Source: Candidatus Dormiibacterota bacterium (GTDB lineage: Bacteria > Chloroflexota > Dormibacteria > CF-121). From it: a stretch of 64,000 nucleotides of DNA. The notes beneath the pieces were generated by a model, which saw nothing but the letters and a program-made list of their open reading frames with translations, did not search any database and was not told where the DNA came from. The stretch lies in contig DASZZN010000005.1 of assembly GCA_035544955.1 (NCBI GenBank), positions 1-64,000 on the forward strand. The letters run 5' to 3'. Position numbers and translations under genes: made by a program. This document shows positions 1-64,000 of this stretch, piece after piece. Numbering within the stretch: position 1 is the stretch's first letter; each line of letters starts with the position of its first letter.

Positions 1-660
1 CAGGACCAGCTGCCGAGCCCAGGGCAGTAGCCCGGTGGCGATTTCGAAACCCGAATTCTGCTTTCCCACGATGAAGACCCGTCGGTCCTTGTAGGTTTCG
101 ACCGGACGGAAGTCGCCGTAGTGCGGCACCTGCTCCAGACCCGGGGTCGGCGGCCGGTAGGGTTGGGCGACGCCAACGGCGAACACGACGACCGGCGCGC
201 GGTACTCGCCCTCGGAGGTGGTGAGTACGAATTCCGCGCCGTCCTGGCGAGTCGATTCCCAGCGGGTTCCATGGCGCACCCGGATGCCGGTGCGCTCCGC
301 GAACGCCTCCAGGCCTTTCTGCATCTCCGGCCGGGAGGGAAAGTACGATGTCCCGTCCATCAGGGCCGGCATCACCGCGCGATGCCGCTCGTCGTCGGCC
401 AGCAGACTGTTCCAGTCGTAGCGTTCGTAGGCGCGCGACGTGTGCTCGACGCCGGTGAAGGGCTTGGTCCAGCTCAGCATGCGCTGGAACACCGGCCAGC
501 GCCGGAACATGCCGCCCGGCGCCGGGTCGTCCGAGAGGACCGCGTGTTCGATGCCCACGCGGCTCAACGAATAGCTCAGCTGCAAGCCACCGGGCCCGCT
601 GCCCACCACGACCAGTCGATAGCGGCCCGGAGGAAAAGGCTTCTGCGCTAGCTCAGCCAC
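1..660 (-). CDS. Flavin-dependent monooxygenase, FAD/NAD(P)-binding (cut by left edge)
   Basis: About 220 N-terminal residues are visible; the rest lies beyond the left edge. An N-terminal Rossmann fold shows VVVGSGPGG (residues about 17-25), the FAD dinucleotide-binding motif. A second nucleotide site, VGKQNSGFEIATG, lies near residue 200 and is typical of flavin-containing monooxygenases and related pyridine-nucleotide oxidoreductases. The family oxidises soft nucleophiles or carbonyl substrates with NAD(P)H and O2; the substrate cannot be read here. The GTG start at 660 overlaps the end of the upstream cyclic-nucleotide-domain gene by 13 bases, so the two are probably translationally coupled. 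Confidence 0.8.
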   Translation of the reverse strand, partial: MAELAQKPFPPGRYRLVVVGSGPGGLQLSYSLSRVGIEHAVLSDDPAPGGMFRRWPVFQRMLSWTKPFTGVEHTSRAYERYDWNSLLADDERHRAVMPALMDGTSYFPSRPEMQKGLEAFAERTGIRVRHGTRWESTRQDGAEFVLTTSEGEYRAPVVVFAVGVAQPYRPPTPGLEQVPHYGDFRPVETYKDRRVFIVGKQNSGFEIATGLLPWARQLVL

Positions 661-1070
661 TTGGTTGTGTTCTTGAGCTTGCGTGCCTCCCCCTGTAGCA
701 GGCGATACATGATGCGTGGATGCCGCGTCAGAAACCCCTCGAGCTGGGCGGCCGGCAGGACAAGACACCGCAAGGGCGTTTCCGCCACGATGTCGGCAAC
801 CGGTACCTCGCCGAGTAAGCACGAGATTTCGCCGAAGTAATCGCCGGCTTTGAGCGTGCTGCGGTCGACGTTGTCGACGCGGATCCCGGCGGTTCCCTCG
901 AGGATGACGTAGAACCCCGATCCGCTGACGCCCTGGCGGAGGATTCGCTCGCCCTGCCCGAAAAAGGACTCATCAAAAAGGTGCGCGACTTCCTCGAGCT
1001 GCGGCCCGGTCAGGTCGGCGAAGAGCGAGAAGGCCGCGATGGTGTTGACCACGTCGTCTCGGACGGCCAC
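648..1070 (-). CDS. Stand-alone cyclic-nucleotide-binding-domain protein
   Basis: This 140-residue protein consists almost entirely of one CRP/FNR-type cNMP-binding beta-barrel (residues about 10-130) with no helix-turn-helix, so it is not a classical transcription factor. The phosphate-binding cassette is recognisable (GDYFGEISCLLGE), but the position that usually holds the phosphate-contacting Arg reads PVADIVA. Cyclic-nucleotide binding is therefore doubtful. The GTG start at 1070 shares its G with the stop codon of the MFS gene. It may be a regulatory subunit for the neighbouring transporter or monooxygenase; that role is inferred from coupling only. Confidence 0.8.
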   Translation of the reverse strand: MAVRDDVVNTIAAFSLFADLTGPQLEEVAHLFDESFFGQGERILRQGVSGSGFYVILEGTAGIRVDNVDRSTLKAGDYFGEISCLLGEVPVADIVAETPLRCLVLPAAQLEGFLTRHPRIMYRLLQGEARKLKNTTKWLS

Positions 1071-2656
1071 TAAACCCCCTCCTTCGCCGGCTGTGTCGTG
1101 CCCGGGGTGGGCTCACGCTGGGGCGCCCTGGCCGGGTCCTGAATGCCGACCGCGTTTACGATCGCTCCAAGGATAAGGAGGGCCGCACCCACCATCATCG
1201 CCAGGTGGAAGGCGGTGGTCGATGCGTCGCGGACGAGATCCGCCATCAGCGGCACGCCGGATGGGTTGAGGGGGCTCACGGCTTTGCGGAAGTTCGGAAC
1301 GTTGACATTGAAGTCAGGCCGCCGCGCGGCAATGTAACTGTAGAAGCTGGCGGTGATGAACACGAAGACCAAGGCGCCGGCCAGTTGCGGTCCGACCCGC
1401 GAGATCGCGTTGTTGATCGCGGACCCGAGCCCCGCGTTGTGCGCCGGCACCGATCGCATCAGCGCGGTCGTGAGGGGAGCCACTAGCATGCAGAGCCCCA
1501 ACCCGAAGATGATCCCACCGGGCAGCAGATCGACGACGTACGACAGCGGCGGCAGGAAGGTCGAGGGGTTCTGCGGTTCGAGATGCCAGGGGGTGCTGGT
1601 CGCCGGCATGCGCGCGTACCACAGGACCCCGAGGGCCATGATTGCCGGCCCGACCGCCATGAAAAGGCGCGACCCGACTCGGCCCGCAATAGCGCCGAAC
1701 CGGGGGGAGAGGAAGGTCAGAAAGAGCGCGCCCGGGATGCCGGCCAGCCCGGCCGCGGCGGCGGTGTAGCCGATCGTGCCCTGCATGAAGAGCGTCAGGT
1801 AATAGAAGGTGACATAGAGCGAGCCGTAGATCACGAGCGTCGAGATGTTCGTCACTGTGAAGTTACGCGAGCGAAACAGCGAGAGGGGAATCAAGGGATG
1901 CGGAACACGCGCCATGTAGAAGGGGAGGACTATCGTCGAGAGCACGCCGAGGGCAAGCGCAACGTAACCCAGCGGATCCTGCCAGTCGCGTTGCTGGCTG
2001 TAGATCGTACCGAAGGCGAGCCCACCTACGGCCAGCGCCACGATCGCGGCCCCCAGCCAGTCGAAATGCGCCGTGGCGGTTTCGTCACGGCTTTCCGGCA
2101 CGTGGGCGTAGGTCGCCCAGAGCGCAATCAGGATCAGGGGCACGTTGATCAGGAACGCCGCACGCCAGGAGATCGTGTCTACCAACAGGCCGCCGACGAA
2201 CGGACCGAGGATGGTGGTTGCGCCAGAGGCGCCGGCCCAGAGGCCGAAGGCTCGGCCCTGCGCCTCCCCCTCGAAGTTGGCGGTGAGGAGCGCGAGCGAC
2301 CCGGGGACCAGGACGGCTCCGGCCACACCCTGGAGAACCCGAAACAGAACGAGAAGTTCCATGTTTGGGGCAAGACCGCACAGCACCGACGTCACGCCGA
2401 AGCCGACCAGGCCATAAAGGAACATCCGCTTGCGGCCGTAGTAGTCGCTGAGCGCGCCAGCCAGGATCAGCAGGGCGCTGAGCGTCAGCAGGTAGGCGTT
2501 GTACACGTAGGACTGGCCTTCCAGGATGCCGAACCAGAGTCGCGGCAGGTCCCGGCCGATGCGGGGGAGGGCGACGTTGACCACGGTGGAGTCGAGGAAC
2601 ACGATGCCGGACCCGAGCACGGCGGCAACCAGGATCCAGCGGCGCCGGTCGGTCAT
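1070..2656 (-). CDS. MFS drug/solute exporter, DHA2 (14-TM) family
   Basis: The 528-residue inner-membrane transporter carries the DHA2 signature DSTVVNVALPRI near residue 22 and the MFS motif A (GALSDYYGRKR) between TM2 and TM3. A motif-C-like glycine/proline stretch (GAVLVPGSLALL) follows in TM5. Length and motifs fit proton-driven multidrug exporters of the EmrB/QacA type. The ATG at 2656 is preferred over an upstream in-frame ATG at 2887 because it has a strong AGGAGG ribosome site, and the upstream extension is Arg-rich and antisense to the debranching-enzyme gene. The stop overlaps the next GTG by one base. Confidence 0.88.
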   Translation of the reverse strand: MTDRRRWILVAAVLGSGIVFLDSTVVNVALPRIGRDLPRLWFGILEGQSYVYNAYLLTLSALLILAGALSDYYGRKRMFLYGLVGFGVTSVLCGLAPNMELLVLFRVLQGVAGAVLVPGSLALLTANFEGEAQGRAFGLWAGASGATTILGPFVGGLLVDTISWRAAFLINVPLILIALWATYAHVPESRDETATAHFDWLGAAIVALAVGGLAFGTIYSQQRDWQDPLGYVALALGVLSTIVLPFYMARVPHPLIPLSLFRSRNFTVTNISTLVIYGSLYVTFYYLTLFMQGTIGYTAAAAGLAGIPGALFLTFLSPRFGAIAGRVGSRLFMAVGPAIMALGVLWYARMPATSTPWHLEPQNPSTFLPPLSYVVDLLPGGIIFGLGLCMLVAPLTTALMRSVPAHNAGLGSAINNAISRVGPQLAGALVFVFITASFYSYIAARRPDFNVNVPNFRKAVSPLNPSGVPLMADLVRDASTTAFHLAMMVGAALLILGAIVNAVGIQDPARAPQREPTPGTTQPAKEGV

Positions 2657-2724
2657 CTGCTCCCTCCTTCGGTCATCGCAGATTCTAAAACCCCGCCACG
2701 GACCAGCGCGAATTCCGCCTGCAA

Positions 2725-4737
2725 TCAGCTCCGGACGGTGGCCGTTGCTCTCCCTCCGGCGGCGATGTTGTCCAGCCGGACCCGTCCCCAGCCCTCGCTG
2801 AGATGCGCGTCGATCCGCAAGGTTCCGTTGAACACGTCGAGGCCAAGCGCGGTGCGAAGCGCCAGAAGTGGCGCGCCGGCGGCCCATGCCTGTGGACGAG
2901 ACGCGGTTGGATACTCGACAGGCGCTCCTGTCTCCTCACGGGCAAAGCCGGCAAAGACCTCGGGCAGTCGGTATTCGAACGCCTCCGCGGCCTGGACCAG
3001 CATGAGGGCCAGGTGCGAGGCCTCTTCGCGATAGCCATAGCGGCGCAGCCCCTCGGCTACTAACGCCGTGTCGTGCGGCCAAACCGTGCCATCGTGGTAC
3101 TCGATCGGGTTGTAGCCGGCGTCGTTCGCCGACATCGTCCGAATCCCCCAGCCCGTGAACATCTCGGGCGACATCAGGCGCTTCGCCATCACGGCCGCGC
3201 GCTCTTCCGGCACGATGCCCGACCAGAGCAGGTGCCCGACGTTGGAGCTCATGGAGTCGACCTGCTTCTTTTCGCCGTCGAGCGCCAGCGCATAGTGGCC
3301 GCGAGCCTCGATCCAGTAATCGCGGTTGAAGCGCTCCCGTAGCGTCACCGCGTCACGTTCGAGGCGCTCGGCAAGTTGGGCGTCGTCCCAGACATCACGC
3401 GCGAGCCGAGCCATCCGCACGCGCGCATCGTACGCATAGCCCTGGATCTCACAAGTCGCGATCGGCCCCTTCGCCACCGAGCCGTCTTTGAAGAGGATCG
3501 AATTCCACGAGTCCTTCCAGCATTGGTTGGCGAGGCCTTCTTTCGAGCGGGTCTGATATTCGAGGTAGCCGTCACCGTCGCGATCGCCAAAGCGCTCCAT
3601 CCATTCAAGCGCTTTCATCGCGGCCGGCTGCAAGCTTCGAACAAAGTCGCGGTCGCCAGCCCAGCGCTGGTACTCGTCAAGCAGGATCAGGAAGAGCGGT
3701 GTCGCGTCGTGCGTGCCGTAGTAGGGACTGTGCGGCCGCTCGCCTAGCATTGTGAGCTCGCCAAGTCGCAGCTCGTGCAGGATCTTTCCCGGTTCGGCAT
3801 CACGAAAGTCATCCCGCTCTTTCGCCTGCCACGCGGTCAGCGCCTCGAGGGTCGTCCGTGCCAGGTGAGGCTGGAAGGGGAGTGCCTGGTAGGCGGTGAT
3901 CAGGCTGTCGCGGCCGAACAGGGCCATGAACCACGGCAGGCCCGCAGCCGGTAGCGAATAGGAGAGCGTCTTGAGCGGGCGAAAACGCAGGGCGGCCAGG
4001 TCGATCAGGCTCTGACGGTAGGTGTGGCGCAGAACATCGTTGTCGGTCTCGAGCGTTGGCGCTTGCGCCATCCATTGTTCGAAGGTGGTTGGCATGTCCG
4101 GCTTTGGGTTGCCGAACGTGCGGTCACCGTGGTCAAGCCGGTTGGGCTCTCCGTCCCTCACCGGAAAAACATCGACACAGGTTTGCCATGACCCCCGCGG
4201 CTCCAGGTGCAGCTCAAACTGTGCCCGTTGGAGTCCCACCGAAAAATTCTCGCTGAATTCGATCACGGTGTCGCGCCGATAGGTATCTCGCGTGTAAGTC
4301 AAAGTGACCCGGCTGGGGCCGAGGTCCGTGTGCAACTGCCCCCGCTTCGGGGTGCGGTCTTTGACCTCGAAGAGGTCCGCGAAATCGCTGCCGTACTCGA
4401 CCTCGATCATCACGGCCTGCGGACGATCACTGTGGTTGTGGACGGTCAAGTCTTCGTGGACCCCACGCGCCACGAAGCGGTCGCGCCGGATCGAGATGGG
4501 CGGGTTCTCGCCGACGCTGACGCTCGCCAGGGTCGCAAAGATGGACGCTGAGTAGTAGTCGACCGTTCGGCTGGTCAGGACATGGACCGGTTGGCCGTTG
4601 AGCAGCAGCCGCCAGGTGGAGAGCTGTCGCATGTCGGCATGGAAGAAGCCGTTGGCATCCTCGCTCGGTTCGACGTCGCCGGCCGCGTCGGAGACAAAGA
4701 ACGTGTTCCCATCGAGCACGGTCAGGGTGCCGGCCAT
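2725..4737 (-). CDS. Glycogen debranching enzyme-like protein (amylo-alpha-1,6-glucosidase family)
   Basis: The 670-residue cytoplasmic protein has an N-terminal beta-rich GDE_N-type domain (about 10-210; FFVSDAAGDVEPSEDANGFF opens it) followed by an (alpha/alpha)6-barrel. The barrel contains PWFMALFGRDSLITAYQ (about 250-270) and GTVWPHDTALVAEGLRRYG (about 570-590), both typical of GDE/GH63/GH15-like enzymes. Action on alpha-glucan branch points is inferred from the family. The ATG at 4737 is chosen over starts at 4764-4767 because a TACTCT hexamer ends six bases before it, giving a leaderless start, and the protein similarity begins there. Confidence 0.82.
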   Translation of the reverse strand: MAGTLTVLDGNTFFVSDAAGDVEPSEDANGFFHADMRQLSTWRLLLNGQPVHVLTSRTVDYYSASIFATLASVSVGENPPISIRRDRFVARGVHEDLTVHNHSDRPQAVMIEVEYGSDFADLFEVKDRTPKRGQLHTDLGPSRVTLTYTRDTYRRDTVIEFSENFSVGLQRAQFELHLEPRGSWQTCVDVFPVRDGEPNRLDHGDRTFGNPKPDMPTTFEQWMAQAPTLETDNDVLRHTYRQSLIDLAALRFRPLKTLSYSLPAAGLPWFMALFGRDSLITAYQALPFQPHLARTTLEALTAWQAKERDDFRDAEPGKILHELRLGELTMLGERPHSPYYGTHDATPLFLILLDEYQRWAGDRDFVRSLQPAAMKALEWMERFGDRDGDGYLEYQTRSKEGLANQCWKDSWNSILFKDGSVAKGPIATCEIQGYAYDARVRMARLARDVWDDAQLAERLERDAVTLRERFNRDYWIEARGHYALALDGEKKQVDSMSSNVGHLLWSGIVPEERAAVMAKRLMSPEMFTGWGIRTMSANDAGYNPIEYHDGTVWPHDTALVAEGLRRYGYREEASHLALMLVQAAEAFEYRLPEVFAGFAREETGAPVEYPTASRPQAWAAGAPLLALRTALGLDVFNGTLRIDAHLSEGWGRVRLDNIAAGGRATATVRS

Positions 4738-4743
4738 CGACCT

Positions 4744-4749
4744 AGAGTA
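4744..4749 (-). promoter_or_regulatory. -10 element (TACTCT) for a leaderless debranching-enzyme mRNA
   Basis: TACTCT fits TAnnnT and ends six bases before ATG 4737. Transcription would start at or within a base of the start codon. No Shine-Dalgarno sequence is present at the right distance. Confidence 0.5.
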
Positions 4750-4797
4750 CTCACCTGGCAGCATCAACGTCGTATGGGTCGAGTCAAGCCTACTCAG

Positions 4798-5463
4798 TCA
4801 GGCAGGCTCGCCAGGTGTGACCAACCGCGACTCGTAGGCGGCTACCACCGCCTGGACGCGGTTCTCGACATTAAGCTTGTCGAGGATGTGGGCGACATGC
4901 GTCTTGACCGTCGCCTCGCTGACGAAAAGCGTTTGACCGATCGCCTCGTTGTTGAGGCCGCGGGCCATCAGGCGCAGCACCTCAACCTCGCGTTCGGTCA
5001 GCGACGACAGGTCGGGCGTCAACGAACTTCGCGCGCCACGTGAGGCGTAGCGCTCGATCAACCGTCGGGTGATCGATGGAGCGAGGAGGGCGTCACCGGC
5101 AACCACCAGGCGGACAGCCGCGATCAGCTGCTCGGGCGTGACGTCCTTGAGGAGAAAACCGCAGGCCCCGGCACGCAAGGCCCCGTAGACATATTCATCG
5201 AGATCGAAGGTCGTCAGGATCACGATCCGGCAGCTGCTCAGCCCGTTCTCGAGGATCTGCCGCGTGGCTTCGAGGCCATCCATCCGCGGCATGCGAACAT
5301 CCATCAGCACCACGTCGGGTCGGTGGCGCTGGGCCAGCCCGACCGCCTGCTCACCATCCTGAGCCTCGCCGACGACCTCGAAATCGGGCTGCGACTCCAG
5401 GATCAGCCGGAAACCGGCCCGGACGAGCGACTGGTCGTCGACGATCAGGACGCGGGTGGTCAC
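4798..5463 (-). CDS. Two-component response regulator, NarL/LuxR family
   Basis: This 221-residue protein has a receiver domain (residues 1-120; acidic pocket at D9-D10, phospho-acceptor D55 in VVLMDVRMPR, conserved Lys in LLKDVTPEQL). A C-terminal LuxR-type HTH (about 150-210; LTEREVEVLRLMARGLNNEAI) follows. It overlaps the stop of the kinase gene by four bases, so it is the cognate regulator. Targets are unknown; the divergent ABC transporter genes (from 6797) are the obvious candidates, as in many DesK/BceS-like systems next to MacB-type transporters. Confidence 0.93.
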   Translation of the reverse strand: MTTRVLIVDDQSLVRAGFRLILESQPDFEVVGEAQDGEQAVGLAQRHRPDVVLMDVRMPRMDGLEATRQILENGLSSCRIVILTTFDLDEYVYGALRAGACGFLLKDVTPEQLIAAVRLVVAGDALLAPSITRRLIERYASRGARSSLTPDLSSLTEREVEVLRLMARGLNNEAIGQTLFVSEATVKTHVAHILDKLNVENRVQAVVAAYESRLVTPGEPA

Positions 5464-6689
5464 GGCGGATCGAGGGGCAGGCGGGCAAGAACGGCGTAGC
5501 CGCCCTCGGGACGCTTGCCCGCTTCCACCGTGCCGCCGAACAGTGCTACCCGCTCCTGCATGCCCACAAGGCCGCGCCCAATCCCGTCGGCCGGTGTGGC
5601 AATCGCTCCCTCGTCGATGATCTCGATCTCGAGTCCGTCCGGCGTGTAGCGCACGACGACCGCAGTTCGTGCGCCGCCCGCGTACTTCAGCGCGTTCGTC
5701 AGAGCCTCCTGCACGATTCGGTAGGCTGCCACGTCGAGGCCGGGCGGCAATGATTCGGGGGGACCTTCCACCTGCAGTTCGACCGGCAGGCCCGCCTCAC
5801 GCACGCGTGCCACCAGTGCGTCGAGGCCGGCCATCCCCGGCTGCGGGGCGAGCGGTGGCGCCTCGCTGCCGTTTTCACTCAGCACGCCGAGGAGTCGGCG
5901 CAACTCGGCCATCGCCTCATGCCCGCTTGCTTCGACGGCGAGCAAGGACTCGCGGGCCGCCTCGGGCTTGTCGTCCATCACCTTTCGCGCGGCACCGGCC
6001 TGCACGACCATGACGCTGACACTGTGAGCGACGACGTCGTGCAGTTCACGGGCGATGTGGCGACGCTCCGTCTCAGCCGCAGCGGCCACGGCTTCGGCGC
6101 GTTCCTGCTCGAGCTGATGAGCCCGCTCTCGTTGCTGGTCGGCTTGCCCCTGCCTGCTCGCGATTTCGCTGCCGAACAGGTATGAGGCTCCGAGCAGAGC
6201 TAAAGGCAGCACCTCATTCGGGATGGGCAGCGCCGAGGATCCATTGCGTCCGCTGGTGTACTCGATCGCGATCCCGCCCGCACTAAGAAAGACGAGGAAA
6301 ACGGCCACGATCCGATGCCGCGTGTAGATCCCGAGTGACACGGCGGCGCTGAGTACCGCGATGAGCGCAGCGAAACCGATGTTGTTCGCGCCGAAGGCAA
6401 TCCCCGCAATGCCGACCGCAAACACCGCGATTGGCCAGCGCCGGCGGACGAGCAAGGGAACGGTGCAAAGAAAGACGGCCGGCGTGAAATGGCCGGTGTT
6501 GAGACCCTCCCCGATGGCCCATGCGGTCAGGCCCAGCGCCAGGACAACGTCCCGTTGACGGATGTCGAACCGGCGGGGGAGCGTGCGTAGGTCCCGCACA
6601 AGAGGACTGTAGCGAGCGGTGGCGTCGCGTGCATCCACCGGCGGGATGATTCCCGGTAGGTCCCGGGGATGACTGGCCTTCGGAATCAC
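5460..6689 (-). CDS. DesK/NarX-type sensor histidine kinase
   Basis: The 409-residue membrane kinase has an N-terminal sensor with about five to six transmembrane helices (residues 45-190), then a coiled-coil region. A HisKA_3 dimerisation domain follows with the phospho-acceptor His in RRHIARELHDVVAHSVSV, then an HATPase_c domain (EALTNALKYAGG and GRGLVGMQERVALFGG). Little protein protrudes from the membrane, so the signal is probably sensed within or at the bilayer. It starts with GTG at 6689 and is transcribed with the NarL-type regulator. Confidence 0.92.
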   Translation of the reverse strand: MIPKASHPRDLPGIIPPVDARDATARYSPLVRDLRTLPRRFDIRQRDVVLALGLTAWAIGEGLNTGHFTPAVFLCTVPLLVRRRWPIAVFAVGIAGIAFGANNIGFAALIAVLSAAVSLGIYTRHRIVAVFLVFLSAGGIAIEYTSGRNGSSALPIPNEVLPLALLGASYLFGSEIASRQGQADQQRERAHQLEQERAEAVAAAAETERRHIARELHDVVAHSVSVMVVQAGAARKVMDDKPEAARESLLAVEASGHEAMAELRRLLGVLSENGSEAPPLAPQPGMAGLDALVARVREAGLPVELQVEGPPESLPPGLDVAAYRIVQEALTNALKYAGGARTAVVVRYTPDGLEIEIIDEGAIATPADGIGRGLVGMQERVALFGGTVEAGKRPEGGYAVLARLPLDPP

Positions 6690-6796
6690 TCCTGCGGGCG
6701 AGCCGAATTCGTCTTGGGAGCGGACGACGCCAGCGGCGATCCGCCATAGGCTGCGGCCATCACACGGGGGCCATCAAGCCCAAAGGAGCGTGCTCC

Positions 6797-7507
6797 ATGA
6801 GCCAGCTCATCGAGCTAAACGGTGTTAGCAAGATTTACAACGGCGAACGCGGGCATGCGGCGCTCGATTCGGTTTCTCTCGACATCCACGCCGGCGAGGT
6901 AACCGCCGTGATGGGACCGTCGGGCAGCGGGAAGTCGACGCTCCTCAACGTCATCGGCGGGCTGGATCGGCCGACGAAGGGAACGGTGCTGGTCGACGGC
7001 GCCGACCTCGGCCGGCTCAGCGAGGCGGGCCTGGCGCGTTTCCGTCGGACGACGGTCGGGATCATCTTCCAGTTCTTCAACTTGCTCAACAACCTGACGG
7101 CGTTGGACAACGTCACGATCCCGGCCCAGCTCGCGGGAATCAAGCCATCCCAGACGAGGCGGCGTGCCCTGGAGCTCCTTGAACGCCTGGGAATCGCGTC
7201 GTTGCGCGACCAGTACCCTGCCCGCCTGAGCGGCGGCGAGCGTCAGCGAGTGGCGATCGCCCGCGCGCTGATCAACAATCCGGTGCTGCTGCTGGCGGAC
7301 GAACCAACCGGCGCGCTCGATTCACAGTCTGGCGACCAGGTGATGGCCATCCTTTCTGACCTGAACCGGAGCGGCCAGACCCTCGTGCTTGTTACCCACG
7401 ACGAGCGACTGGCGCGGTCGGCTGCCACCCGCGTGGTCCGCCTGATCGATGGGGCCATCCTCGACGACCGCCGCGATGCGGCTCACGGCCTGGTGCAGGT
7501 CCAATGA
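6797..7507 (+). CDS. ABC transporter ATP-binding protein, MacB/LolD type
   Basis: This 236-residue ATPase shows Walker A (GPSGSGKST, about residues 41-49), a Q-loop (IFQFFNLL), the ABC signature LSGGERQR and Walker B with catalytic Glu (LLLADEPTGALD). The sequence class is that of LolD/MacB ATPases, which drive FtsX-fold permeases rather than classical transport. A good ribosome site (AAAGGAG) lies before ATG 6797. The stop overlaps the start of the permease gene (ATGA), so the two form one complex. It is divergent from the two-component operon. Confidence 0.95.
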   Translation: MSQLIELNGVSKIYNGERGHAALDSVSLDIHAGEVTAVMGPSGSGKSTLLNVIGGLDRPTKGTVLVDGADLGRLSEAGLARFRRTTVGIIFQFFNLLNNLTALDNVTIPAQLAGIKPSQTRRRALELLERLGIASLRDQYPARLSGGERQRVAIARALINNPVLLLADEPTGALDSQSGDQVMAILSDLNRSGQTLVLVTHDERLARSAATRVVRLIDGAILDDRRDAAHGLVQVQ

Positions 7508-9840
7508 GCGCCGTCTTGCGAAAGACCCTCGCCGACATGCGCCGGCGCAAGGTCCAGACTGCCGTCATTGCGCTCGTTCTGTTGTTATCCAGCCTTTCAG
7601 CGACACTTGCGCTGACCCTGCTCGTTGAGTCGGACGCTCCCTTTGACCACGCGTTTCAGCAGGTGCAGGGCGCGCATCTGACCATGACTTTTGCCGCGTC
7701 GGCGGTCACCGAGGCCGAGTTGAGGACGACCGGGCGGGCGTCGGGTGTGAGCGCCTTCGCCGGACCATGGCGCGTTATCCCCTGGTCGATCGAGCAACCC
7801 GATGGGCAAACGTTCACCCTGCCCCTCGCCGGACGCGACGGCCCCGGCGGTGCGGTCGACCGTCTGACACTGGTCAGAGGGCGCTGGGCGCAACTCGCCA
7901 ACGAAGTGGTCCTCTCCCAGCAGTATGCGGACAAAGGTGGGACGCAGCTTGGAGACACAGTGACGGCCGGTAGCGGCGACCAGCCCGGCGCGATGACCGT
8001 CGTCGGCATCGCCGTTGGCGTCGGCAATGAACCGGGTGCCTGGACACTTCCGGCAGGGGTGCCACTGCTCACCAGCGGGAAATTCCGGACGACCTACCTG
8101 ATGGAGTACCGGTTGGTACATGCCGGCACGCAGCACGACATCAACGTCGTGGCCGATGCGATCAGCGCCTCTTTCCGGCAGGGTGCTGTGCTCGATAGCA
8201 GTAGCTACCTGACCGCCAAGCTTGACGCTGATCGGACGACCGCCGTGATGATCCCGTTTCTCCTCGCCTTCAGCGCCTTTGCACTGCTGGCATCGGCCTT
8301 CATCATCGTCAACCTCGTGAGCGGGGCCGTGATTGCCGGCACGCGCGATATCGGGATCATGAAATCCGTCGGGTTCACGCCGACCCAGGTGGTCGCGGTG
8401 CTGGCTGGCCAGATGCTCATCCCGGCGCTCGTCGGCTGCCTCGCCGGGGTGCCGCTCGGCATCCTCCTCAGCCAGCCGTTCCTGGCGGACACCGCACACG
8501 CCTTCAACCTGCCGCAGACATTCGGGTTCGCGCCCGGACACGATGCGCTTGGAGTCCTGGCGATCCTTCTGGTCGTCATCGCGACCACGGTCCTGGTCTC
8601 CTTGCGCGCCGGCCGCATGACGGCCGCGACGGCGATCGCCACCGGCAGCGCTCCAGCGGCAGGCCACGGTTACCAGCTTGCCCGGATCGCGGCGCGCCTT
8701 CCCCTGCCACGCGCCCTGACGTTTGGCGCCGGCGAGTCCCTCGCCAGGGCAGGGCGGTCGGCCATGACCGTAGGCGCCATCCTGATCGGGGTTGCGACAG
8801 TTGCGTTTAGCCTGGGGCTCAGTCGATCCCTTGCCGATGTCAAGGCTGGACTAGCGCGCGACCAGCAAGTGCAAGTCAGTGTCTTTCGCCAGGGTGGGGG
8901 AGGCGAGGGCAAAGGCCCGGTCAGCGGTCCGACCGACCAGCAGATGACAGCCCTGATCGGCGCGCAGCCGGGAACGGCGCGGTTCGTTCCTGAAACCCAG
9001 GTGGACGTCGCCGTGGCGGGCGCCGGCGAGCCGGTTCCACTGACGGCATATCGCGGCGACGCTTCATGGCTCGGCTACCCCATCATCGCGGGTCGCTGGT
9101 TCAGTTCGGCCGGCGAGGCGGTGGCGCCGACGGCGTTCTTTACCAGGACTGGACAACACGTGGGCGATACGATCACCGTAACCCTTAGTGGCCAAGACCT
9201 GCACCTGAGGCTCGTGGGTGAGATCTTCGACATCCAGGGGGACAACGTCCTCCTGCGGACGGCCTGGGGAAGCCTCTCCGGCAACCCAGAGGCGCACCAA
9301 TACGAAATCCAGCTGCGGCCCGGCACCAATGCCAACGTCTATGCCGGCGCCATGGCGTCGGGCAACCCGGGGATCGGCATCGACGTCCGCGGCCGGGGCG
9401 GCGTTGACACGGCGTTCATCCTGATCAACAGCACTCTTGCCGGACTCGCGCTGATCCTGACGCTGATCGCGCTCGCCGGCGTCTTTAACACCGTGGTCCT
9501 CAACACCCGCGAGAAGGCTCGTGACATCGCCATCCTGAAGGGGATCGGGATGACGCCGTGGCAGGTGACCGCGATGGTCCTGGCATCGGTCTCGCTGCTC
9601 GGCATCGTGGGTACCCTCGTCGGCCTGCCGGCCGGCATGGTCCTCCACCGGAACATCCTGGTTTTGATGGGCCAGATCGCATCCGGGACCAACATCCCAA
9701 GCCAGTACTTCAACGTTTTCGACCTGGGCCTGTTGATTGGCCTGGCCGCCAGCGGACTCTTGATCGCCATGATCGGCGCGCTCATTCCCGCGCAATGGGC
9801 GGCCCGCTCCCGGGTGACGGAGGTGCTCCAGACCGAGTAG
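7504..9840 (+). CDS. FtsX-like ABC permease, duplicated type
   Basis: The 778-residue membrane protein has an N-terminal TM helix (about 15-40), a large extracytoplasmic domain and a first FtsX bundle (about 245-380). A linker with a TM helix (about 415-440), a second extracytoplasmic domain and a C-terminal FtsX bundle (about 640-778) follow. Both bundles contain the diagnostic pattern seen as TRDIGIMKSVGFTPTQV and AILKGIGMTPWQV. Such permeases act as mechanotransmitters for lipoprotein or antibiotic handling; no substrate can be assigned. Its stop lies three bases from the stop of the convergent HAD gene. Confidence 0.92.
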   Translation: MSAVLRKTLADMRRRKVQTAVIALVLLLSSLSATLALTLLVESDAPFDHAFQQVQGAHLTMTFAASAVTEAELRTTGRASGVSAFAGPWRVIPWSIEQPDGQTFTLPLAGRDGPGGAVDRLTLVRGRWAQLANEVVLSQQYADKGGTQLGDTVTAGSGDQPGAMTVVGIAVGVGNEPGAWTLPAGVPLLTSGKFRTTYLMEYRLVHAGTQHDINVVADAISASFRQGAVLDSSSYLTAKLDADRTTAVMIPFLLAFSAFALLASAFIIVNLVSGAVIAGTRDIGIMKSVGFTPTQVVAVLAGQMLIPALVGCLAGVPLGILLSQPFLADTAHAFNLPQTFGFAPGHDALGVLAILLVVIATTVLVSLRAGRMTAATAIATGSAPAAGHGYQLARIAARLPLPRALTFGAGESLARAGRSAMTVGAILIGVATVAFSLGLSRSLADVKAGLARDQQVQVSVFRQGGGGEGKGPVSGPTDQQMTALIGAQPGTARFVPETQVDVAVAGAGEPVPLTAYRGDASWLGYPIIAGRWFSSAGEAVAPTAFFTRTGQHVGDTITVTLSGQDLHLRLVGEIFDIQGDNVLLRTAWGSLSGNPEAHQYEIQLRPGTNANVYAGAMASGNPGIGIDVRGRGGVDTAFILINSTLAGLALILTLIALAGVFNTVVLNTREKARDIAILKGIGMTPWQVTAMVLASVSLLGIVGTLVGLPAGMVLHRNILVLMGQIASGTNIPSQYFNVFDLGLLIGLAASGLLIAMIGALIPAQWAARSRVTEVLQTE

Positions 9841-9843
9841 CGG

Positions 9844-10542
9844 TTAGAAGTGCACTCGAAGCTCGCCGAACGCGTGCAAGATGAGGAGGCGCCCGTCGGC
9901 ATGGGTGACCTCCTCCTTTTCCAGCCGCCAGGTGTGCTCGTGTGGAATGAACACGGCGTTGAGCCCGGCCCGCAAGGCCGGGTTGATGTCGGAGCGTGGA
10001 GAATTCCCGATCATCCAGGTGCGAGTGGGGTCGAGGTCCCGCTCCCTGGCGATCGCCCGGTAGGTATCAACGGCTTTCTCATGGACGACGGCGCTCGCGG
10101 TAAAGCGTGACTCCAGTCCGGATCGCTCGATCTTGAGACGCTGCTCCTCGGGATGACCCTTGGTCACCAGCATCAGGTCATGCCGACCCGCGAGGTAGTC
10201 GATCGTTTCCGCCACTTCTGGGATGAGCGTCAGTGGCTGGCTTGCGATCCGCTGGCCCAGTTGCACCACATGCTCGATGTCTTCCGGCCGCACGTCTCGT
10301 TCGGCGAGCCGCTCGTACGTCTGCTGCAGGTTTTTCGTGAAAGCAGCTGACCCGTACCCGTGCACGGCGATATTCAGACGCTCGACCTCATCGAGCGCCG
10401 CGCGAACCTGCTCCCGGCCCATCGACGAGTGCCCGAGAAAGTCGATAAACGCCTCGATCGCCTGCTCGAAGTAGACGTTGTTCTCCCAGAGCGTGTCGTC
10501 GCCGTCGATCAGAAGGAACTGGCGGCTGATCGCAGGTGCCAT
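9844..10542 (-). CDS. HAD-superfamily hydrolase
   Basis: This 232-residue protein has HAD motif I DGDDTLWENN (near residue 13, with the nucleophilic Asp), motif II with a conserved Thr in LMLVTKGHPEEQ, and motif III/IV in MIGNSPRSDINPA. The helical cap between about 25 and 95 resembles those of haloacid dehalogenase/phosphatase members. The substrate is unknown. A TAGCCT element ends seven bases before ATG 10542 and no ribosome site is present, which suggests a leaderless mRNA. Confidence 0.85.
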   Translation of the reverse strand: MAPAISRQFLLIDGDDTLWENNVYFEQAIEAFIDFLGHSSMGREQVRAALDEVERLNIAVHGYGSAAFTKNLQQTYERLAERDVRPEDIEHVVQLGQRIASQPLTLIPEVAETIDYLAGRHDLMLVTKGHPEEQRLKIERSGLESRFTASAVVHEKAVDTYRAIARERDLDPTRTWMIGNSPRSDINPALRAGLNAVFIPHEHTWRLEKEEVTHADGRLLILHAFGELRVHF

Positions 10543-10549
10543 CGCTTCA

Positions 10550-10555
10550 AGGCTA
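10550..10555 (-). promoter_or_regulatory. -10 element (TAGCCT) for leaderless HAD gene
   Basis: TAGCCT fits TAnnnT and ends seven bases before ATG 10542, placing the transcription start at the start codon. Confidence 0.45.
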
Positions 10556-10626
10556 CCGTTCGTCGCTTGTCCGGCTTCAGCGGCGAGCGTTTGTTAGGGT
10601 TCCCCGGTTCAGAGCGTATATACACT

Positions 10627-11178
10627 GTGGCCGGCTATGAGCAGCGTGCGCCTGGACAACCTGTGGAAGCCGGCGACGATCGGCCGTTAACTGCCGAGGT
10701 GCTCTGCGCCCGGTATGCGCAACGCGTCTATCGCTTTGCCGCCATGGTGGCGGCGGGCGACGTCGAGGCCGAGGACCTTGCCCAAGATGCCCTGGTGCGC
10801 GCCATCCGGAATTTGGGACGGTTCGACGCCAGTCGCGGGACGGTGGAGACCTGGCTGTGGCGGATCGTGGTCAACAGCGCGATCGATGCCGGTCGTGTTT
10901 CTGCCAGGCGTCGCCTCCTCTGGGAGCGATTTCGATCGCAGCCCACGTTGGGCGAGAACGTCGAAGACCTTGCGCTGATGCGGATCACGGCGGCCGAGCT
11001 GCTGGCGGCCGTCCGGCGGCTCCGGCCTCGGGAGCGGGGCATGATCGCATTGCGGTTTGGCGCGGGTCTCGGTTTCGCGGAGGTCGGGGCAGCATACGGT
11101 ATCAGCCCAGCAGCAGCGACCATGGCGATCCGGCGAGCGCTCGACACCCTGCGCATCCTTCTGAAGGAGACGAGATGA
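10627..11178 (+). CDS. ECF RNA polymerase sigma factor
   Basis: About 183 residues. Sigma region 2 is visible (RYAQRVYRFAAMVAAGDVEAEDLAQDALVRA, shown in two parts: RYAQRVYRFAAM and EDLAQDALVRAIRNLG). Region 4 follows (LRPRERGMIALRFGAGLGFA, then AAYGISPAAATMAIRRALD). The start is uncertain. GTG 10627 sits just downstream of a TATATA sequence, GTG 10663 is an alternative, and upstream codons are antisense to the HAD gene. The stop overlaps the ATG of the next gene (ATGA), the usual arrangement for a sigma/regulator pair. Confidence 0.85.
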   Translation: MAGYEQRAPGQPVEAGDDRPLTAEVLCARYAQRVYRFAAMVAAGDVEAEDLAQDALVRAIRNLGRFDASRGTVETWLWRIVVNSAIDAGRVSARRRLLWERFRSQPTLGENVEDLALMRITAAELLAAVRRLRPRERGMIALRFGAGLGFAEVGAAYGISPAAATMAIRRALDTLRILLKETR

Positions 11179-12182
11179 GTACCAGCCTTGAAGATCGTTT
11201 GGCCGACCTCGATTTGCCGATGCCGGACACGCTGGTGCCGCGGGTCCTCGCCCGGGTGGCCGAGCCCGCTGCCCGGCGCACCAGTTCGGTGCAACGCCGT
11301 CCCCGGTGGGCAACCGTCGCGCTGGCGGTGGTAGTGCTCATCGTCGCGGTGAGTGGGGCCACGTTCTATGCGCCGCGATTCGCGCAGGCCTTGGCCGATG
11401 CCCCGATCGTCGGAACCGCCGTGGGTCCGGCACTGCGGTCGGCAGGGCTTGCCGGCTTGCAGGGGCGCTTCACCGCCCTGGACAGCCGCGCAACGTCGTC
11501 CGGTTACACGGTGCGGCTGGTCGCCGGTTACGCCGACAAGAACCAGACCGTCCTCGTGCTCAGCGTGGATCCGCCCGACCACATGCTTTTCGGGCGGACC
11601 GAGCTGACCGATCAGTTTGGTCGTGCGATTGCGATCAGTGGCGGGGTCTCGGACGCGCGAACCGGCGACAACGTCCTGATCTTCGATGGCCTCCCGTGGC
11701 CTGATTCGTTCCTCGGTGCGCGTCTCCGCCTGCATGCCAGCACACTCGGAGCTGCTGCGGGCGGCCAAGCGGTGGCCGGCGACTGGACGCTGCAGGGCAC
11801 GATTCCGGTTGAGTCGAGTCGCCGATTGCCGCAGCCCGCCGCAGGAAGCCTGGGTGACTCGACGGTCCGCTTCACCAAGGTCGAGGCAACCAGCGCCACG
11901 GTTTCCGTCTACATGGAGATTAGCGGGCCATTGGCGGGGCAACTCGACCGGATGGTTGGGCCGACGATTCCCTACGTAGCCAAGCCGCATCTGGCCTTCT
12001 CTTATGAACTCGTCGACGCCGGCGATCGCGTCGCAACCCATATGAACGGGACGGGCTCGACTGGGATTGGACCTGCCGCCCAGGTCTGGGCTGGTTGGGT
12101 GATCACGCACCCGGGCGACTATCGGCTCCGGATCGCCTACGAGGGTGTGGGCAGTTTCGAGAGGATGATCACCGTCCCGTAA
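11175..12182 (+). CDS. Single-pass membrane protein, putative anti-sigma partner of the ECF factor
   Basis: The 335-residue protein has a cytoplasmic N-terminus of about 45 residues, one TM helix (ATVALAVVVLIVAVSGATFY, about 50-70) and a beta-rich outer domain. It has no zinc-binding HxxxCxxC anti-sigma motif. Location and coupling to the sigma gene (ATGA overlap) suggest an anti-sigma or sensor role, and the outer part resembles DUF4179-type domains only loosely. That role is an inference. The gene is followed by a second, similar sigma/membrane-protein module. Confidence 0.75.
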   Translation: MSTSLEDRLADLDLPMPDTLVPRVLARVAEPAARRTSSVQRRPRWATVALAVVVLIVAVSGATFYAPRFAQALADAPIVGTAVGPALRSAGLAGLQGRFTALDSRATSSGYTVRLVAGYADKNQTVLVLSVDPPDHMLFGRTELTDQFGRAIAISGGVSDARTGDNVLIFDGLPWPDSFLGARLRLHASTLGAAAGGQAVAGDWTLQGTIPVESSRRLPQPAAGSLGDSTVRFTKVEATSATVSVYMEISGPLAGQLDRMVGPTIPYVAKPHLAFSYELVDAGDRVATHMNGTGSTGIGPAAQVWAGWVITHPGDYRLRIAYEGVGSFERMITVP

Positions 12183-12246
12183 TTCGGCCCGCACCCAGTG
12201 GAACCACCGGACCGGCTGGGTGGTATGAAGGGTTAGCAATCGATCC

Positions 12247-12837
12247 GTGGAGGGCCGGCCACTGGACGACATAGCGCTTGTCGAGCGCGCACGACACGGC
12301 GATGTCAACGCTTATGAAGCACTTGTCCAGCAGTACCAGCAGCTGGCGTTTCGGGTCGCCTACCAGGTCACCGGTGACGCCGCCGAGGCGGAGGATGCCG
12401 CGCAGGAGGCATTCGTGAACGCCTTCTACGCGCTCGGCCGTTTCCACGCCGGCGCGCCGTTCAAGCCCTGGCTGTGCCGGATCGTCGCCAACGAAGCGCG
12501 TAATCGCCGGACGTCGGCCCGTCGGCGGACCGTCATGGCCGAGCGCGCCTTGGTCGCCCAATCCTCGGGGGACTCGGCCCAGTCCCCCGAGGCCGCGGCC
12601 GAGGCGAACGAGTTTCGCTCCACCCTGGTGGCGACCTTGAAGACGCTGCGCGAAGATGATCGCCTCATCCTTGCCTACCGGCTCTTCTTCGATCTGTCCG
12701 AGGCCGAGATGGCGGAGGCGCTCGACTGCCCACGGGGTACCGTGAAGTCGCGCCTCTCCCGGGCGCTCGCGCGCCTTCGTGCCGCTCTGCCGGCCGACAT
12801 CCGCATGCCCGTCGCGGGGGGAGAGACCGATGGCTGA
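12247..12837 (+). CDS. ECF RNA polymerase sigma factor
   Basis: This 196-residue protein has region 2 (VERARHGDVNAYEALVQQYQ; AEDAAQEAFVNAFYALGRF) and region 4 (LREDDRLILAYRLFFDLSEA; ALDCPRGTVKSRLSRALARL). The linker between the domains is rich in Ala, Ser and Glu. It starts with GTG 12247. The end overlaps the next gene by eight bases. It belongs to the SigW/RpoE-like ECF class; the target promoters are unknown. Confidence 0.92.
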   Translation: MEGRPLDDIALVERARHGDVNAYEALVQQYQQLAFRVAYQVTGDAAEAEDAAQEAFVNAFYALGRFHAGAPFKPWLCRIVANEARNRRTSARRRTVMAERALVAQSSGDSAQSPEAAAEANEFRSTLVATLKTLREDDRLILAYRLFFDLSEAEMAEALDCPRGTVKSRLSRALARLRAALPADIRMPVAGGETDG

Positions 12838-13627
12838 TCCGATGGGCATGACCGACGTCGAGCTGGAGCGAGCGCTCCGGGACCTCGGGCCGCGCTATCC
12901 GTACCCAGCGACCCCCAACCTGGCGAGCCGCGTGCGCCTGCGAATCACCGCCCTACCGGTTGCTCAGCCGCGCCGGCTCGAGCTCTGGCGCGATCCGCGC
13001 CGGCTCGCCCTGGTGGCCGCGGTGCTGCTCGTCCTGCTGGGCGCCGCGGCCCTGGCCAACCCCGTGACACGCGATGCCATCGCGCACTTCTTCCACGTTC
13101 GGGGGGTCATCGTGAACCGCGAGACGTCGCCGCTTCCATCGCTGTCTCCAGTAACGCCGCTGGACCTCGGGCGTCGCACCACCATCGCCGACGCCCAATC
13201 GAGGGTGAGCTTTACCATCGCCGTACCCGCCGAGGTCGGCCAACCGGAGGCGGTCTATGTCGTGAGCGGGATTCCTGGAGGCGAGGTCGCGCTAGCCTAC
13301 ACACCGCGCCCGGGCATCCCGTTGGTCAACCAAACCGGCTTGGGCTTGCTCATCAGCGAGTTTCGCGGCGACCTCATCCCGGGCTTCATCACCAAAAGCG
13401 TCGGGCCGGGCACGACGCTGGAGGAAGTCTCGGTCCACGGCGACACCGGCTGGTGGATCGCGGGCCAGCCTCACATGATTTACGTTCAGGTCGCGGGCCA
13501 GAGTCAGCCGGTGACGTTGCGCATGGCTGCCAACACGCTGATCTGGGAGCATGTCGGCGTCACCTACCGGATCGAATCCGGCCTCTCGAAGGCCGACGTC
13601 TTCAAGATCGCGGCCGGTCTTCCCTAG
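12830..13627 (+). CDS. Single-pass membrane protein coupled to the ECF factor (putative anti-sigma)
   Basis: This 265-residue protein has a short cytoplasmic N-terminus (about 1-55), one TM helix (LALVAAVLLVLLGAAALA, about 57-75) and a beta-rich extracytoplasmic domain of about 190 residues. ATG 12830 is chosen because it overlaps the sigma stop and begins the conserved part. No zinc anti-sigma motif is seen in the N-terminal segment. The plan (short N-terminus, TM, outer sensor) is the same as in the preceding module, so an anti-sigma role is inferred. Confidence 0.75.
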   Translation: MADPMGMTDVELERALRDLGPRYPYPATPNLASRVRLRITALPVAQPRRLELWRDPRRLALVAAVLLVLLGAAALANPVTRDAIAHFFHVRGVIVNRETSPLPSLSPVTPLDLGRRTTIADAQSRVSFTIAVPAEVGQPEAVYVVSGIPGGEVALAYTPRPGIPLVNQTGLGLLISEFRGDLIPGFITKSVGPGTTLEEVSVHGDTGWWIAGQPHMIYVQVAGQSQPVTLRMAANTLIWEHVGVTYRIESGLSKADVFKIAAGLP

Positions 13628-13758
13628 GCGCGCCCCGTTGCCGGCGGTGAATGGTCTCCGGGTCCCACCGCCGCCGGCTCCGGGCGCGTTGATGCATTGT
13701 TCCTGCCCCCCGTGACAGCTGTCTGTCGAAGCCTCCTCCGCACGCCACTCCAGATGGC

Positions 13759-13775
13759 TTCACAGGTGATTCACA
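13759..13775 (+). promoter_or_regulatory. Direct repeat TTCACA-N5-TTCACA, candidate response-regulator site
   Basis: Two identical hexamers are 11 bases apart start to start, the spacing used by OmpR-family regulators. The site lies about 85 bases before the small-protein gene that heads the regulator/kinase operon, so autoregulation is possible. This is unproven. Confidence 0.35.
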
Positions 13776-13856
13776 ACTCTCGCGCAGGATGGAACGCAGC
13801 GGGGAATCACAAAACCGCCGCCCTTTCCACACCGGGGGCGGCTGAAGGAGAACGAC

Positions 13857-14171
13857 ATGAACGATTACAGAACTCGAGGTAGGAGCCGGACGCTTAAGTG
13901 GCTCGGGCTTGGCCTGGGGCTGGCGCTCTTCGGTCGGCGCCGCTTGGTGCGTCGACTGTTGATGGCCCGGATGCTTACGCGCGGATTCGGCCGCTACGGC
14001 GGCGGCGGACCATGGGGCCGCTTCGGCGGCTACGGCTCCGGCGGTCCTGGTGGATATCAGCAGACCTTCACGCTCCCGCCCTTCATCGAGGCGACGCTGC
14101 GTGCCTGGCACGACCGGGCGCACGGAACGCCCCAGCCACCGACAGGTCCGTCAGGAACCGTCCAGCTCTGA
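13857..14171 (+). CDS. Small Gly/Arg-rich protein, function unknown
   Basis: 104 residues. A basic N-terminus (RTRGRSRTLKW) is followed by a short hydrophobic stretch (LGLGLGLALFG), an Arg-rich segment and a low-complexity Gly/Tyr/Pro region (FGGYGSGGPGGYQQ). A more ordinary C-terminal segment follows (LPPFIEATLRAWHDRAHG). A strong ribosome site (GAAGGAGA) precedes ATG 13857. The gene lies 67 bases before the OmpR-type regulator and may be its first target or an accessory factor. The adjacent kinase has a similar Gly/Pro/Trp/Arg-rich N-terminus, which may be meaningful. I do not recognise a family. Confidence 0.7.
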   Translation: MNDYRTRGRSRTLKWLGLGLGLALFGRRRLVRRLLMARMLTRGFGRYGGGGPWGRFGGYGSGGPGGYQQTFTLPPFIEATLRAWHDRAHGTPQPPTGPSGTVQL

Positions 14172-14238
14172 TTTCCCCTCCCTCCCGATTGAGGCGGAGT
14201 CCCCACTCCGCCTCAACTTTCTCAACCTTCGGCATAGG

Positions 14239-14934
14239 ATGGCGCTGGTGAAGACGATCCTGGTGGTGGACGACGAGCCGCACATCGTCACGCTGGTACG
14301 CGACTATCTCGAGCGTGGGGGCTTCTCGGTGTTCACGGCAGCCGACGGGCCGACGGCGTTGCGGACAGCGTCCACGCAGCACCCCGACCTCGTTGTCCTC
14401 GACCTCGGCCTGCCCGGCATCGATGGCCTCGACGTGACCCGCTCCCTGCGCCGCAACGGGACGGTTCCCATCATCATGCTGACCGCGCGCACCGATGAAT
14501 CCGACAAGCTGATCGGTCTCGAACTCGGTGCCGACGACTATCTCACCAAGCCCTTCAGCCCCAAGGAGCTGGTCGCGCGCGTGCGCTCGGTGCTCCGTCG
14601 CAGCGAAGCCGCCAAGGCGCCGGGCGACCTGATTCGCTCGGGGGACGTCGAGCTGATCGCGCCGAGCATGGAGCTGAGCATCGCCGGCAAGCGAATCGAG
14701 TTGACACCGACGGAATTTCAACTGCTCGCGACCATGGCACGGCAGCCGGGCCGCGTGTTCAGCCGGGCCCAACTCCTCAATGCTGTCCATGGTGATGCGG
14801 GCGAACCGTTCGAGCGCGCGATCGACGCCCACATCAAGAACCTGCGCCGCAAGATCGAGCCGGACCCACACAATCCCCGGTACCTGTTGACCGTCTTCGG
14901 CGTCGGTTATCGCTTCGCGGACGGACGGCGATGA
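14239..14934 (+). CDS. Two-component response regulator, OmpR/PhoB family
   Basis: This 231-residue protein has a receiver domain (D11-D12, phospho-acceptor D55 in LVVLDLGLPGIDG, Lys in YLTKPFSP) and a C-terminal winged helix (ELTPTEFQLLATMARQPGRV to RYLLTVFGVGYRFA). ATG 14239 is the start because the receiver fold begins immediately after it; upstream in-frame codons read through the previous gene. The stop overlaps the kinase start (ATGA). Confidence 0.95.
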   Translation: MALVKTILVVDDEPHIVTLVRDYLERGGFSVFTAADGPTALRTASTQHPDLVVLDLGLPGIDGLDVTRSLRRNGTVPIIMLTARTDESDKLIGLELGADDYLTKPFSPKELVARVRSVLRRSEAAKAPGDLIRSGDVELIAPSMELSIAGKRIELTPTEFQLLATMARQPGRVFSRAQLLNAVHGDAGEPFERAIDAHIKNLRRKIEPDPHNPRYLLTVFGVGYRFADGRR

Positions 14935-16067
14935 GCCCGTCGGGTTGGCGCGGCCGAGGTTGGGGTCCCCCGGGTTCGCGTGGCCGCGGACAGCCACCCT
15001 GGTGGCCCGAGGGTCAGCCGTGGCCGCCGGCGGGACGGCCGCCGTGGCGCCGAATGGGACGCCGATTCCTCTGGCGGATTGCCGGCTTCATCGCGGCTGC
15101 CTTTCTGGTCATCGCGGTGGTCCTCACGATTGGCGTCGTGCTCGCCGGCACCGCCCTCGGTCTGATCGAGGCGCCACACGCCGTTCGCTTCGTCGCGATT
15201 GCGGCACTGGTCCTGTTGGTGCTCCTCATCGTTCGCGGCAGCCGGCGGTTTCAACGGATGGCCGTCAACCTTGGCGAGTTCGTCGATGCCGCCGGGCGGA
15301 TCGAAGCCGGCGACTACGGGGTGCAGGTCGCGGAGCGCGGACCGCGCGAGCTTCGCACGCTGGCGCGCGCCTTCAACGCGATGAGTGCGCGTCTCGCTGC
15401 CGCCGACCGCAACCGGCGCGCCTTTGTCGCCGACCTGACCCATGAGCTGCGGACGCCGCTGGCCATCATCCGCGGGCAAGCCGAGGGCATCGGTGACGGT
15501 GTCTACCCCGGCGACCAGGCGCACGTGACGCCGATCCTCGACGCCGCGGCGTCGCTTGACACGCTCGTCGACGCGCTGGCCACCATGACGCTTGCCGACG
15601 TGGGCAGCCTGAGGCTCAAGCGTGAGGCCGTCGACGTGCCGGTCCTGGTCACCAGCAGCCTGGCGGCGTTTCAAAGCGCCGCGGATGCCGCCTCGGTACG
15701 GTTGGTCGCGGACCTCGAACCGGACCTGCCGGCGGTCGACGCGGATCCGGCGCGGATTCGGGGTGTCCTCGGCAACCTGCTCTCCAATGCAATTCGCTAC
15801 ACGCCGGCGGGCGGGACCGTCACCGCCAGTGCTCGACGAACGGGCGACAGCATCACGTTCGCGGTCCGCGACACCGGCCAGGGAATCCCGAGCGAGCTGC
15901 GACCGCGCATCTTCGAGCGCTTCGTCAAAGGTCCCGGCTCGCCGGGTTCGGGCCTCGGGCTGGCGATCGCGAAAGATGTCGTGACCGCCCACGGGGGCAC
16001 CATCGAAGCAATCAGCGAACCCGGAAAAGGGACGGAGATCCGCTTCACGCTCGCGGTCGCACGATAA
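14931..16067 (+). CDS. Sensor histidine kinase, BaeS-like
   Basis: The 378-residue kinase opens with a Pro/Gly/Trp/Arg-rich cytoplasmic tail (1-45). Two closely spaced TM helices follow (about 48-75 and 83-102) with almost no outer loop, so it probably senses membrane stress or a small partner. A HAMP linker, HisKA (FVADLTHELRTPLAII, His near 170) and HATPase_c (NLLSNAIRYTPAGG; DTGQGIPSELRPRIFERF; GSGLGLAIAKDVV) complete it. It is translationally coupled to the OmpR-type regulator. Confidence 0.95.
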   Translation: MSPSGWRGRGWGPPGSRGRGQPPWWPEGQPWPPAGRPPWRRMGRRFLWRIAGFIAAAFLVIAVVLTIGVVLAGTALGLIEAPHAVRFVAIAALVLLVLLIVRGSRRFQRMAVNLGEFVDAAGRIEAGDYGVQVAERGPRELRTLARAFNAMSARLAAADRNRRAFVADLTHELRTPLAIIRGQAEGIGDGVYPGDQAHVTPILDAAASLDTLVDALATMTLADVGSLRLKREAVDVPVLVTSSLAAFQSAADAASVRLVADLEPDLPAVDADPARIRGVLGNLLSNAIRYTPAGGTVTASARRTGDSITFAVRDTGQGIPSELRPRIFERFVKGPGSPGSGLGLAIAKDVVTAHGGTIEAISEPGKGTEIRFTLAVAR

Positions 16068-16070
16068 CCT
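16065..16070 (+). promoter_or_regulatory. -10 element (TAACCT) for leaderless leuB
   Basis: TAACCT overlaps the kinase stop codon and ends six bases before GTG 16077. No ribosome site is present. Confidence 0.5.
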
Positions 16071-16079
16071 TTTACCGTG
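16071..16079 (+). other. leuB start context: six-base leader gap and GTG start, no Shine-Dalgarno
   Basis: TTTACC separates the -10 from GTG. The absence of purines here decides in favour of leaderless initiation at 16077. Confidence 0.4.
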
Positions 16080-17162
16080 ACGATCGCCGCGCGCATCGTG
16101 GTACTGCCTGGAGACGGTATTGGTCCGGAGGTGACCGCCGCCGCGCGGCGAGTCCTGGACGCCGCCGCGGGCAAGGTTGGCATCGCCCTCGACTATGTCG
16201 ACGATGTCGTGGGCGGTGCGGCGGTCGATGCCTACGGCGTGGCGCTGCGACCGCAGACACTTCGTCTCTGCAAGACGGCGGACGCCATCCTTTTCGGCGC
16301 GGTTGGGGGTCCCAAATGGGACGATGCGGCACCGGACAGCAAGTTGCGGCCCGGCTCGGCGCTGCTCGGGCTTCGCAAAGGCCTGGGCCTCTTCGCCAAC
16401 CTGCGTCCGGTCCGGGTCGATGCCGCCATGGTCGCCACCTCGGTCCTGCGACCGGAGCGAGTCCACGGCGTCGATCTGCTGGTGGTTCGCGAGCTGACGG
16501 GTGGCCTCTATTTCAGCCGGCCCAAGCGGCGCTACATGACCGCGCGCGGTGAAGCCGCCGTCGATACCATGCGATACAGCACTCCGGAAATCGAGCGGGT
16601 TGCGGTGCGGGCGTTCGAGCTGGCCCGCTTGCGGCGCCGCAAGCTCTTGTCGGTCGACAAGGCCAACGTGCTCGAGACCTCGCGGCTGTGGCGAGCGGTC
16701 GTCAGCCGGGTCGCGCAACACTACCCCGACGTCGCCTGCAGCCACATGCTGGTGGACGCCTTCGCGATGGAACTGCTCCGCCGGCCGCAGGCTTACGACG
16801 TCGTGCTCACGGAGAACCTCTTCGGCGACATCCTTACCGACGAGGCGTCGATGCTGGCCGGCGCGCTGGGGATGCTGCCGTCCGCGAGCCTCGGCGCCGG
16901 AACGCTGGGATTCTATGAGCCGATCCACGGGTCGGCACCGGACATCGCGGGAAAAGACATCGCAAATCCGATCGGCGCGATCCTGAGCGCCGCGCTCCTG
17001 CTGCGCTGGTCGCTCAACCGGGAGGACGCGGCGCAGGCGATCGAGCGCGCCGTCTCACACGTGCTCGCGACAGGCCTTCGCACCGCCGATACCGCCCCAG
17101 ATGCTGAGACCGCGGTGGGAACCACCGCGATGGCCGACGCGATCGTGGACGCGCTGGGTTAG
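16077..17162 (+). CDS. leuB: 3-isopropylmalate dehydrogenase
   Basis: This 361-residue enzyme performs the NAD-dependent oxidative decarboxylation of 3-isopropylmalate in leucine synthesis. Visible landmarks are VLPGDGIGPEVTAAARRVLD at the N-terminus, RELTGGLYF, the catalytic Lys region SVDKANVLETSRLWR, metal-binding Asp residues in LTENLFGDILTDEASMLAGA, and the NAD-binding YEPIHGSAPDIAGKDIANPI. Length is normal. It stands about 22 kb from leuCD and runs alone from its own leaderless promoter. Its stop overlaps the stop of the convergent threonine synthase by four bases. Confidence 0.95.
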   Translation: MTIAARIVVLPGDGIGPEVTAAARRVLDAAAGKVGIALDYVDDVVGGAAVDAYGVALRPQTLRLCKTADAILFGAVGGPKWDDAAPDSKLRPGSALLGLRKGLGLFANLRPVRVDAAMVATSVLRPERVHGVDLLVVRELTGGLYFSRPKRRYMTARGEAAVDTMRYSTPEIERVAVRAFELARLRRRKLLSVDKANVLETSRLWRAVVSRVAQHYPDVACSHMLVDAFAMELLRRPQAYDVVLTENLFGDILTDEASMLAGALGMLPSASLGAGTLGFYEPIHGSAPDIAGKDIANPIGAILSAALLLRWSLNREDAAQAIERAVSHVLATGLRTADTAPDAETAVGTTAMADAIVDALG

Positions 17163-18199
17163 CCGATCGCGCGCCGCAGCGCCTTCAGCGTCGGCTCGAC
17201 GGGGCGAGGCACTCGTAAGCCGCGAGTCAGGGCCTGCGGATCCTTGAGCCCGTGACCGGTGAGCACGCAAACAACCGGCTTGCCGCCCAGGGTTCGAGCG
17301 GCCGCCCTTTTCAGCAAGAGGGCGACGGCGGCTGCTGATGCCGGCTCGACCAGCAGGCCTTCCTCGCGCGCCAGCCGTCGATGCGCCGCCATGATCTCGT
17401 CGTCGCTGACGGCTTCGATCGTGCCGCCCGACTCGTCACGCGCCGCAATGGCGGCGCTCCACGAGGCGGGGTTGCCGATCCGAATCGCGGACGCGACCGT
17501 CTGCGGCCGTGCGACCGGCCGCCCGCTGACCAGCGGCGCCGCTCCCCGCGCCTGCGCGCCGTGCAGCGTCGGGAGTGACGCGCCGCTGCGGCTGGCGAGC
17601 TCGCGGAACCCTCGCCAGTAGGCGGTGATGTTGCCGGCGTTGCCGACCGGAATAAAGAGCTGTGCCGGAGGGCGACCCAGCTGTTCGACGATCTCGAAAG
17701 CCGCTGTCTTCTGGCCTTCGATGCGATAGGGGTTGACCGAGTTCACCAGGGCGACGGCCGGCTCGTCGGCCAGCTTGCGCACAAGGGTCAGCGCACGGTC
17801 GAACGATCCCTTGACCGTCACGATGATCGCGCCATAGGCGAGCGCCTGCGCCAGCTTTCCGGCGGCGACGCCTCCCGCGGGCACGACGACGACAGCGCGC
17901 AGGCGAAAGCGCGCGGCATAGGCGGACGCCGAGGCGCTCGTGTTCCCAGTCGAGGCGCACATCAGCGTTCGGGCCCCGGCCTCAATCGCCCTCGCCGTGG
18001 CGAGTGCCATCCCGCGGTCCTTGAACGATCCGCTTGGATTCAGGCCCTCGCACTTGAAATAGAGCTGGTCGAGCCCGATCGCCGGCCCGATCCTCGACGA
18101 CCGCACCAGTGGCGTCGACCCCTCACCAAGCGTGATCCGGGGTGTAGACGGCGTCACTGGCAGATACGCCGCATAACGCTCGATGATGCCGGCGGTCAT
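17159..18199 (-). CDS. thrC: Threonine synthase, short form without Zn ribbon
   Basis: This 346-residue PLP enzyme of the tryptophan-synthase-beta fold converts O-phosphohomoserine to threonine. The PLP Lys is in NPSGSFKDRGMA, and the phosphate-binding and substrate loop is CASTGNTSASASAYAARF. GNAGNITAYWRGF and VLTGHGLKDP are further family signatures. A second, longer threonine synthase lies at 29271-30515. ATG 18199 is preceded at seven bases by TACCAT, a leaderless -10. The region immediately upstream is the left copy of the 17-bp repeat bounding the 3-kb island. Confidence 0.9.
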   Translation of the reverse strand: MTAGIIERYAAYLPVTPSTPRITLGEGSTPLVRSSRIGPAIGLDQLYFKCEGLNPSGSFKDRGMALATARAIEAGARTLMCASTGNTSASASAYAARFRLRAVVVVPAGGVAAGKLAQALAYGAIIVTVKGSFDRALTLVRKLADEPAVALVNSVNPYRIEGQKTAAFEIVEQLGRPPAQLFIPVGNAGNITAYWRGFRELASRSGASLPTLHGAQARGAAPLVSGRPVARPQTVASAIRIGNPASWSAAIAARDESGGTIEAVSDDEIMAAHRRLAREEGLLVEPASAAAVALLLKRAAARTLGGKPVVCVLTGHGLKDPQALTRGLRVPRPVEPTLKALRRAIG

Positions 18200-18215
18200 G
18201 GCGGTGATGGTAGCG
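18199..18215 (+). repeat. Left copy of 17-bp direct repeat bounding the 18.2-21.2 kb block
   Basis: TGGCGGTGATGGTAGCG is identical to 21199-21215, exactly 3000 bases away; three of the next four bases also match. On the minus strand this copy contains TACCAT (18207-18212), the putative -10 of threonine synthase. Confidence 0.75.
18207..18212 (-). promoter_or_regulatory. -10 element (TACCAT) for leaderless thrC (short form)
   Basis: It ends seven bases before ATG 18199 on the minus strand and lies within the left 17-bp repeat. Confidence 0.4.
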
Positions 18216-18465
18216 GTCCATCACGGCCGAATTCAGGAATGTGGCCCGCGGGAGGCCCGCCCATCACGGCCGCCCCGTCGGTCTCGCGGCTTGTGTAATC
18301 GCCCGATCGTAAGATAACCCTTGTGCGCGCACTCGCCGGGGTAATCCGCTAGCTCGCCCAGTTGGAGAGAGGCGGAACTGCCCCAGCTGGAGCACGAGGG
18401 TTATCCCTTTCTCAGCTCGTTGCCACGAGGTTGACCACCCCTTGGCCGACGTCAAGCGCCATCTA

Positions 18466-18852
18466 CTACGCCGCCGGCCTGCGCGGGCCCGAGCTGTGGT
18501 ACACGTGCCGCGCGTCGACGGTCGCGCCGCCGCCGAGCTCCAAGGCGACGGGTGTGTTTAGCACGGTGAGGCCGTCGATCAGGCCGTGGGTCGGGCCCTC
18601 CATGTGGATGCCGACGCGGCAGTTGTCGATCACGCAGTCGATGATGCTGAAGTTGGGGACCCGGCGCTGCGGCATCCCCTGCCGGGGCGCCCCCGACTGG
18701 ACGGCCCGCCTGCGGAACGCTTCGAAGGTGGAGAGCAGCGGTCTGAACGACGCGCCGCAGCGGCAGGCCGCGGGGACGACCTTCGGCCCGCCCGTGCGGA
18801 CCAGGTCACGGGGCGTCCCGCAGTAGCAGCAGCGCATATCCATGGCTGGCAC
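18466..18852 (-). CDS. Small Zn-ribbon protein with beta-helix-like C-terminal half
   Basis: 128 residues. The N-terminal part holds two cysteine pairs, MRCCYCGTP and AACRCGASF, typical of a zinc ribbon. The C-terminal part (VPNFSIIDCVIDNCRVGIHM; GLIDGLTVLNTPVALELGGG) has the short-turn hydrophobic periodicity of right-handed parallel beta-helix or polar-track repeats. The start is GTG 18852; ATGs at 18843 and 18837 are possible. The gap to the upstream gene is three bases, so it is the last gene of a three-gene operon. I do not recognise the family. Confidence 0.65.
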   Translation of the reverse strand: MPAMDMRCCYCGTPRDLVRTGGPKVVPAACRCGASFRPLLSTFEAFRRRAVQSGAPRQGMPQRRVPNFSIIDCVIDNCRVGIHMEGPTHGLIDGLTVLNTPVALELGGGATVDARHVYHSSGPRRPAA

Positions 18853-18855
18853 GAG

Positions 18856-19200
18856 CTACTTGTCCTTCGAGCGGCCCGGGCGCCGCGGCGCGCGGTGGGT
18901 GACTCGGCGAAAGATCGCGCCGATCGCGTTGCCCTCGATGAATGAGTCCGACCCGTCGGAGACGACATCGTCGAAGGTCGAGCCCGACGCGTCCCCTCGC
19001 ACAAACGCGGATCGCTCGGCCCCCGGCTCGTCGCGGCCGGGCCAGGTCATCCAGATCGCAACCGCCGCGACGGCAGCGAGGCCGACGAGCAACCAGTGCG
19101 AGAAGCCGGCCCAGACAGAGAAGATCGCCAGCACGAGGCCGACGGCGAGGACAACGGATGACCCGATCCACCGGCGTATGGGGGCTGACGTCTCAAGCAT
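18856..19200 (-). CDS. Small two-TM membrane protein with beta-helix-like tail
   Basis: 114 residues. Two TM helices (IGSSVVLAVGLVLAIFSVWA at about 12-31 and WLLVGLAAVAAVAIWMTW at about 36-53) are followed by a tail. The tail pattern FVRGDASGSTFDDVVSDGSD then FIEGNAIGAIFRRV resembles two turns of a beta-helix. Its ATG overlaps the stop of the SEC-C gene (ATGA). It probably anchors its operon partners at the membrane; this is inferred from gene order only. Confidence 0.65.
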   Translation of the reverse strand: MLETSAPIRRWIGSSVVLAVGLVLAIFSVWAGFSHWLLVGLAAVAAVAIWMTWPGRDEPGAERSAFVRGDASGSTFDDVVSDGSDSFIEGNAIGAIFRRVTHRAPRRPGRSKDK

Positions 19201-19487
19201 CACGCGGCGCCGTGGCATCGCTTGTACTTCTTGCCGCCGCCGCAGGGACACGGCCCGCTGGGGCTCGGATCGTTGGTGGGCGGCCGCGGCGTCGCACGGC
19301 CCAGGCCACCGCCAGAGGAACTGCCGGAGGAGTACACGCCGCCCCTTACCAGCCCCATCCCGCCGCACTTTGGGCAGGTGCCGGCGGTGCTGCCGGACAT
19401 TGACACGCCGCTGAGGCTGTCGCCGAGGACGATGCCGGACGAGAAGACGGCGCCGCAATTGGTGCATACGGCCGGGACGGCAGGCAT
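19200..19487 (-). CDS. Small Zn-ribbon protein with C-terminal SEC-C motif
   Basis: 95 residues. It has two CxxC knuckles (VCTNCGAVF near 8-16 and GTCPKCGGMG near 37-46) separated by a Ser/Gly-rich beta stretch, a Pro/Ser linker, and a C-terminal SEC-C zinc motif (PCPCGGGKKYKRCHG). SEC-C motifs occur at the end of SecA and in many small proteins that contact ribosomes or nucleic acid. ATG 19487 has a clear GGAGG site. It heads a three-gene minus-strand operon behind a near-consensus promoter at 19639-19667. Confidence 0.75.
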   Translation of the reverse strand: MPAVPAVCTNCGAVFSSGIVLGDSLSGVSMSGSTAGTCPKCGGMGLVRGGVYSSGSSSGGGLGRATPRPPTNDPSPSGPCPCGGGKKYKRCHGAA

Positions 19488-19638
19488 GATTAGGCCTCCA
19501 GGTTGGGCCGCCGAGGGGCGGCGTGGGCTGGCGGTCGTCCCGCCAGCGGTTCCGATGGGGTCGCTTGCCAACGCGAAACACTCCTCGCTGGCTCCGGCGG
19601 GGGCGTCACAACCACCGACCTGCCAGCCGTTGCACGAC

Positions 19639-19667
19639 ATCCTAGCCCACATTTAGTGCCGGGTCAA
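19639..19667 (-). promoter_or_regulatory. Sigma70-type promoter TTGACC-N17-TAGGAT for the Zn-ribbon operon
   Basis: The -35 is at 19662-19667 and the -10 at 19639-19644, with an optimal 17-base spacer. The predicted leader to ATG 19487 is about 145 bases and contains no other gene. Confidence 0.6.
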
Positions 19668-19721
19668 GCGGTTGCCCACAACCTGTGGATAAGTGCGAAC
19701 GGACGTGCCCTTGTGGGGGAC

Positions 19722-19866
19722 CTAGCAGGTCGGCAGGTTGTCCAGGTTGTTCGCGGTCGTGTAGTCCGGGCGCGTCGTGATGTACGGCGACTATGCAGAC
19801 GCCCGCGACGTGCTCGTGCGTCCCGTCCGAGGACCGCTCCTTCCGCACCTTCGTCACGATCGGCAT
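19722..19866 (-). pseudogene. Remnant of a DUF3892-like small protein (internal out-of-frame deletion)
   Basis: The start ATG 19866 follows a GAGGTG ribosome site and reads MPIVTKVRKERSSDGTHEHV, ending near AGVC, like the beginning of small DUF3892-type proteins of about 90 residues. About 20 codons later the typical ending YITTRPDYTTANNLDNLPTC and a stop (19722-19724) occur, but in another frame. The middle of the family, with its Cys pair and glycine-rich part, is missing. This fits a deletion that removed the core and shifted the frame. Family assignment is from memory of its conserved ends. Confidence 0.6.
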
Positions 19867-19999
19867 GTCCGTCACCTCGCTGAGCCATCGACCCGACCAC
19901 CGGCCCCTTCCCCGGGCGTGCCAGGATCAGCTTCGCACCCGTCTGCGACAGCTGCTTGTCGGACTCACACGGGCATGAGCCGCGTCGCGCGGACCTTGG

Positions 20000-20071
20000 T
20001 TACTTCTTCGGCTTCGGCTTGGTCGTGGTCTTCGGCTTCGCGTAGCCTTTCTTACCGCCCTTCTTAGCCAT
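20000..20071 (-). CDS. 23-residue Lys-rich basic peptide
   Basis: The ORF reads MAKKGGKKGYAKPK and ends TKPKPKK; 11 of its 23 residues are Lys. It has a strong ribosome site (GGAGG, eight bases before ATG 20071) and overlaps the end of the preceding gene, so it is probably translated by coupling. Short Lys/Pro tails of this kind bind nucleic acid or acidic membranes; the function is unknown. After its TAA the same frame stays open to about 19664 without a start codon, so it might once have been longer. Confidence 0.55.
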   Translation of the reverse strand: MAKKGGKKGYAKPKTTTKPKPKK

Positions 20072-20225
20072 TGTCGGACCTCCTTTGTCCCTCCTGCTGC
20101 GGGGCGGGCCGCTCGCGCGGCTCTCTCGCGGGCTGCGGCTTCTCCTGCGTGAGCGGCTTGTCATAGCCCTTGCGGAGTATCTCCGCGTCCTCGTCGCCGC
20201 GGTGTCGGGCGATGGTCTCGATCAC
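20064..20225 (-). CDS. 53-residue charged small protein
   Basis: It starts at GTG 20225, with GGAGG seven bases upstream, and overlaps the stop of the membrane-protein gene (GTGA). The sequence begins MIETIARHRGDEDAEILRKG and continues with a Pro/Glu/Arg/Gln-rich, probably disordered tail (REPRERPAPQQEGQRR). Its stop overlaps the next small gene. No family is recognised. The tight overlaps and good ribosome site are the evidence that it is expressed. Confidence 0.6.
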   Translation of the reverse strand: MIETIARHRGDEDAEILRKGYDKPLTQEKPQPAREPRERPAPQQEGQRRSDNG

Positions 20226-20920
20226 TTTGCTGCCTCCTTTGCGTCCGACGCTGCCGCCAGGACCTTCACGCTTGCGATGTTCGAGGTGACCGGCACCAGC
20301 ACGCCCTTTGACTCCGTTATCTCCTTGTCGATCTGCCCGTCCTTCACCGTGTACTCCTGGGCGAGGAAGATGCCTTGGGTCTGGGGCGACATCGCGACCC
20401 ACGCGGGACCATAGTAGCTGCCCGCGACCTTGGAACCGTCGTTGAAAGTGATGACGAGGAACTGCCCGTCGGCCGTGTCTTCGAGGAAGAACTTATCCCA
20501 CGGCGACGGCGGAACCGGCGGGAACAGGTCCTCGAGCAGCACGCGCCTCCATCCCTCCCGTGTTCGGAGGCTCGGCGGGCTCTTGCCCCAGAACAGCGTC
20601 CCCCATGAGAGCGAGGTGAGCCGGCCGGCGTAGAGCCCGCCGATCGCCGGGACGAGCAGGAGAGCGAACAGGCCCCAGAACGCGACGCGTATGGGATGGT
20701 CGATGAGGCGGTCGTGAACGGGCCACACCCACCAAGAGGTCAGGGGTAGGAACTCCAGGAGCTGGATCACGGCGCTGACGACGATCGCGAGCAGCACGTA
20801 CTTAAGGTCGGTGGGCGGCTCCTGCCACGTCTTGTTCCGCGCCCACAGGGCCAGGGCGATGTAGCCGGGGACGACGGCGACGAGGATCACGAACAGGCCT
20901 TCGAAGGTGCCGGGCCCCAC
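20222..20920 (-). CDS. DUF6338-like membrane protein
   Basis: 232 residues from GTG 20920. An N-terminal hydrophobic segment (TFEGLFVILVAVVPGYIALA) is followed by two more TM helices (about 42-65 and 82-103). A cytoplasmic beta domain with PSPWDKFF, DGSKVAGSYYGPAWVAMSPQ and ESKGVLVPVTSNIASVKVL matches what I recall of DUF6338 proteins, whose role is unknown. Longer in-frame ORF sequence upstream is Arg/Thr-rich and not protein-like. It heads an operon with two tiny overlapping genes. Confidence 0.7.
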   Translation of the reverse strand: MGPGTFEGLFVILVAVVPGYIALALWARNKTWQEPPTDLKYVLLAIVVSAVIQLLEFLPLTSWWVWPVHDRLIDHPIRVAFWGLFALLLVPAIGGLYAGRLTSLSWGTLFWGKSPPSLRTREGWRRVLLEDLFPPVPPSPWDKFFLEDTADGQFLVITFNDGSKVAGSYYGPAWVAMSPQTQGIFLAQEYTVKDGQIDKEITESKGVLVPVTSNIASVKVLAAASDAKEAAK

Positions 20921-20929
20921 CGTGCTCGA

Positions 20930-20958
20930 ACTATAGCGAGCCGCCGCGCGACTGGCAA
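20930..20958 (-). promoter_or_regulatory. Sigma70-type promoter TTGCCA-N17-TATAGT
   Basis: The -35 is at 20953-20958 and the -10 at 20930-20935. It drives the DUF6338-like operon, with only a few leader bases before GTG 20920. The remaining stretch to 21198 shows no gene. Confidence 0.6.
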
Positions 20959-21198
20959 TGTGGAGGTGTTTAGCGAAGCGAGCTAGCAGGATCGGGGACC
21001 GTGTAGTCGTCGTCCTTCCGGCCACCGCGGCGCTCGTGCGGCAACATGGATGTATCGTCCGCTGGCGCCACGGCTTGCAGGCTGTTGGTAGTCGAGCGCA
21101 CCGCACTAACGCCGTTCCGCTTCGGACATCGAGGCGCTGTCAACTGGCCCGCGGCTGGCCATGCCATCGGCTGAACTCGCTGGCGTGGGAGGCCGCTG

Positions 21199-21215
21199 TG
21201 GCGGTGATGGTAGCG
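21199..21215 (+). repeat. Right copy of 17-bp direct repeat bounding the block
   Basis: Identical to 18199-18215. On the plus strand its end forms, with the next base, TAGCGT (21211-21216), six bases before the hom start. It therefore also carries the putative leaderless -10 of homoserine dehydrogenase. Confidence 0.75.
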
Positions 21216-21216
21216 T
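21211..21216 (+). promoter_or_regulatory. -10 element (TAGCGT) for leaderless hom
   Basis: It ends six bases before ATG 21223 and overlaps the right 17-bp repeat by five bases. Confidence 0.4.
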
Positions 21217-21222
21217 TCCCGA

Positions 21223-22257
21223 ATGCGTGCCCCGTATCGCGTTGGACTGCTCGGCCTTGGCCACGTCGGCGGAGCGCTGGCGCGACGGTTGGTGGAGGAT
21301 GCCGATCGGATCACCCAAGCCGCCGGCCGGCCGATCCACCTGGAAGCCGTCGCCGTGGCGCACCCTGAGGGCCGGCGCGCACCGGCGCCGTTGCTCCCCG
21401 CCGCGCAATTGCTGGCACAGCCACACCTCGATGCCGTCGTCGAGGTGATGGGCGGCCTCGAACCGGCGCATACCTATATACATACGGCGCTCCAGGCGGG
21501 CCGCCAGGTGATCACGGCCAACAAGCAACTGATCGCCGCGGAGGGGCCGCAACTGGCCCGGCTCGGGACGATTCGGTTCGAGGCCTCCGTCGCCAGCGCG
21601 ATCCCGATCGTCGAAACCCTGGCCGACACGCTTGGCGCGGACCGGATCCGCTCGATCATGGGCATCCTCAATGGCACGACCAACTCGATCCTCGCCGCGA
21701 TGGACGGCGGGGCGACCTATACGGAAGCCCTCGCCGACGCCCAGCGCCGCGGTCTCGCCGAGGCGGATCCGAGCGCGGATGTCGACGCGCATGACCCGGC
21801 CGCCAAGCTAGCCATCCTCATGATGCTGGCCTTTCGGCGCCCCATCGACCCTTCCCAGATCGAGCGGGTCGGGATTCGCGGCGTCGATCCGGCGCAGGTC
21901 GAGGCGGCACGCGGGCGTGGCTTCGTCATCAAACTGGTAGCGGCCGCGACGAGCCGCGACGATGGCTCCATCGAGGCCGACGTCCGTCCACGACTGTTGC
22001 CCATGGATGCGCCGATGGCACGCGTCCATGGCGCGATGAATGCCATCAGCCTCGACGCCGACTACGCCGGGTCGCTCGTCTTTGAAGGACCGGGGGCGGG
22101 CCCGGACGCCGCCGCGAGCGCGGTGCTCGCCGATCTATTACGGGCAGCAAGGGACGTGCCCACCTCAGCGGGCTCTCTGCTCGCGAGCCTGGCGGACATG
22201 CCGCTGACGACGGTCGCGCCTCTCGGACCAAAGAACCCGTATCCTGCAGCCTCGTGA
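21223..22257 (+). CDS. hom: Homoserine dehydrogenase
   Basis: This 344-residue enzyme reduces aspartate-4-semialdehyde to homoserine. The NAD(P) motif is VGLLGLGHVGGALARRL. The catalytic domain shows VITANKQLIAAEGPQL, FEASVASAIPIVETL, MGILNGTTNSILAAM and GLAEADPSADVDAHDPAAKL. The C-terminal ACT regulatory domain found in about 430-residue homologues is absent, so threonine feedback through that domain is unlikely. It is separated from lysC, asd and thrB and followed at 13 bases by trpE. Confidence 0.93.
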   Translation: MRAPYRVGLLGLGHVGGALARRLVEDADRITQAAGRPIHLEAVAVAHPEGRRAPAPLLPAAQLLAQPHLDAVVEVMGGLEPAHTYIHTALQAGRQVITANKQLIAAEGPQLARLGTIRFEASVASAIPIVETLADTLGADRIRSIMGILNGTTNSILAAMDGGATYTEALADAQRRGLAEADPSADVDAHDPAAKLAILMMLAFRRPIDPSQIERVGIRGVDPAQVEAARGRGFVIKLVAAATSRDDGSIEADVRPRLLPMDAPMARVHGAMNAISLDADYAGSLVFEGPGAGPDAAASAVLADLLRAARDVPTSAGSLLASLADMPLTTVAPLGPKNPYPAAS

Positions 22258-22270
22258 TGACGGGGGCCAC

Positions 22271-23743
22271 GTGTCTGTTTCGCTGACGCTCGACCAGGTC
22301 AAGGAACGCGCCCGGCAGGCGCCGATGGTGCCGATTTTTCGCGATATGCTCTCCGACGCGCTGACGCCGGTGACGGCCTACGCGGCGCTGGCGAGCGATG
22401 GTCCGGCCTACCTGCTGGAGAGCGTCGAGCGCGGCGAGCAGCTCGGCCGCTACTCGTTTGTAGCGGCCGACCCGATGGCGATCGTGACGATCGCGGGCGG
22501 TCGCGCCACGGTACAGGATGCCAGTGGCCGGCGCGAGCTCGACGGAGCGGACCCGCTTCGTGCCCTGGAAGCCTATCTGCAGACATTTGCCGCGGAACCG
22601 GCGGAGGGTCTGCCCGAAGGGTTTTGCGGCGGCGCGGTCGGATACCTGGGCTACGAAGCCGCGGGTTATCTGGAGCACCTTCCGGTGCCGGCGGCCGATC
22701 CACTGCAGGTGGCCGACGGCGTGTTCATCATCACCGACACGCTCGCCTGCTTCGACCATGTCCGACACCGGTTGAAGCTCGTCACCCACGTCCGCACGCA
22801 GCGGCCGCCGATCGAGTCGCGCTATACCGAAGCCGTGGCGCGGCTCGACGACCTGGCCCGCCGTCTGAACCGGACGGTTCGCCTGCGGGCGCTCGAGCCC
22901 GCCGACCGGCCGGCCGGTGTCAGTCTCGAAGGTCGGTTGTCGCAGCCGGAGTTCTTCAACGCCGTCGAGCAGGCGAAGTCGCACATCCTTGCGGGTGATA
23001 TCTACCAGGTGCAGATTGCCCAGCGGTTCACCATGCCGCTCCTGGCCGATGCCTTTGACGTCTACCGCCTTCTACGGGCACTCAATCCCTCGCCCTACAT
23101 GTATTTCCTCAAGCTGCCCGCGACCACCATCCTTGGCACATCCCCGGAAATCCTTGTGACGGTGCAGGGTCGCAATGTGCGCTACCGGCCGATCGCGGGC
23201 ACCCGACGGCGAGGTCGCGATGCGGCGGCCGATCAGCGCATGGAGGACGAACTGCGTTCCAGCGAAAAAGAGCGGGCCGAGCACGTGATGCTCGTCGACC
23301 TCGGGCGCAATGACCTCGGACGGGTCTGCGAGACGGGGAGCGTGAAGGTGACGGAGTTGATGAATGTCGAACGCTACTCGCACGTGATGCACCTGGTCTC
23401 GAACATCACCGGACGGTTGCGCGCCGACTGCAGCCCGATGGATGCCTTGCGCGCCTGTTTCCCGGCTGGCACGGTGACCGGGGCGCCGAAGATCCGTGCC
23501 ATGGAGATCATCGCCGAGCTCGAACGGGAGCGGCGGGGCGTTTACGCCGGGGCCATCGGTTACCTGAGCTTCACCGGCGATCTCGACACCTGCATCGCGA
23601 TTCGAACCATGGTGGTGAAAGATGGCCATGCGACGGTTCAGGCCGCCGCCGGCATCGTCGCCGACTCGGTCCCCGAGGAAGAGTTCCTCGAGACGCGCAA
23701 TAAGGCATCCGCGCTGCTGCAGGCGCTCGCCGCCGCGGGCTGA
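22271..23743 (+). CDS. trpE: Anthranilate synthase component I
   Basis: This 490-residue chorismate-binding enzyme makes anthranilate from chorismate using ammonia from TrpG. It has the N-terminal Trp-binding region (DGPAYLLESVERGEQLGRYS) and chorismate-domain motifs PIAGTRRRGRD, LVDLGRNDLGRVCETGSVKV, FPAGTVTGAPKIRAMEII and YAGAIGYLSFTGDLDTCIAI. It starts with GTG 22271 behind a GGGGG stretch. The stop and the trpG start are one base apart, so the two subunits are co-translated. A PabB-like role is less likely from the length and the Trp-pocket sequence. Confidence 0.9.
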   Translation: MSVSLTLDQVKERARQAPMVPIFRDMLSDALTPVTAYAALASDGPAYLLESVERGEQLGRYSFVAADPMAIVTIAGGRATVQDASGRRELDGADPLRALEAYLQTFAAEPAEGLPEGFCGGAVGYLGYEAAGYLEHLPVPAADPLQVADGVFIITDTLACFDHVRHRLKLVTHVRTQRPPIESRYTEAVARLDDLARRLNRTVRLRALEPADRPAGVSLEGRLSQPEFFNAVEQAKSHILAGDIYQVQIAQRFTMPLLADAFDVYRLLRALNPSPYMYFLKLPATTILGTSPEILVTVQGRNVRYRPIAGTRRRGRDAAADQRMEDELRSSEKERAEHVMLVDLGRNDLGRVCETGSVKVTELMNVERYSHVMHLVSNITGRLRADCSPMDALRACFPAGTVTGAPKIRAMEIIAELERERRGVYAGAIGYLSFTGDLDTCIAIRTMVVKDGHATVQAAAGIVADSVPEEEFLETRNKASALLQALAAAG

Positions 23744-23744
23744 C

Positions 23745-24365
23745 ATGAATCTCAGGGACGTCGTGCTGGTGATCGACAACTACGACTCCTTCACTTACAA
23801 CCTGGTTCAGTACCTCGGTGAGCTGGGCGAGCAGGTTGTGGTCCACCGCAACAACGAGATCACGCTCGAGCAAATCACGGATCTGCGCCCCGTTGCCGCG
23901 GTGCTCTCGCCAGGGCCCGGAACACCTGCCGATGCTGGTATCTGTAAGGATCTCCTCCTCGAGCTAGGCCCGACCCTCCCGATGCTCGGCGTTTGCCTCG
24001 GCCACCAGTGTCTCGGCGAAGCCTACGGCGGGCAGGTGCGGCGTGCCGCGCAGGTGATGCATGGAAAGGTCTCGCGCATCATGCACCGGGAGCAATCTGT
24101 CTTTCGAGGTCTTCCGAGCCCTTTCGTGGCCACGCGCTATCACTCACTGGTGGTCGAGCGCGACAACCTGCCGGACGACCTGGAGGTCACGGCATGGACG
24201 GAGGACGGCACGGTGATGGGACTGCGGCACCGGCAGCATCCGCTCGCCGGCGTGCAGTTCCATCCGGAGGCGATCCTGACCGAGCATGGCCATCAGTTGC
24301 TCACGAATTTCCTGCAGGATGCCCGTGCCTGGCGTAGTACGAGCGTCACTCAGGGTGACCGATAG
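23745..24365 (+). CDS. trpG: Anthranilate synthase component II (glutamine amidotransferase)
   Basis: This 206-residue class-I amidotransferase supplies ammonia to TrpE and often also to PabB. It shows the N-terminal IDNYDSFTYNLVQYLGELGE, the oxyanion strand LSPGPGTPADAGI, the nucleophilic Cys in MLGVCLGHQCLGEAYGG and the His-Glu pair in GVQFHPEAILTEHG. ATG 23745 is used because it is the only start that gives the normal N-terminus. Confidence 0.92.
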   Translation: MNLRDVVLVIDNYDSFTYNLVQYLGELGEQVVVHRNNEITLEQITDLRPVAAVLSPGPGTPADAGICKDLLLELGPTLPMLGVCLGHQCLGEAYGGQVRRAAQVMHGKVSRIMHREQSVFRGLPSPFVATRYHSLVVERDNLPDDLEVTAWTEDGTVMGLRHRQHPLAGVQFHPEAILTEHGHQLLTNFLQDARAWRSTSVTQGDR

Positions 24366-24449
24366 GGGAATACCCGCGGCGATCGGGGTGTTCAGTAGGG
24401 GTGTGCGATCAATTCAAAGATACCGTCACACTCTTGTAGCCAGCGTCCG

Positions 24450-24902
24450 ATGCTTTCGAAATACCGGGGACGTATGCTTTCGCACGTGAAGTTAGCTTCG
24501 AATCGTGAGCGGCCGCGTCTGGCGATCATTGCGCATGACGGCAAGAAGGCAGACCTGGTCGCCTTTGCGACATTCAACCGCAGCCGCCTGCAGGAGTACG
24601 ACATCGTCGCCACGGGGGCGACCGGTGACCTGTTGCGCGACAAGGTCGGGCTCGACGTCGAGCGGGTGACGGCTGGGCCGCATGGCGGCGACGTCCAGAT
24701 TGCCAGCCGCGTGGTCGAGGGCGACATCGACGCGGTCCTCTTCATGGTGGACCCACTGGACAAGCATCCTCATGATCCCGATATCCAGACGCTGCTCCGA
24801 ATCTGCAACGTCTGCAACATTCCGCTGGCCACGAATATCGCTACCGCGGATGTGCTGATCAGCTCGCCGCTCCTCCTGGAGTTCCGAGCCGCCGCGAGCT
24901 GA
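24450..24902 (+). CDS. mgsA: Methylglyoxal synthase
   Basis: This 150-residue enzyme converts dihydroxyacetone phosphate to methylglyoxal, a bypass that relieves phosphate starvation or sugar-phosphate stress. Family signatures are LAIIAHDGKKADLVAFA, ATGATGDLL, the region GPHGGDVQIASRV and VLFMVDPLDKHPHDPDIQTL followed by NIPLATNIATAD. The start may be ATG 24450 or ATG 24474; both give plausible lengths (typical 130-152). Confidence 0.92.
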   Translation: MLSKYRGRMLSHVKLASNRERPRLAIIAHDGKKADLVAFATFNRSRLQEYDIVATGATGDLLRDKVGLDVERVTAGPHGGDVQIASRVVEGDIDAVLFMVDPLDKHPHDPDIQTLLRICNVCNIPLATNIATADVLISSPLLLEFRAAAS

Positions 24903-25043
24903 CCGCCCGACTCCGGACCCTCTCACGCAAACGGGTCGAGGGAGAGCAGATCCTGAAAGGTTCAGGTTCAGCTTGCTGAGGTTGATTGGATCGGCGCATC
25001 ATGTGGCCGCTGTCGCCAAGCGCCGTTGAAGGAGGGCCTGAGC

Positions 25044-25487
25044 ATGGCAGACCTAAAGGAAAAGACACGAAATGCGATCGAGCTATTCAATCAGCATCGC
25101 ATCGACGAGTGGCTGAAGGACTTCACGGAAGACGCAGAGCTGGTCTCGCCCCTGTCCGGTCGGATCAAAGGACGTGACGCACTCAGGGCTTACTTTGCGC
25201 AGATGTATGAAACCTATCCTGACATCAAGGTGACCGCCCAGCGCATCTTCAACGAAGGAAATGTGATCGTCGTCGAGTACACAGTCACCGGAACCAACAC
25301 TGGCCCGCTCCGCCTGCCGACCGGAGACGTTCTTCCGGCTACTAACAAGAAGGTCGAGATAGCGGCCGTCGACGTCGCGACCAACGACGCCAACGCCAGG
25401 GTCACATCGATTCACCAGTACTTTGATGCGGCGGGTGCTCTCCAGCAGCTGGGCTTAATGCCCGCTCCGGCCGCCGCGCGCGCCTGA
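25044..25487 (+). CDS. SnoaL-like / NTF2-fold ester-cyclase family protein
   Basis: This 147-residue protein has the cone-shaped NTF2 fold pattern: helix EKTRNAIELFNQHRIDEWLK, then FTEDAELVSPLSGRIKGRDA and RAYFAQMYETYPDIKV. The strand pair NVIVVEYTVTGTNTG follows, and SIHQYFDAAGALQQLGLM closes it. SnoaL-like proteins include polyketide cyclases, but most are uncharacterised. A strong ribosome site (GAAGGAGG) precedes ATG 25044. Confidence 0.82.
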   Translation: MADLKEKTRNAIELFNQHRIDEWLKDFTEDAELVSPLSGRIKGRDALRAYFAQMYETYPDIKVTAQRIFNEGNVIVVEYTVTGTNTGPLRLPTGDVLPATNKKVEIAAVDVATNDANARVTSIHQYFDAAGALQQLGLMPAPAAARA

Positions 25488-25492
25488 TCCAA

Positions 25493-25526
25493 GAGAGGCT
25501 GGACCCCGTCGGTGGCCCAGCCTCTT
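25493..25526 (+). terminator. Hairpin after the SnoaL-like gene
   Basis: GAGGCTGG (25495-25502) pairs with CCAGCCTC (25517-25524) over a 14-base loop. Only a weak T-rich tail follows, so the call is tentative. Confidence 0.4.
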
Positions 25527-25557
25527 CAAATCTCGGTCGATCGATCAGGTTGTGGTT

Positions 25558-25968
25558 TTAGGGAACGGTCGGGCGCTGGCCCGCGTTCTCCTGCGCCTCA
25601 CGTGCGGCGCTCTCGGTCGTCTCATGGGTGGCGTTTTCGTTGGGCGTGAACTTCCCGGTGCCACCACCTGGTCGCTGGCCCGAGTTCTCCTGGGCCTCGA
25701 CGGTGGCGCTTTCACCGGCCTCGTGGGCCGTGGCCTCATTGGACTTGAAGGTCCCCGCGGCCGCGCTCGGACTCGCCGTTGCCGCGATCTGCTGAGTCGA
25801 ATTGCCCGTGTTCGCCGCCGCGGCGGCTAGCGGACCGGCCAGTGTGGCCCCGATCGCGCCGCCCGCGATGAGCGATCCGGCGACGCCGACGATCGTAATA
25901 ACGCGTTGCGTTGGAGTGATGCTTCTCACCTCCTTCTCATCTGGAATGGCAGGCATGGGACGACGCAC
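25558..25968 (-). CDS. Membrane-anchored protein with two Glu/Asn-rich repeats
   Basis: Up to 136 residues. One hydrophobic segment (VITIVGVAGSLIAGGAIGAT, about 23-42) is followed by an outer region. That region holds two imperfect repeats of about 31 residues, the first beginning GTFKSNEATAHEAGESATVE and the second GKFTPNENATHETTESAARE, both ending in QENxGQRP. The start is uncertain: GTG 25968, ATG 25956 or GTG 25926 are possible, the last lying just after a GGAGG. No known family is recognised; a surface or stress role is only a guess. Confidence 0.65.
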   Translation of the reverse strand: MRRPMPAIPDEKEVRSITPTQRVITIVGVAGSLIAGGAIGATLAGPLAAAAANTGNSTQQIAATASPSAAAGTFKSNEATAHEAGESATVEAQENSGQRPGGGTGKFTPNENATHETTESAAREAQENAGQRPTVP

Positions 25969-26027
25969 GTCTCCACGCTGAGATCAGTGTGCCCGTGCGA
26001 ACCTTTCAGAAGGGTTACAAGGTCTGG

Positions 26028-26927
26028 TCATTTCATGGTGGCGCCAGCCGCCGCGGCCCTCAGCGTGGCCAGGCTCCCCTTGATCCCGTGCGAGCCGGCG
26101 GCCCTGATCATCGCTTTGCCGACGGCCGCAAGGTTCCGATCCGCGATGGCGATCACACTGCCGCCCGCGCCGCTGAGCGCCGCGCCCAGCGCACCGGCCT
26201 GCTCGGCCGCCGCGATGGTGTCGTCGAGATAGGGATAGGCCAACGCCCGCCCGGGCTGATGCAGCCGGTCGTCCATCGCGCTGGCGACCAGCGAGCGATC
26301 CTTTTGTGAACAGGCGAGCACCCACTCCGCGACCCGGCCAAGATTGAATACCGCATCCTCGCGCGTCGGACGGCGCGGCACCAGGCGGCGGGCCTCGTGA
26401 GTGGGGGAGACGTCGTTCGGAACGAAGAGGACGGCGCGCCAGCGAGTTGGCCAGTCGAGGCGATGCACGCGCACCCCGCCGTTTTCGATCACGGCGATGC
26501 AGAAGCCACCGTAGAGCGCGGCCGCCAGGTTGTCACCATGGCCCTCGAGCGGGATGGCGAGCTCGAGGAGCCGCTGCGCCGGCATTCGCAGGCCGCGCAG
26601 TTTCGCCCCCAGCGTGATCCCGGCGACGATACCGGCGGCACTGCTGCCGAGGCCGCGGCCGATTGGAATGTCGTTCTTCACGCGAAGCTCGAGGCCAGTC
26701 AGCGGGCGGCTCCATCCCGCGAACGGCTCCCCGGCTGCGCGAACGATCAGGTTCTTGCGGTTGAGCGGCACTTCCCCGGCGCCCTCGCCCTTCCAGATGA
26801 TCGTCGTGGTCGGCGATTCGCGCGCCTCGACCGTGAGGTGCAGATCGAGCGCCAGCGCGAGCACATCGAAGCCCGGTCCGAGGTTGGCCGACGATGCCGG
26901 GACCCGCACCGCGGCGCTTTTGGACAC
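26028..26927 (-). CDS. thrB: Homoserine kinase
   Basis: This 299-residue GHMP kinase phosphorylates homoserine. The N-terminus VRVPASSANLGPGFDVLALA and the ATP loop PIGRGLGSSAAGIVAGI (near 90-106) are diagnostic. GALGAALSGAGGSVIAIAD forms the third GHMP motif. It starts with GTG 26927, overlapping the lysC stop, and is the last gene of the riboswitch-controlled thr operon. Confidence 0.93.
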   Translation of the reverse strand: MSKSAAVRVPASSANLGPGFDVLALALDLHLTVEARESPTTTIIWKGEGAGEVPLNRKNLIVRAAGEPFAGWSRPLTGLELRVKNDIPIGRGLGSSAAGIVAGITLGAKLRGLRMPAQRLLELAIPLEGHGDNLAAALYGGFCIAVIENGGVRVHRLDWPTRWRAVLFVPNDVSPTHEARRLVPRRPTREDAVFNLGRVAEWVLACSQKDRSLVASAMDDRLHQPGRALAYPYLDDTIAAAEQAGALGAALSGAGGSVIAIADRNLAAVGKAMIRAAGSHGIKGSLATLRAAAAGATMK

Positions 26928-28195
26928 TACAGCTTGAACGCCTCGTGCAGAGCCGCGACGGCGTCCTTGACCTTTTTCGCGTCGATGATGCAGGTGATGC
27001 GCACCTCCGACGTGGAAATCATCTCGATGTTGATGCCGTTGACCGACAGCGTGCGGAACATAGTCGCCGCCACGCCGGGTTGCCCACGGATGCCGCTGCC
27101 GATGACCGAGACCTTGGCGAGGCCGTTTTGCGCGAGCACCGTGCGCGCGCCGATTTCTTTGGCGACGCCCTGGACGATACGCTCCGCCTGCTTGCCGTCG
27201 GCCGATGACACGGTGAACGACATGTCCGTGACACCTTCGTGGCTCGCGGTCTGCACGATCACATCGGCGGCGATGTCGGCTTCCGCCAGCGGCGCGAAGA
27301 TGGCGGCGGCGATGCCGGGGCGATCTGGGACGCCGACGACGGAGAGCCGGGCGACGTGCTCTTCGTGCGCGATGCCCCGGACCCGATTCCGCTCTTCCAT
27401 GATCGTTGCCTCCGAACTGATGATGGTACCCGGCCCGGCGTGAAAGCTCGAGCGGACGTGCAGCTCCATCGAGTAAGCCTCGGCGATCTCGACGGCTCGC
27501 GGGTGCATCACCCGGGCGCCAGAGCTGGCCAGCTCGAGCATCTCTGGGTAGGCGATGTGGGGCAACAATCGCGCGTTCGGAACGAATCGCGGATCGGCGG
27601 TGTAGATGCCGCGCACGTCGGTGAAGATCTCGCAGGCTTGCGCCTTGAGGGCCGCGGCGAGCGCCACGGCCGTCGTGTCCGAGCCACCTCGTCCGAGCGT
27701 GGTGACTTCCATCTCGTCGCCCATGCCCTGGAAGCCGGCAACCACGACGACCCGCCCCGCCGCCAGCTCGCGCTCGATCCGACCCGGGGTGAGGCCGACG
27801 ATGCGAGCCTTCGCGTGTCGTTGGTCGGTCTGGATGCCCGCCTGGAAGCCGAGGAGAGAGACGGCGGCCACGCCCAGCTCGTTGAGGGCCATCGACATCA
27901 GCGGGGCGGAGACGCCCTCTCCGGTCGAGAGCAACAGATCGAGTTCGCGCGCGGTCGGGTCTTTGGCAACCTGTGACGCCAGGCCAAGCAGATGGTCGGT
28001 CGAGTCGCCCATGGCGCTCACGACGACGACGACGTCATAGCCCGCCCGCTGGCTGGCGGCCACGCGTTTGGCCGCCCGCTTGATGCGGGCCGGCGTGCTG
28101 AGCGACGTGCCGCCGAACTTCTGAACGAGGATCGGTCGCGTAAGGGACTCAGGAATTCGGGGCGTCGCCCCACGCGAGCGGCGCTCTAGTGCCAT
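26927..28195 (-). CDS. lysC: Aspartate kinase
   Basis: This enzyme of about 422 residues phosphorylates aspartate, the first step to Lys, Thr and Met. LVQKFGGTSLSTPARIKRAA opens the kinase domain. LDLLLSTGEGVSAPLMSMAL, VTTLGRGGSDTTAVALAAAL and FTDVRGIYTADPRFVP are the substrate and ATP motifs. Two C-terminal ACT domains follow (LSVVGVPDRPGIAAAIF; VSVIGSGIRGQPGVAATMF). ATG 28195 overlaps the asd stop by ten bases and is preferred over the upstream start at 28237. Confidence 0.93.
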   Translation of the reverse strand: MALERRSRGATPRIPESLTRPILVQKFGGTSLSTPARIKRAAKRVAASQRAGYDVVVVVSAMGDSTDHLLGLASQVAKDPTARELDLLLSTGEGVSAPLMSMALNELGVAAVSLLGFQAGIQTDQRHAKARIVGLTPGRIERELAAGRVVVVAGFQGMGDEMEVTTLGRGGSDTTAVALAAALKAQACEIFTDVRGIYTADPRFVPNARLLPHIAYPEMLELASSGARVMHPRAVEIAEAYSMELHVRSSFHAGPGTIISSEATIMEERNRVRGIAHEEHVARLSVVGVPDRPGIAAAIFAPLAEADIAADVIVQTASHEGVTDMSFTVSSADGKQAERIVQGVAKEIGARTVLAQNGLAKVSVIGSGIRGQPGVAATMFRTLSVNGINIEMISTSEVRITCIIDAKKVKDAVAALHEAFKL

Positions 28196-29274
28196 GCGAG
28201 CGTTTGAGACGTGATAAAGCCCTCCCGCGTCAGCCATTCAGCCGCGAGGACCGCCCCCTTGCCCGCGCCGAGCTTGGTGTTGTGCGAGACCACGACGTAC
28301 TTGACGCCCTTGAGCGCCGGCTCATCGCGCACGCGGCCGACCGTGACCGTCATGCCGTCGCCCGCGTTTCGGTCGCGGCGTGGTTGCGGGCGGAAGGGGT
28401 CGCGGTTGACCTGCAGTAGCCGTTCGGGCGCCGAGGGCAGACCCTTGAGCCCGTCGACGCCGAACCGCTCCATCGCCGCGGTGGCCGTCGCCGCATCGGA
28501 CGGCCGCTCGGTCCCCACGTAGACGGCTTCCAGGTGTCCGTCCTGGACATTGACCCTCGTGCAAGTGCAGGAAACCGTAAATTGCGCGGGCTCGCCCCAG
28601 TGCCCGAGGATCTTCTTCGTCTCGCGCTCGACCTTCTCCTCCTCGCCCGGGATGAAGGGTATGACGTTGTCGATCACGTCAAGCGCCAGCACCCCGCCCT
28701 GCCGGCCTGCGCCCGAAACGGCCTGGAGCGAGGTCATCATCACGGTGCGGACGCCGAAGGCATCCTGGAGCGGCTTCAGCGAGACGGCCAGCCCGGCGGT
28801 CGTACAGTTGGGGATCGGCGCGATGAAGCCGCGCCAGCCGCGTTTGCGGCGCTGATCGTGCAGCGCTTCCGCATGCGCGTCGTTGATCCCTGGGATCAAG
28901 ATCGGGACATCGGGGTCATAGCGAAACGCCGACGCGGTGCTGATGACCGGCACCCGTTCCGCAAAGCGAGGCTCCCAGACTTCCGCGACCTCTTTGGAGA
29001 CCGCGCTGAAGACCAGGTCGAGCGGCTGCGCGAGGAGTTGCTCATCGTTGAGGCAGCGGAGCGCCAGCAGCGACCCGTCAGGGTGGCCCTCGGCAAACCA
29101 GCGGCTCGCACCGGACGGGTCGCGGAGCGCGTCGCCCAGCGATTTTCCGGCCGAGCTCTCGGAGGCGCCCACCGCCGCAACCGTGAACCACGGGTGCTGG
29201 ACCAGTGCGGCGAGCACCTGCTGGCCGGCGAGCCCGGTCGCGCCAAGGATGCCGACCCGAAGCGTTTGGGTCAT
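28186..29274 (-). CDS. asd: Aspartate-semialdehyde dehydrogenase
   Basis: This 362-residue enzyme reduces aspartyl phosphate to the semialdehyde. It has VGILGATGLAGQQVLAALVQ as the NADP fold, the catalytic Cys in APIPNCTTAGLAVSLKPL and LQAVSGAGRQGG. The style of the active site (NCTT) and the insertions match the archaeal/fungal-type Asd branch rather than the E. coli type. It overlaps thrC upstream and lysC downstream. Confidence 0.92.
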   Translation of the reverse strand: MTQTLRVGILGATGLAGQQVLAALVQHPWFTVAAVGASESSAGKSLGDALRDPSGASRWFAEGHPDGSLLALRCLNDEQLLAQPLDLVFSAVSKEVAEVWEPRFAERVPVISTASAFRYDPDVPILIPGINDAHAEALHDQRRKRGWRGFIAPIPNCTTAGLAVSLKPLQDAFGVRTVMMTSLQAVSGAGRQGGVLALDVIDNVIPFIPGEEEKVERETKKILGHWGEPAQFTVSCTCTRVNVQDGHLEAVYVGTERPSDAATATAAMERFGVDGLKGLPSAPERLLQVNRDPFRPQPRRDRNAGDGMTVTVGRVRDEPALKGVKYVVVSHNTKLGAGKGAVLAAEWLTREGFITSQTLAWH

Positions 29275-30515
29275 GCGACGCTGGCGGGCGCTTTTTCCGC
29301 AGCGGCCAGCGCCGTCTCGAACTCCGACGCGCGGGGCTTCGCCAGGTGCAGCCGATGCCCATCGCGGACATCGAAGAGCTCAGTCGTCTTCAGGCCGTTG
29401 CCGGTGACGCAGATCACGACGGTTTCCTTCCGCTGGATGCGGCCGGTGCCGATGAGCTCCTTGAGCCCGGCGACCACGACGCCACCGGCGGGCTCGCTCA
29501 GGACGCCCTCGGTCTCGGCCAGCAGTGCCATCGCTTCCTGGACCGCGTCCTCGCGGCAGGCGGTGCCCCACCCTCCCGATGCGCGCACCGCCCGTGTAGC
29601 GTAGCGGCCGTCGGCGGGGTTGCCGATCGCCAGTGACTTCGCGATGCTATTCGGCCGCACCGGCGTGACCTGGTCGCGGCCATCCTGGATCGCGGTGCTG
29701 ACCGGGGCGCAGCCTTCCGCCTGCGCGGCGTGGATCCGCGTGGCGACCCGGTCGACGAGGCCGACGCCGACGAGTTCCTGGAACGCTTTGGCGGTCTTGG
29801 CGAGCAGGGACCCCGCGGCGACGGGGACGACGATGTGATCGGGCGCCCTCCAGCCGAGCTGTTCCACCACCTCGAACGCTAGCGTCTTGCTCCCTTCGGA
29901 GTAGAAGGGCCGGAGGTTGACGTTGACGATCGCCCAGCCGTACAGATCGGCGAGCTCGACGCACAGCCGGTTGACGTCGTCGTAGGTGCCGTTGACCTCC
30001 ACGACCATGGCGCCGTAGGCGCTCGCGGCGCCGACTTTGCCCGGCTCCAGATCGGCGGGGATGAAGACGAGCGCGCGCATTCCCGCGCGCGCCGCGTAGG
30101 CGGCGACCGAGCCGGCGAGGTTACCGGTGGAGGAGCAGGAGAGCGTGTCGAAGCCGTAGGAGAGCGCGAAGTTGGTGGCGACCGCCACGTTGCGATCCTT
30201 GAACGAGCCCGTCGGGTTCACCGTGTCGTTCTTCAGATAGAGATGGTCGAGGCCGAGGACCTTCCCGAGGTTGGGGGCTTTCACCAGCGGCGTGAAGCCA
30301 GTCCCCAGGTCGATGGGCTCGCCGTTCGGGGCGGGCAGCAGCTCGCGATAGCGCCAGATGGTGTTCGGTCCCTTCGCGATCGAGTCGCGGCTGACCCGCT
30401 CCCTGACGGCGTCGAGGTCGTAGGCGACCTCGAGCGGTCCGAAACAGTGCTCGCAGACGTAGGCGGGCTCGAACTCCCGCAATCGTCCGCACTCCCGACA
30501 GCGCAACTGCTTCAC
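29271..30515 (-). CDS. thrC: Threonine synthase, long form with N-terminal Zn ribbon
   Basis: This 414-residue PLP enzyme has an N-terminal zinc ribbon (LRCRECGRLREFEPAYVC then EHCFG), the PLP Lys in NPTGSFKDRNVAVATNFA, and CSSTGNLAGSVAAYAARAGM. VTGNGLKTTELF lies near the end. GTG 30515 is the start: GAGGAGG lies six bases upstream, while longer in-frame sequence runs back through the riboswitch. It is the first gene of the thrC-asd-lysC-thrB operon and the second threonine synthase in the window. Confidence 0.93.
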   Translation of the reverse strand: MKQLRCRECGRLREFEPAYVCEHCFGPLEVAYDLDAVRERVSRDSIAKGPNTIWRYRELLPAPNGEPIDLGTGFTPLVKAPNLGKVLGLDHLYLKNDTVNPTGSFKDRNVAVATNFALSYGFDTLSCSSTGNLAGSVAAYAARAGMRALVFIPADLEPGKVGAASAYGAMVVEVNGTYDDVNRLCVELADLYGWAIVNVNLRPFYSEGSKTLAFEVVEQLGWRAPDHIVVPVAAGSLLAKTAKAFQELVGVGLVDRVATRIHAAQAEGCAPVSTAIQDGRDQVTPVRPNSIAKSLAIGNPADGRYATRAVRASGGWGTACREDAVQEAMALLAETEGVLSEPAGGVVVAGLKELIGTGRIQRKETVVICVTGNGLKTTELFDVRDGHRLHLAKPRASEFETALAAAEKAPASVA

Positions 30516-30544
30516 CGAATTCCTCCTCGACGCTTGATCACAAA

Positions 30545-30573
30545 CAAATAAAAAGCCCCTGGGGGGAGGGGCC
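30545..30573 (-). terminator. Intrinsic terminator of the SAM riboswitch
   Basis: On the minus strand GCCCCT-CCCCCC-AGGGGC is followed by TTTTTATTTGTTT. It stands between the aptamer and thrC, as expected for a transcriptional OFF switch. Confidence 0.8.
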
Positions 30574-30591
30574 GTCTCGTCCGTGACTGCA

Positions 30592-30692
30592 TCATCTTTC
30601 AGACTCTCGTCTGACGGACTTTCCACCTTGCCGGTCACCCGGTAGGTTGGCAGGCATCTCTGGGCCGGTCCCTCCGCCACTCTTGATAACCG
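30592..30692 (-). promoter_or_regulatory. SAM-I (S-box) riboswitch aptamer
   Basis: Read on the minus strand, the conserved S-box blocks follow in order: TTATCAAGAG, GGAGGGACCGGCCC, GATGCCTGCCAACC, CAAGGTGGAAAGTCC and GAAAGATGA. The 5' GTTATC and 3' GATGAT strands can form P1 with two wobble pairs. SAM binding would favour the terminator at 30545-30573 and switch off thrC-asd-lysC-thrB. S-boxes usually control methionine genes; here the operon supplies the common trunk and the competing threonine branch. Confidence 0.9.
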
Positions 30693-30713
30693 TCGGTATT
30701 CAGTTGTCCGAAA

Positions 30714-30743
30714 AGCCTAACAGTCCCTGCCTCCGCCTTGCAA
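30714..30743 (-). promoter_or_regulatory. Candidate promoter TTGCAA-N18-TAGGCT for the thr operon
   Basis: The -35 is at 30738-30743 and the -10 at 30714-30719. A start site near 30707 would lie about 15 bases before the aptamer. Confidence 0.45.
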
Positions 30744-30748
30744 CTTGA

Positions 30749-31735
30749 CTACGTAATTCGGGGCATCCCCCCATAAACCGGGGTACACCATTGCCGGTAG
30801 CGCGGGTCCTGGCCCCGCACCGCGCGGAAATAGGCCTCCTGGAGTCCCATTGTGATGGTGCCGGGCCGGCCGGTGCCAACCCGGCGCCCATCCACCTCGA
30901 CGATCGGCGCCACCTGGACGCCGGTGCCGCAGAGGAAGGCCTCATCGGCCTGGTAAACCTCGGTGCGGTCGATGCTTCGCTCGACGACGTCGAGCTCGAA
31001 GTCGAGGGCCAGCCGCATGACGGCGGCGCGGGTGATGCCAACCAGGATGTCATCCGTGACGGGGGGTGTGACCAGGGTTCGGCCCTGGACCATGAAGAAG
31101 TTGGCCGCGGCCCCCTCGGCGATGTGACCGTCCTCCGTGAGCATCAGGCAATCGTCGTAACCGGCGGCGTTGGCATCTTCCGTGGCCAGCGCGGTGTTGA
31201 CATAGGCGCCGGTGATCTTCGCCCGGGCCGGGATGCTGTTGTCGCTGACCCGCCGCCAGGAGGAGATCGTGACTCGCAGCCCGTCGATGCGCGCGTAGGC
31301 CCCCATCGGCATGGCGAAAATCGCAACCGCATCCTCGGACGAGTGCAGATCGACCTTGATCATGGCGGAGGCCTTGTAGGCGATCGGCCGGACGTAGACG
31401 TCGGTCCGGTAGCCGTCACGGCGGACGATCTCGCGGGTCAGCTCGCACAGCTGGTCGACGTTCTCCTCGACCTTGATCTTGAGCAGCGCCGCCGACTTGA
31501 GAAACCGCTGGTAGTGCTCGGCCAATTTCAGGAGGTAGATCTCATGCTGCTCGGCGTTCCAGTACCCGCGGATCCCCTCGAAGCACGCCGTGCCATAGTT
31601 CAACGCGTGGGTGCCGATGCTGACGTTCGCCTCTCCGAAGGGCACGATCGCGCCCTTGAAGTAGGCAAAGCCACCATAGACCGCCTTCGTTGGCGGGGGT
31701 GGCGCCGTTTCCGGGTGCAGGGGCTCGATTGCCAT
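30749..31735 (-). CDS. ilvE: Branched-chain amino-acid aminotransferase
   Basis: This 328-residue class-IV PLP enzyme carries out the last step of Ile, Val and Leu synthesis. The PLP Lys lies in ARAKITGAYVNTALATEDA. HIAEGAAANFFMV and CGTGVQVAPIVEVDGRRVG form the cofactor and substrate loops, and LNYGTACFEGIRGYWN is the N-terminal signature. It overlaps the leuA stop by one base and ends the ilv/leu operon. Confidence 0.93.
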   Translation of the reverse strand: MAIEPLHPETAPPPPTKAVYGGFAYFKGAIVPFGEANVSIGTHALNYGTACFEGIRGYWNAEQHEIYLLKLAEHYQRFLKSAALLKIKVEENVDQLCELTREIVRRDGYRTDVYVRPIAYKASAMIKVDLHSSEDAVAIFAMPMGAYARIDGLRVTISSWRRVSDNSIPARAKITGAYVNTALATEDANAAGYDDCLMLTEDGHIAEGAAANFFMVQGRTLVTPPVTDDILVGITRAAVMRLALDFELDVVERSIDRTEVYQADEAFLCGTGVQVAPIVEVDGRRVGTGRPGTITMGLQEAYFRAVRGQDPRYRQWCTPVYGGMPRIT

Positions 31736-32967
31736 CAGGCGATAGCCCCCACCCTGCCCTCCCCCTGAGGGGGAGGGGCCGTTGTTGCGAGCGATTGCGT
31801 GAGGCGCACGATATCCTCCAGGTCCCGATCGAGGATGTCTTTCTTGCGGTCGGCGAGCTCCAGGAAGAGCTCCCAGGCCCGGCCGAAGTCCGCCTCCGAG
31901 AGGTGGTACCCGAGCTCGCGGAGCCGGAACTGAAACGCGTGGCGCCCCGACCTGGGGGAGAGCACGATCCGGCTCTCTCCCATCCCTACCTCTTCGGGCC
32001 GCATGATCTCGTAATTCAGCTTGTCTTTGAGAATGCCGTCTTGGTGAATCCCGGAAGCGTGTGCAAAGGCATTTGCGCCGATCACCGCCTTGTTCGGCTG
32101 CACCGGGATGCCGGTGTGCTTCGAGACCAGCGCGCTGACCTCCGCCAGGCGAGTGGTGTCGATACCGGTTCGCAGCCCGAGCGACTTCTCGCGGGTCCGC
32201 AGGATCATCACGACTTCCTCAAGCGAGGCGTTGCCGGCCCGCTCGCCGATGCCATTGATCGTGCATTCGACCCGGCGGGCGCCATTCAGGACCGCGGCGA
32301 CGCTGTTCGCGGTCGACAGGCCGAGGTCGTTGTGACAATGCACGCTGATCAAGGCGCGGTCGATGTTGCGGACGTTGTCGCGGATCGACGCGATCAGCGC
32401 CCCGAACTCGTTGGGGAGCGTGTAGCCCGTCGTGTCGGGGATGTTGACGACCGTGGCGCCGGCGTCGATCACGGCCTCGAGCGTTTCGAAGAGGTACGCG
32501 AGATCGGCGCGGCCGGCATCCTCGGGCGAGTACTCGACGTCATCGCAGAGCGAGCGGGCATAGGTAACGGCTTCGACGCCGCGGCGGAGCACATCGCGCC
32601 GGTTGGAGCGCAGCTTCCGCTCGATATGGATGTCGGACACCGAGAGCACCATGTGGATCTGCTTTCGCTCGGCATCCTGGACAGCCTGCCATACAGCATC
32701 GATGTCGGGACGAGCCGCCCGCGCCAGCGCGGTGATCATCGGGCCCCGAACCTGCCGGGCGATTCGCTGCACCGCCTCGAAATCGCCGGGAGAGGAGAGG
32801 GGGAAGCCGGCCTCGATTACATCAACGCCGAGGCGAGCGAGCTGCCAGGCGATCGCCAGTTTCTGATCCGGGGTCAGCGAGGCGCCGGGCGATTGCTCGC
32901 CGTCGCGCAGGGTGGTATCGAAGATGAACACGCGGTCGCCGGTCGGTGTCGGTACTCGGGCCTCCAT
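31735..32967 (-). CDS. leuA: 2-isopropylmalate synthase, short form lacking the regulatory domain
   Basis: The 410-residue protein has the full DRE-TIM catalytic barrel: [20 protein letters not shown], the metal-binding [20 protein letters not shown] and [21 protein letters not shown] linker follows ([40 protein letters not shown]), and then it stops. The C-terminal leucine-binding domain of about 120 residues present in typical LeuA is missing. The last residues ([13 protein letters not shown]) are coded by a 9-bp inverted repeat, so the domain may have been lost when that repeat arrived. Feedback by leucine is therefore uncertain. Confidence 0.9.
31757..31777. repeat. Perfect 9-bp inverted repeat at the end of leuA
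   Basis: CCCTCCCCC-TGA-GGGGGAGGG lies inside the leuA 3' end. Such G/C-rich palindromes with this Gly-Glu-Gly-Arg-Val translation are common dispersed repeats in many high-GC genomes. Only one copy is seen here. Confidence 0.6.
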
Positions 32968-33977
32968 CAGTTGCTGGCCTTCTTGTCGGCTTTCAGCCAG
33001 GGCATCATGGCGCGCAGCTCCGCCCCGACCTTCTCGATCAGCTCGCCTTTGGCGCGCTGCCGGGAGGCGTTGAAGGCGGGCCGGCCGGCCTGGTTTTCCA
33101 GGATCCAGGTGCGGGCGAAGGTGCCGTCCTGGATCTCACGGAGGATCTGGCGCATCTCCTCGCGGACGGCGGGACTGATGATCCGTGGGCCGCTGACGTA
33201 GTCGCCGAACTCGGCGGTGTCGCTGATGCTGTACCGCATGTAGCTCATGCCGCCCTGGTACATCAGGTCGACGATCAGCTTCATCTCGTGGAGGCACTCG
33301 AAGTAGGCGAGCTCCGGCTGGTAGCCGGCTTCCACCAGGGTGTCGAAGCCGGTCTTGACCAGCGAGGTCAGTCCACCACAGAGCACGGCCTGCTCGCCGA
33401 AAAGGTCCGTCTCGGTCTCCTCTTTGAACGTCGTCTCCAGCACGCCCGCCATCGTCGAGCCGATCCCGCGGGCGTAGGCGAGCGTGCGGGCGCGCGCCTT
33501 GCCGGTCGTGTCCTGGTGGACGGCGAACAGCGCGGGGACGCCGACCCGCTCTTTGAAGAGCCGGCGCACGATATGGCCCGGCCCTTTGGGCGCGACCATC
33601 GCGACGTCGATATCCGCCGGCGGGAGGATCTGGCTGAAGTGGATGTTGAAGCCGTGCGCGAACATCAGCGCGCTGCCCGGCTTGAGGTTCGGCTTGACCA
33701 CCTCGTCGTAGAGCCGCTTCTGCGTCTGGTCCGGCACGAGCATCATCACCAGGTTGCCGAGTTCGACGGCCTTCTCGACCGTCTCGACGCGTAGGTCTTC
33801 CTTTTCTGCCGCCTCCCAGGACTTACTGCCCTTGTAGAGGCCGACCACGACATCGACGCCGCTGTCCTGCAGGTTCAGGGCGTGCGCGTGGCCCTGACTG
33901 CCGTAGCCGATGACCGCGACTCGCTGGCCCGCCAGCGCCGCCATGTCGGCGTCGTCGTCGTAGTAGACCTTGGCCAT
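32967..33977 (-). CDS. ilvC: Ketol-acid reductoisomerase (class I)
   Basis: This 336-residue NADPH enzyme isomerises and reduces acetolactate or acetohydroxybutyrate. [20 protein letters not shown] is the cofactor fold; [20 protein letters not shown] and [20 protein letters not shown], with acidic Mg ligands, form the active site. It shares one base with the leuA start and with the stop of the TPP enzyme, so the operon is tightly coupled. Confidence 0.95.
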
Positions 33978-35773
33978 TAGAGGTACGTCTTGGTCGTCAG
34001 GTTGTTCAGCCGGGGGTTGAGGCCGATCACCTGGTCGGCGTCGACCGGCACGTCGATCAGGATCGACTGGCCCGAGGTCTCATAGCAGGCGTCCATGATC
34101 TCCTTGAGATTGCTCAAGTCCGGCTTCACCCGGTAGCCGTCCCAGCCATGCGCCTTCGCCGCACCGACGAAGTCGATCGTCGGCAGCGTCGAATGGTAGC
34201 GCCGCTTCTCGACGTCGGGGATGACGACTTCGAGGCCCTTGTCGACGATCCCGTAGACGCCGTTGTTGATGATGAAGAGCCGCAGGTCGAGGTTGGCGGC
34301 GTCGGCCAGCGCGCCGCCGAAGAGGCGCCAGCAGCCGTCGCCGGAGAAGACGAAGGTATGGAGGCCGGGATCGGCCATCTTTGCGCCGACGCCCAGCCCG
34401 AAACCGCCGCCCATCGCCGACCCGTCATGGGTGCTGTGGAACGGAATCCAGGGATGGGGTCGCTGTGTGACGTACTGCCGATCCTTGTAGGCGATGCAGA
34501 CGTCGTCGAACCCGATGCTGTTCGGCCGCCACGATTGGTGCAGCTGCTCGTAAAAGCGGATGAAGTCGACGCTACCCTCGCGCACGTCGCGAGAGATCTG
34601 GCGGGTATTGAGGCGTTCGGGCACATCCATCGGTGGCCGCCGGCCGACGCCGCGCTTCGACAGCTGCGGAATGACCTCTCGTAGAACCGCGTCCAGGTCC
34701 CCATGCACCACGTCGTAGTTGCCGCGAACGCGATGGCGGAACTCGCCGGCGATGTGGCCGTACTGCTCCGTCCACCCCGTGAAGTTCCAAACCTGTCCGG
34801 CGGGAATCGTCGCCAGGTTGAGCGAATATTCGCCCGGATCGAAGCCGAGCGTAATGACGCAGTCGTCGGGACCGACGCTTCGCCAGAGCTTCATCGCCTC
34901 GTCGTTGCCGCCGAAGGAGATGTAGCCGAAGCCGTAGCGGTTGTCGGGCGAAACGGCATTCGCCCCGTTGACCGACCAGACGGTCGGCGCCTGCAGCAGC
35001 TCCGCCAGCTGGGTGGTCAGGGCCGGCATGCCCGGCCAGCGCGCGGCCTCGCTGCCGACATAGATCACGACCCGGCGCCCGTCGGCGATCTGCGGAAAGT
35101 CCTGCACGAAGCGCTCGACGTCCTGCGGACGAAAGCCGCGGGGGCGGAGACGTGACGGCACGTCGACCTCGATGTCCTTGGAGAGGATGTCCGGATAAAA
35201 GGCGATGGCGATCGGCTTGGATTCCATCAGGATCGCCTGGGCCCGCTCGAGCTGCTCCTCCATGGTGTCGATGTCGTCGATCACGATGCAGCCATCACCC
35301 AGCTCGGCCTGGAGTTGCGGCACGATGTTCATGCCGTGGACCGACACGTCCTGAAGTGGCGCCTGGCCGATCGACAGCGTGGAGTTAAGGGCAACCAGGT
35401 AGACCGCCGGGATGTTGTGCAGCTTAGCGTCGGTCAGGCCGCTCCCTCCCAGCTTGGTGGCGGCGCCGGTCGTGGTGATACAGCCGGCGACGCGGCCGGA
35501 GGCGAGGTAGTACCCGAGCGGAACGAAGCCGGCGACGTACTCGCCCATCGTCAGCATGCGGGGCGCGCCGTCTGTCGCTTCCGACGGGTCGGACAAGGGC
35601 TCGAGGTGCTTGGTCACGTGGATCAAGCCACCACCGTTGACGCCGGCGTAGGAGGTGATGCCCCAGCGGCGGAGCGTCTCGATCAGCCAGAAGTTGCCGC
35701 TGGTGCGCTCCAGCGGCGCCGGCCCAAACGGTGTCAGCTCCTGCTCGACGCGGTCGATCATTTCAGTACTCAT
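33977..35773 (-). CDS. TPP-dependent acetolactate-synthase-like enzyme
   Basis: 598 residues with the three-domain plan of the acetolactate synthase/pyruvate oxidase family. The catalytic Glu is probably E78 in [11 protein letters not shown]; the central domain contains [18 protein letters not shown]. The TPP motif is [20 protein letters not shown] (GDG at about 478-480) followed by IINNGVYG. Sequence around the N-terminal site ([12 protein letters not shown] in place of the usual PGG motif) is divergent. No small IlvN-type subunit gene is present. Position before ilvC, leuA and ilvE makes acetolactate synthesis the best guess; another decarboxylase or ligase activity is possible. Confidence 0.78.
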
Positions 35774-35788
35774 CAGATCCGACGCCTC

Positions 35789-35980
35789 TCAACCGCTGAA
35801 CATGCGATTGATCGCTTCGGTGACCTCGTGTCCGCGCCCGAACGGATGGGCCTGCGTTTGGCGCCCGGCGACGGCGGCGCTCAGCGCCTGCGTGCAGATG
35901 TCCGCCACGTCGATCTGGTGCCGTCGCTCCTGGATCTCGTGGTGCAACCCGTCAGGGATCTCGATGGTGTAGCTGGCCAT
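35789..35980 (-). CDS. 63-residue ribbon-helix-helix-like protein at the head of the ilv operon
   Basis: A beta strand (SYTIEIPDGLHHEIQERRHQ) followed by two helices (VADICTQALSAAVAGR and HEVTEAINRMF) resembles CopG/CcdA-type DNA-binding proteins or antitoxins; no toxin gene is adjacent. A GAGGAGG site lies nine bases before ATG 35980. The gene sits between the T-box and the acetolactate-synthase-like gene, so its translation is the direct target of the T-box. A role as operon regulator or coupling leader is inferred. Confidence 0.6.
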   Translation of the reverse strand: MASYTIEIPDGLHHEIQERRHQIDVADICTQALSAAVAGRQTQAHPFGRGHEVTEAINRMFSG

Positions 35981-35984
35981 TGGT

Positions 35985-36175
35985 ACCTTCCTCCTCGTTG
36001 CAGCTGGCTTGGTCGAACGACACGTTCCTGCTGCAAGGACGAGAGGATCGCCTCCCGCGGTACCACCCTGCTTGCGGCCACGGCCGCCGCTCTTGTCGAG
36101 CCGCCCGGCTCCGGGGGTGAGTAAATCCCCATCAACGCCGGTTGACTCAACCCGAAACGCTACCAGCCTCGGCCG
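35985..36175 (-). promoter_or_regulatory. T-box riboswitch, translational type
   Basis: On the minus strand AGGGTGGTACCGCG (36056-36069) and the downstream CGTCCTTG form the classic T-box antiterminator/antisequestrator pair. Upstream lies a short stem I in which GAGT/ACTC and CGGG/CCCG strands enclose a CAAC-CGGC-GTTG hairpin. There is no U-tract. Instead TTGCAGC (36030-36036) can pair with GCTGCAA (35998-36004), and adjacent TCCT with the AGGA of the ribosome site, masking it. The specifier codon is not certain: an ATT at 36124-36126 and a nearby CTC are candidates. Confidence 0.85.
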
Positions 36176-36263
36176 TGCGAGTCCATTGTGCAAACCATCC
36201 AAAAGTCATTGGTTCCTTTGGTCCTTCACGCCAGCCCCAGCTTGGGGCATACTAGTCACTCCC

Positions 36264-37958
36264 ATGGCGCTCACAGTCCGGGAAGCGATGGCGCTGGGGG
36301 GGTTGAGGAGGGGCGAGGTGCTGGCCGGGGCCAGCGGCCTCGACCGCACGATCACCTGGGTGAAGGTGCTCGAATCCCCAGAGACGATCAGCTGGCTCGC
36401 CGAGGGCGAGCTGCTGCTGACCGTGGCGTTCGCGATCAAGGATGACCAGGCGGCCCAGAAGGACTTGATGCGCAACCTGGCAGCGGTCGGCTCCGCCGGC
36501 CTGGTCATCAAGCCGGAGCGCTACCTCCCCCAGATCCCCGAGGACATGCTGGGCCAGGCGGACGAATTCAAGATCCCCCTGATCCGGATCCCCCCGGACG
36601 TCTCCTACCTCGAGATCATGAACCCGATCCTCGAGCGCATCATCAACGCCCAGAACAGCCAGCTGCGGCGCTCGATCGAGATCCACACGCAGTTCACCCA
36701 CCTCGCCCTCGACGGCCAGGGCCTGGATGCGATCGTCAAGACGCTGGGCGAGCTGGTCGAGAGCTCGGTCACGCTCGAGGACGTGAGCTTCCACCTGCTG
36801 GCCAGCCACGTGGTCCCGGGTGTCACCGACAAGCACCGGCAGCAAACGCTGGCTCACCACGGCACCCCGCTCAAGGTTCGCCAGGCGGCGGCCATCAAGA
36901 GCATGCTGCAGGAGGTCGTGCGCGGCCGCGCGCCACACAAGGTTCCACCCTTTCCGGAGCTGGGGTTGACCGCGCCCCGCATCATCACGCCCGTCCTCGC
37001 CGGTCGCGAGAACCTGGGTTACTTGTCGATCATCGATCACCCGCAGCACCTCGAGGAGCTGGCGATGGTGGCGGTTGAGCACGCGGCCACCGTGATCGCG
37101 CTCGAGATGATCAAGCAGCGCGAGGTCGCGGAAGCCGAGGATCGGGTGCGCGGCGAGCTGGTCGATGACCTGCTCAACGGCACCTTCGGCGACCAGGCGA
37201 ACGTCCAGCGCCGGGCGCGACATCTTCACTACGACCTCTCGGTGCCGCACCGGCTGCTGGTGGTCGATGTGGACCACTTCGGACGGTTCATCAGAGAGCG
37301 ACGCTACGAGGAGGGGCGCGTCATCGCGCTCAAGCATCAACTCTTCCAGGTCGTGACCGGCGCCGTTCGCCGTCAGCATCCGCGCCACCTGGTCAGCGCC
37401 CACAGCGATAGCGTCATCGTGCTCGTGCCACAATCCGCCGACGGCACCGACCCCGAGGCCGAGGGCCTCGCCACGCGGATCCGCGAGGCCGTCGCTGAGT
37501 CGGAGCTCGGCATCACAGTGTCGGTCTCGATAGGCCGGCTCTGCGTCAAGCCTGAAGACTTCAAGCCCGCCTTCGTCGAAGCCCAGCGCGCACTCGACCT
37601 GATGGTGCGCTTCGGCAAACGCGAGCAGGTCATCAACTACGAACGCCTCGGTGTCTACCGGCTGCTGGCGCAGGTCGAAGATCGGGCTGGCCTGGACGCC
37701 TTTGCCGGCCGCATGCTGGCGCCGCTGGTCGACTACGACCGGGCCCGCGGCACGCCACTACTGAAGACGCTCGAGGTTTACCTGCAGCGGCATGGCAACC
37801 TGCGGCAGTCGTCGCGCGATTTGCATATTCACCTCAACACACTGCATTACCGGCTACGCCGGATCAGCGAGGTCACCGGGGTCGACCTCAAGGACGCCGA
37901 CGCCCGGCTGGATCTCCTGCTCGCTTTGCGCGTGCGGGCCCTCGCCGAAACGAGGTAG
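36264..37958 (+). CDS. PucR-family transcriptional regulator
   Basis: This 564-residue protein has an N-terminal PucR domain (VREAMALGGLRRGEVLAGAS; PERYLPQIPEDMLGQADEF), a central GAF/GGDEF-like part and a C-terminal HTH_30 (LETLEVYLQRHGN-type region; DLHIHLNTLHYRLRRISEVT). Such regulators respond to small metabolites such as purines or amino acids. It is divergent from the T-box/ilv operon and directly followed by leuC, so branched-chain amino-acid control is plausible but unproven. ATG 36264 begins the conserved domain. Confidence 0.88.
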   Translation: MALTVREAMALGGLRRGEVLAGASGLDRTITWVKVLESPETISWLAEGELLLTVAFAIKDDQAAQKDLMRNLAAVGSAGLVIKPERYLPQIPEDMLGQADEFKIPLIRIPPDVSYLEIMNPILERIINAQNSQLRRSIEIHTQFTHLALDGQGLDAIVKTLGELVESSVTLEDVSFHLLASHVVPGVTDKHRQQTLAHHGTPLKVRQAAAIKSMLQEVVRGRAPHKVPPFPELGLTAPRIITPVLAGRENLGYLSIIDHPQHLEELAMVAVEHAATVIALEMIKQREVAEAEDRVRGELVDDLLNGTFGDQANVQRRARHLHYDLSVPHRLLVVDVDHFGRFIRERRYEEGRVIALKHQLFQVVTGAVRRQHPRHLVSAHSDSVIVLVPQSADGTDPEAEGLATRIREAVAESELGITVSVSIGRLCVKPEDFKPAFVEAQRALDLMVRFGKREQVINYERLGVYRLLAQVEDRAGLDAFAGRMLAPLVDYDRARGTPLLKTLEVYLQRHGNLRQSSRDLHIHLNTLHYRLRRISEVTGVDLKDADARLDLLLALRVRALAETR

Positions 37959-37961
37959 ATT
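37956..37961 (+). promoter_or_regulatory. -10 element (TAGATT) for leaderless leuC
   Basis: It overlaps the PucR stop codon and ends six bases before GTG 37968, supporting that start rather than ATG 37989. Confidence 0.45.
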
Positions 37962-37967
37962 CGCGTC

Positions 37968-39371
37968 GTGGGTCCAACGAATCGCGCGATGGGAAAGACG
38001 ATGCTGGCGAAGATCTGGGACGAGCACATCGTCGCCGCCGGCGAGGGCGAGCCCGACCTGCTCTACGTCGATCTCCACCTCGTCCACGAGGTGACGTCGC
38101 CGCAAGCCTTCGAGAGCTTGCGCCTGGCCAACCGGCGGGTCCGCCGGCCCGACCTCACCGTCGCGACCATGGACCACGATGTGCCGACCCGCGGCGGGCG
38201 GGCGGCAGCCGACGAGATCGCGGAACGCCAGATGTCGGCCCTGGAAGCCAACTGCCGGCGGGAGGGAATCGCGCTGTACGGCATGGGCCACGCCCGCCAG
38301 GGGATCGTCCATGTCATCGGGCCCGAGCTCGGCCTTACCCAGCCAGGCCTGTTGATCGTGTGCGGCGACTCGCACACCTCGACCCACGGCGCGTTCGGCG
38401 CGCTCGCCTTCGGCATCGGGACGTCCGAGGTCGAGCACGTCCTTGCCACGCAGTGCTTGCGGCAACGCCGGCCGAAGACGATGGCCGTCACCGTCGATGG
38501 CGACCTGCCCATGGGCGTCACGGCCAAGGATGTGGCGCTCGGCATCATCGCCCGGATTGGCGTCGACGGTGGCCGCGGGCATGTCATCGAATACCGCGGG
38601 TCGACGATCCGCGCGTTGTCGATGGAGGGGCGGATGACGGTCTGCAACATGACGATCGAAGGTGGCGCGCGCGCGGGGATGGTGGCGCCTGATGAGACGA
38701 CCTTTACCTATTTGAAAGGGCGACCGCATGCGCCCCGCGGCCAGCAATGGGAGGAGGCGGTCGCGCGCTGGAAGGCCCTGCCGACCGAAGCGGGCGCGGA
38801 ATTCGACCAGGATGTGTCGATCGACGCTGGGCGGCTCGAGCCATATGTGACCTGGGGCACCAATCCCGGGCAGTCTGTGCCGGTGACCGGCAGTGTGCCC
38901 AACCCGGCAACCGAGACCGATGAGCGGGCGCTGGCCTACATGGCGCTCGAGCCCGGAACGAAGATCGAGGCCATCGCGATCGATCGCGTCTTCATCGGCT
39001 CCTGCACGAACGCCCGCCTCGAGGACCTCCGCCTGGCGGCAACGGTCATACGCGGCCAGACGGTGCATCCCACGGTACGGGCGATGGTCGTGCCGGGCTC
39101 CGTCAGCGTAAAGCAGCAGGCGGAGGCCGAAGGACTGGATGCCGTGTTTCGCGAGGCAGGCTTCGAGTGGCGCGATGCGGGCTGCTCCATGTGTCTCGGC
39201 ATGAATCCCGACATCCTCGGGCCGGGCGAGCGCTGCGCATCGACGAGCAACCGCAATTTCGAAGGCCGGCAGGGGAGCGGAGGCCGCACCCACCTGGTCA
39301 GCCCGCCGATGGCGGCCGCGGCGGCGATCGCCGGCCACCTGGTCGACGTGAGGGAATTCTCGAGGAACTGA
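37968..39371 (+). CDS. leuC: 3-isopropylmalate dehydratase, large subunit
   Basis: This 467-residue aconitase-family subunit holds the [4Fe-4S] cluster. Its Cys ligands are in [17 protein letters not shown] and [37 protein letters not shown] and [20 protein letters not shown] are further landmarks. It starts at GTG 37968 or ATG 37989; the first fits a leaderless promoter. The stop overlaps leuD by one base. Confidence 0.95.
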
Positions 39372-39961
39372 TGGAACCCTTCACCCGCGTCACCGGCGTT
39401 CTCGCCCCGCTCGACCGGGCAAACGTCGACACCGATCAGATCATCCCCAAGCAATTTCTCAAGCGGATCGAACGCTCCGGTTACGGCCCCTTCCTTTTTT
39501 ACGACTGGCGCCGCGTTGGCGACTTCATCCTGGACAAACCGGAGTACCGGGGCGCGCAGGTGATGGTGACCGGCGCGAACTTCGGTTGCGGATCGTCGCG
39601 CGAGCACGCGGCCTGGTCGTTGCTCGACGCCGGGTTTCGCGTCGTGATCGCGCCGTCCTTTGGCGACATCTTTAAGAGCAACAGTTTTCGCAGCGGCCTG
39701 CTCCCGGTCGAGCTCCCGGAGCCTCAGGTTGCGGAACTCATGCGTCTCGCCACCGAGGAGCCCGGGATGGAGGTCACCGTCGACCTCGCGGCCCAGCGGA
39801 TTGGCGCGGGCGGATTCGAGACGTCGTTTAAGATCGACCCGTTCTACCGCGAGTGCCTGCTCAACGGTTGGGATGAGGTTGCGCTGACGCTGCGGCGGGA
39901 GACCGATATCGCGCGCTACGAGACCGCCCGCCCGGCCTGGCTTCCGGCAGCAACCCCTTAG
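39371..39961 (+). CDS. leuD: 3-isopropylmalate dehydratase, small subunit
   Basis: This 196-residue swivelling-domain partner of LeuC carries RANVDTDQIIPKQFLKRI, GANFGCGSSREHAAWSLLDA and the substrate loop SFGDIFKSNSFRSGLLPV. ATG 39371 overlaps the leuC stop (TGATG). The stop lies five bases from the stop of the convergent glycosyltransferase gene. Confidence 0.95.
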   Translation: MEPFTRVTGVLAPLDRANVDTDQIIPKQFLKRIERSGYGPFLFYDWRRVGDFILDKPEYRGAQVMVTGANFGCGSSREHAAWSLLDAGFRVVIAPSFGDIFKSNSFRSGLLPVELPEPQVAELMRLATEEPGMEVTVDLAAQRIGAGGFETSFKIDPFYRECLLNGWDEVALTLRRETDIARYETARPAWLPAATP

Positions 39962-39965
39962 TCGC

Positions 39966-41120
39966 TCACACGAGCAGTGACTCGAGCCGGGCCGCCGCCT
40001 GTGCCGGTGGATCTGTTGCGCGCAGTCGAGCGGAATGCTTCGCGGCCTTACGGCCCATCTCCTGATCGGCGAGCGACCGTTTCACGGCGGCGCCAATAGT
40101 TTCGGCGGTTGCCTGCGCGCACGGCACGACCTCGGCGACACCGAGCGCCTCGGCCCTGGCGGCGACGCCGGGCTGATCACGGCCCCATGGAACCAGCACC
40201 ATCGGCTTCCCGTGCCACAGCGCCTTCATCACGCTTCCGTGCCCTGCGTGGCTGACGAGCAGTGCCGCTTGCCCCAACACGGCCGAATGCGAAACGGTCT
40301 TCTCGACCCGCGCATTCGATGGATGCGCCGTGAGCTCTGAGGGCTCGTGTTCCGGTCCGAGCGTGACGAGAACTCGGACGCGCTCATCGGCGAGCGCGCG
40401 ACCGGCCGCGTCGGCGAGCACGACGTCATCCTGACGCTGCGAGCTGATCGAAACAAGAACCCACGGATCGCCGGGTTCTTGAAGGTAGCGTGGACGTTCT
40501 CGAGGTGGCTCCCAGATGCCAAGCGGTCCGACGTAGTGGTGCCGAGACGGCAGGCGATCAAACGAGTAGTCGAAGACCTGGTCCGTGGCGTGCAACACGA
40601 GGTCCGCTGACTCGAGCAGTTCCGCGTAGCGCGTGATCAGGGGGATCGCCCGCGGGCCAAAGTCCTCCTCAACCGGGCGCGGCGGGTTGGGGCCGATGTA
40701 AAAGGTGCTGTTGACGACCGCCCATGGACACGGCGGGCAGGTGGCGTCAACCGCCTCGACGCCAAAGAGGGAGGTGACGATGGCGGTCGGTTTATGGCGC
40801 TCGATCGACAGCGCGATCGGCTCCGCCACGTCATGAGCCCAGACGGTCATAGCGCGCTGAAGCATCGGACCGGCCTTTGCCAGATCGCTCCCCGACGCCT
40901 GCATCGCCTCCTGGACCACGCTCGCCAGGCGAGGACCGAGATCGACCTCTGTCGGTAGGACCTCGACGTCCACCTGGAGTGGAAGGAGCGTGCGCTGCAC
41001 CGACGCATCACCGATAAAGGTGATCTCGTGGCCCCGCTCACGCAACGCCAGGCTGGCGGCCACGAGCGGCGGCAAGTCGCCGCCGGCGCCACCCGTCGCG
41101 ACGACGAGGATCTCGCCCAC
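39966..41120 (-). CDS. GT1-family glycosyltransferase (MGT/UGT-like)
   Basis: This 384-residue GT-B fold enzyme has an N-terminal acceptor domain beginning ILVVATGGAGGDLPPLVAAS. The C-terminal donor domain includes RVLVTLGPEHEP and the UGT signature SHAGHGSVMKALWHGKPMVL continuing into PWGRDQPGVAARAEALG. Such enzymes glycosylate macrolides, terpenoids or sterols. The acceptor is unknown and no biosynthetic cluster is adjacent. The start is GTG 41120. Confidence 0.88.
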   Translation of the reverse strand: MGEILVVATGGAGGDLPPLVAASLALRERGHEITFIGDASVQRTLLPLQVDVEVLPTEVDLGPRLASVVQEAMQASGSDLAKAGPMLQRAMTVWAHDVAEPIALSIERHKPTAIVTSLFGVEAVDATCPPCPWAVVNSTFYIGPNPPRPVEEDFGPRAIPLITRYAELLESADLVLHATDQVFDYSFDRLPSRHHYVGPLGIWEPPRERPRYLQEPGDPWVLVSISSQRQDDVVLADAAGRALADERVRVLVTLGPEHEPSELTAHPSNARVEKTVSHSAVLGQAALLVSHAGHGSVMKALWHGKPMVLVPWGRDQPGVAARAEALGVAEVVPCAQATAETIGAAVKRSLADQEMGRKAAKHSARLRATDPPAQAAARLESLLV

Positions 41121-41220
41121 CGGTCAATGATGCGCCGATTCGCCCGTAGGCTTCAGTAACGCTTGGCTTTTTTACGGCGTTCACGATGTAAACGCCCTGG
41201 GTGCGCCATTCGTAGTACAG

Positions 41221-41751
41221 GTGAACAAGGAGAACACGCTGACCAGTGCTGATCGTCCGTGGTTCGAAGCGCACGTTCGGTTACTGGCGCGTCCCGCCTA
41301 CCAGTTCAGCCTGATGCTTACCCAGAATCCCGCCATCGCCGAGGAGGTCCTGCAAGAGGCCTTGACCCAACTCTGGGCGTCGCCCGCCACGCCCTCAGAG
41401 CTGGCCGACTTCCGGCGCTACCTCTATCGAATCGTGTCGAGCCGTGCCACCGATTACCACCGGCGCCAGGCGCTCGCCCGGCGGATCCGTTTCTGGGCGC
41501 CCGAGGCGCCCGACCCAATGGCGGTGATCGAGCGGCGGGTCGGTGACCAGGAAATGGGCCGGCTGCTCCGCTCCCTGTCTCCGCGCGAACGTCAGGTCGC
41601 CTACCTCTATTACTTCGAAGACCAGCCGGCCGATGAGATCAGCCGCGCGCTCGGCATCAAGCCTGCGACGGTGCGTGTCCTGTTGCATCGCACGGTGCAG
41701 AAGCTTCGCCGCCTGGGTCCCGAACTCAACATCCAGGAGCAGTCAAACTGA
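41221..41751 (+). CDS. ECF RNA polymerase sigma factor
   Basis: 176 residues. Region 2 contains EVLQEALTQLWAS and FRRYLYRIVSSRATDYHRRQ. Region 4 contains SPRERQVAYLYYFEDQPADE and LGIKPATVRVLLHRTVQKLR. It starts with GTG 41221, and the stop overlaps the next ATG (TGATG). It forms the third sigma/membrane-protein pair in the window. Confidence 0.9.
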   Translation: MNKENTLTSADRPWFEAHVRLLARPAYQFSLMLTQNPAIAEEVLQEALTQLWASPATPSELADFRRYLYRIVSSRATDYHRRQALARRIRFWAPEAPDPMAVIERRVGDQEMGRLLRSLSPRERQVAYLYYFEDQPADEISRALGIKPATVRVLLHRTVQKLRRLGPELNIQEQSN

Positions 41752-43118
41752 TGGAAAAGGATTCCGCGGGCGAAGGCCGCCTCCGCCGCTATGCGCAGGC
41801 GTTTCGGCGCGAGGCCAACCCGCCGGCCGATCTGGCGACCAGCCTCGTGACCCGCCTCACAACCCGGGGGTCGTCGAGCCGTTTTGGCGCGTTGCCGGCC
41901 TTCGCCGCGGCTGCCGGCGTCCTGGTCCTTGGATTGGTGATCGCCTTCGGCGCGATGCAGCTGCGAGCCATGGGCCGTCCATCGCACGGGCCACCCATCA
42001 CCCTGACCACGGCGACACCGAGCGCAAGCCCCGACATGACGCCGACGCCCTCACCGTCGCCAACAGCAACGCCAACCCCGCCGGCGGCGCCGCCGTCCGG
42101 TGCCGTGCCTCAGGGAGTCCCCGCGCTGGCGTCGATTCAAATGGTCGGTCCGAGCCTGGGCTGGGCGGTTGGCTCGCACGCCATCTACACGACCAGCGAC
42201 GGAACCCACTGGACGAAGCAGTATTCCTCAACCGAGACCTTTGTCGGCGTGGACTTCATCAGCACGACGACCGGCTGGGTTGTAGGTGGCCAGTCGTTAC
42301 TCGGAACCACCGATGGTGGACGCAGCTGGCACCAGCTCGGCGAGGGCCGGCAGTGGATCCGTTCGGTGCACTTCGTCAGCCCCAGCCAGGGCTGGGGAAT
42401 TGCCGGCGGCAACGAGCCGCTGATCATGCATGGCGTCCTGATGCCCAGCAGCGCCGGCAGCGTGGTCGTCTCGACTGACGGCGGCCGGTCGTGGACCGAC
42501 CTCCACACCCCGCGCGACCCACAGTCGGTGTGCTTCAGTGACAGCGGCCATGGATGGCTGGCGACCCTGTCCGGGACGGTGTACCGCAGTCAGAACGGCG
42601 GCCAGACCTGGAGCCAGGCGCTGCAGATGGCGCGCAGCGATCCCGGTCTTTCGGGATGGGCGCGCGTCGAGTGCGCCGCGCCGTCGGCGCTATGGGTGCA
42701 GTGGGTTCCGGGTGGTGCGGCGGCCGGCCATGCGCCATACGTGGTCTATGCCACGACGAATGGCCAGACCTGGCGCACGGTGATGGCTGAGGCCGGTACG
42801 ATCGGCAACGCAATGCCTGGTGTTCCGGCCGGTCCCGGTTCCTACCCCGGAAGCTTCAGCGTCGTCGATCCGTCCGACGCCGTCTTCGTGGGTGACACGC
42901 CGCCGGCCAACGCCGCCTCGTGCATGATCGCTACCGGCGGTGGCGCCACGCTAAAGAGCACGGGGCAAGTCAACGGTGCGTGGCAGACCTTCGATGCGGC
43001 CTTCGTGAACACCTCTACGGGCTGGGTGCTCGCCGTCGACGGCAACGGTCACGACGTCATCGTACGGACGAACGATGGTGGCTACCACTGGTCGCAGCAG
43101 CTGGCCGTCGCCGGCTAG
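41751..43118 (+). CDS. Membrane-anchored BNR/Ycf48-like beta-propeller protein, ECF-linked
   Basis: 455 residues. A short cytoplasmic N-terminus, one TM helix (FAAAAGVLVLGLVIAFGAMQ, about 50-69) and a Thr/Pro/Ser linker (about 85-120) lead to a beta-propeller. The propeller has at least six BNR-like blades with the motif S/T-x-D/N-G-x-x-W, such as YTTSDGTHWTKQ, GTTDGGRSWHQL, VSTDGGRSWTDL, YRSQNGGQTWSQ and RTNDGGYHWSQQ. Coupling to the sigma gene suggests an anti-sigma or surface sensor role; no zinc anti-sigma motif is visible. Confidence 0.82.
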   Translation: MEKDSAGEGRLRRYAQAFRREANPPADLATSLVTRLTTRGSSSRFGALPAFAAAAGVLVLGLVIAFGAMQLRAMGRPSHGPPITLTTATPSASPDMTPTPSPSPTATPTPPAAPPSGAVPQGVPALASIQMVGPSLGWAVGSHAIYTTSDGTHWTKQYSSTETFVGVDFISTTTGWVVGGQSLLGTTDGGRSWHQLGEGRQWIRSVHFVSPSQGWGIAGGNEPLIMHGVLMPSSAGSVVVSTDGGRSWTDLHTPRDPQSVCFSDSGHGWLATLSGTVYRSQNGGQTWSQALQMARSDPGLSGWARVECAAPSALWVQWVPGGAAAGHAPYVVYATTNGQTWRTVMAEAGTIGNAMPGVPAGPGSYPGSFSVVDPSDAVFVGDTPPANAASCMIATGGGATLKSTGQVNGAWQTFDAAFVNTSTGWVLAVDGNGHDVIVRTNDGGYHWSQQLAVAG

Positions 43119-43181
43119 ACTTCCGGCTGGAAACGGTCGCTCGCGGACGTAGGAAGATCGGCCTCCAGCCGTTGTTCTGGC

Positions 43182-43689
43182 TTGGTCGCTCTGCTCGTCG
43201 GGCTTTCGGCACTTCCTTGGGTCGCCGGCGGATTGTTCTTCTATAACGCGGTGCGGGCAGCGCCTGCGGCCCACGCCTACCAGCAGGCGTCGCCGTGCGC
43301 GGCTGACCCGTCGGCTGGTAACTGCGTCCAGCTGGTCCACGGGACGATCACTGCGGTCGACACCCAGGCAGGACGGGGAACGCTGACGACCAATTTCTCC
43401 GTTGGGCTTCCGACCCGTATACAGCCTGGCCGGATGACGACCTTCCTGGTTAGGCCGCCTTCTTGGCTGGAGCGCGGCGAGGCCGTTGACGTCACGCTCT
43501 ACGAGGGGAAAATCACCCAGGTCAGCGATAACGGCTCGCAAGCGGACACCGACGTCAACCCGGTGGTGCACCTGCATGACTTGCTCATCAGTGGGTCAAT
43601 GTGTCTCGTCTTTTGGGCTCGTCCTCGAGGGCGGCATCCTCATCAGTGTGCTACGAGGACGGAAAGGCTCAGGCGAGCCGCCGGGCTAA
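43182..43689 (+). pseudogene. Small two-TM membrane protein with a single-base frameshift
   Basis: From TTG 43182 the frame encodes a TM segment (VALLVGLSALPWVAGGLFFY) and a beta-rich outer part (NCVQLVHGTITAVDTQAGRG; WLERGEAVDVTLYEGKITQV) up to HDLLISGSMCLVF. There the TTTT run at 43611-43614 breaks the frame. Removing one T gives FGLVLEGGILISVLRGRKGS and a stop at 43687-43689, a normal C-terminal TM helix. The undisrupted product would be about 168 residues. Without correction the frame runs on into sequence antisense to the dehydrogenase gene. Confidence 0.65.
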
Positions 43690-43705
43690 CGCGGGGCCGC
43701 CGACG

Positions 43706-45163
43706 CTACCAGTTCGTGGCGATGTACTTCGTCTCGAGAAACTCCATCAGTCCCTCGTGCGCGCCTTCCCGGCCGATGCCGCTTTGTTTGACCCCGCCGA
43801 ACGGGGCGGCCGGGTCGGAGATGAAGCCGCGATTGAGCCCGACCATCCCGGACTCGATCGCCTCGGCGATCGCGAGGCCTTTGGCCAGGTCGCGCGTATA
43901 GACGTAAGAGGCGAGGCCACGGTCGGTCCGATTCGCAAACTCGATGGCTTCGTTGACATCGCGGAAGGTCACGACCGGAGCAATCGGCCCGAAGATTTCC
44001 TCCTTGAGGATGTGCTCATCGGGTGGAACCTCGCTTAGGACGGTAGGCGGGACGAAATACCCCGGGCGGCTCGGCGCCTTGCCTCCTGTGAGCACCCGGG
44101 CCCCATGCCCCGCCGCTTCCGCAACCAGTCCCAGCATCTTCTCGCGCGCCGGCTCGTTGATCACCGGTCCGACTTTGACGTCGGGATCCATGCCTGATCC
44201 GACCGCTAACGCGCCCATGGTCCGGGCCAGCATTGTCGAGAACTTCTCGGCGACCGGCGCCTCGACGTAGAACCGGTTCGCGGCGATGCACGACTGCCCC
44301 GAGTTTCGCATCTTGGCGACCATCGCACCCTCGAGCGCGGCATCCAGGTCAGCGTCCGCCAGCACGATGAACGGCGCGTTGCCGCCCAGCTCCATCGAGC
44401 AGCTGATCACGTTCTCCGCCGCCTGCGCCAGCAGGAGGCGCCCCACCTCGGTCGAGCCCGTGAAGGAGAGCTTGCGCACCCGCGGATCCTCGAGCATGGC
44501 CTTGACCACTTCCGACGACCGCTTCGACGAGATTACGTTGACGACGCCCTTTGGCACGCCGGCCTGCTCGAGGAGGTCCGCGATCGCCAGCGCCGTCAGC
44601 GGCGTTTCCGATGCCGGCTTCAACACGACGGTGCAACCGGCGGCCAGGGCGGGCCCGATCTTCCGGGTCGCCATCGCCGCCGGAAAATTCCACGGCGTGA
44701 CCAGCACGGACACACCGATGGGCTGGTGCTCGACGAGGATGCGGTTGGCGCCGCTGGGCGAGATGGACACCGAGCCGATATTCCGCACGGCTTCTTCGGA
44801 GAACCAGCGGAAGAACTCGGCTGCGTAGGCAACCTCGCCGCGTGCCTCGCCCATCGGCTTGCCGTTCTCGCGGACCATCAACTCCGCGAGCCTTTCCTGG
44901 TCGCGGATCATCAGCTCGAAGCCTTTGCGCAGGATCTCGGCGCGCTGCCGTGGCGGCCTGGCGGCCCAGGACCGGAACGCGTCAGCGGCCGCCTGCACGG
45001 CGGCGAGCGCATCCTGCACCGAGGCGCTGGCGACGGTCGCGATCACCTCGCCCGTCGCCGGGTCCTGGACGTCGATCCGCTGGCCGTCGGAGGCCGGTCT
45101 CCAGGACCCATTGATATAGAGGTCGGTGTGGCGAACGGAGATCAGCTCGCTGACCGGGGTCAT
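43706..45163 (-). CDS. gabD: Succinate-semialdehyde dehydrogenase-type aldehyde dehydrogenase
   Basis: 485 residues of the ALDH fold. The catalytic Cys is in MRNSGQSCIAANRFYVE, the general-base Glu in SCSMELGGNAPFIVLADADL, the NAD(P) loop in LSFTGSTEVGRLLLAQAAEN, and VLVTPWNFPAAMATRKIGPA precedes it. The GabD/SSADH class is the closest by motif; the natural substrate could be another semialdehyde. ATG 45163 is preferred to the GTG at 45223. It follows lacI on the same strand with a 62-base gap. Confidence 0.85.
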   Translation of the reverse strand: MTPVSELISVRHTDLYINGSWRPASDGQRIDVQDPATGEVIATVASASVQDALAAVQAAADAFRSWAARPPRQRAEILRKGFELMIRDQERLAELMVRENGKPMGEARGEVAYAAEFFRWFSEEAVRNIGSVSISPSGANRILVEHQPIGVSVLVTPWNFPAAMATRKIGPALAAGCTVVLKPASETPLTALAIADLLEQAGVPKGVVNVISSKRSSEVVKAMLEDPRVRKLSFTGSTEVGRLLLAQAAENVISCSMELGGNAPFIVLADADLDAALEGAMVAKMRNSGQSCIAANRFYVEAPVAEKFSTMLARTMGALAVGSGMDPDVKVGPVINEPAREKMLGLVAEAAGHGARVLTGGKAPSRPGYFVPPTVLSEVPPDEHILKEEIFGPIAPVVTFRDVNEAIEFANRTDRGLASYVYTRDLAKGLAIAEAIESGMVGLNRGFISDPAAPFGGVKQSGIGREGAHEGLMEFLETKYIATNW

Positions 45164-45225
45164 TTCATTGATTTTCGCACGGTCTCGACGATCCGCTCGA
45201 CCGATGGCATGGCCACGGCTCAAGG

Positions 45226-46302
45226 TTAACGAATGTCAGGAGGCGGACCGGTCGATTGGCGCACTACCAGCTCGGGGGCGAGCCGTCGAGACGCCGGCGG
45301 CGGGCCGGGCGAGGTGAGCATTTGGACGAGAAACTGGGCGGCGGTCCGGCCGATTTCCTCGCGCTGTTGACGGATGGAGGTGAGGGGGGGCACGATGCGG
45401 TCATCGTGTGGCAAATCGTGATAGCCGATCATCGACAGGTCCCTCGGAGCCAGCAAGCCTCGTTCCTCCGCCGCGGTCAGCGCGCCGAAGGCCATCAGGT
45501 CGTGATGGGCGAAGATGCCGGTTGGCCGCGGTCCCTTGCGATCGAGGAGCTTTCCCATCAGGAAACGACCTTCTTCGGGCGATCCCGTGGGAGCCGTGGA
45601 GCGAACGACGACTTCCACCGCGCCCGCCGCCGCAACCGTCTTGCTGAAGCCGCGGGCACGCAAGATGCAGGAGTTGAGGTCCGGCGGTCCGCGCAGTTGG
45701 GCGACGCGCCGGTGCCCGAGCGAGAGGAGATGTTTAGCCGCCAGCACGCCGCCAAGGAAGTCGTCATTAGTGGCGGCCGGCAGGCGAATCCCGGGAACCT
45801 CCTGAACGACCAGCACAAGCGGGATGCCCTGACGCCGGATCCGGCGCAGCCTGGGTGCGTCGCGGATTCGCGCGCCGGTCAGGATGATGGCGTCGACCCG
45901 CCGGCTCAGGAGGTGATTGAGGATCCGATCCAGGCGTGCCGAATCGCCCTGCGTCTCCGAGATCAATGACATCAGACCGGCCCGCTCCAGCTCGTTGGCG
46001 ATGCCACGGAGGACCGGGCCAATGTTGGGATTCCCCAGGTTGGCGGTGACCACCGCGACGGTATTCGTGCGACCGCGCTTCAAGCCACTGGCCACCATGT
46101 CCGGCTGGTATCCCATCCTCTTCGCGACGGCCTGGACATGCTTCCGGGTGTCGATGCTGACCCGCCGCACAGTCGCGGGATCGAGCGCGCGGGACACGGT
46201 CGAATAGTGCACCCCCGCGGCACGAGCAACCTCCTCCAGGGTCACGATCGTCCGTCCCCGGCGCGCGTTGCGCTCGCCCACCCCGTCGCCCCTCCCTGAC
46301 AT
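45226..46302 (-). CDS. LacI-family transcriptional regulator
   Basis: About 358 residues. The N-terminal HTH reads VTLEEVARAAGVHYSTVSRA with hinge RMGYQPDMVASGLKRGRTNT, followed by a periplasmic-binding-protein-like effector domain (VAVVTANLGNPNIGPVLRGI). The start could be ATG 46302 or TTG 46329. Two identical CAAACGTTTG palindromes upstream match the A/T-CG-A/T core expected of LacI-family operators. It is divergent from the binding-protein gene and upstream of the aldehyde dehydrogenase. The effector is unknown. Confidence 0.92.
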   Translation of the reverse strand: MSGRGDGVGERNARRGRTIVTLEEVARAAGVHYSTVSRALDPATVRRVSIDTRKHVQAVAKRMGYQPDMVASGLKRGRTNTVAVVTANLGNPNIGPVLRGIANELERAGLMSLISETQGDSARLDRILNHLLSRRVDAIILTGARIRDAPRLRRIRRQGIPLVLVVQEVPGIRLPAATNDDFLGGVLAAKHLLSLGHRRVAQLRGPPDLNSCILRARGFSKTVAAAGAVEVVVRSTAPTGSPEEGRFLMGKLLDRKGPRPTGIFAHHDLMAFGALTAAEERGLLAPRDLSMIGYHDLPHDDRIVPPLTSIRQQREEIGRTAAQFLVQMLTSPGPPPASRRLAPELVVRQSTGPPPDIR

Positions 46303-46403
46303 GCCCCAGGCGCTCGGCGCCTGGCCCAACGTTAACCCCTTGTGAAGCGATCTGCATCGGGAGCAACGCTCGGCAACCCGTTAAGGGCACGGTTAACGAA
46401 TGA

Positions 46404-46446
46404 CAAACGTTTGGCGCAAGAGAGAACTTGTCAAGCCAAACGTTTG
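46404..46446. promoter_or_regulatory. Two identical LacI-type operators (CAAACGTTTG)
   Basis: Perfect 10-bp palindromes at 46404-46413 and 46437-46446 are 33 bases apart, about three helical turns. The right one overlaps the -35 of the binding-protein promoter. The left one overlaps the expected -10 zone downstream of a minus-strand TTGACA (46429-46434) that could serve lacI. Confidence 0.75.
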
Positions 46447-46473
46447 ACAGATCAAATGACATGTGGCTAGCAT
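46444..46473 (+). promoter_or_regulatory. Promoter TTGACA-N18-TAGCAT for the binding-protein gene
   Basis: The -35 is at 46444-46449 and the -10 at 46468-46473. The predicted leader to ATG 46676 is about 195 bases; I see no gene or known riboswitch in it. Confidence 0.55.
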
Positions 46474-46675
46474 GACGCTCAGCGAGGGGTTCGCGACGTG
46501 CTATCCCCGAGTGCCAGGGCGGCGAAGGGGGCGGCGATATGGATACCGGCGCAGAGCGGTTGTCTGTAGCGCCGCTCCGCCTTGGTGCGATGTCGGGGAT
46601 GCCGTCCGCCAGCGCCGGGTCTGCGCGAGCTTCAGGCCGCAGGCCCTGGTGGTCAGCTGCTTCAATGTGACCGGC

Positions 46676-47908
46676 ATGCTCGCTTCCTCCAAGTGTGTGT
46701 CGATGGTTGTGTCAGGGCTGGCCCTGGTTCTGTCAGCGTGCAGCAGCTCATCGGCGAATACCACCGCATCACCCCAGGCGCCGATCTCGATCGGCGTGTC
46801 CGTATCGCTGAGTGGCGACTTTTCGGCCGACGGAAAGGCGCTGGAGCAGGGATACGACCTCTGGATGCAGGACGTCAACAGGAAGGGCGGACTGCTCGGT
46901 CACCCGGTGACGATGAAATACGTCGACGACGCCAGCAGCCAGCAGCAGGTGGTGACGAACTATACAAACCTGATCACCCAGGACAAGGTGGCGCTGGTCT
47001 TCGGACCGTTCAGCTCGCTTCTGACGATCCCGGGCTCCGCCGTCACCGATCGCTTTGGCTACGCGTTCCCAGAGCCGGCGGGCGGCGGTCCCAAGGTCTT
47101 CGACCGCGGCCTGAAATCCATCTTCTTCGTGCAGCCGGCGGCCATCGAAGACAACCTCGTGAGCTACACCAAATGGCTGCTGGCGCTCCCCAGCGACCAG
47201 CGCCCGAAGACGGCGGCCTATGCGACGCAGGATGATCCCTTCACCGAGCCGCAAGTTGACAAGGCCAAGGCCCTGCTCGAGGCCGGCGGGATCACCACGC
47301 CATCCGGCGGGTACAAGGTGTATCCGGCGGAGGCGACTGACGTCACGGCGATCGCCATGCAGATGATCCACGCGAATGCCGACGTCGTCATCCTCGGGAC
47401 ACAGCTGTCAGACGCTGTCGCCTTCATCAAGGTCTTCCAACAGCAGCACTACAACCCCAGGTCGCTGGTCGAAACGACCGGCCCAGACCAGGGGAAGGAC
47501 TTCTCCGACAAGGTCGGCGCCGCGGCGGAGGGCGTGATGGTGCCCGCGGGCTGGACCCCCAATGCCAAGGCCTACGGCACCAGCCAGTTTGTCCGCGAGT
47601 TCGTCGCCAAATACGGCGGTCAGGCGGGAGACCTCAGCGCCGACGCCGCCGAGGCCTACAGCGTCGGCCAGGTAGTCGAGCAGGCGGCCAAAAAGGCGAA
47701 CAGCATCGAAAATTCGAAGCTGATCACCGCATTGCATTCGGGAACCTACCAGACGATCCAGGGCCCTATGTCTTTCGACAGCACGGGGAAGCCGCAGGGT
47801 GGCGTGGGGGTGAACATCGAACAGTGGCAGTCGCGACTGGCGATCCTTGTTTATCCGCCCGCAGTAGCGGGTGCCAGGCCCGAGTATCCGAAGCCGAACT
47901 GGCCTTAG
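46676..47908 (+). CDS. Branched-chain amino-acid-type ABC substrate-binding lipoprotein
   Basis: This 410-residue protein has a lipoprotein signal (MVVSGLALVLSAC; lipid-modified Cys near residue 22) and a LivJ-like type-I periplasmic-binding fold. Its parts include SIGVSVSLSGDFSADGKALE, VALVFGPFSSLLTIPGSAVT and NADVVILGTQLSDAVAFIKV. Codons upstream of ATG 46676 are Arg-rich and look untranslated. No permease or ATPase genes follow; a terminator closes the unit, so the transporter must be elsewhere or the protein acts as a sensor. Confidence 0.88.
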   Translation: MLASSKCVSMVVSGLALVLSACSSSSANTTASPQAPISIGVSVSLSGDFSADGKALEQGYDLWMQDVNRKGGLLGHPVTMKYVDDASSQQQVVTNYTNLITQDKVALVFGPFSSLLTIPGSAVTDRFGYAFPEPAGGGPKVFDRGLKSIFFVQPAAIEDNLVSYTKWLLALPSDQRPKTAAYATQDDPFTEPQVDKAKALLEAGGITTPSGGYKVYPAEATDVTAIAMQMIHANADVVILGTQLSDAVAFIKVFQQQHYNPRSLVETTGPDQGKDFSDKVGAAAEGVMVPAGWTPNAKAYGTSQFVREFVAKYGGQAGDLSADAAEAYSVGQVVEQAAKKANSIENSKLITALHSGTYQTIQGPMSFDSTGKPQGGVGVNIEQWQSRLAILVYPPAVAGARPEYPKPNWP

Positions 47909-47955
47909 TTACGCTGTGGGCGGCTGACAGCTCATGCCCACTGAGCCACTTGTGC

Positions 47956-47983
47956 GGATGCCACGAGGCTACGGCATCCTTTT
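47956..47983 (+). terminator. Intrinsic terminator after the binding-protein gene
   Basis: GGATGCC (47956-47962) pairs with GGCATCC (47973-47979) over a 10-base loop and is followed by TTTT. Confidence 0.75.
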
Positions 47984-48038
47984 GTAGCAATCGTCCGTGG
48001 CGTGAAGCGGCTGCAACCGATAGCGTGGGTATCTCACA

Positions 48039-51000
48039 TTGGGGTACGCGGGCTTGTACGACTCGCGCTTCGAGCACGACGCCTGCGGGATCGGTTTCGT
48101 CGCTGACGCTGGAGGGCGAGCCAGCCGAGGAATCGTCGAGTCCGCCCTCGCGGCGCTGCATCGTGTCCGCCATCGCGGAGCGGTGGCCGCGGATCACCGG
48201 TCAGGCGACGGCGCGGGCCTCCTGCTGGCCATTCCCGATGCCTTCTTTCGCGACTGGATGCAGCAGGCCGCGATCAATGTCGAGCCGGGCGTCCGGCTTG
48301 GGGTGGCCGTCGTCTTCCTCTCGAATGCCCCCGGCGCCGACGGTCACAATCAACGACGTCTGACGCGGCGGCTGTTCGACGAGGCCTGTCGCGCCGAGCA
48401 GCTCGACCTGATCGATTGGCGTCCGGTGCCGGTCGAACCGGCGGCGCTCGGCGATCTGGCCCGCTCGACCGCCCCGCAAATCGAGCAGGCCGTCGTCGCT
48501 GTCGGCGACTCAGTGTCGAGTTCCGATGCCGAGGCGCGCTGTTACCGGACGCGCAAGCGCGTCGAGCGCTCCGTTCGGGCGGCGAGCCTGGGTGTCTATG
48601 TGGCGTCGATGTCGTTTCGGACCCTGACGTATAAGGCGATGTGCGCCGCCGACCAGCTGGCCGCCTTCTACCCCGACCTTCGCGACCAGCGATTCATCGC
48701 CCCCTTCGCGATCTTCCACCAGCGCTACAGTACGAACACCGCGCCCTCGTGGGAGCGGGCTCAGCCGTTCCGGATGCTGTGCCACAACGGCGAGATCAAC
48801 ACCATCCAGGGCAACGTCAACCGGATGCGTGCCCGCGAGGGTCGTCTTGGTGCCAAGGTGTGGGCCGACGAGGGCTTGCTGGTGCCGGTCATCGATGAGC
48901 GCGGATCCGACTCGGCGATGCTCGACAATGCGCTCGAGCTGCTGGTCCGCGGTGGCCGCGACGTGCGCCAGGGTCTGGCCATGCTCGTGCCGGAAGCCTG
49001 GGAGGGCTTCGACGTCGATCCGGCGGTCCGCGATTTCTATCGCTACCACGCGTGCTTGATTGAACCCTGGGACGGGCCTGCTGGCCTGGTCTTCACCGAC
49101 GGAATGCGGGTGGGTGCCGTCCTGGACCGCAACGGCCTGCGGCCGCTGCGTTACGCCGTCTGCGAGGACGGACTGATCGCCTGCGCCTCGGAAGCCGGCG
49201 CCGTTGATGTTGACGGACATGGCCGCGTCCGGCGCGGGAAACTGGGGCCGGGTGAGATGCTCTGCGTCGATCCCGAGCGCGGCGGGCTGGAGGAAAACGA
49301 CGTCATCAAGAGCCGGCTCGCCGCCCAAGAGCCGTACGGTCGCTGGTTGGACGACAACCTGCAGTCGCTCGAGCCCGGGGAACCCGACGAAGCGATCCCG
49401 CCAGACCTGGTGGCCCGCCAGGCCGCCTTCGGCTACACGAAGGAGGAGTTCACCTACGTGCTGCGACCGATGGCGACCCAGGGCAAGGAGCCGATCTTCT
49501 CCATGGGCGACGACACGGCGCTCTCGGTGCTGGCCGGGCCGTCGCGTCTTCTCTACAGCTATTTCAAGCAGCGCTTCGCGCAAGTGACGAACCCGCCGAT
49601 CGACCATCTCCGGGAGCGCCTTGTGATGTCGCTGCGCAGCTATCTGGGACCGCCGGCCCCGCTGCTCTCGACCGGACCCGCTGCCGCACGACTGGTGCAG
49701 CTCGATTCGTTCGTCCTCTATCCCTCAGGACTCGAGGCGGTGCGCGCGCTCGGCACTCCTTTTGCGTCGAGCGACCTAGATGCGACCTTCGCGGTTGCCG
49801 ACGGACCGTCCGGATTGCGGGCGGCCTGCGAGCGGCTCGCGCAGGATGCCGTGCGCGCCGCGCGCTTTGGGGCGTCCATCCTGATCGTTTCGGATCGCGA
49901 TGCCGGGCCCGAGCGGGCGCCGATCCCGGCGCTGCTCGCCGTCGGAACCGTGCACCACCATCTCATGCGCCAGGGTCTGCGCGGGCGGACCAGCCTGGTC
50001 ATCGAGACGGATGAGGCTCGCGAGGTTCATCATGTCGTCTGCCTGCTGGGCTATGGCGCACAGGCGATCTGCCCGCGTCTCGGCATGGCATCGATCAGGG
50101 CGCTGGCCGCGGCCGGCCATCTGAAAGGGGAGGCTGCCGACGGCCGGGGCGCGCAGGAGCATTACGTCAAAGCGCTCGAGGATGGCACCCTCAAGGTGCT
50201 CGCCAAGATGGGCATCTCGACGCTCGATGGCTACCAGGGGGCGCAGATCTTCGAAATCATCGGCCTGGATGCCGACGTGGTCGACCTCGGCTTTGCCGGG
50301 ACACCGTCTCCGGTGGGCGGCGCGACATTCACCGATATCGCCGAGCAGGTGCTGGCGAATCATGCCGTCGGGTTTGGGACCGCGTCGCCGGCCCTGGTGA
50401 GTCCTGGCTTCTTCAAGCATCACAAGCAGGGGACCGAATATCACGCGACGAACCCCGATGTCGTCGATGCACTCCATGACGCCGTGCCGGCAAAGGACGT
50501 GGCCGCGGCTCCGGCAGAAGAGCCGGCGCCGTTAGCGCTGGCATCGGTCAAGGCCTCCCCCAATGGCGCAGGGGAGATGCCGACGAAAGAGATGGCCGCC
50601 GCACACGCGCTGCAGCGCGCGGTGGCGACCGGACCCGACGGCAGCGGCTTCGCCTCGTACGAGAAGTTTGCCCGGCTGGTCAACGACCGACCGCCGACCT
50701 ATCCAAGAGACCTGCTGGCGATGCGACCGGCCGGCCCGGCATTACCGCTCAATGAGGTCGAGCCCGCCACCGCGATCCTGCGGCGGTTCTCGACCGGCGC
50801 CATGTCGCACGGCTCCATCGCCGCGGAGGCGCACGAGACGATCGCGATCGCGATGAACCGGCTCGGCGGAAAGAGCAACACCGGCGAGGGGGGCGAGGAC
50901 CCAGCGCGATATCGCACGAAGGGTCTGCCGATCGACCGCAACTCGCGGATCAAGCAGGTGGCGTCGGGGCGATTCGGGGTCACGCCCGAGTACTGCGTCT

Positions 51001-52667
51001 TCGCCGATGAGTTGCAGATCAAGATGGCGCAGGGATCGAAGCCCGGCGAGGGCGGCCAGCTGCCGGGCCACAAGGCGACTGCCGAGATCGCACGCCTACG
51101 CCATACCCAGCAAGGAATTGCCCTGATCTCGCCGCCGCCGCACCACGACATCTATTCCATCGAAGACCTGGCCCAGCTGATCTACGACCTCAAGCAGGTC
51201 AATCCCCTGGCGGCCGTGTCCGTCAAGCTCGTCGCCGAGGCCGGCGTTGGGACGATCGCCGCCGGCGTGGTCAAGGGCCTGGCCGACGTGGTGCATATCG
51301 CCGGCATGGACGGCGGGACGGGCGCCAGCCCGCTGTCGTCGATCAAGAACGCCGGGATGCCCTGGGAGATTGGCCTGGCAGAAACGCAACAGACGCTCCG
51401 GATCAACGACCTGCGCCATCGGGTTCGCCTGCGCGTCGATGGCGGAATCAAGTCCGGTCGGGACGTGGTCATTTCCGCACTGCTGGGCGCCGACGAGTAC
51501 AGCTTTGGCACGGCGGCGCTGCTGGCCGAGGGTTGCATCATGGTGCGCACCTGCCACCTGGACACCTGCCCGGTGGGGATTGCGACCCAGCGTCCGGAAC
51601 TGCGGGCCAAGTTCGCCGGGACGCCGGAGATGCTCGAGGCCTATCTGACGCACGTCGCCGAGGAGATCCGCCACATCCTGGCAGGACTCGGCCTGCGCAG
51701 ACTTGACGACGCGATTGGCCGGACGGACTTGCTGTCGCAGCGCATCACGGGGGACGCGCATGCTGACCGCCTGGACCTTTCACCGCTGCTGAGCGACGAG
51801 GGCTCGGAACCACGCCGGTTCGTTGGCTCGATTCCGCTGCAGCGACCGTCGTCCGCGCTGGGCGATCGCGTTTGCCTGGACGCACTGACCGCAGTCCTTA
51901 CCGGCGCCGATGTGCGCGCCAGCTACCCGATCGAAAATTCCGACCGGTCGGTCGGGGCGCGGTTGGGGGGTGCGCTGGCGCGGGAGTGCGGGGCGTCGCC
52001 GCCGGCCGGGTCGGCATCCTTCACGTTTACGGGGTCGGCCGGCCAGAGCTTCGGGGCATTCCTCACCGACGGCATCGAGTTCGTCTTGATCGGTGAGGCG
52101 AACGATTACGTGGGAAAGGGAATGGGAGGTGGGCGAATCATCCTGCGCCCGCCTGCCAACGATGCGGGCGATCCCCACCTGCTCGGCAACACCGTTCTCT
52201 ACGGCGCGACCGGAGGCGAGCTCTTCTGCGCCGGGAAAGCGGGTGAGCGCTTCGCGGTTCGCAACAGCGGCGCCTCGGCGGTGGTCGAGGGCGTAGGGGA
52301 GCATGGAGCCGAATACATGACCGGCGGCACCCTGGTGGTGCTCGGCCCGGTGGGCCACAACCTCGGCGCAGGAATGACGGGCGGCGAAGTCTTCGTCTAC
52401 GACGACGGGATTGGCGTGCCCGCGATGGTGAATCCCGAGCTGGTCGACGTCCATCGGCTCAGCGGGGAGCACCAGCTCCTCGCGGAGCAGGGTCTGCGGT
52501 TACGCGCGCTGATCGAGGAGCACGCGAGGTACACAGGGTCGTCGGTGGCCCGCGCCATCCTCGATGACTGGCACGCGGCGCTGCATCGGTTCTGGAGAGT
52601 CGCACCGAAGGCCGACGTCGCCCTCATCGAAAACGCCCACGAGGGCACGGTCGCCTCGCGAGCGTAG
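48039..52667 (+). CDS. gltB: Glutamate synthase, large (alpha) subunit
   Basis: This 1542-residue enzyme transfers the glutamine amide to 2-oxoglutarate. The N-terminal amidotransferase domain begins with the nucleophilic Cys of HDACGIGFVADAGG; the preceding short propeptide is cleaved in the family. FMN and substrate motifs are GGKSNTGEGGEDPARY, KPGEGGQLPGHKATAEI and SVKLVAEAGVGTIAAGVVKG. The [3Fe-4S] ligands are in CIMVRTCHLDTCPVGIATQ. A C-terminal GxGxG helix domain follows (MGGGRIILRPPANDAGDPHL). The start is TTG 48039 or TTG 48054. No gltD is present in the window. Confidence 0.93.
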   Translation: MGYAGLYDSRFEHDACGIGFVADAGGRASRGIVESALAALHRVRHRGAVAADHRSGDGAGLLLAIPDAFFRDWMQQAAINVEPGVRLGVAVVFLSNAPGADGHNQRRLTRRLFDEACRAEQLDLIDWRPVPVEPAALGDLARSTAPQIEQAVVAVGDSVSSSDAEARCYRTRKRVERSVRAASLGVYVASMSFRTLTYKAMCAADQLAAFYPDLRDQRFIAPFAIFHQRYSTNTAPSWERAQPFRMLCHNGEINTIQGNVNRMRAREGRLGAKVWADEGLLVPVIDERGSDSAMLDNALELLVRGGRDVRQGLAMLVPEAWEGFDVDPAVRDFYRYHACLIEPWDGPAGLVFTDGMRVGAVLDRNGLRPLRYAVCEDGLIACASEAGAVDVDGHGRVRRGKLGPGEMLCVDPERGGLEENDVIKSRLAAQEPYGRWLDDNLQSLEPGEPDEAIPPDLVARQAAFGYTKEEFTYVLRPMATQGKEPIFSMGDDTALSVLAGPSRLLYSYFKQRFAQVTNPPIDHLRERLVMSLRSYLGPPAPLLSTGPAAARLVQLDSFVLYPSGLEAVRALGTPFASSDLDATFAVADGPSGLRAACERLAQDAVRAARFGASILIVSDRDAGPERAPIPALLAVGTVHHHLMRQGLRGRTSLVIETDEAREVHHVVCLLGYGAQAICPRLGMASIRALAAAGHLKGEAADGRGAQEHYVKALEDGTLKVLAKMGISTLDGYQGAQIFEIIGLDADVVDLGFAGTPSPVGGATFTDIAEQVLANHAVGFGTASPALVSPGFFKHHKQGTEYHATNPDVVDALHDAVPAKDVAAAPAEEPAPLALASVKASPNGAGEMPTKEMAAAHALQRAVATGPDGSGFASYEKFARLVNDRPPTYPRDLLAMRPAGPALPLNEVEPATAILRRFSTGAMSHGSIAAEAHETIAIAMNRLGGKSNTGEGGEDPARYRTKGLPIDRNSRIKQVASGRFGVTPEYCVFADELQIKMAQGSKPGEGGQLPGHKATAEIARLRHTQQGIALISPPPHHDIYSIEDLAQLIYDLKQVNPLAAVSVKLVAEAGVGTIAAGVVKGLADVVHIAGMDGGTGASPLSSIKNAGMPWEIGLAETQQTLRINDLRHRVRLRVDGGIKSGRDVVISALLGADEYSFGTAALLAEGCIMVRTCHLDTCPVGIATQRPELRAKFAGTPEMLEAYLTHVAEEIRHILAGLGLRRLDDAIGRTDLLSQRITGDAHADRLDLSPLLSDEGSEPRRFVGSIPLQRPSSALGDRVCLDALTAVLTGADVRASYPIENSDRSVGARLGGALARECGASPPAGSASFTFTGSAGQSFGAFLTDGIEFVLIGEANDYVGKGMGGGRIILRPPANDAGDPHLLGNTVLYGATGGELFCAGKAGERFAVRNSGASAVVEGVGEHGAEYMTGGTLVVLGPVGHNLGAGMTGGEVFVYDDGIGVPAMVNPELVDVHRLSGEHQLLAEQGLRLRALIEEHARYTGSSVARAILDDWHAALHRFWRVAPKADVALIENAHEGTVASRA

Positions 52668-52761
52668 ACCCTCGCCAGCGGCTGACGTCGGCGACGCCGA
52701 CCCTCGCAGGCGGCTGACGTCGGCGACGCCGACTGTCGCAAGCGGCTGACGGCGGCGCACC
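52668..52761 (+). repeat. Tandem repeat, 32-bp unit, nearly three copies
   Basis: Copies at 52668-52699 and 52700-52731 differ at two positions; a third, more diverged copy runs 52732-52761. The core is GGCTGACGTCGGCGACGCCG. It begins directly after the gltB stop. From 52762 to 53092 no credible gene or motif is seen. Confidence 0.8.
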
Positions 52762-53092
52762 CTCCGGACTGCTCGAGGGGCCGGCCTACTCAGTCTGAAT
52801 CGGCTACAGATTAGCCGGCGTAAACGCCTCCGCCGTTCGTGCCGAGATCCCATTCCCCAAAGTGGGTCGATCATAGGTTCAGCGGCCCGACCCCTCTGCG
52901 GCGGTCCGGAGGGCGACCCGCGCCGCCTCGCCGCCTGCGGCGCCGGTCGTCGCGCCGAGGGGACCGCGTGGACCGGGCCGTAACGCTCACTGTGCAATCG
53001 CCAACAAGAGGTACCTGCGCCTTCCCGCCGTTTGCGCATCTCGCCGATGCCCAGGCGATCAATCCTGGTTCCGCTCAGGACCGAGGGATTCG

Positions 53093-54508
53093 TTAGGCGG
53101 CGGGGTCCGGAAGGTTGGGATCGAGGTCCGACCGCTGATTCGCCTGATGACTCGCGGCATCGTGCGCCTCCATGACCCGGGCCCACGCGGCGTCGTCGGC
53201 GGGTGCGCGTTCTCCTGGCGGCCAATCGGTTCGTAAGCGTCGAGCGACGCGCAGCTGTTCCGCGAATCGGCGAGCAGCCTCAACAGGATCGTCAACATCT
53301 GCCACGCGCGCCAGCCCGGGCGGGCGAGGGGGCACCGCCAGCACCTCACCTTCCGCGGTCCGCACCAGTTGCCAGCCACCCTCATGCGCCATCCAGTGAT
53401 GTCGATGGCACAAGAGGATCATGTTCGTGAGGTCGGTCTCGCCGCCATTCGTCCAGTGGACGACGTGGTGAGCATCGCTCCAGGACGCCGGCCGATCGCA
53501 GCGCGGCCATTTGCAATGACCGTCGCGGGCGTTGAGCGCGCGACGCATGGCCCCGGCGACCACGCGACGCGCGCGTCCGACGTCGATCACAACAGACTCG
53601 GGTGCCAGCACAACGCGGGTGATCGTGCCATCGCATGCCAGGCGCTGCACGGTCGCCGACGACACGGGTAGCGAGTACTCCATGTCACCCGCCGGAGATC
53701 CGGCCAGTCCCCGCAGCGTGTCGAGCGAAGCCGTTACCTGAAGATGCGGACGCTGCGGAAGCACGCCGGTGTCTTGTGCGTGACTGCAGACTTCGACGAA
53801 GGCGTCCGCGTTGCGGTGTTCCCGGCCGCGCTCATCGTGGTCGCCATGCGGCTGGGCCAGCGGCTCGAGCGCGCTGCGAACCACGGCGCCACCAACCGCG
53901 TCGAACCAGCCCTCCAGGGCCAGTGAGCCGTCTTCGTAGGTGCTCATCTTCAACGTGCGCGCCTCGGTTGCGCGCTTTTGCTCGTCGGTAAACGCCTCGG
54001 GGTCGGTGGCGTGGCGCAGGTGATGACAGAAATACCAGAGACGGCCGACACTGGACTCGCGGGCCTTCTCGAGTAACTCGCGCTCCTCGAACGGCGCGGC
54101 GGTGGATGATCCCTGGACGGCCTGCGCCGTCCGGGCCATCAGCGCCAGATGGGCGTAACCGATCTCGGCGCTCTCGACCGCTTCGACGCTTCGCGGAAGT
54201 TCATCGAGGTGCTCACCGACCGCCAGGCTGTTCCAGACCGCACCGCTCGACATCCGGCAGTGATGGCGGATCCAATCGATCGGGCTCACCGATCCCTGCT
54301 CGTCGTACTCCTCCGTCTTGGCGAACTGGGCGGTGGTTTCCGAGAACTCCAACTCGAGAAGGTCCTGGCCATGCCGGATCCCTTTCAGCTCGGCGGCGAG
54401 CTCCGCCGGCTGGCGATTCGCTTTCGGACGCTGGCGGAAGCGGTCGATCGCACTCAGCAGCTCCGCCACGTAGGCGCCCGTCGCCAGGGTTGGCTCGGCA
54501 TCTACCAC
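53093..54508 (-). CDS. DUF222 / HNH endonuclease (13E12-repeat family)
   Basis: This 471-residue protein has an N-terminal DUF222 domain (about 15-330; SVSPIDWIRHHCRMSSGAVW; MARTAQAVQ). A C-terminal HNH nuclease domain follows: CKWPRCDRPASWSDAHHVVH, then WTNGGETDLTNMILLCHRHH, with metal and zinc ligands intact. These proteins are abundant in actinobacteria and often tied to the SOS response or mobile repeats. The GTG start at 54508 lies just downstream of a promoter with a perfect SOS box. Confidence 0.92.
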   Translation of the reverse strand: MVDAEPTLATGAYVAELLSAIDRFRQRPKANRQPAELAAELKGIRHGQDLLELEFSETTAQFAKTEEYDEQGSVSPIDWIRHHCRMSSGAVWNSLAVGEHLDELPRSVEAVESAEIGYAHLALMARTAQAVQGSSTAAPFEERELLEKARESSVGRLWYFCHHLRHATDPEAFTDEQKRATEARTLKMSTYEDGSLALEGWFDAVGGAVVRSALEPLAQPHGDHDERGREHRNADAFVEVCSHAQDTGVLPQRPHLQVTASLDTLRGLAGSPAGDMEYSLPVSSATVQRLACDGTITRVVLAPESVVIDVGRARRVVAGAMRRALNARDGHCKWPRCDRPASWSDAHHVVHWTNGGETDLTNMILLCHRHHWMAHEGGWQLVRTAEGEVLAVPPRPPGLARVADVDDPVEAARRFAEQLRVARRLRTDWPPGERAPADDAAWARVMEAHDAASHQANQRSDLDPNLPDPAA

Positions 54509-54519
54509 AATTCTGTGTA

Positions 54520-54548
54520 AGTTTAGCGAACATGCGTTCGTTTGTCAA
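54520..54548 (-). promoter_or_regulatory. Promoter TTGACA-N17-TAAACT with an embedded SOS (LexA) box
   Basis: The -35 is at 54543-54548 and the -10 at 54520-54525. The spacer contains the palindrome CGAACATGCGTTCG (54527-54540), an exact match to the Gram-positive LexA site GAAC-N4-GTTC. Bound LexA would block the promoter. Confidence 0.85.
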
Positions 54549-54602
54549 CTCAGCAAAGACCCTCGCGCAGCCTCCCCAAGCTGGGGAGAGAAATCTCGGC
54601 GT

Positions 54603-55247
54603 TTAGCTGAATAGCGTGATGACGCCGGCGACCAGCAGCGTCACCGTCCACAGCAGGTCGACGTTGAGCCAGGCCCGGTGCAGGAAACCGACACCAAGAC
54701 GTTCATAGACGACGATCGCGACCAGTCCCATCACCACGAGCAACGCCACCGTGTGCAGGGTCGCCGCCGCCAGTCCCTTCCACGGTGAGAAGGACGCGGT
54801 GTAGGCGATCAGCGTCATGTCCTGGCTGCCGCTCGCGTGGGGGGACAGCTTCAAGAGGATCGGAACCAGCATTAGGCCGGCTCCGTGGGCGGACGACATC
54901 AAAAACGACCAGCCGAAGAGTCCGCGCGGGCCGATGCGCATCCCGAATCCGCGCGGGTGCGCGTGCTTGCGCCAGAGCCGGTAGAGCGCGAACCCCAGGA
55001 GTAAAGCCGCGCCGGCGATGCGCAACGCCTGTGGGGCGATCAAGAACTGGGCTCCCGCGACCAGCACCACGATCACCGCGATGGCCGCCTCGTGGCCGAT
55101 GGCGATCGGAAGAAACGATTCCCAGACGGCCGACCGTCGCCGCTCCTGCAACCCGCGGGCGACGGCGAACAGCCAGCCCATCCCCGGATTCAGGCCGTGG
55201 TAGGCCCCGAGAATGATCAAGACATCCCAGGGCCACCACCCCGTCAT
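54603..55247 (-). CDS. Multi-pass membrane protein of unknown function
   Basis: 214 residues with about six TM helices. The conserved-looking first part, LIILGAYHGLNPGMGWLFAV, and the helix AIGHEAAIAVIVVLVAGAQF place His and Asn residues in the membrane. This recalls NicO/RcnA or HupE-like metal carriers or TauE-type exporters, without a firm match. ATG 55247 has a GAGGTAGG ribosome site and lies nine bases after the SBP56-family gene, so the two are an operon. Confidence 0.72.
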   Translation of the reverse strand: MTGWWPWDVLIILGAYHGLNPGMGWLFAVARGLQERRRSAVWESFLPIAIGHEAAIAVIVVLVAGAQFLIAPQALRIAGAALLLGFALYRLWRKHAHPRGFGMRIGPRGLFGWSFLMSSAHGAGLMLVPILLKLSPHASGSQDMTLIAYTASFSPWKGLAAATLHTVALLVVMGLVAIVVYERLGVGFLHRAWLNVDLLWTVTLLVAGVITLFS

Positions 55248-55256
55248 GCGCCTACC

Positions 55257-56639
55257 TCAGGAGAAGCAGTACGAATCCGATGATGCGTCGCCGCCCTCGA
55301 GATGCACCTGGTGGAAGCGTTGCTCCGACTGCACGAAAAAATTGCGGTCGAGCTCGATGCCACCGTTGTCACCCACGTCGAGCTTCGCGACCCAACCCTT
55401 CATCCCGTCCGGATAGAACTGGTCGTCCCAGGCCTTGTAGAGCCCGTTCGATACATACACCCGCTTGCCATCACGGCTTACTTCGACCATCTGCGGACCG
55501 CCGTTGAGTGCGCCGGAGTTCGGATGCGCGGCGCGCCGGACGATCCCGCCCAGGTGCGCGGAGCCGGTCTTCTTGGGGTTGAACGGATCCGAGACGTCGT
55601 ACTGGAGGAATTCGCCGGTCCCCCAGCACGAGACATAGAGGAAGCGATCGTCCAGGGAGAGGTTGATGTCGCTCACCAGCGGCGCCACCGCCTTGAACCC
55701 CTTGAGGATGGGCGGGAGCTGTTCGGGATCGGCCGGCTCCGCCGGGATCTCGATCACCTTGCGGGCCTTCCAGGTGTTGCCGTCCTGGTACCAGGCCCAA
55801 ACGGAAGAGCTCAGGTCCTTCAGGCTGGTGACCACACCGACGAACCCGTACGCTTTGCTGGGATCGTGCGCGGGGCGCAGCTCGAGCACCATCTGCTGCT
55901 CGGCACCGAGGTCGATCACCTGGCGATGGCGACGCTTCGGCAGGTCCCAGATGTGCAGCTGGTGGCCGTAGCCGCCTTTAAACAGGATCTCGGGAATGAC
56001 GCCGTTCTCGATCATTTTCGGCGTGCCCCACTCGCTGGTGACCATTGTGTCGTAGCCGAGGTGCCACCAGAAGTCATAGGCGAGATACTGCGGCCCGCGG
56101 TCGAGCTCCCAGCGACCGCGGACATCGAAGGTGTCGTGGTCGACGATGAAGATGCCGCCCGGCCCGTCGCCGCTGGGGGAGCCAAGCGCGCTGACGTAGA
56201 TCCCATCGGGTCCGCAGTGGCTCGTGTGGGGACGGCTGTAGCCGGCGCGGTTCGCGATTTCCTCCGGCTCGATGGTCTTGACGATGCGCGGCGCGCGCGG
56301 ATCCGGCTTGGTGTCGATGACATAGATCCGCGACGAGCGGATACCGGGCGCCAGCAAGTAGCGGCGCTCGACATGCGGATGCGCGGCATACGGGCAAAGG
56401 GAAGAGCTGCACGCGTTCCAGCCGAAGTGGTGGAGCTCGTCACCCGCGTGCGTCGTCGTCAGGGTGTTGAGCACCGTGCCGTACGTCTTGGAGCTGCGAT
56501 CGGCGTCCAGCGTGGCCAGCCCGTCGGGGCCGTCGCCGGGGTTGACGACGACGACGTAAGCCAGCGTTTCGGGCGGCGCCTGGGCGGCCAGGCGAGGCGA
56601 GGCATAGAAGGTCGGATCGGCCCGCAACAAGGTTGCCAT
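55257..56639 (-). CDS. SBP56 (selenium-binding protein) / methanethiol oxidase family protein
   Basis: This 460-residue seven-bladed propeller protein shows ETLAYVVVVNPGDGPDGLAT, HHFGWNACSSSLCPYAAHPH (with Cys and His residues), SRPHTSHCGPDGIYVSALGS, YDTMVTSEWGTPKMIENGV and HQLHIWDLPKRRHRQVIDLG. Characterised bacterial members oxidise methanethiol using copper and are exported. No Tat or Sec signal is visible here, so the substrate is not assured. A near-consensus promoter and a GGGAGG ribosome site precede ATG 56639. Confidence 0.9.
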   Translation of the reverse strand: MATLLRADPTFYASPRLAAQAPPETLAYVVVVNPGDGPDGLATLDADRSSKTYGTVLNTLTTTHAGDELHHFGWNACSSSLCPYAAHPHVERRYLLAPGIRSSRIYVIDTKPDPRAPRIVKTIEPEEIANRAGYSRPHTSHCGPDGIYVSALGSPSGDGPGGIFIVDHDTFDVRGRWELDRGPQYLAYDFWWHLGYDTMVTSEWGTPKMIENGVIPEILFKGGYGHQLHIWDLPKRRHRQVIDLGAEQQMVLELRPAHDPSKAYGFVGVVTSLKDLSSSVWAWYQDGNTWKARKVIEIPAEPADPEQLPPILKGFKAVAPLVSDINLSLDDRFLYVSCWGTGEFLQYDVSDPFNPKKTGSAHLGGIVRRAAHPNSGALNGGPQMVEVSRDGKRVYVSNGLYKAWDDQFYPDGMKGWVAKLDVGDNGGIELDRNFFVQSEQRFHQVHLEGGDASSDSYCFS

Positions 56640-56701
56640 CGAGTTGCTCCCTCCCAGATTGTTGACTAGTTAGATCGAAATAGTCAGGAACTTAGGCGCC
56701 T

Positions 56702-56730
56702 ACTCTATCGAATTGTCCGAGGGAGGTCAA
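56702..56730 (-). promoter_or_regulatory. Promoter TTGACC-N17-TAGAGT for the SBP56-family operon
   Basis: The -35 is at 56725-56730 and the -10 at 56702-56707. The predicted leader is about 55 bases. Confidence 0.6.
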
Positions 56731-56825
56731 ATACGGAGTGGATTTCAGGGCGTCTTCGGCCTACTGTCACCCGGTAGATCGAGCTTTCACGGGTCGCGTC
56801 CCTCGTGGACGACAGGAGGGTAAGG

Positions 56826-56930
56826 ATGAACCAACTCGCCGACAAACGTGCAAGGGGGCGCCGGCGGCGGAGCGGCATTCACCGGCACCCGCACTCAAGC
56901 AGGAACGCTGAGTCGGTCAGCCCGATTTGA
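56826..56930 (+). CDS. Possible 34-residue Arg-rich peptide
   Basis: ATG 56826 follows a strong AGGAGG-like site. The peptide begins MNQLADKRARGRRRRSG and ends at TGA 56928-56930, inside the -35 region of proC. No family is known. It may be a leader peptide or a chance ORF. Apart from this and the two promoters, the 320-base interval holds nothing clear. Confidence 0.3.
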   Translation: MNQLADKRARGRRRRSGIHRHPHSSRNAESVSPI

Positions 56931-56954
56931 CGGGATGACCGAGCTTCGTACAAT
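56927..56954 (+). promoter_or_regulatory. Promoter TTGACG-N16-TACAAT giving leaderless proC
   Basis: The -10 TACAAT (56949-56954) ends six bases before ATG 56961, and a TTGACG -35 is present. This is the best example of a leaderless promoter in the window. Confidence 0.65.
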
Positions 56955-56960
56955 CCGACG

Positions 56961-57830
56961 ATGAGTCCTCTCCGAGGATCGACGCTCAGCGTCGTCGGAG
57001 CCGGCGTGATGGCCGAGGCGATCATCGCCGGCGTCCTCGAGCGCAAGCTGGTCGCCGCCGGGTCCATCGTTGCCAGCCATCCTCGCGCCGACCGCCGGCA
57101 CGCGCTTAGCGAAAAGTATGGAATCCACGTGACGGCCGAGAATGCCGAGGCGGCGAAGCGGGGTGACGTCGTAGTGCTGGGGATCAAGCCGCAGGTGATG
57201 CCGGGTGTTCTGGCCGAGATTCGTGGCAGCCTCGCGCCCGAGAAGCTGGTGATCTCGATCATCGCCGGGGCAACGACCGAGACGCTGCGCAAGGGTCTCA
57301 ACCACAATGCGCTCGTCCGGGTCATGCCCAACACGCCGGCCCAGATCGGCGAGGGCGTGAACATCTGGTACGCCACGCCGGAGGCGACCGAGGCGCATCG
57401 CGAGCAAGCCCGCGCGTTGCTCGGCGCGCTCGGACACGAGCTGCAGGTGGGCGACGAGCGCTTCGTGGCGATGGCGACGGCGGTCAGCGGCACCGGTCCG
57501 ACCTATGTCTTCCTGGTCATGGAGGCGCTGATCGACAGTGCGGTGCACCTCGGATTTCCCCGCCACCTGGCGCATGACCTCGTCCTCGAAACGATCAAGG
57601 GATCGGTCGCGTTCGCCGAGCGGACGCAAAAACATCCCGCGCAGCTTCGCGACATGGTGACCTCCCCGGGCGGGACGTCAGCGGCGGCGCTGCACGAGCT
57701 CGAGCGCGGCCGCCTGCGCACGGTGCTGGCCGATGCCGTCTGGGCCGCCTATCGGCGGACGATGTCCTTGTCGGACAGCCTCAGCGCCGGCAAAGATCCG
57801 GAGCCAATGCCGCCCCGCTCGGATAACTGA
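56961..57830 (+). CDS. proC: Pyrroline-5-carboxylate reductase
   Basis: This 289-residue enzyme makes proline from P5C with NAD(P)H. LSVVGAGVMAEAIIAGVLER is the cofactor fold, LVISIIAGATTETLRKGL and VRVMPNTPAQIGEGVNIWYA the central motifs. The family signature near the end is MVTSPGGTSAAALHELERG. Length is normal. It is transcribed alone. Confidence 0.94.
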   Translation: MSPLRGSTLSVVGAGVMAEAIIAGVLERKLVAAGSIVASHPRADRRHALSEKYGIHVTAENAEAAKRGDVVVLGIKPQVMPGVLAEIRGSLAPEKLVISIIAGATTETLRKGLNHNALVRVMPNTPAQIGEGVNIWYATPEATEAHREQARALLGALGHELQVGDERFVAMATAVSGTGPTYVFLVMEALIDSAVHLGFPRHLAHDLVLETIKGSVAFAERTQKHPAQLRDMVTSPGGTSAAALHELERGRLRTVLADAVWAAYRRTMSLSDSLSAGKDPEPMPPRSDN

Positions 57831-57846
57831 CGCCGTCGCCTGTCCC

Positions 57847-59427
57847 TCAGTTCCAGGTCGGGTCGTCAGACTCCTTCACCAATCCGTCTGAGCCGAACAC
57901 GAGAAAGCGCTGAAAGGACTTCAGCAACCAGCGGTCGTGCGTGACCGCCAGGATGGTGCCCTCGTACTTCCAGAGCGCGTACTCGAGCGCATCGGCCGAG
58001 GCGACGTCGAGGTTGTCGGTCGGCTCGTCCAGGACGAGCATCGTCGATCCGCGGACCTCCAACACGAGAATCTGCAAGCGGGCCTGCTGGCCGCCCGAGA
58101 GTTTCTCAAACGGGACGTCGGCGGCGCCGTCGAGTTCGTAGCGGCGTAGCGTCCCCATGGCGGCGGTGCGGTCGACCCCTTCACGGCTCAGGACCGCGAG
58201 CGGCGCGGCGCGGGCGAGGTGCGGCGAGTCGTGCAGCTGCGAAAAGTAGCCGACGGTGACGCGGGCACCCAACATCCAGTCTCCCGTGTGTTCGACCGCG
58301 TGACCTGCGAGCAGCCGGACGAAGTGACTCTTGCCCGTCCCGTTCTTGCCAATCACGCCCACGCGCTGACCGAAGAGGATCTCGGTGCTGAACGGTCGCA
58401 CGAGCCCCGGGAAGGCGAGCTCCTTGATCCGCAACGCGATCGTGCCGGTGCGGCCCCCGCCTAACCGGATCGTGACTTTCTGCTCGCGCGGCCGCTCGAC
58501 CAGCTCGGTTTTTTCGTCGAACAGGCGAAGCCGGCTCTCAGCCGCTCGGACTTTCGGGCCCCACACGTCCGAAGATTGCGCACGGCGGCGATACTCCTTG
58601 AGCGTCGCGATCAATGCCGAGCGCTGCTCCTGATAGCGGCGGTGATCCTCCTCCAGGCCGGCGATGCGTGCTTGACGCGCATCCTCATAGGTGCCGAACG
58701 GTGCGGGATGCGTCCAGCTGCCCTTCGCCTCGAGGGTCACGATCTGCGTCGAGGTGTTGCCCAGGAATTCGCGGTCATGGCTCACATAGAGGATCGTCTT
58801 GCGGCTGGCAGTCATGGTGGCCTCGAGCCACTCCTTGCCGACGACATCGAGGAAGTTGTCCGGCTCGTCCAGCAGCACAACTTCCGCATCGGAGCGAAAC
58901 AGCGCTTCGAGCAGGACGCGTTTCAACTCGCCGCCCGAGAAGGTGTGTGCCACGCGCGCGCCGATTGCCTCGAACGGCTCGCCCATGGCTGTCATGGACG
59001 CGGCGTTCCAGCTGACTTCGAGCTCGTAGCCACCGAGCTCGCCCCAGCGATGGACGGCATCGGCGTACGCGACGCCGGCAGCCTCCGTCGCGCCAGCCTG
59101 CATGATGCGCTCGGCCGCCACCAGCGCCGCCCCCGCACGCGCCAGCTCGACTGGGGCCTGGGCGAGGAGCAGCTCGCGAAGCGTGGCGGGGGAGTGGGGA
59201 TCGTGGACGAGCTGCGGCATCCGGGCCAGCCGCCCGATCACGCGGATCAGGCCCTGATGCGCCTCGTCGGCCTCGGCGATCAACCGCAATAGCGTGGTCT
59301 TACCCACGCCGTTGGCGCCGACGAGGGCCACGCGCTCGCCATCGGGGACTTTGAAGGAGACCTTGTCGAACAGGGTCCGGCCACCGGGAAAGGCGTAGCC
59401 GACCTCGACCAGCTCGATGAATCCCAC
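57847..59427 (-). CDS. ABC-F family ATPase
   Basis: 526 residues with two ABC domains and no TM segment. The first has VGANGVGKTTLLRL, FSGGELKRVLLEALF and VVLLDEPDNFLD. The second has GKNGTGKSHFVRLLAG, LSGGQQARLQILVLE and MLVLDEPTDNLD. ABC-F proteins act on the ribosome (translation factors or antibiotic protection) and the inter-domain linker near 240-310 is charged as expected. GTG 59427 is preceded at six bases by TAGGCT, so it is probably leaderless. Confidence 0.92.
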   Translation of the reverse strand: MGFIELVEVGYAFPGGRTLFDKVSFKVPDGERVALVGANGVGKTTLLRLIAEADEAHQGLIRVIGRLARMPQLVHDPHSPATLRELLLAQAPVELARAGAALVAAERIMQAGATEAAGVAYADAVHRWGELGGYELEVSWNAASMTAMGEPFEAIGARVAHTFSGGELKRVLLEALFRSDAEVVLLDEPDNFLDVVGKEWLEATMTASRKTILYVSHDREFLGNTSTQIVTLEAKGSWTHPAPFGTYEDARQARIAGLEEDHRRYQEQRSALIATLKEYRRRAQSSDVWGPKVRAAESRLRLFDEKTELVERPREQKVTIRLGGGRTGTIALRIKELAFPGLVRPFSTEILFGQRVGVIGKNGTGKSHFVRLLAGHAVEHTGDWMLGARVTVGYFSQLHDSPHLARAAPLAVLSREGVDRTAAMGTLRRYELDGAADVPFEKLSGGQQARLQILVLEVRGSTMLVLDEPTDNLDVASADALEYALWKYEGTILAVTHDRWLLKSFQRFLVFGSDGLVKESDDPTWN

Positions 59428-59433
59428 GCGGTT

Positions 59434-59439
59434 AGCCTA
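59434..59439 (-). promoter_or_regulatory. -10 element (TAGGCT) for the leaderless ABC-F gene
   Basis: It ends six bases before GTG 59427. No ribosome site is present. Confidence 0.45.
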
Positions 59440-59447
59440 CGGCGCCG

Positions 59448-60071
59448 TCAGCGGGACGTGATCGTGCCGCAGTCGAATGACCCACTCATCGTCACCGGGG
59501 CCGCGGCGATCGCTCGCGCGTTCATCAGTACCGCGGTGATCTGCCCGGATTTTTGATCCGCGTTGAGCGTGAGCGAGACCTGCCCCACCGGGGGTTGGTG
59601 CCCGGCGTTGACCTGCGACGTTCGCGCGAACGCTGGGTTCGGGTTGCTGCCGTATTCCGTGGCCGTCGGAGCGTTTGGCGGGATGGTTCCGAGGACGACG
59701 TGAACCGGCGCGCCCACCCTTGGACGGATGCCGGTCCCCTGGTAGAGCGTGCGCGTGTCGATGACAGCCGGATCCGCGTACTTTCCCGGCCCGGTGTAGG
59801 GACTCACGCTGATCAACAACACCATGTGATCCCTTCCGACGACACTGACAAAACCGCCGTTCCATTGTTGCGTGCCCTGGACCCTGCTGGTAAAGCACCC
59901 CGAGTTGAAGTCGCGATAGTTCAACAGCTGGGTCATCTTTCCACTCAAGGCTCCCGAAACAGTGAGTCCCGCCGACGGGTGGTGGGTTAGCTGACTGAGG
60001 AAGGGACCGACGAGCAGAATGGTGGCCACGGCAAGCCCCACGCCGACGATCAGCCAGAACCGCCGCAGCAC
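59448..60071 (-). CDS. Secreted or membrane-anchored protein of unknown function
   Basis: 207 residues. An N-terminal hydrophobic segment (FWLIVGVGLAVATILLVGPF) acts as signal or anchor, followed by a beta-rich domain with two Cys (NSGCFTSRV near 58 and SFDCGTITSR near the end) that may form a disulfide. The start is GTG 60071, five bases after the ilvD stop, so it is probably co-transcribed with ilvD although unrelated in role. The family is not recognised. Confidence 0.72.
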   Translation of the reverse strand: MLRRFWLIVGVGLAVATILLVGPFLSQLTHHPSAGLTVSGALSGKMTQLLNYRDFNSGCFTSRVQGTQQWNGGFVSVVGRDHMVLLISVSPYTGPGKYADPAVIDTRTLYQGTGIRPRVGAPVHVVLGTIPPNAPTATEYGSNPNPAFARTSQVNAGHQPPVGQVSLTLNADQKSGQITAVLMNARAIAAAPVTMSGSFDCGTITSR

Positions 60072-60076
60072 ACGCC

Positions 60077-61771
60077 CTAGCGCGGTCGAGTAACGGCTCC
60101 CTCGCTGGCTGACGAGACCAGCGCGGCGTACTTGGCAAAGACACCCTGGGCATAGCGCGGCGCCGGTGGCTGCCAGTCGTTGAGCCTCCGAGCGATCTCG
60201 TCCTCGGACAATTCGACATTCAACTGGCGATTGGTGACATCGACGACGACGGTGTCCCCATCGCGGAGGGCTGCGAGCGGGCCGCCGCGCGCGGCCTCCG
60301 GTGCGATGTGGCCCACCATCAGACCGTGCGTCGCGCCGGAGAAGCGGCCGTCGGTGATCAGCGCGACGGCATCGCCGAGGCCTTCACCGACGAGCGCGCC
60401 GGTCACGCCCAGCATCTCACGCATCCCGGGGCCGCCGACCGGTCCCTCATAACGGATCACAACCACATCGCCCGCCTTGATCTTGCGCGCTTGGACCGCG
60501 GCGAACGCCGCCTCCTCGCTGTCGAAGACCCGAGCCGGGCCCCGATGCAGGAGGCGTTCGTGGCCGGCGAGCTTGACCACGCAGCCTTCGGGCGCGAGAT
60601 TGCCGCGGAGAATGGCAAGGCCGCCGGTCGCCTTCAAGGGCTTGGCGAGCAAGGTCACCACCTTCTGGCCCGGCGTCTCCACCGCGGCGGCGGCCACCTG
60701 CGCCATCGTCCGGCCGTCGACCGTGCGGGCGGCGCCGTTGATCAGCCCGCCTTCGGCCAGGCGCTGCGCGACCAGCGCATTGCCCCCAGCATCGTGCAGG
60801 TCCTTCGCGACGTACGCGCCGCCCGGTTTGAGGCTCGCCACGACAGGAGTGCGCGCGGCGACGCGCTCGAAGTCGTCGATGCTCAACGGCACACCGGCCT
60901 CTCGCGCAATCGCGAGCAGGTGCAGGACGCCGTTCGTCGATCCCCCGGTCGCGGCGACCGAGGCAATGGCGTTTTCCAGGGCGGCCCGTGTGACGATCTG
61001 GCGCGGTCGAACGTCCTTGGTGATCAGCTCCATGACCAGCCGGCCTGCCTGCTCCGCCACATCATCTTTGTGCGGGTCGAGCGCGGGGACGTCATTCGCC
61101 CCCGCCGGGCTGATCCCCAGGAACTCGATCGCGGTCGACATCGTGTTCGCGGTGAACTGGCCGCCGCAAGCGCCTGCGCCCGGACACGCGCTCTCTTCAA
61201 CCTCGCGCAGCTCCGCGGCGTCCATCTTGCCGGCGGCGACCGCGCCGACCGCTTCGAAGACGTCCATCAGCGTGATGTCGCGGCCACGATGGCGGCCGGC
61301 GGCGATCGTGCCGCTGTACAGGGCGAGTCCCGGGATGTTGATCCGGACGAGGGCCATCACGGCGGCCGGGATCGTCTTGTCGCAGCCGACGATCAAGACC
61401 AGGCCGTCGAAGAGGTGCCCTCGCGCGACCAGCTCGATCGAATCAGCGATCACCTCGCGGCTCACGAGCGAGGCTTTCATGCCCTCGGTGCCCATCGAGA
61501 CGCCGTCGGAGACGGCGATGGTGTTGAACTCCATCGGCGTGCCGCCCGCCGCACGGATCCCGGCCTTGACCTTTTCCGCGAGGCGCCGATGGTTGAAGTT
61601 GCAGGGCATCGTCTCGATCCAGCTGTGCCCCACCCCGATGATGGGCTTGGCCAGGTCCTCACGGGAGAACCCAATCGCCCGCAGCATGGCGCGCGCGCCC
61701 GCTCGGTCGTCGCCCTCCGTCAATCGCGCGCTCTGCCGCTTGAGCGGCGACGCGCCGATTGGGTCCGGCAT
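60077..61771 (-). CDS. ilvD: Dihydroxy-acid dehydratase
   Basis: This 564-residue Fe-S enzyme carries out the third common step of Ile and Val synthesis. Cluster Cys residues are in [20 protein letters not shown] and [20 protein letters not shown]; a third Cys probably lies near the substrate site ([10 protein letters not shown]). [20 protein letters not shown] and [20 protein letters not shown] are further signatures. ATG 61771 has an AAGGAGG ribosome site and is chosen over the GTG at 61831. Confidence 0.94.
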
Positions 61772-61854
61772 GGATTCACCCTCCTTCGAAGCCCCGATTC
61801 TACCGTCCGAACCGGTACGATGCGACGACACACAGCGAGGACAGCAGTACCCAG

Positions 61855-64000
61855 ATGAGCGCCAGCACCACCGAAGCGATCCTCCCCGAGGCCGGTCTGC
61901 GCGCCGAGATCCGCCTCCTTGGGCAGCTGCTTGGCGAGACGCTGCGCGAGCACGAGGGCCTGGCGTTGTACGAGTTGGAGGAGTCGATCCGGCTGCGCAC
62001 GAAGGAGCTCCGCCAGCGCTACGACGCCAACGATGAGGTCACCCTGGTCGCCGAACTCGGGCGCATCCCGCTCGAGGACGCCGCCCGGCTGGTCCGGGCT
62101 TTCGCCACCTACTTCCAGCTGGTCAACCTCGCCGAGCTCGAGCGCCAGGCTCGATCCGTGGCGGAGACAACGGAGGACGCTGGGGAGCTGGACCGATCCG
62201 TCGCTCGCTTCGCGGCGCAGCGCATCTCCGCCGACCGGCTGACCGCCACGCTCCAACAGCTGGAGGTGCGGCCGGTGCTCACCGCGCATCCCACGGAAGC
62301 CGTCCGGCGCAGCATCCTCGACCACCAGGACCGAATCGGCCAGGAGCTGGCGCAGCTGCGCGCACCGCTTTCAACCCGTGAGCGCGACCGAGTCAGGCAA
62401 CGGATGGCCACCCAGGTCGAGGTCCTCTGGCATACGGATGAAGTCCGATCGGTCCGTCCGCGCGTGCTCGATGAAGTCGGGAATGCGCTGTTCTACCTGG
62501 AGCGCACCTTCTTCGACGCCATTCCGGACGTGCATCAGCAACTCGCCGAGGCGCTGGTTCGGCACTACCCGGGCATCCAGGTGCCGCTGGACCCGCCGAT
62601 TCGGCTTGGCTCGTGGGTCGGAAGCGATCAGGATGGCAACCCCAACGCCAATGCCGCGATGCTGACCGAAACGCTGCGGCTGCAACGGCGCACGCTCCTG
62701 ACCCGCTACCGGGAGCGCGTGCGCGAGCTGGCGCGGGACCTCAGTCAATCCACGCGCCTGACGCAGGTGAGCGACGAGCTGACGGCGTCGATAAGGCGCG
62801 ATGAGGCGGTGCTGGCGGACTATGCCGAGACCCTCTCACCCGGGACTAAGGACGAACCGTACCGGCGCAAACTCTCCTTCGTCTGGCGGCGGTTGGGCGC
62901 CACGCTTGATGGAGAACCCGCGGCCTACGCGTCGGCCGATGAGCTGGCCGCGGACCTCGACCTGCTGGACGTCAGCCTTCGCCGCCACGCCGGCGCCGCT
63001 GTCGCGGACGGCGATTTGCTTCGCTTACGCCGCCAGGTGCGGGCCTTCGGATTCATCGGCGCCCGCCTCGATGTCCGCCAGCATCGCGCCGTGGTCCGCG
63101 CGGCTGGGATCGAGGTGGTGAACCGCCTCGGGGCTGCATCGGATCGGCGCCGATCCGCGACGCTCAACCCACCGCCGATCTCGCTCGACGCGGGCCGCTG
63201 GTCAGCCGCGACGGGCAACCTGCTCGCCACACTTTCGGCGATGGCAGCGGCGCAAAAGGCGGCGCCCGGCTCAGCCCAGACCTTCATCCTGAGCATGACC
63301 GAAAGCGGCGACGACATCCTGCAGGCCCTCTTCCTTGCGGGCCTCGCGGGCCTTCACGACCTCTCTGCCGACCCGCCGAGGAGCGACCTCGATATCGTGC
63401 CGCTCTTCGAAACCTCCGAGGCGTTAGAACGCGGCCCCGCGATTATCGAGAGCCTGTTGAGCGATCCGGTCTATGCCCGCCAGCTCGACGGACGGGGCGG
63501 GATCCAGGAAGTGATGCTCGGCTATTCGGACAGCAACAAGGAGGTCGGGTATCTTTCCGCGGCCTGGGCGCTGGACCGCGCGCACCAAGCGATCGCTACG
63601 GTCGTCGCGCGGCATGGACGGCGGCTGCGGATCTTCCACGGGCGCGGCGGAACGGTTGGCCGCGGCGGCGGCCCAACCCATGAGGCCATTCTGGCTCAGC
63701 CGGCGTCCGCGCCGGATCCCAGAATCAAGATCACCGAACAGGGCGAGGTCATCCATCGCAAGTACGCGCGCCCCGAAACCGCGCGCCACAACCTGGAGCT
63801 GGTACTTGGCGCCACGCTCGAGCACGTCTTGATGCCGGCTGAGGTGCGCGAACCGCATCCGGCGTGGCGAGACGCGATGGACGCGATGGCCGAGGAGAGC
63901 CGCCGGCAGTATCGCGCGCTCGTCTACGAGGACCCGGGCTTCCAGTCGTACTTCCAGCAGGCGACGCCGATCGAGGAGATCGCCCAGCTCAACACCGGCT
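61855..64000 (+). CDS. ppc: Phosphoenolpyruvate carboxylase (cut by right edge)
   Basis: About 715 N-terminal residues are visible of a family usually near 900. The enzyme carboxylates PEP to oxaloacetate. The catalytic His is in [33 protein letters not shown] varies slightly from the usual [47 protein letters not shown] and [20 protein letters not shown] are further active-site loops. ATG 61855 begins an extended helical N-terminus. Confidence 0.92.

Follow-up and report, generated by a model that had tools for sequence, protein, structure and literature searches.

A SAM-I riboswitch upstream of a metM-like gene and the only asd, lysC and thrB copies found in a Dormibacteria genome

Introduction

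Which pathway does a SAM riboswitch govern when the gene directly behind it is annotated as a threonine synthase? This question is raised by a locus on the minus strand of a 64,000-nt stretch of DNA, referred to below as the window, in which a SAM-I leader is followed by a gene that annotates as thrC and then by asd, lysC and thrB. The answer depends on the identity of the lead gene, on the other routes to methionine that can be found in the genome and on the location of the remaining genes of the aspartate family.

Results

The leader contains a SAM-I aptamer and a terminator

A single region of the 64,000-nt window matches Rfam at threshold. This is a SAM-I aptamer (RF00162) on the minus strand at 30692-30589, which reaches 60.6 bits (gathering score 44.4; E = 1.5e-11), extends over the full model (positions 1-108) and is conserved in 13 genomes of the family, here called f1. 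It is also the only RF00162 match in the genome, which comprises 3.67 Mb and is 95% complete. The aptamer is followed on the same strand by an intrinsic terminator stem-loop of seven base pairs (30573-30554) and then by a T run, TTTTATTTGT; the shuffle mean for such terminator-like stems is 0.3. The first-pass annotation of the window had placed a SAM-I riboswitch and a terminator in front of this operon and had suggested a covariance-model scan. The scan gives a full-length match above the cutoff, and both elements are confirmed.

The core blocks of the aptamer are invariant across f1, and the terminator arm is present in all 13 of the family leaders examined. The J3/4 segment departs from the RF00162 consensus. 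By the numbering of the Thermoanaerobacter tengcongensis structure, this change apparently keeps the loop pseudoknot by means of a C-G pair. Riboswitch calls throughout this work rest on Rfam models and, judged by its sequence, the leader (30692-30554) is a genuine SAM-I riboswitch with its terminator. No sigma-70 promoter was found at threshold upstream of the operon. A conserved pair of elements, TTGCAA/TTGACG and TAGGCT/TAGTCT with 18 nt between them, is present there as a candidate promoter and is to be taken only as a lead.

The riboswitch is conserved at the same position in the family

Conservation was surveyed in 61 genomes of the class, namely this genome and 60 relatives. RF00162 matches were present in 16 of them, 15 over the cutoff. 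Within f1, 13 of the 18 genomes carry a match, and in all 13 the riboswitch sits between ilvE and the thrC-like gene, with asd and lysC coming next as far as the fetched stretch reaches. As for the five f1 genomes that are without a match, two (G001 and G012) have only a partial thrC-like gene and the other three (G005, G014 and G016) have no thrC-like gene above 400 bits.

In two genomes of another family (f4) SAM-I occurs in other surroundings. At these loci (L038 585-673 and L039 5977-6065) it does not adjoin metM, and in L039 the nearest recognised gene on the same strand (3794-4891), about 1 kb off, encodes a BNR-repeat protein. One f2 genome (G050) gives a weak SAM-I match that is over the cutoff as SAM-I-IV (57.8 bits; L040 3311-3425). 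In one genome a partial tandem duplication (L016 1501-2300 / L025; G008:C297) carries two SAM-I aptamers that are separated by 560 bp, and in the interval an ilvE end and a metM start are repeated; it may be either real or an assembly artefact.

Predicted switching between two folds

In each of the 13 leaders, the upstream segment that pairs best with the 5′ arm of the terminator is the G-rich strand of the aptamer's P2 helix, which in the window is GGAGGGACCGG (30665-30675, minus strand) and is the predicted antiterminator. This pairing contains one mismatch in the window and exhibits no covariation. The J3/4 segment GUCCG (30615-30619, minus strand) is predicted to pair alternatively with CGGAC (30579-30583, minus strand) in the SAM-free fold. 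The latter helix (alignment columns 148-152/190-194) nests with the P2/terminator-arm helix and displays one compensatory change, from G-C to A-U, in the most distant leader (L010). Constrained folds of our own design, computed for nine leaders, predict that in eight of them the antiterminated state lies 0.3-8.3 kcal/mol below the unliganded terminated state; for the window leader the predicted values are -50.9 and -48.5 kcal/mol, respectively. The exception is L012, in which the unliganded terminated state is predicted to be the more stable. The unconstrained minimum-energy fold includes the terminator in L011, L012 and L022, as does that of the window leader when eight extra 5′ bases are added, and the stability of the whole-leader fold is not unusual (z = -0.80). 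These models suggest that a high level of SAM would stabilise the aptamer and thereby free the terminator, and that without SAM the 5′ arm of the terminator would be taken up by the P2 strand, and CGGAC by GUCCG, permitting read-through.

Genes of the operon and its neighbours

The lead gene (30515-29271, minus strand) encodes 414 amino acids from a GTG start. Its longest frame opens within the aptamer (30680). The start at 30515 is backed by a ribosome site, GAGGAGGAATTCG, and both start and site are common to the relatives. It is followed on the same strand by asd (29274-28186), which encodes aspartate-semialdehyde dehydrogenase and overlaps the stop of the lead gene by 4 nt, by lysC (28237-26927), which encodes an aspartate kinase with ACT domains and of which the true start probably lies downstream of 28237, and by thrB (26927-26028), which encodes the homoserine kinase that makes O-phosphohomoserine. 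NCBIfam and Pfam agree on these genes, and the order thrC(-like)-asd-lysC-thrB given in the first-pass annotation is thus confirmed. The four frames touch or overlap in the style of a tight operon and are probably co-transcribed.

On the same strand upstream of the riboswitch lie ilvC, leuA and ilvE. This cluster is headed by an acetolactate synthase-like protein (33977-35773, minus strand), for which the best score, 82.5 bits, is far under every curated cutoff listed. LeuA (31735-32967, minus strand) is short, with 410 amino acids that align to no more than positions 1-383 of the 516 in the model, and its C-terminal part, the leucine-sensing domain, seems to be absent.

The lead gene belongs to a MetM-like clade

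Two threonine synthase models of NCBIfam match the lead gene above their cutoffs. There was no MetM model among its NCBIfam matches, and a threonine synthase label is therefore what a MetM would receive in any case. A tree of 68 rows, made by a quick method and including one long-branched MetM-like row, places 51 MetM-like rows, the lead gene among them, on one side of a branch with an SH-aLRT value of 100. In the same tree 12 ThrC rows, four of which have solved structures, group at 99, and five zinc-ribbon "threonine synthases" of archaeal, alphaproteobacterial and Chloroflexota plasmid origin stand apart. Three Streptomyces metM-metO rows (L107, L112 and L124), which stand in for S. albulus MetM in these comparisons, group with the lead gene and apart from ThrC.

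A similar picture emerges from 14 alignment columns that tell 35 MetM-like rows and 11 ThrC rows apart. At 13 of these the lead gene possesses the MetM residue, the one mismatch being Ile for Phe at 196. They include Leu133 in place of Thr, Asn200 in place of Ser and Tyr205 in place of Arg; the ThrC residues at these three columns presumably bind the substrate phosphate. By the usual marks of a threonine synthase the lead gene falls short, having neither the ThrC residues nor a place among the ThrC proteins of solved structure. Its product is likely to be an O-phosphohomoserine-dependent homocysteine synthase of the MetM type. A first tree had suggested that f1 acquired metM horizontally. This is not supported, since a tree in which family and class stay in one group scores higher by 13.9 log units (p-AU 0.745).

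Methionine synthesis in this genome and its class

No match to MetA was found in this 95% complete genome, and the MetX model gave at most 24 bits there and at most 31.6 bits across the 61 class genomes. As a positive control, the same MetX search was applied to 71 other genomes of the phylum and scored 265-478 bits in 29 of them, so that a real MetX would have been seen. A MetM-like gene scoring above 400 bits is present in 50 of the 61 class genomes; one more has a 371-bit fragment and ten have none so strong. The missing MetX and MetA matches, together with the MetM-like clade and the 13 of 14 residues, speak against the earlier statement that the operon makes threonine and not methionine.

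MetM takes its sulfur from a carrier protein, and the genome has three genes of the ThiS family. One of them, on another contig, encodes a MetO-like protein of 91 amino acids that ends in AVAGG and is 65% identical to a metM-linked MetO of the same class. Of the other two, we read one as a fusion of ThiS with ThiG-like sequence and the second as a MoaD-MoaE-like fusion. No MetO-type gene adjoins metM in the f1 loci or follows thrB in the window, and the MetM-like enzyme would accordingly have to pair with an unlinked carrier. In the other families of the class MetO directly adjoins metM at 12 of 18 fetched loci (L137-L154) and does not at 6; none of these 18 reached any Rfam cutoff. The genome also contains a cystathionine beta-synthase gene followed by a gene for which cystathionine gamma-synthase is the top-scoring model and gamma-lyase a close second, a pair that is consistent with the making of cysteine from homocysteine. 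A second gene of the gamma-synthase/lyase type and a CysM-like gene are located elsewhere. The CysM-like protein might use the MetO-like carrier instead of MetM, and this, like the absence of MetO from the operon, counts against the assignment of the lead gene as MetM.

MetM-like loci in other phyla

The best outside match to the lead gene, among plasmid-collection records, is from Nonomuraea gerenzanensis (about 50% identity), where a SAM-I aptamer, the metM-like gene and a 91-residue ThiS-family protein ending in AVAGG follow one another, which is the arrangement reported for metM-metO of Streptomyces (PMC12172450). We then considered MetM-like loci from one genome per species, taking the best 80 of 597 confirmed (49-60% identical). 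In these best 80 of 597 the clade spans Chloroflexota, Actinomycetota, Nitrospirota, Omnitrophota, Planctomycetota, Verrucomicrobiota, Acidobacteriota, Armatimonadota and other phyla. Of the 80 loci, 72 have a MetO-like gene downstream in the same orientation, at a distance of 250 bp or less in 58, of 251-700 bp in 10 and beyond that in 4; one of the eight clade loci without it runs off its contig. Because adjacency to MetO holds in 72 of the 80, it was not taken as defining MetM. SAM-I is present within 700 bp upstream of the metM-like gene in 26 of the 50 loci examined from the best 80 of 597, over the cutoff in 24 and below it in two. In an additional Rfam scan, for which 14 loci had been picked in part by motif, SAM-I was upstream in 11; another, of 12 loci, placed SAM-I in L061, L074, L082 and L093 and gave a T-box match in L050.

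Comparable couplings are seen elsewhere. An Armatimonadota locus links SAM-I, thrB and metM, and a Neomarinimicrobiota locus (L066 7238-10842) carries the run metM-metO-thiF-lysC-asd, in which the ThiF protein may serve to activate the MetO carrier. In the Chloroflexi locus L050 the T-box leader (7116-7542) lies shortly downstream of metM-metO, with hom, thrC and thrB upstream. In another Chloroflexi locus (L072 6050-10344) genes for three MetO-like carriers cluster with two genes of the CBS/CysM type, which suggests that the carriers may be specialised.

A separate, probable threonine synthase and the possible reach of SAM control

The first-pass annotation had noted another threonine synthase gene outside the riboswitch operon, and this observation holds. 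The gene, thrC (18199-17159, minus strand; 346 amino acids), has the ThrC residue at 14 of 14 diagnostic columns and groups with ThrC (99 SH-aLRT), and it likely encodes the true threonine synthase. The only hom found in the genome, for homoserine dehydrogenase (21223-22257, plus strand), is not under the riboswitch either. A joint query of the genome for LysC, Asd and ThrB returned the operon copies only, the next matches scoring 22.6 and 17.2 bits. Since asd, lysC and thrB were found only in the operon, SAM could limit threonine, lysine and diaminopimelate, an outcome that could be avoided if termination were leaky or an internal promoter present. The earlier proposal that SAM throttles the trunk and the threonine branch together therefore survives for asd, lysC and thrB, the only copies found, and does not extend to the lead gene, which by the evidence above is probably not a threonine synthase. 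That one SAM-I riboswitch acts as a master valve of the aspartate family, with the supply of methionine, threonine, lysine and diaminopimelate set by SAM, is a possibility that we advance tentatively and regard as somewhat doubtful. What remains unusual is that the sole copies found of asd, lysC and thrB lie behind SAM-I, and hom and thrC lie outside its reach. This raises the question of how lysine and threonine synthesis continue when the only trunk genes found answer to SAM.

Discussion

As a whole, these results make it probable that the locus is a SAM-I riboswitch followed by metM, asd, lysC and thrB, and that SAM-dependent termination controls methionine synthesis together with the supply of its substrate. 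Asd and LysC, with Hom encoded elsewhere, would lead to homoserine, which ThrB would phosphorylate to O-phosphohomoserine. MetM would then exchange the phosphate for the sulfur of a thiocarboxylated MetO-like carrier, also encoded elsewhere, and the resulting homocysteine would be converted to methionine and hence to SAM. With a MetM in the lead position, feedback by SAM on this operon would be ordinary methionine control with substrate supply included.

Two other explanations concern the enzyme itself. The lead gene could encode a second true threonine synthase, in which case SAM would shut off threonine synthesis along with the trunk. This would agree with its scores over the NCBIfam cutoffs of two threonine synthase models and with a Microcystis protein from the clade, which shares 51.6% identity with MetM, is encoded beside a metO-like gene and has threonine synthase activity in vitro; according to its authors, it falls short of full MetM function in the cell (PMC12172450). 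No other evidence weighs as heavily as this homolog against reading function directly from clade membership. Nevertheless, a threonine-making operon under SAM was set aside as the leading explanation and appears very unlikely: the lead gene's clade and residues oppose it, the same window encodes another protein that has the ThrC residue at all 14 diagnostic columns, sulfur-carrier genes and SAM riboswitches accompany much of the clade (in the best 80 of 597), no MetX was found in the class and the NCBIfam label would be expected for a MetM anyway. It is also unlikely that the enzyme is bifunctional and forms both homocysteine and threonine from O-phosphohomoserine, with both products trimmed by SAM. 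The Microcystis data (PMC12172450) and the shared substrate and fold favor such an enzyme, whereas the consistent replacement of the ThrC-diagnostic residues and the presence of a dedicated ThrC do not.

A further alternative places the fault in the RNA, in that the aptamer may be degenerate or may sense something else, leaving the operon in practice constitutive. Its score is indeed moderate, 60.6 bits as compared with 80-98 bits for SAM-I in the best other metM leaders, and J3/4 is off consensus. However, with core blocks invariant across the family, a terminator that has been kept and a J3/4 change that appears to preserve the pseudoknot, we find this extremely hard to credit. The preferred explanation, in which a SAM-I riboswitch controls a metM-led operon, has a wider consequence. 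In many phyla, genes labelled threonine synthase that lie behind SAM riboswitches are probably homocysteine synthases, and relabelling them would change predictions of methionine auxotrophy for uncultured bacteria.

Comparison with known systems

Like the SAM-I (S-box) class represented by RF00162, the leader described here has a full-length aptamer match and then a terminator. In the textbook S-box the 3′ strand of P1 prevents the terminator, whereas here it is the P2 strand of the aptamer that is predicted to do so. For the enzyme, the closest comparison is with Streptomyces albulus, in which, as Hasebe and colleagues reportedly described in 2024, MetM turns O-phosphohomoserine and thiocarboxylated MetO into homocysteine. 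The two systems share a threonine synthase-like enzyme that uses, here probably, O-phosphohomoserine, a SAM riboswitch upstream, which has been reported for S. albulus metM (PMC12172450), and the absence of any homoserine acyltransferase found. They differ in that here metO is unlinked and the operon runs on into the sole asd, lysC and thrB found. SAM riboswitches are also present on hom in Bacillota (PMC12452182), and there, as here, SAM control would reach the aspartate-family trunk; in the Bacillota hom is the controlled gene, whereas here hom is outside and asd, lysC and thrB are inside the operon. No description of an operon in which SAM-I precedes metM-asd-lysC-thrB was present among the literature matches listed. 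The parts of this system are known, and their combination is new.

Follow-up and report, generated by a model that had tools for sequence, protein, structure and literature searches.

The window analysed here, a 64,000-nucleotide stretch of a Candidatus Dormiibacterota genome, carries a T-box-like leader in front of a small gene and a run of genes for Leu/Val biosynthesis. This raises the question of which tRNA the leader reads, and whether it acts on transcription or on translation of the small gene. A comparison across 15 related genomes speaks for the translational reading: the first gene of an ilv/leu operon is probably controlled at translation initiation by a leucine-sensing T-box, via pairing of the T-box bulge with a GGUACC motif and a sequestrator-based OFF state. 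The T-box architecture, the specifier, the absent terminator and the complementarities with their conservation can be read directly from the sequences.

The leader and its operon

The element lies on the minus strand at about 36148-35981, the window strand being opposite to the operon. The sequence-only reading had called a T-box here and had proposed an Rfam scan and assignment of the specifier as checks. Both agree with it, since Rfam model RF00230 matches at 36144-36032 (minus strand; 34.4 bits, E 3.7e-6), the specifier is leucine CUC, and the architecture is conserved in relatives. The match includes the T-box sequence AGGGUGGNACCGCG with antiterminator-type helices A1 and A2, as well as a K-turn Stem I with a specifier codon and a purine (CUC-A) that fits the Leu pathway. 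The score stays below the gathering cut-off of 93 bits, a value that guides searches and does not describe a biological property. Stem I is very short, its distal part being deleted along with Stem II, which accounts for the lost score. Therefore, a scan at the gathering threshold misses this T-box, and no genome of the class passes that cut-off, those with a long Stem I included. In the window, a covariance model trained on 13 relatives reaches 133 bits, the window being itself one of the training sequences. The features are collected in Table 1.

Table 1. Positions of leader elements and operon genes in the window, with the basis for each.
Feature	Position	Strand	Basis
T-box core AGGGTGGTACCGCG	36069-36056	-	sequence
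Ultrashort Stem I	36098..36148	-	leader alignment and pair counts; Rfam alignment matches K-turn motif
Leucine specifier CUC, then A	36119..36121	-	UUACUCA invariant in 13 leaders
Stem III, flanks AAGAG...AA	36074..36087	-	two pairs changed on both sides
Antisequestrator, A1 AGGG/CCUU and A2 GCGGGAGG/CCUCUCGU around bulge	36035..36069	-	A1, A2 100% paired in 13 sequences
T-box bulge UGGUACC, predicted binder of tRNA ACCA end	36059..36065	-	invariant
Sequestrator 5' arm UUGCAGC	36030..36036	-	conserved in 9/11 intact non-terminator leaders
Sequestrator 3' arm GCUGCAA	35998..36004	-	perfect complement of 36036-36030; conserved in same 9/11
Shine-Dalgarno region GAGGAGG	35990..35996	-	sequence; mostly paired in predicted OFF fold
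Start-proximal GGUACCA	35981..35987	-	GGTACC in 11/11 intact non-terminator, 0/4 terminator leaders
First gene, 63 aa, RHH-like by eye only	35789..35980	-	frame conserved in 16/18 genomes of order
Divergent acetolactate-synthase-like TPP enzyme, 598 aa	33977..35773	-	TPP_enzyme N/M/C domains
ilvC, ketol-acid reductoisomerase	32967..33977	-	KARI_N and KARI_C
leuA-like 2-isopropylmalate synthase	31735..32967	-	NF002086 above cut-off
ilvE-like class IV aminotransferase	30749..31735	-	Aminotran_4
SAM-I riboswitch	30589-30692	-	60.6 bits; directly upstream of threonine synthase gene

Domain and family matches of the downstream genes bear out an ilv/leu operon behind the small gene, in the order 63-aa gene, TPP enzyme, ilvC, leuA, ilvE-like gene, SAM riboswitch and thrC; this Leu/Val gene set was counted in favour of leucine sensing. 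The 63-aa protein has no family or fold match in Pfam, NCBIfam, PDB sequences or Foldseek, and its AlphaFold monomer model is weak (pTM 0.38). The TPP enzyme is very divergent, scoring 76 bits against TIGR00118 (cut-off 538), a cut-off that no protein in this 95%-complete genome passes. The best other match (C9) resembles IolD by eye, and in the related genus G002 the position of the divergent enzyme is taken by a canonical-looking ilvB. The start of the TPP enzyme lies 15 nt past the stop codon of the 63-aa gene, a spacing that would permit translational coupling to the later genes. Upstream, an imperfect but conserved inverted repeat, ACCAAxGACTTTTGGxT, lies at about 36180-36225, in the promoter region from which the leader and a PucR-type regulator gene diverge; it may be an operator or a binding site of the small protein encoded by the first gene.

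Specifier and reduced aptamer

Stem I consists of the basal helices GAGUC/GGCUC and CCGGC/GCCGG, a K-turn-like GUUGAU/GGA, a GGGG/CCCC pairing and the apical loop AUUUACUCAC. The CUC-A of this loop also aligns at the specifier of the long Stem I in the related genera G017 and G002. The genome encodes a tRNA-Leu(GAG) with A73, whose anticodon matches CUC and whose discriminator base matches UGGU, and CUC is the specifier in 74% of leucine T-boxes according to TBDB (PMC7778990). On these matches, the element appears to read a leucine tRNA. The apical loop at 36119-36124 (minus strand) holds two adjoining leucine codons, UUA CUC, and only CUC is common to the relatives with a long Stem I.

In the 13-sequence alignment of ultrashort leaders, 96.4% of the aptamer pair cells are standard and five pairs are changed on both sides; none of 500 shuffles reached the observed pairing and covariation values, and sliding the 3' partners cut the pairing to 42-60%. 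Within the antisequestrator, three A2 pairs are changed on both sides, and the A1 pair 86-119 (alignment columns) occurs as GU, GC or AU. A published motif, RRRxG-Stem III-AA (PMC7583486), is matched by AAGAG and AA on either side of Stem III, so that the discriminator looks complete.

Rfam aligns no Stem II in the window, and the Stem II S-turn and the IIA/B pseudoknot are absent. The gap between Stem I and Stem III is only about 10 nt, too short to accommodate either Stem II or the pseudoknot. A small hairpin, CUC-GACAA-GAG, was considered as a Stem II and rejected: it is broken in G011 and G003, and the basal Stem I helix built on that CUC is mostly kept. Stem II is regarded as essential for tRNA binding once Stem I is truncated, and a long Stem I is generally required in transcriptional T-boxes (PMC7583486). 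As judged from its leader sequences, this soil Chloroflexi lineage appears to break both rules. On current knowledge, a leader with neither Stem II nor the distal part of Stem I would be expected to bind tRNA weakly.

A predicted start-codon platform

The sequence-only reading had proposed that TTGCAGC/GCTGCAA and TCCT/AGGA pairing would bury the Shine-Dalgarno site. The arrangement of the leader supports this, with an arm that shares the 3' strand of the antisequestrator, the masking itself being predicted from folds. TTGCAGC and GCTGCAA flank a small hairpin, followed by GAGGAGG and then the ATG at 35980; the UU of the 5' arm is common to A1, and the UCC just before this arm can pair with the Shine-Dalgarno sequence. 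A second complementarity involves the bulge itself. The window GGUACCA can form seven pairs with the bulge UGGUACC, its ACCA has the same letters as the tRNA 3' end, and the unconstrained minimum free energy (MFE) fold pairs the bulge with the spacer.

GGTACC stands 1-2 nt ahead of the ATG in all 11 intact non-terminator leaders and is absent from the four terminator leaders, although this 11-versus-4 contrast reflects one or two evolutionary events, as the leaders are related. At positions -20 to -1, neither GGTACC nor GGTGCC was found in any of 219 SD-led long ORFs in about 460 kb of this genome, and seven contiguous pairs with the bulge, G-U allowed, are possible at 3 of 246 background ORF starts. 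Because GGUACC is complementary to the bulge and occurs in every intact non-terminator leader, the likely OFF state pairs the bulge with the start region, and of the two halves of the platform GGUACC is probably the more general one (11/11 versus 9/11 for TTGCAGC/GCTGCAA). With the bulge itself paired in this likely OFF state, we infer that the ACCA end of uncharged tRNA would compete directly with the mRNA for it. Neither the sequestrator arms nor the GGUACC pair show covariation; they are nearly invariant, and the bulge strand is not free to vary.

The main alternative is that the classical sequestrator acts alone, UCC-UUGCAGC pairing with GCUGCAA and the Shine-Dalgarno sequence as in actinobacterial ileS leaders, with GGUACC as an extended-SD coincidence. 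The perfect 10-bp arm UCCUUGCAGC/GCUGCAAGGA, which extends into the Shine-Dalgarno sequence in five species, and the UUGCAGC/GCUGCAA pair in nine are consistent with it; moreover, GGAGGU is a plain extended Shine-Dalgarno sequence, so that only the next ACC is left unexplained in the overlapping cases. However, G003 and G012 keep GGUACC while lacking the UUGCAGC/GCUGCAA arms, and GGTACC is kept despite 1-nt indels around it and is rare at other starts. Furthermore, GGTGCC or GGTACC stands at the start codon of another T-box gene, which is homocitrate-synthase-like, in all 16 genomes examined for that locus. We therefore consider sequestration by these arms alone rather unlikely. The second T-box of this genome (L001 1501-1761; G000 C8, minus strand), which precedes that gene, probably of the lysine pathway, has a long Stem I and a U-run terminator; the start codon there is preceded by GGTGCC, which is able to pair with the T-box bulge.

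In the window and the tested sequestrator-type relatives, cut at the AUG, the unconstrained MFE fold is a three-way fold that combines bulge:GGUACC pairing with the sequestrator around helix A2. The region from the discriminator to the AUG is more stable than dinucleotide shuffles (z -2.4 in the window, and -1.7 to -4.0 in five tested leaders). When 33 nt of coding sequence were added, the OFF state was favoured by 5-15 kcal/mol, several leaders took other folds, and upon tRNA binding the Shine-Dalgarno sequence was predicted to open only slightly or not at all in several species. Secondary-structure energies of this kind cannot settle the switch.

The preferred reading, bulge:GGUACC pairing together with the sequestrator, would work as follows. 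When charged, tRNA-Leu(GAG) would read the CUC specifier, while its 3' end could not enter the bulge. In this OFF state, the bulge UGGUACC would pair with GGUACC(A) just before the AUG, and UCC-UUGCAGC with GCUGCAA and the Shine-Dalgarno sequence, closing the ribosome-binding site; helix A2 could stay formed. Under leucine starvation, the ACCA end of uncharged tRNA would enter UGGU and helix A1 (AGGG/CCUU) would form, whereupon both sequestering helices would lose a strand and the Shine-Dalgarno sequence and AUG would be exposed. The later operon genes might then follow by coupling or reduced polarity. In this scheme, the binding of tRNA, the switching and the effect across the operon are predictions.

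Control of the operon might instead be mainly transcriptional: an untranslated first gene would expose the mRNA to Rho-dependent termination, the translational platform acting through polarity. There is a precedent in the M-box on a small uORF in Mycobacterium tuberculosis (PMC12810186), and the first gene here is short with the next start close behind, but nothing in the sequence singles this route out. As the main mode of control it seems doubtful, and it is compatible with the preferred translational switch.

Platform change among relatives and known systems

The sequence-only reading had also noted the absence of a U-run terminator. The terminator scan agrees, detecting no terminator-like site in the window, where the sequence after TTGCAGC is not U-rich, and none in the sequestrator-type leader of G009. 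The same scan found a terminator in each of the four terminator-type relatives: G002 and G017, from other genera, have a long Stem I with a terminator, while G005 and G007, from the genus of the window, combine the ultrashort Stem I with a U-run terminator. Eleven further leaders are intact and have no U-run terminator. Given the terminators of the sister species, the platform is of recent origin, and the expression platform appears to have changed within the genus on an unchanged aptamer. The sequestrator 5' arm aligns with the loop of the old terminator (CCCUGCAGG versus CCUUGCAGC), which suggests that terminator sequence was re-used as a sequestrator arm. G005 and G007 form a clade (support 100/100); the trees do not fix the branching order at the base of the genus. 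The outgroups have terminators, and one change from terminator to sequestrator is not rejected (p-AU 0.35). In the relative G013 (L004; also L076), a 40-nt deletion takes out most of the T-box discriminator, which is either a real loss or an assembly collapse of the hairpin.

This loss in G013 and the drastic reduction of Stem I could point to a decayed, non-functional T-box and an operon that is constitutive or promoter-controlled. Against such decay, 13 species keep the specifier, the bulge, A1/A2 and the flanks of Stem III either invariant or covarying, and 11 conserve the new platform, making it very improbable. A transcriptional attenuator with an undetected terminator is the least credible explanation, given that U-run terminators at this position in close relatives speak for an ancestral state of this kind while no hairpin with a U-run follows in the window or in G009.

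Actinobacterial ileS genes are known to carry T-boxes of the translational class (class II) and an ultrashort Stem I (Seliverstov 2005, PMC1262725; PMC7583486; TBDB, PMC7778990), and the sequence-only reading had assigned the leader to this class. The assignment stood in part. Shared with the actinobacterial leaders are the SD-sequestering platform, predicted in the window, the ultrashort Stem I with an apical-loop specifier and the standard discriminator (Stem III, A1/A2 and UGGN bulge). In contrast, the window leader has a leucine specifier, CUC, in front of an ilv/leu operon in Chloroflexi relatives, rather than an isoleucine specifier and ileS in Actinobacteria; it lacks Stem II and IIA/B, would pair its bulge with GGUACC before the AUG, and has sister species that put a terminator on the same aptamer. 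Like glyQS-type T-boxes it has neither Stem II nor IIA/B, whereas in those Stem I is long and retains the elbow-binding distal module, which is gone here. The T-box-like hisDCB leader of Corynebacterium glutamicum (PMC3896937) also combines proposed SD sequestration with a shortened leader and an amino-acid biosynthesis operon; however, it has no Stem III, a poorly conserved T-box sequence and its specifier in a bulge, while the discriminator in the window is canonical and the specifier apical. The pe20 M-box of M. tuberculosis (PMC12810186) is likewise a translational platform on the small, conserved first ORF of an operon, but it senses magnesium and uses Rho, and is an analogy for operon-wide control only.

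The literature covered yielded no account of a translational T-box specific for leucine, of an ultrashort Stem I lacking Stem II or of expression platforms being exchanged within one genus; earlier short-Stem-I transcriptional T-boxes may exist. In Bacillus subtilis, the ilv-leu T-box senses uncharged tRNA-Leu to control the ilv/leu genes, as is predicted here, while acting by transcription antitermination and with a full-length Stem I. Tentatively, the window leader may represent a T-box without the elbow-binding distal Stem I and without Stem II, in which the bulge is a sequestrator strand, GGUACCA mimics the acceptor end and competes with the tRNA ACCA, and the terminator was replaced within one genus. 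The B. subtilis leader is mentioned in PMC12452182. The relatives provide a natural series in one operon, from long Stem I with terminator through ultrashort Stem I with terminator to ultrashort Stem I with sequestrator, so that short RNAs could serve to test directly how riboswitch expression platforms evolve and what tRNA recognition minimally requires.

Among 400 genomes of the phylum and 110 of the class, the leader covariance model exceeded 90 bits only in the genus of the window. The 20 examined high-scoring matches outside the class, considered as ultrashort Leu T-boxes elsewhere in the phylum, turned out to be long-Stem-I T-boxes, mostly with U-run terminators. The ileS T-boxes of f4 were also rejected as ultrashort, since Rfam aligned a full Stem I with its distal loop. 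In another family of the class, the ileS T-boxes (L035, L036, L037, L041, L053 and L066) show a long Stem I and no Stem II. Most of these carry a variable SD sequestrator of the UCCCAGAGAU..AUCUCUGUGGA type and some a terminator-like U-run instead, so that platform swaps may be recurrent there.
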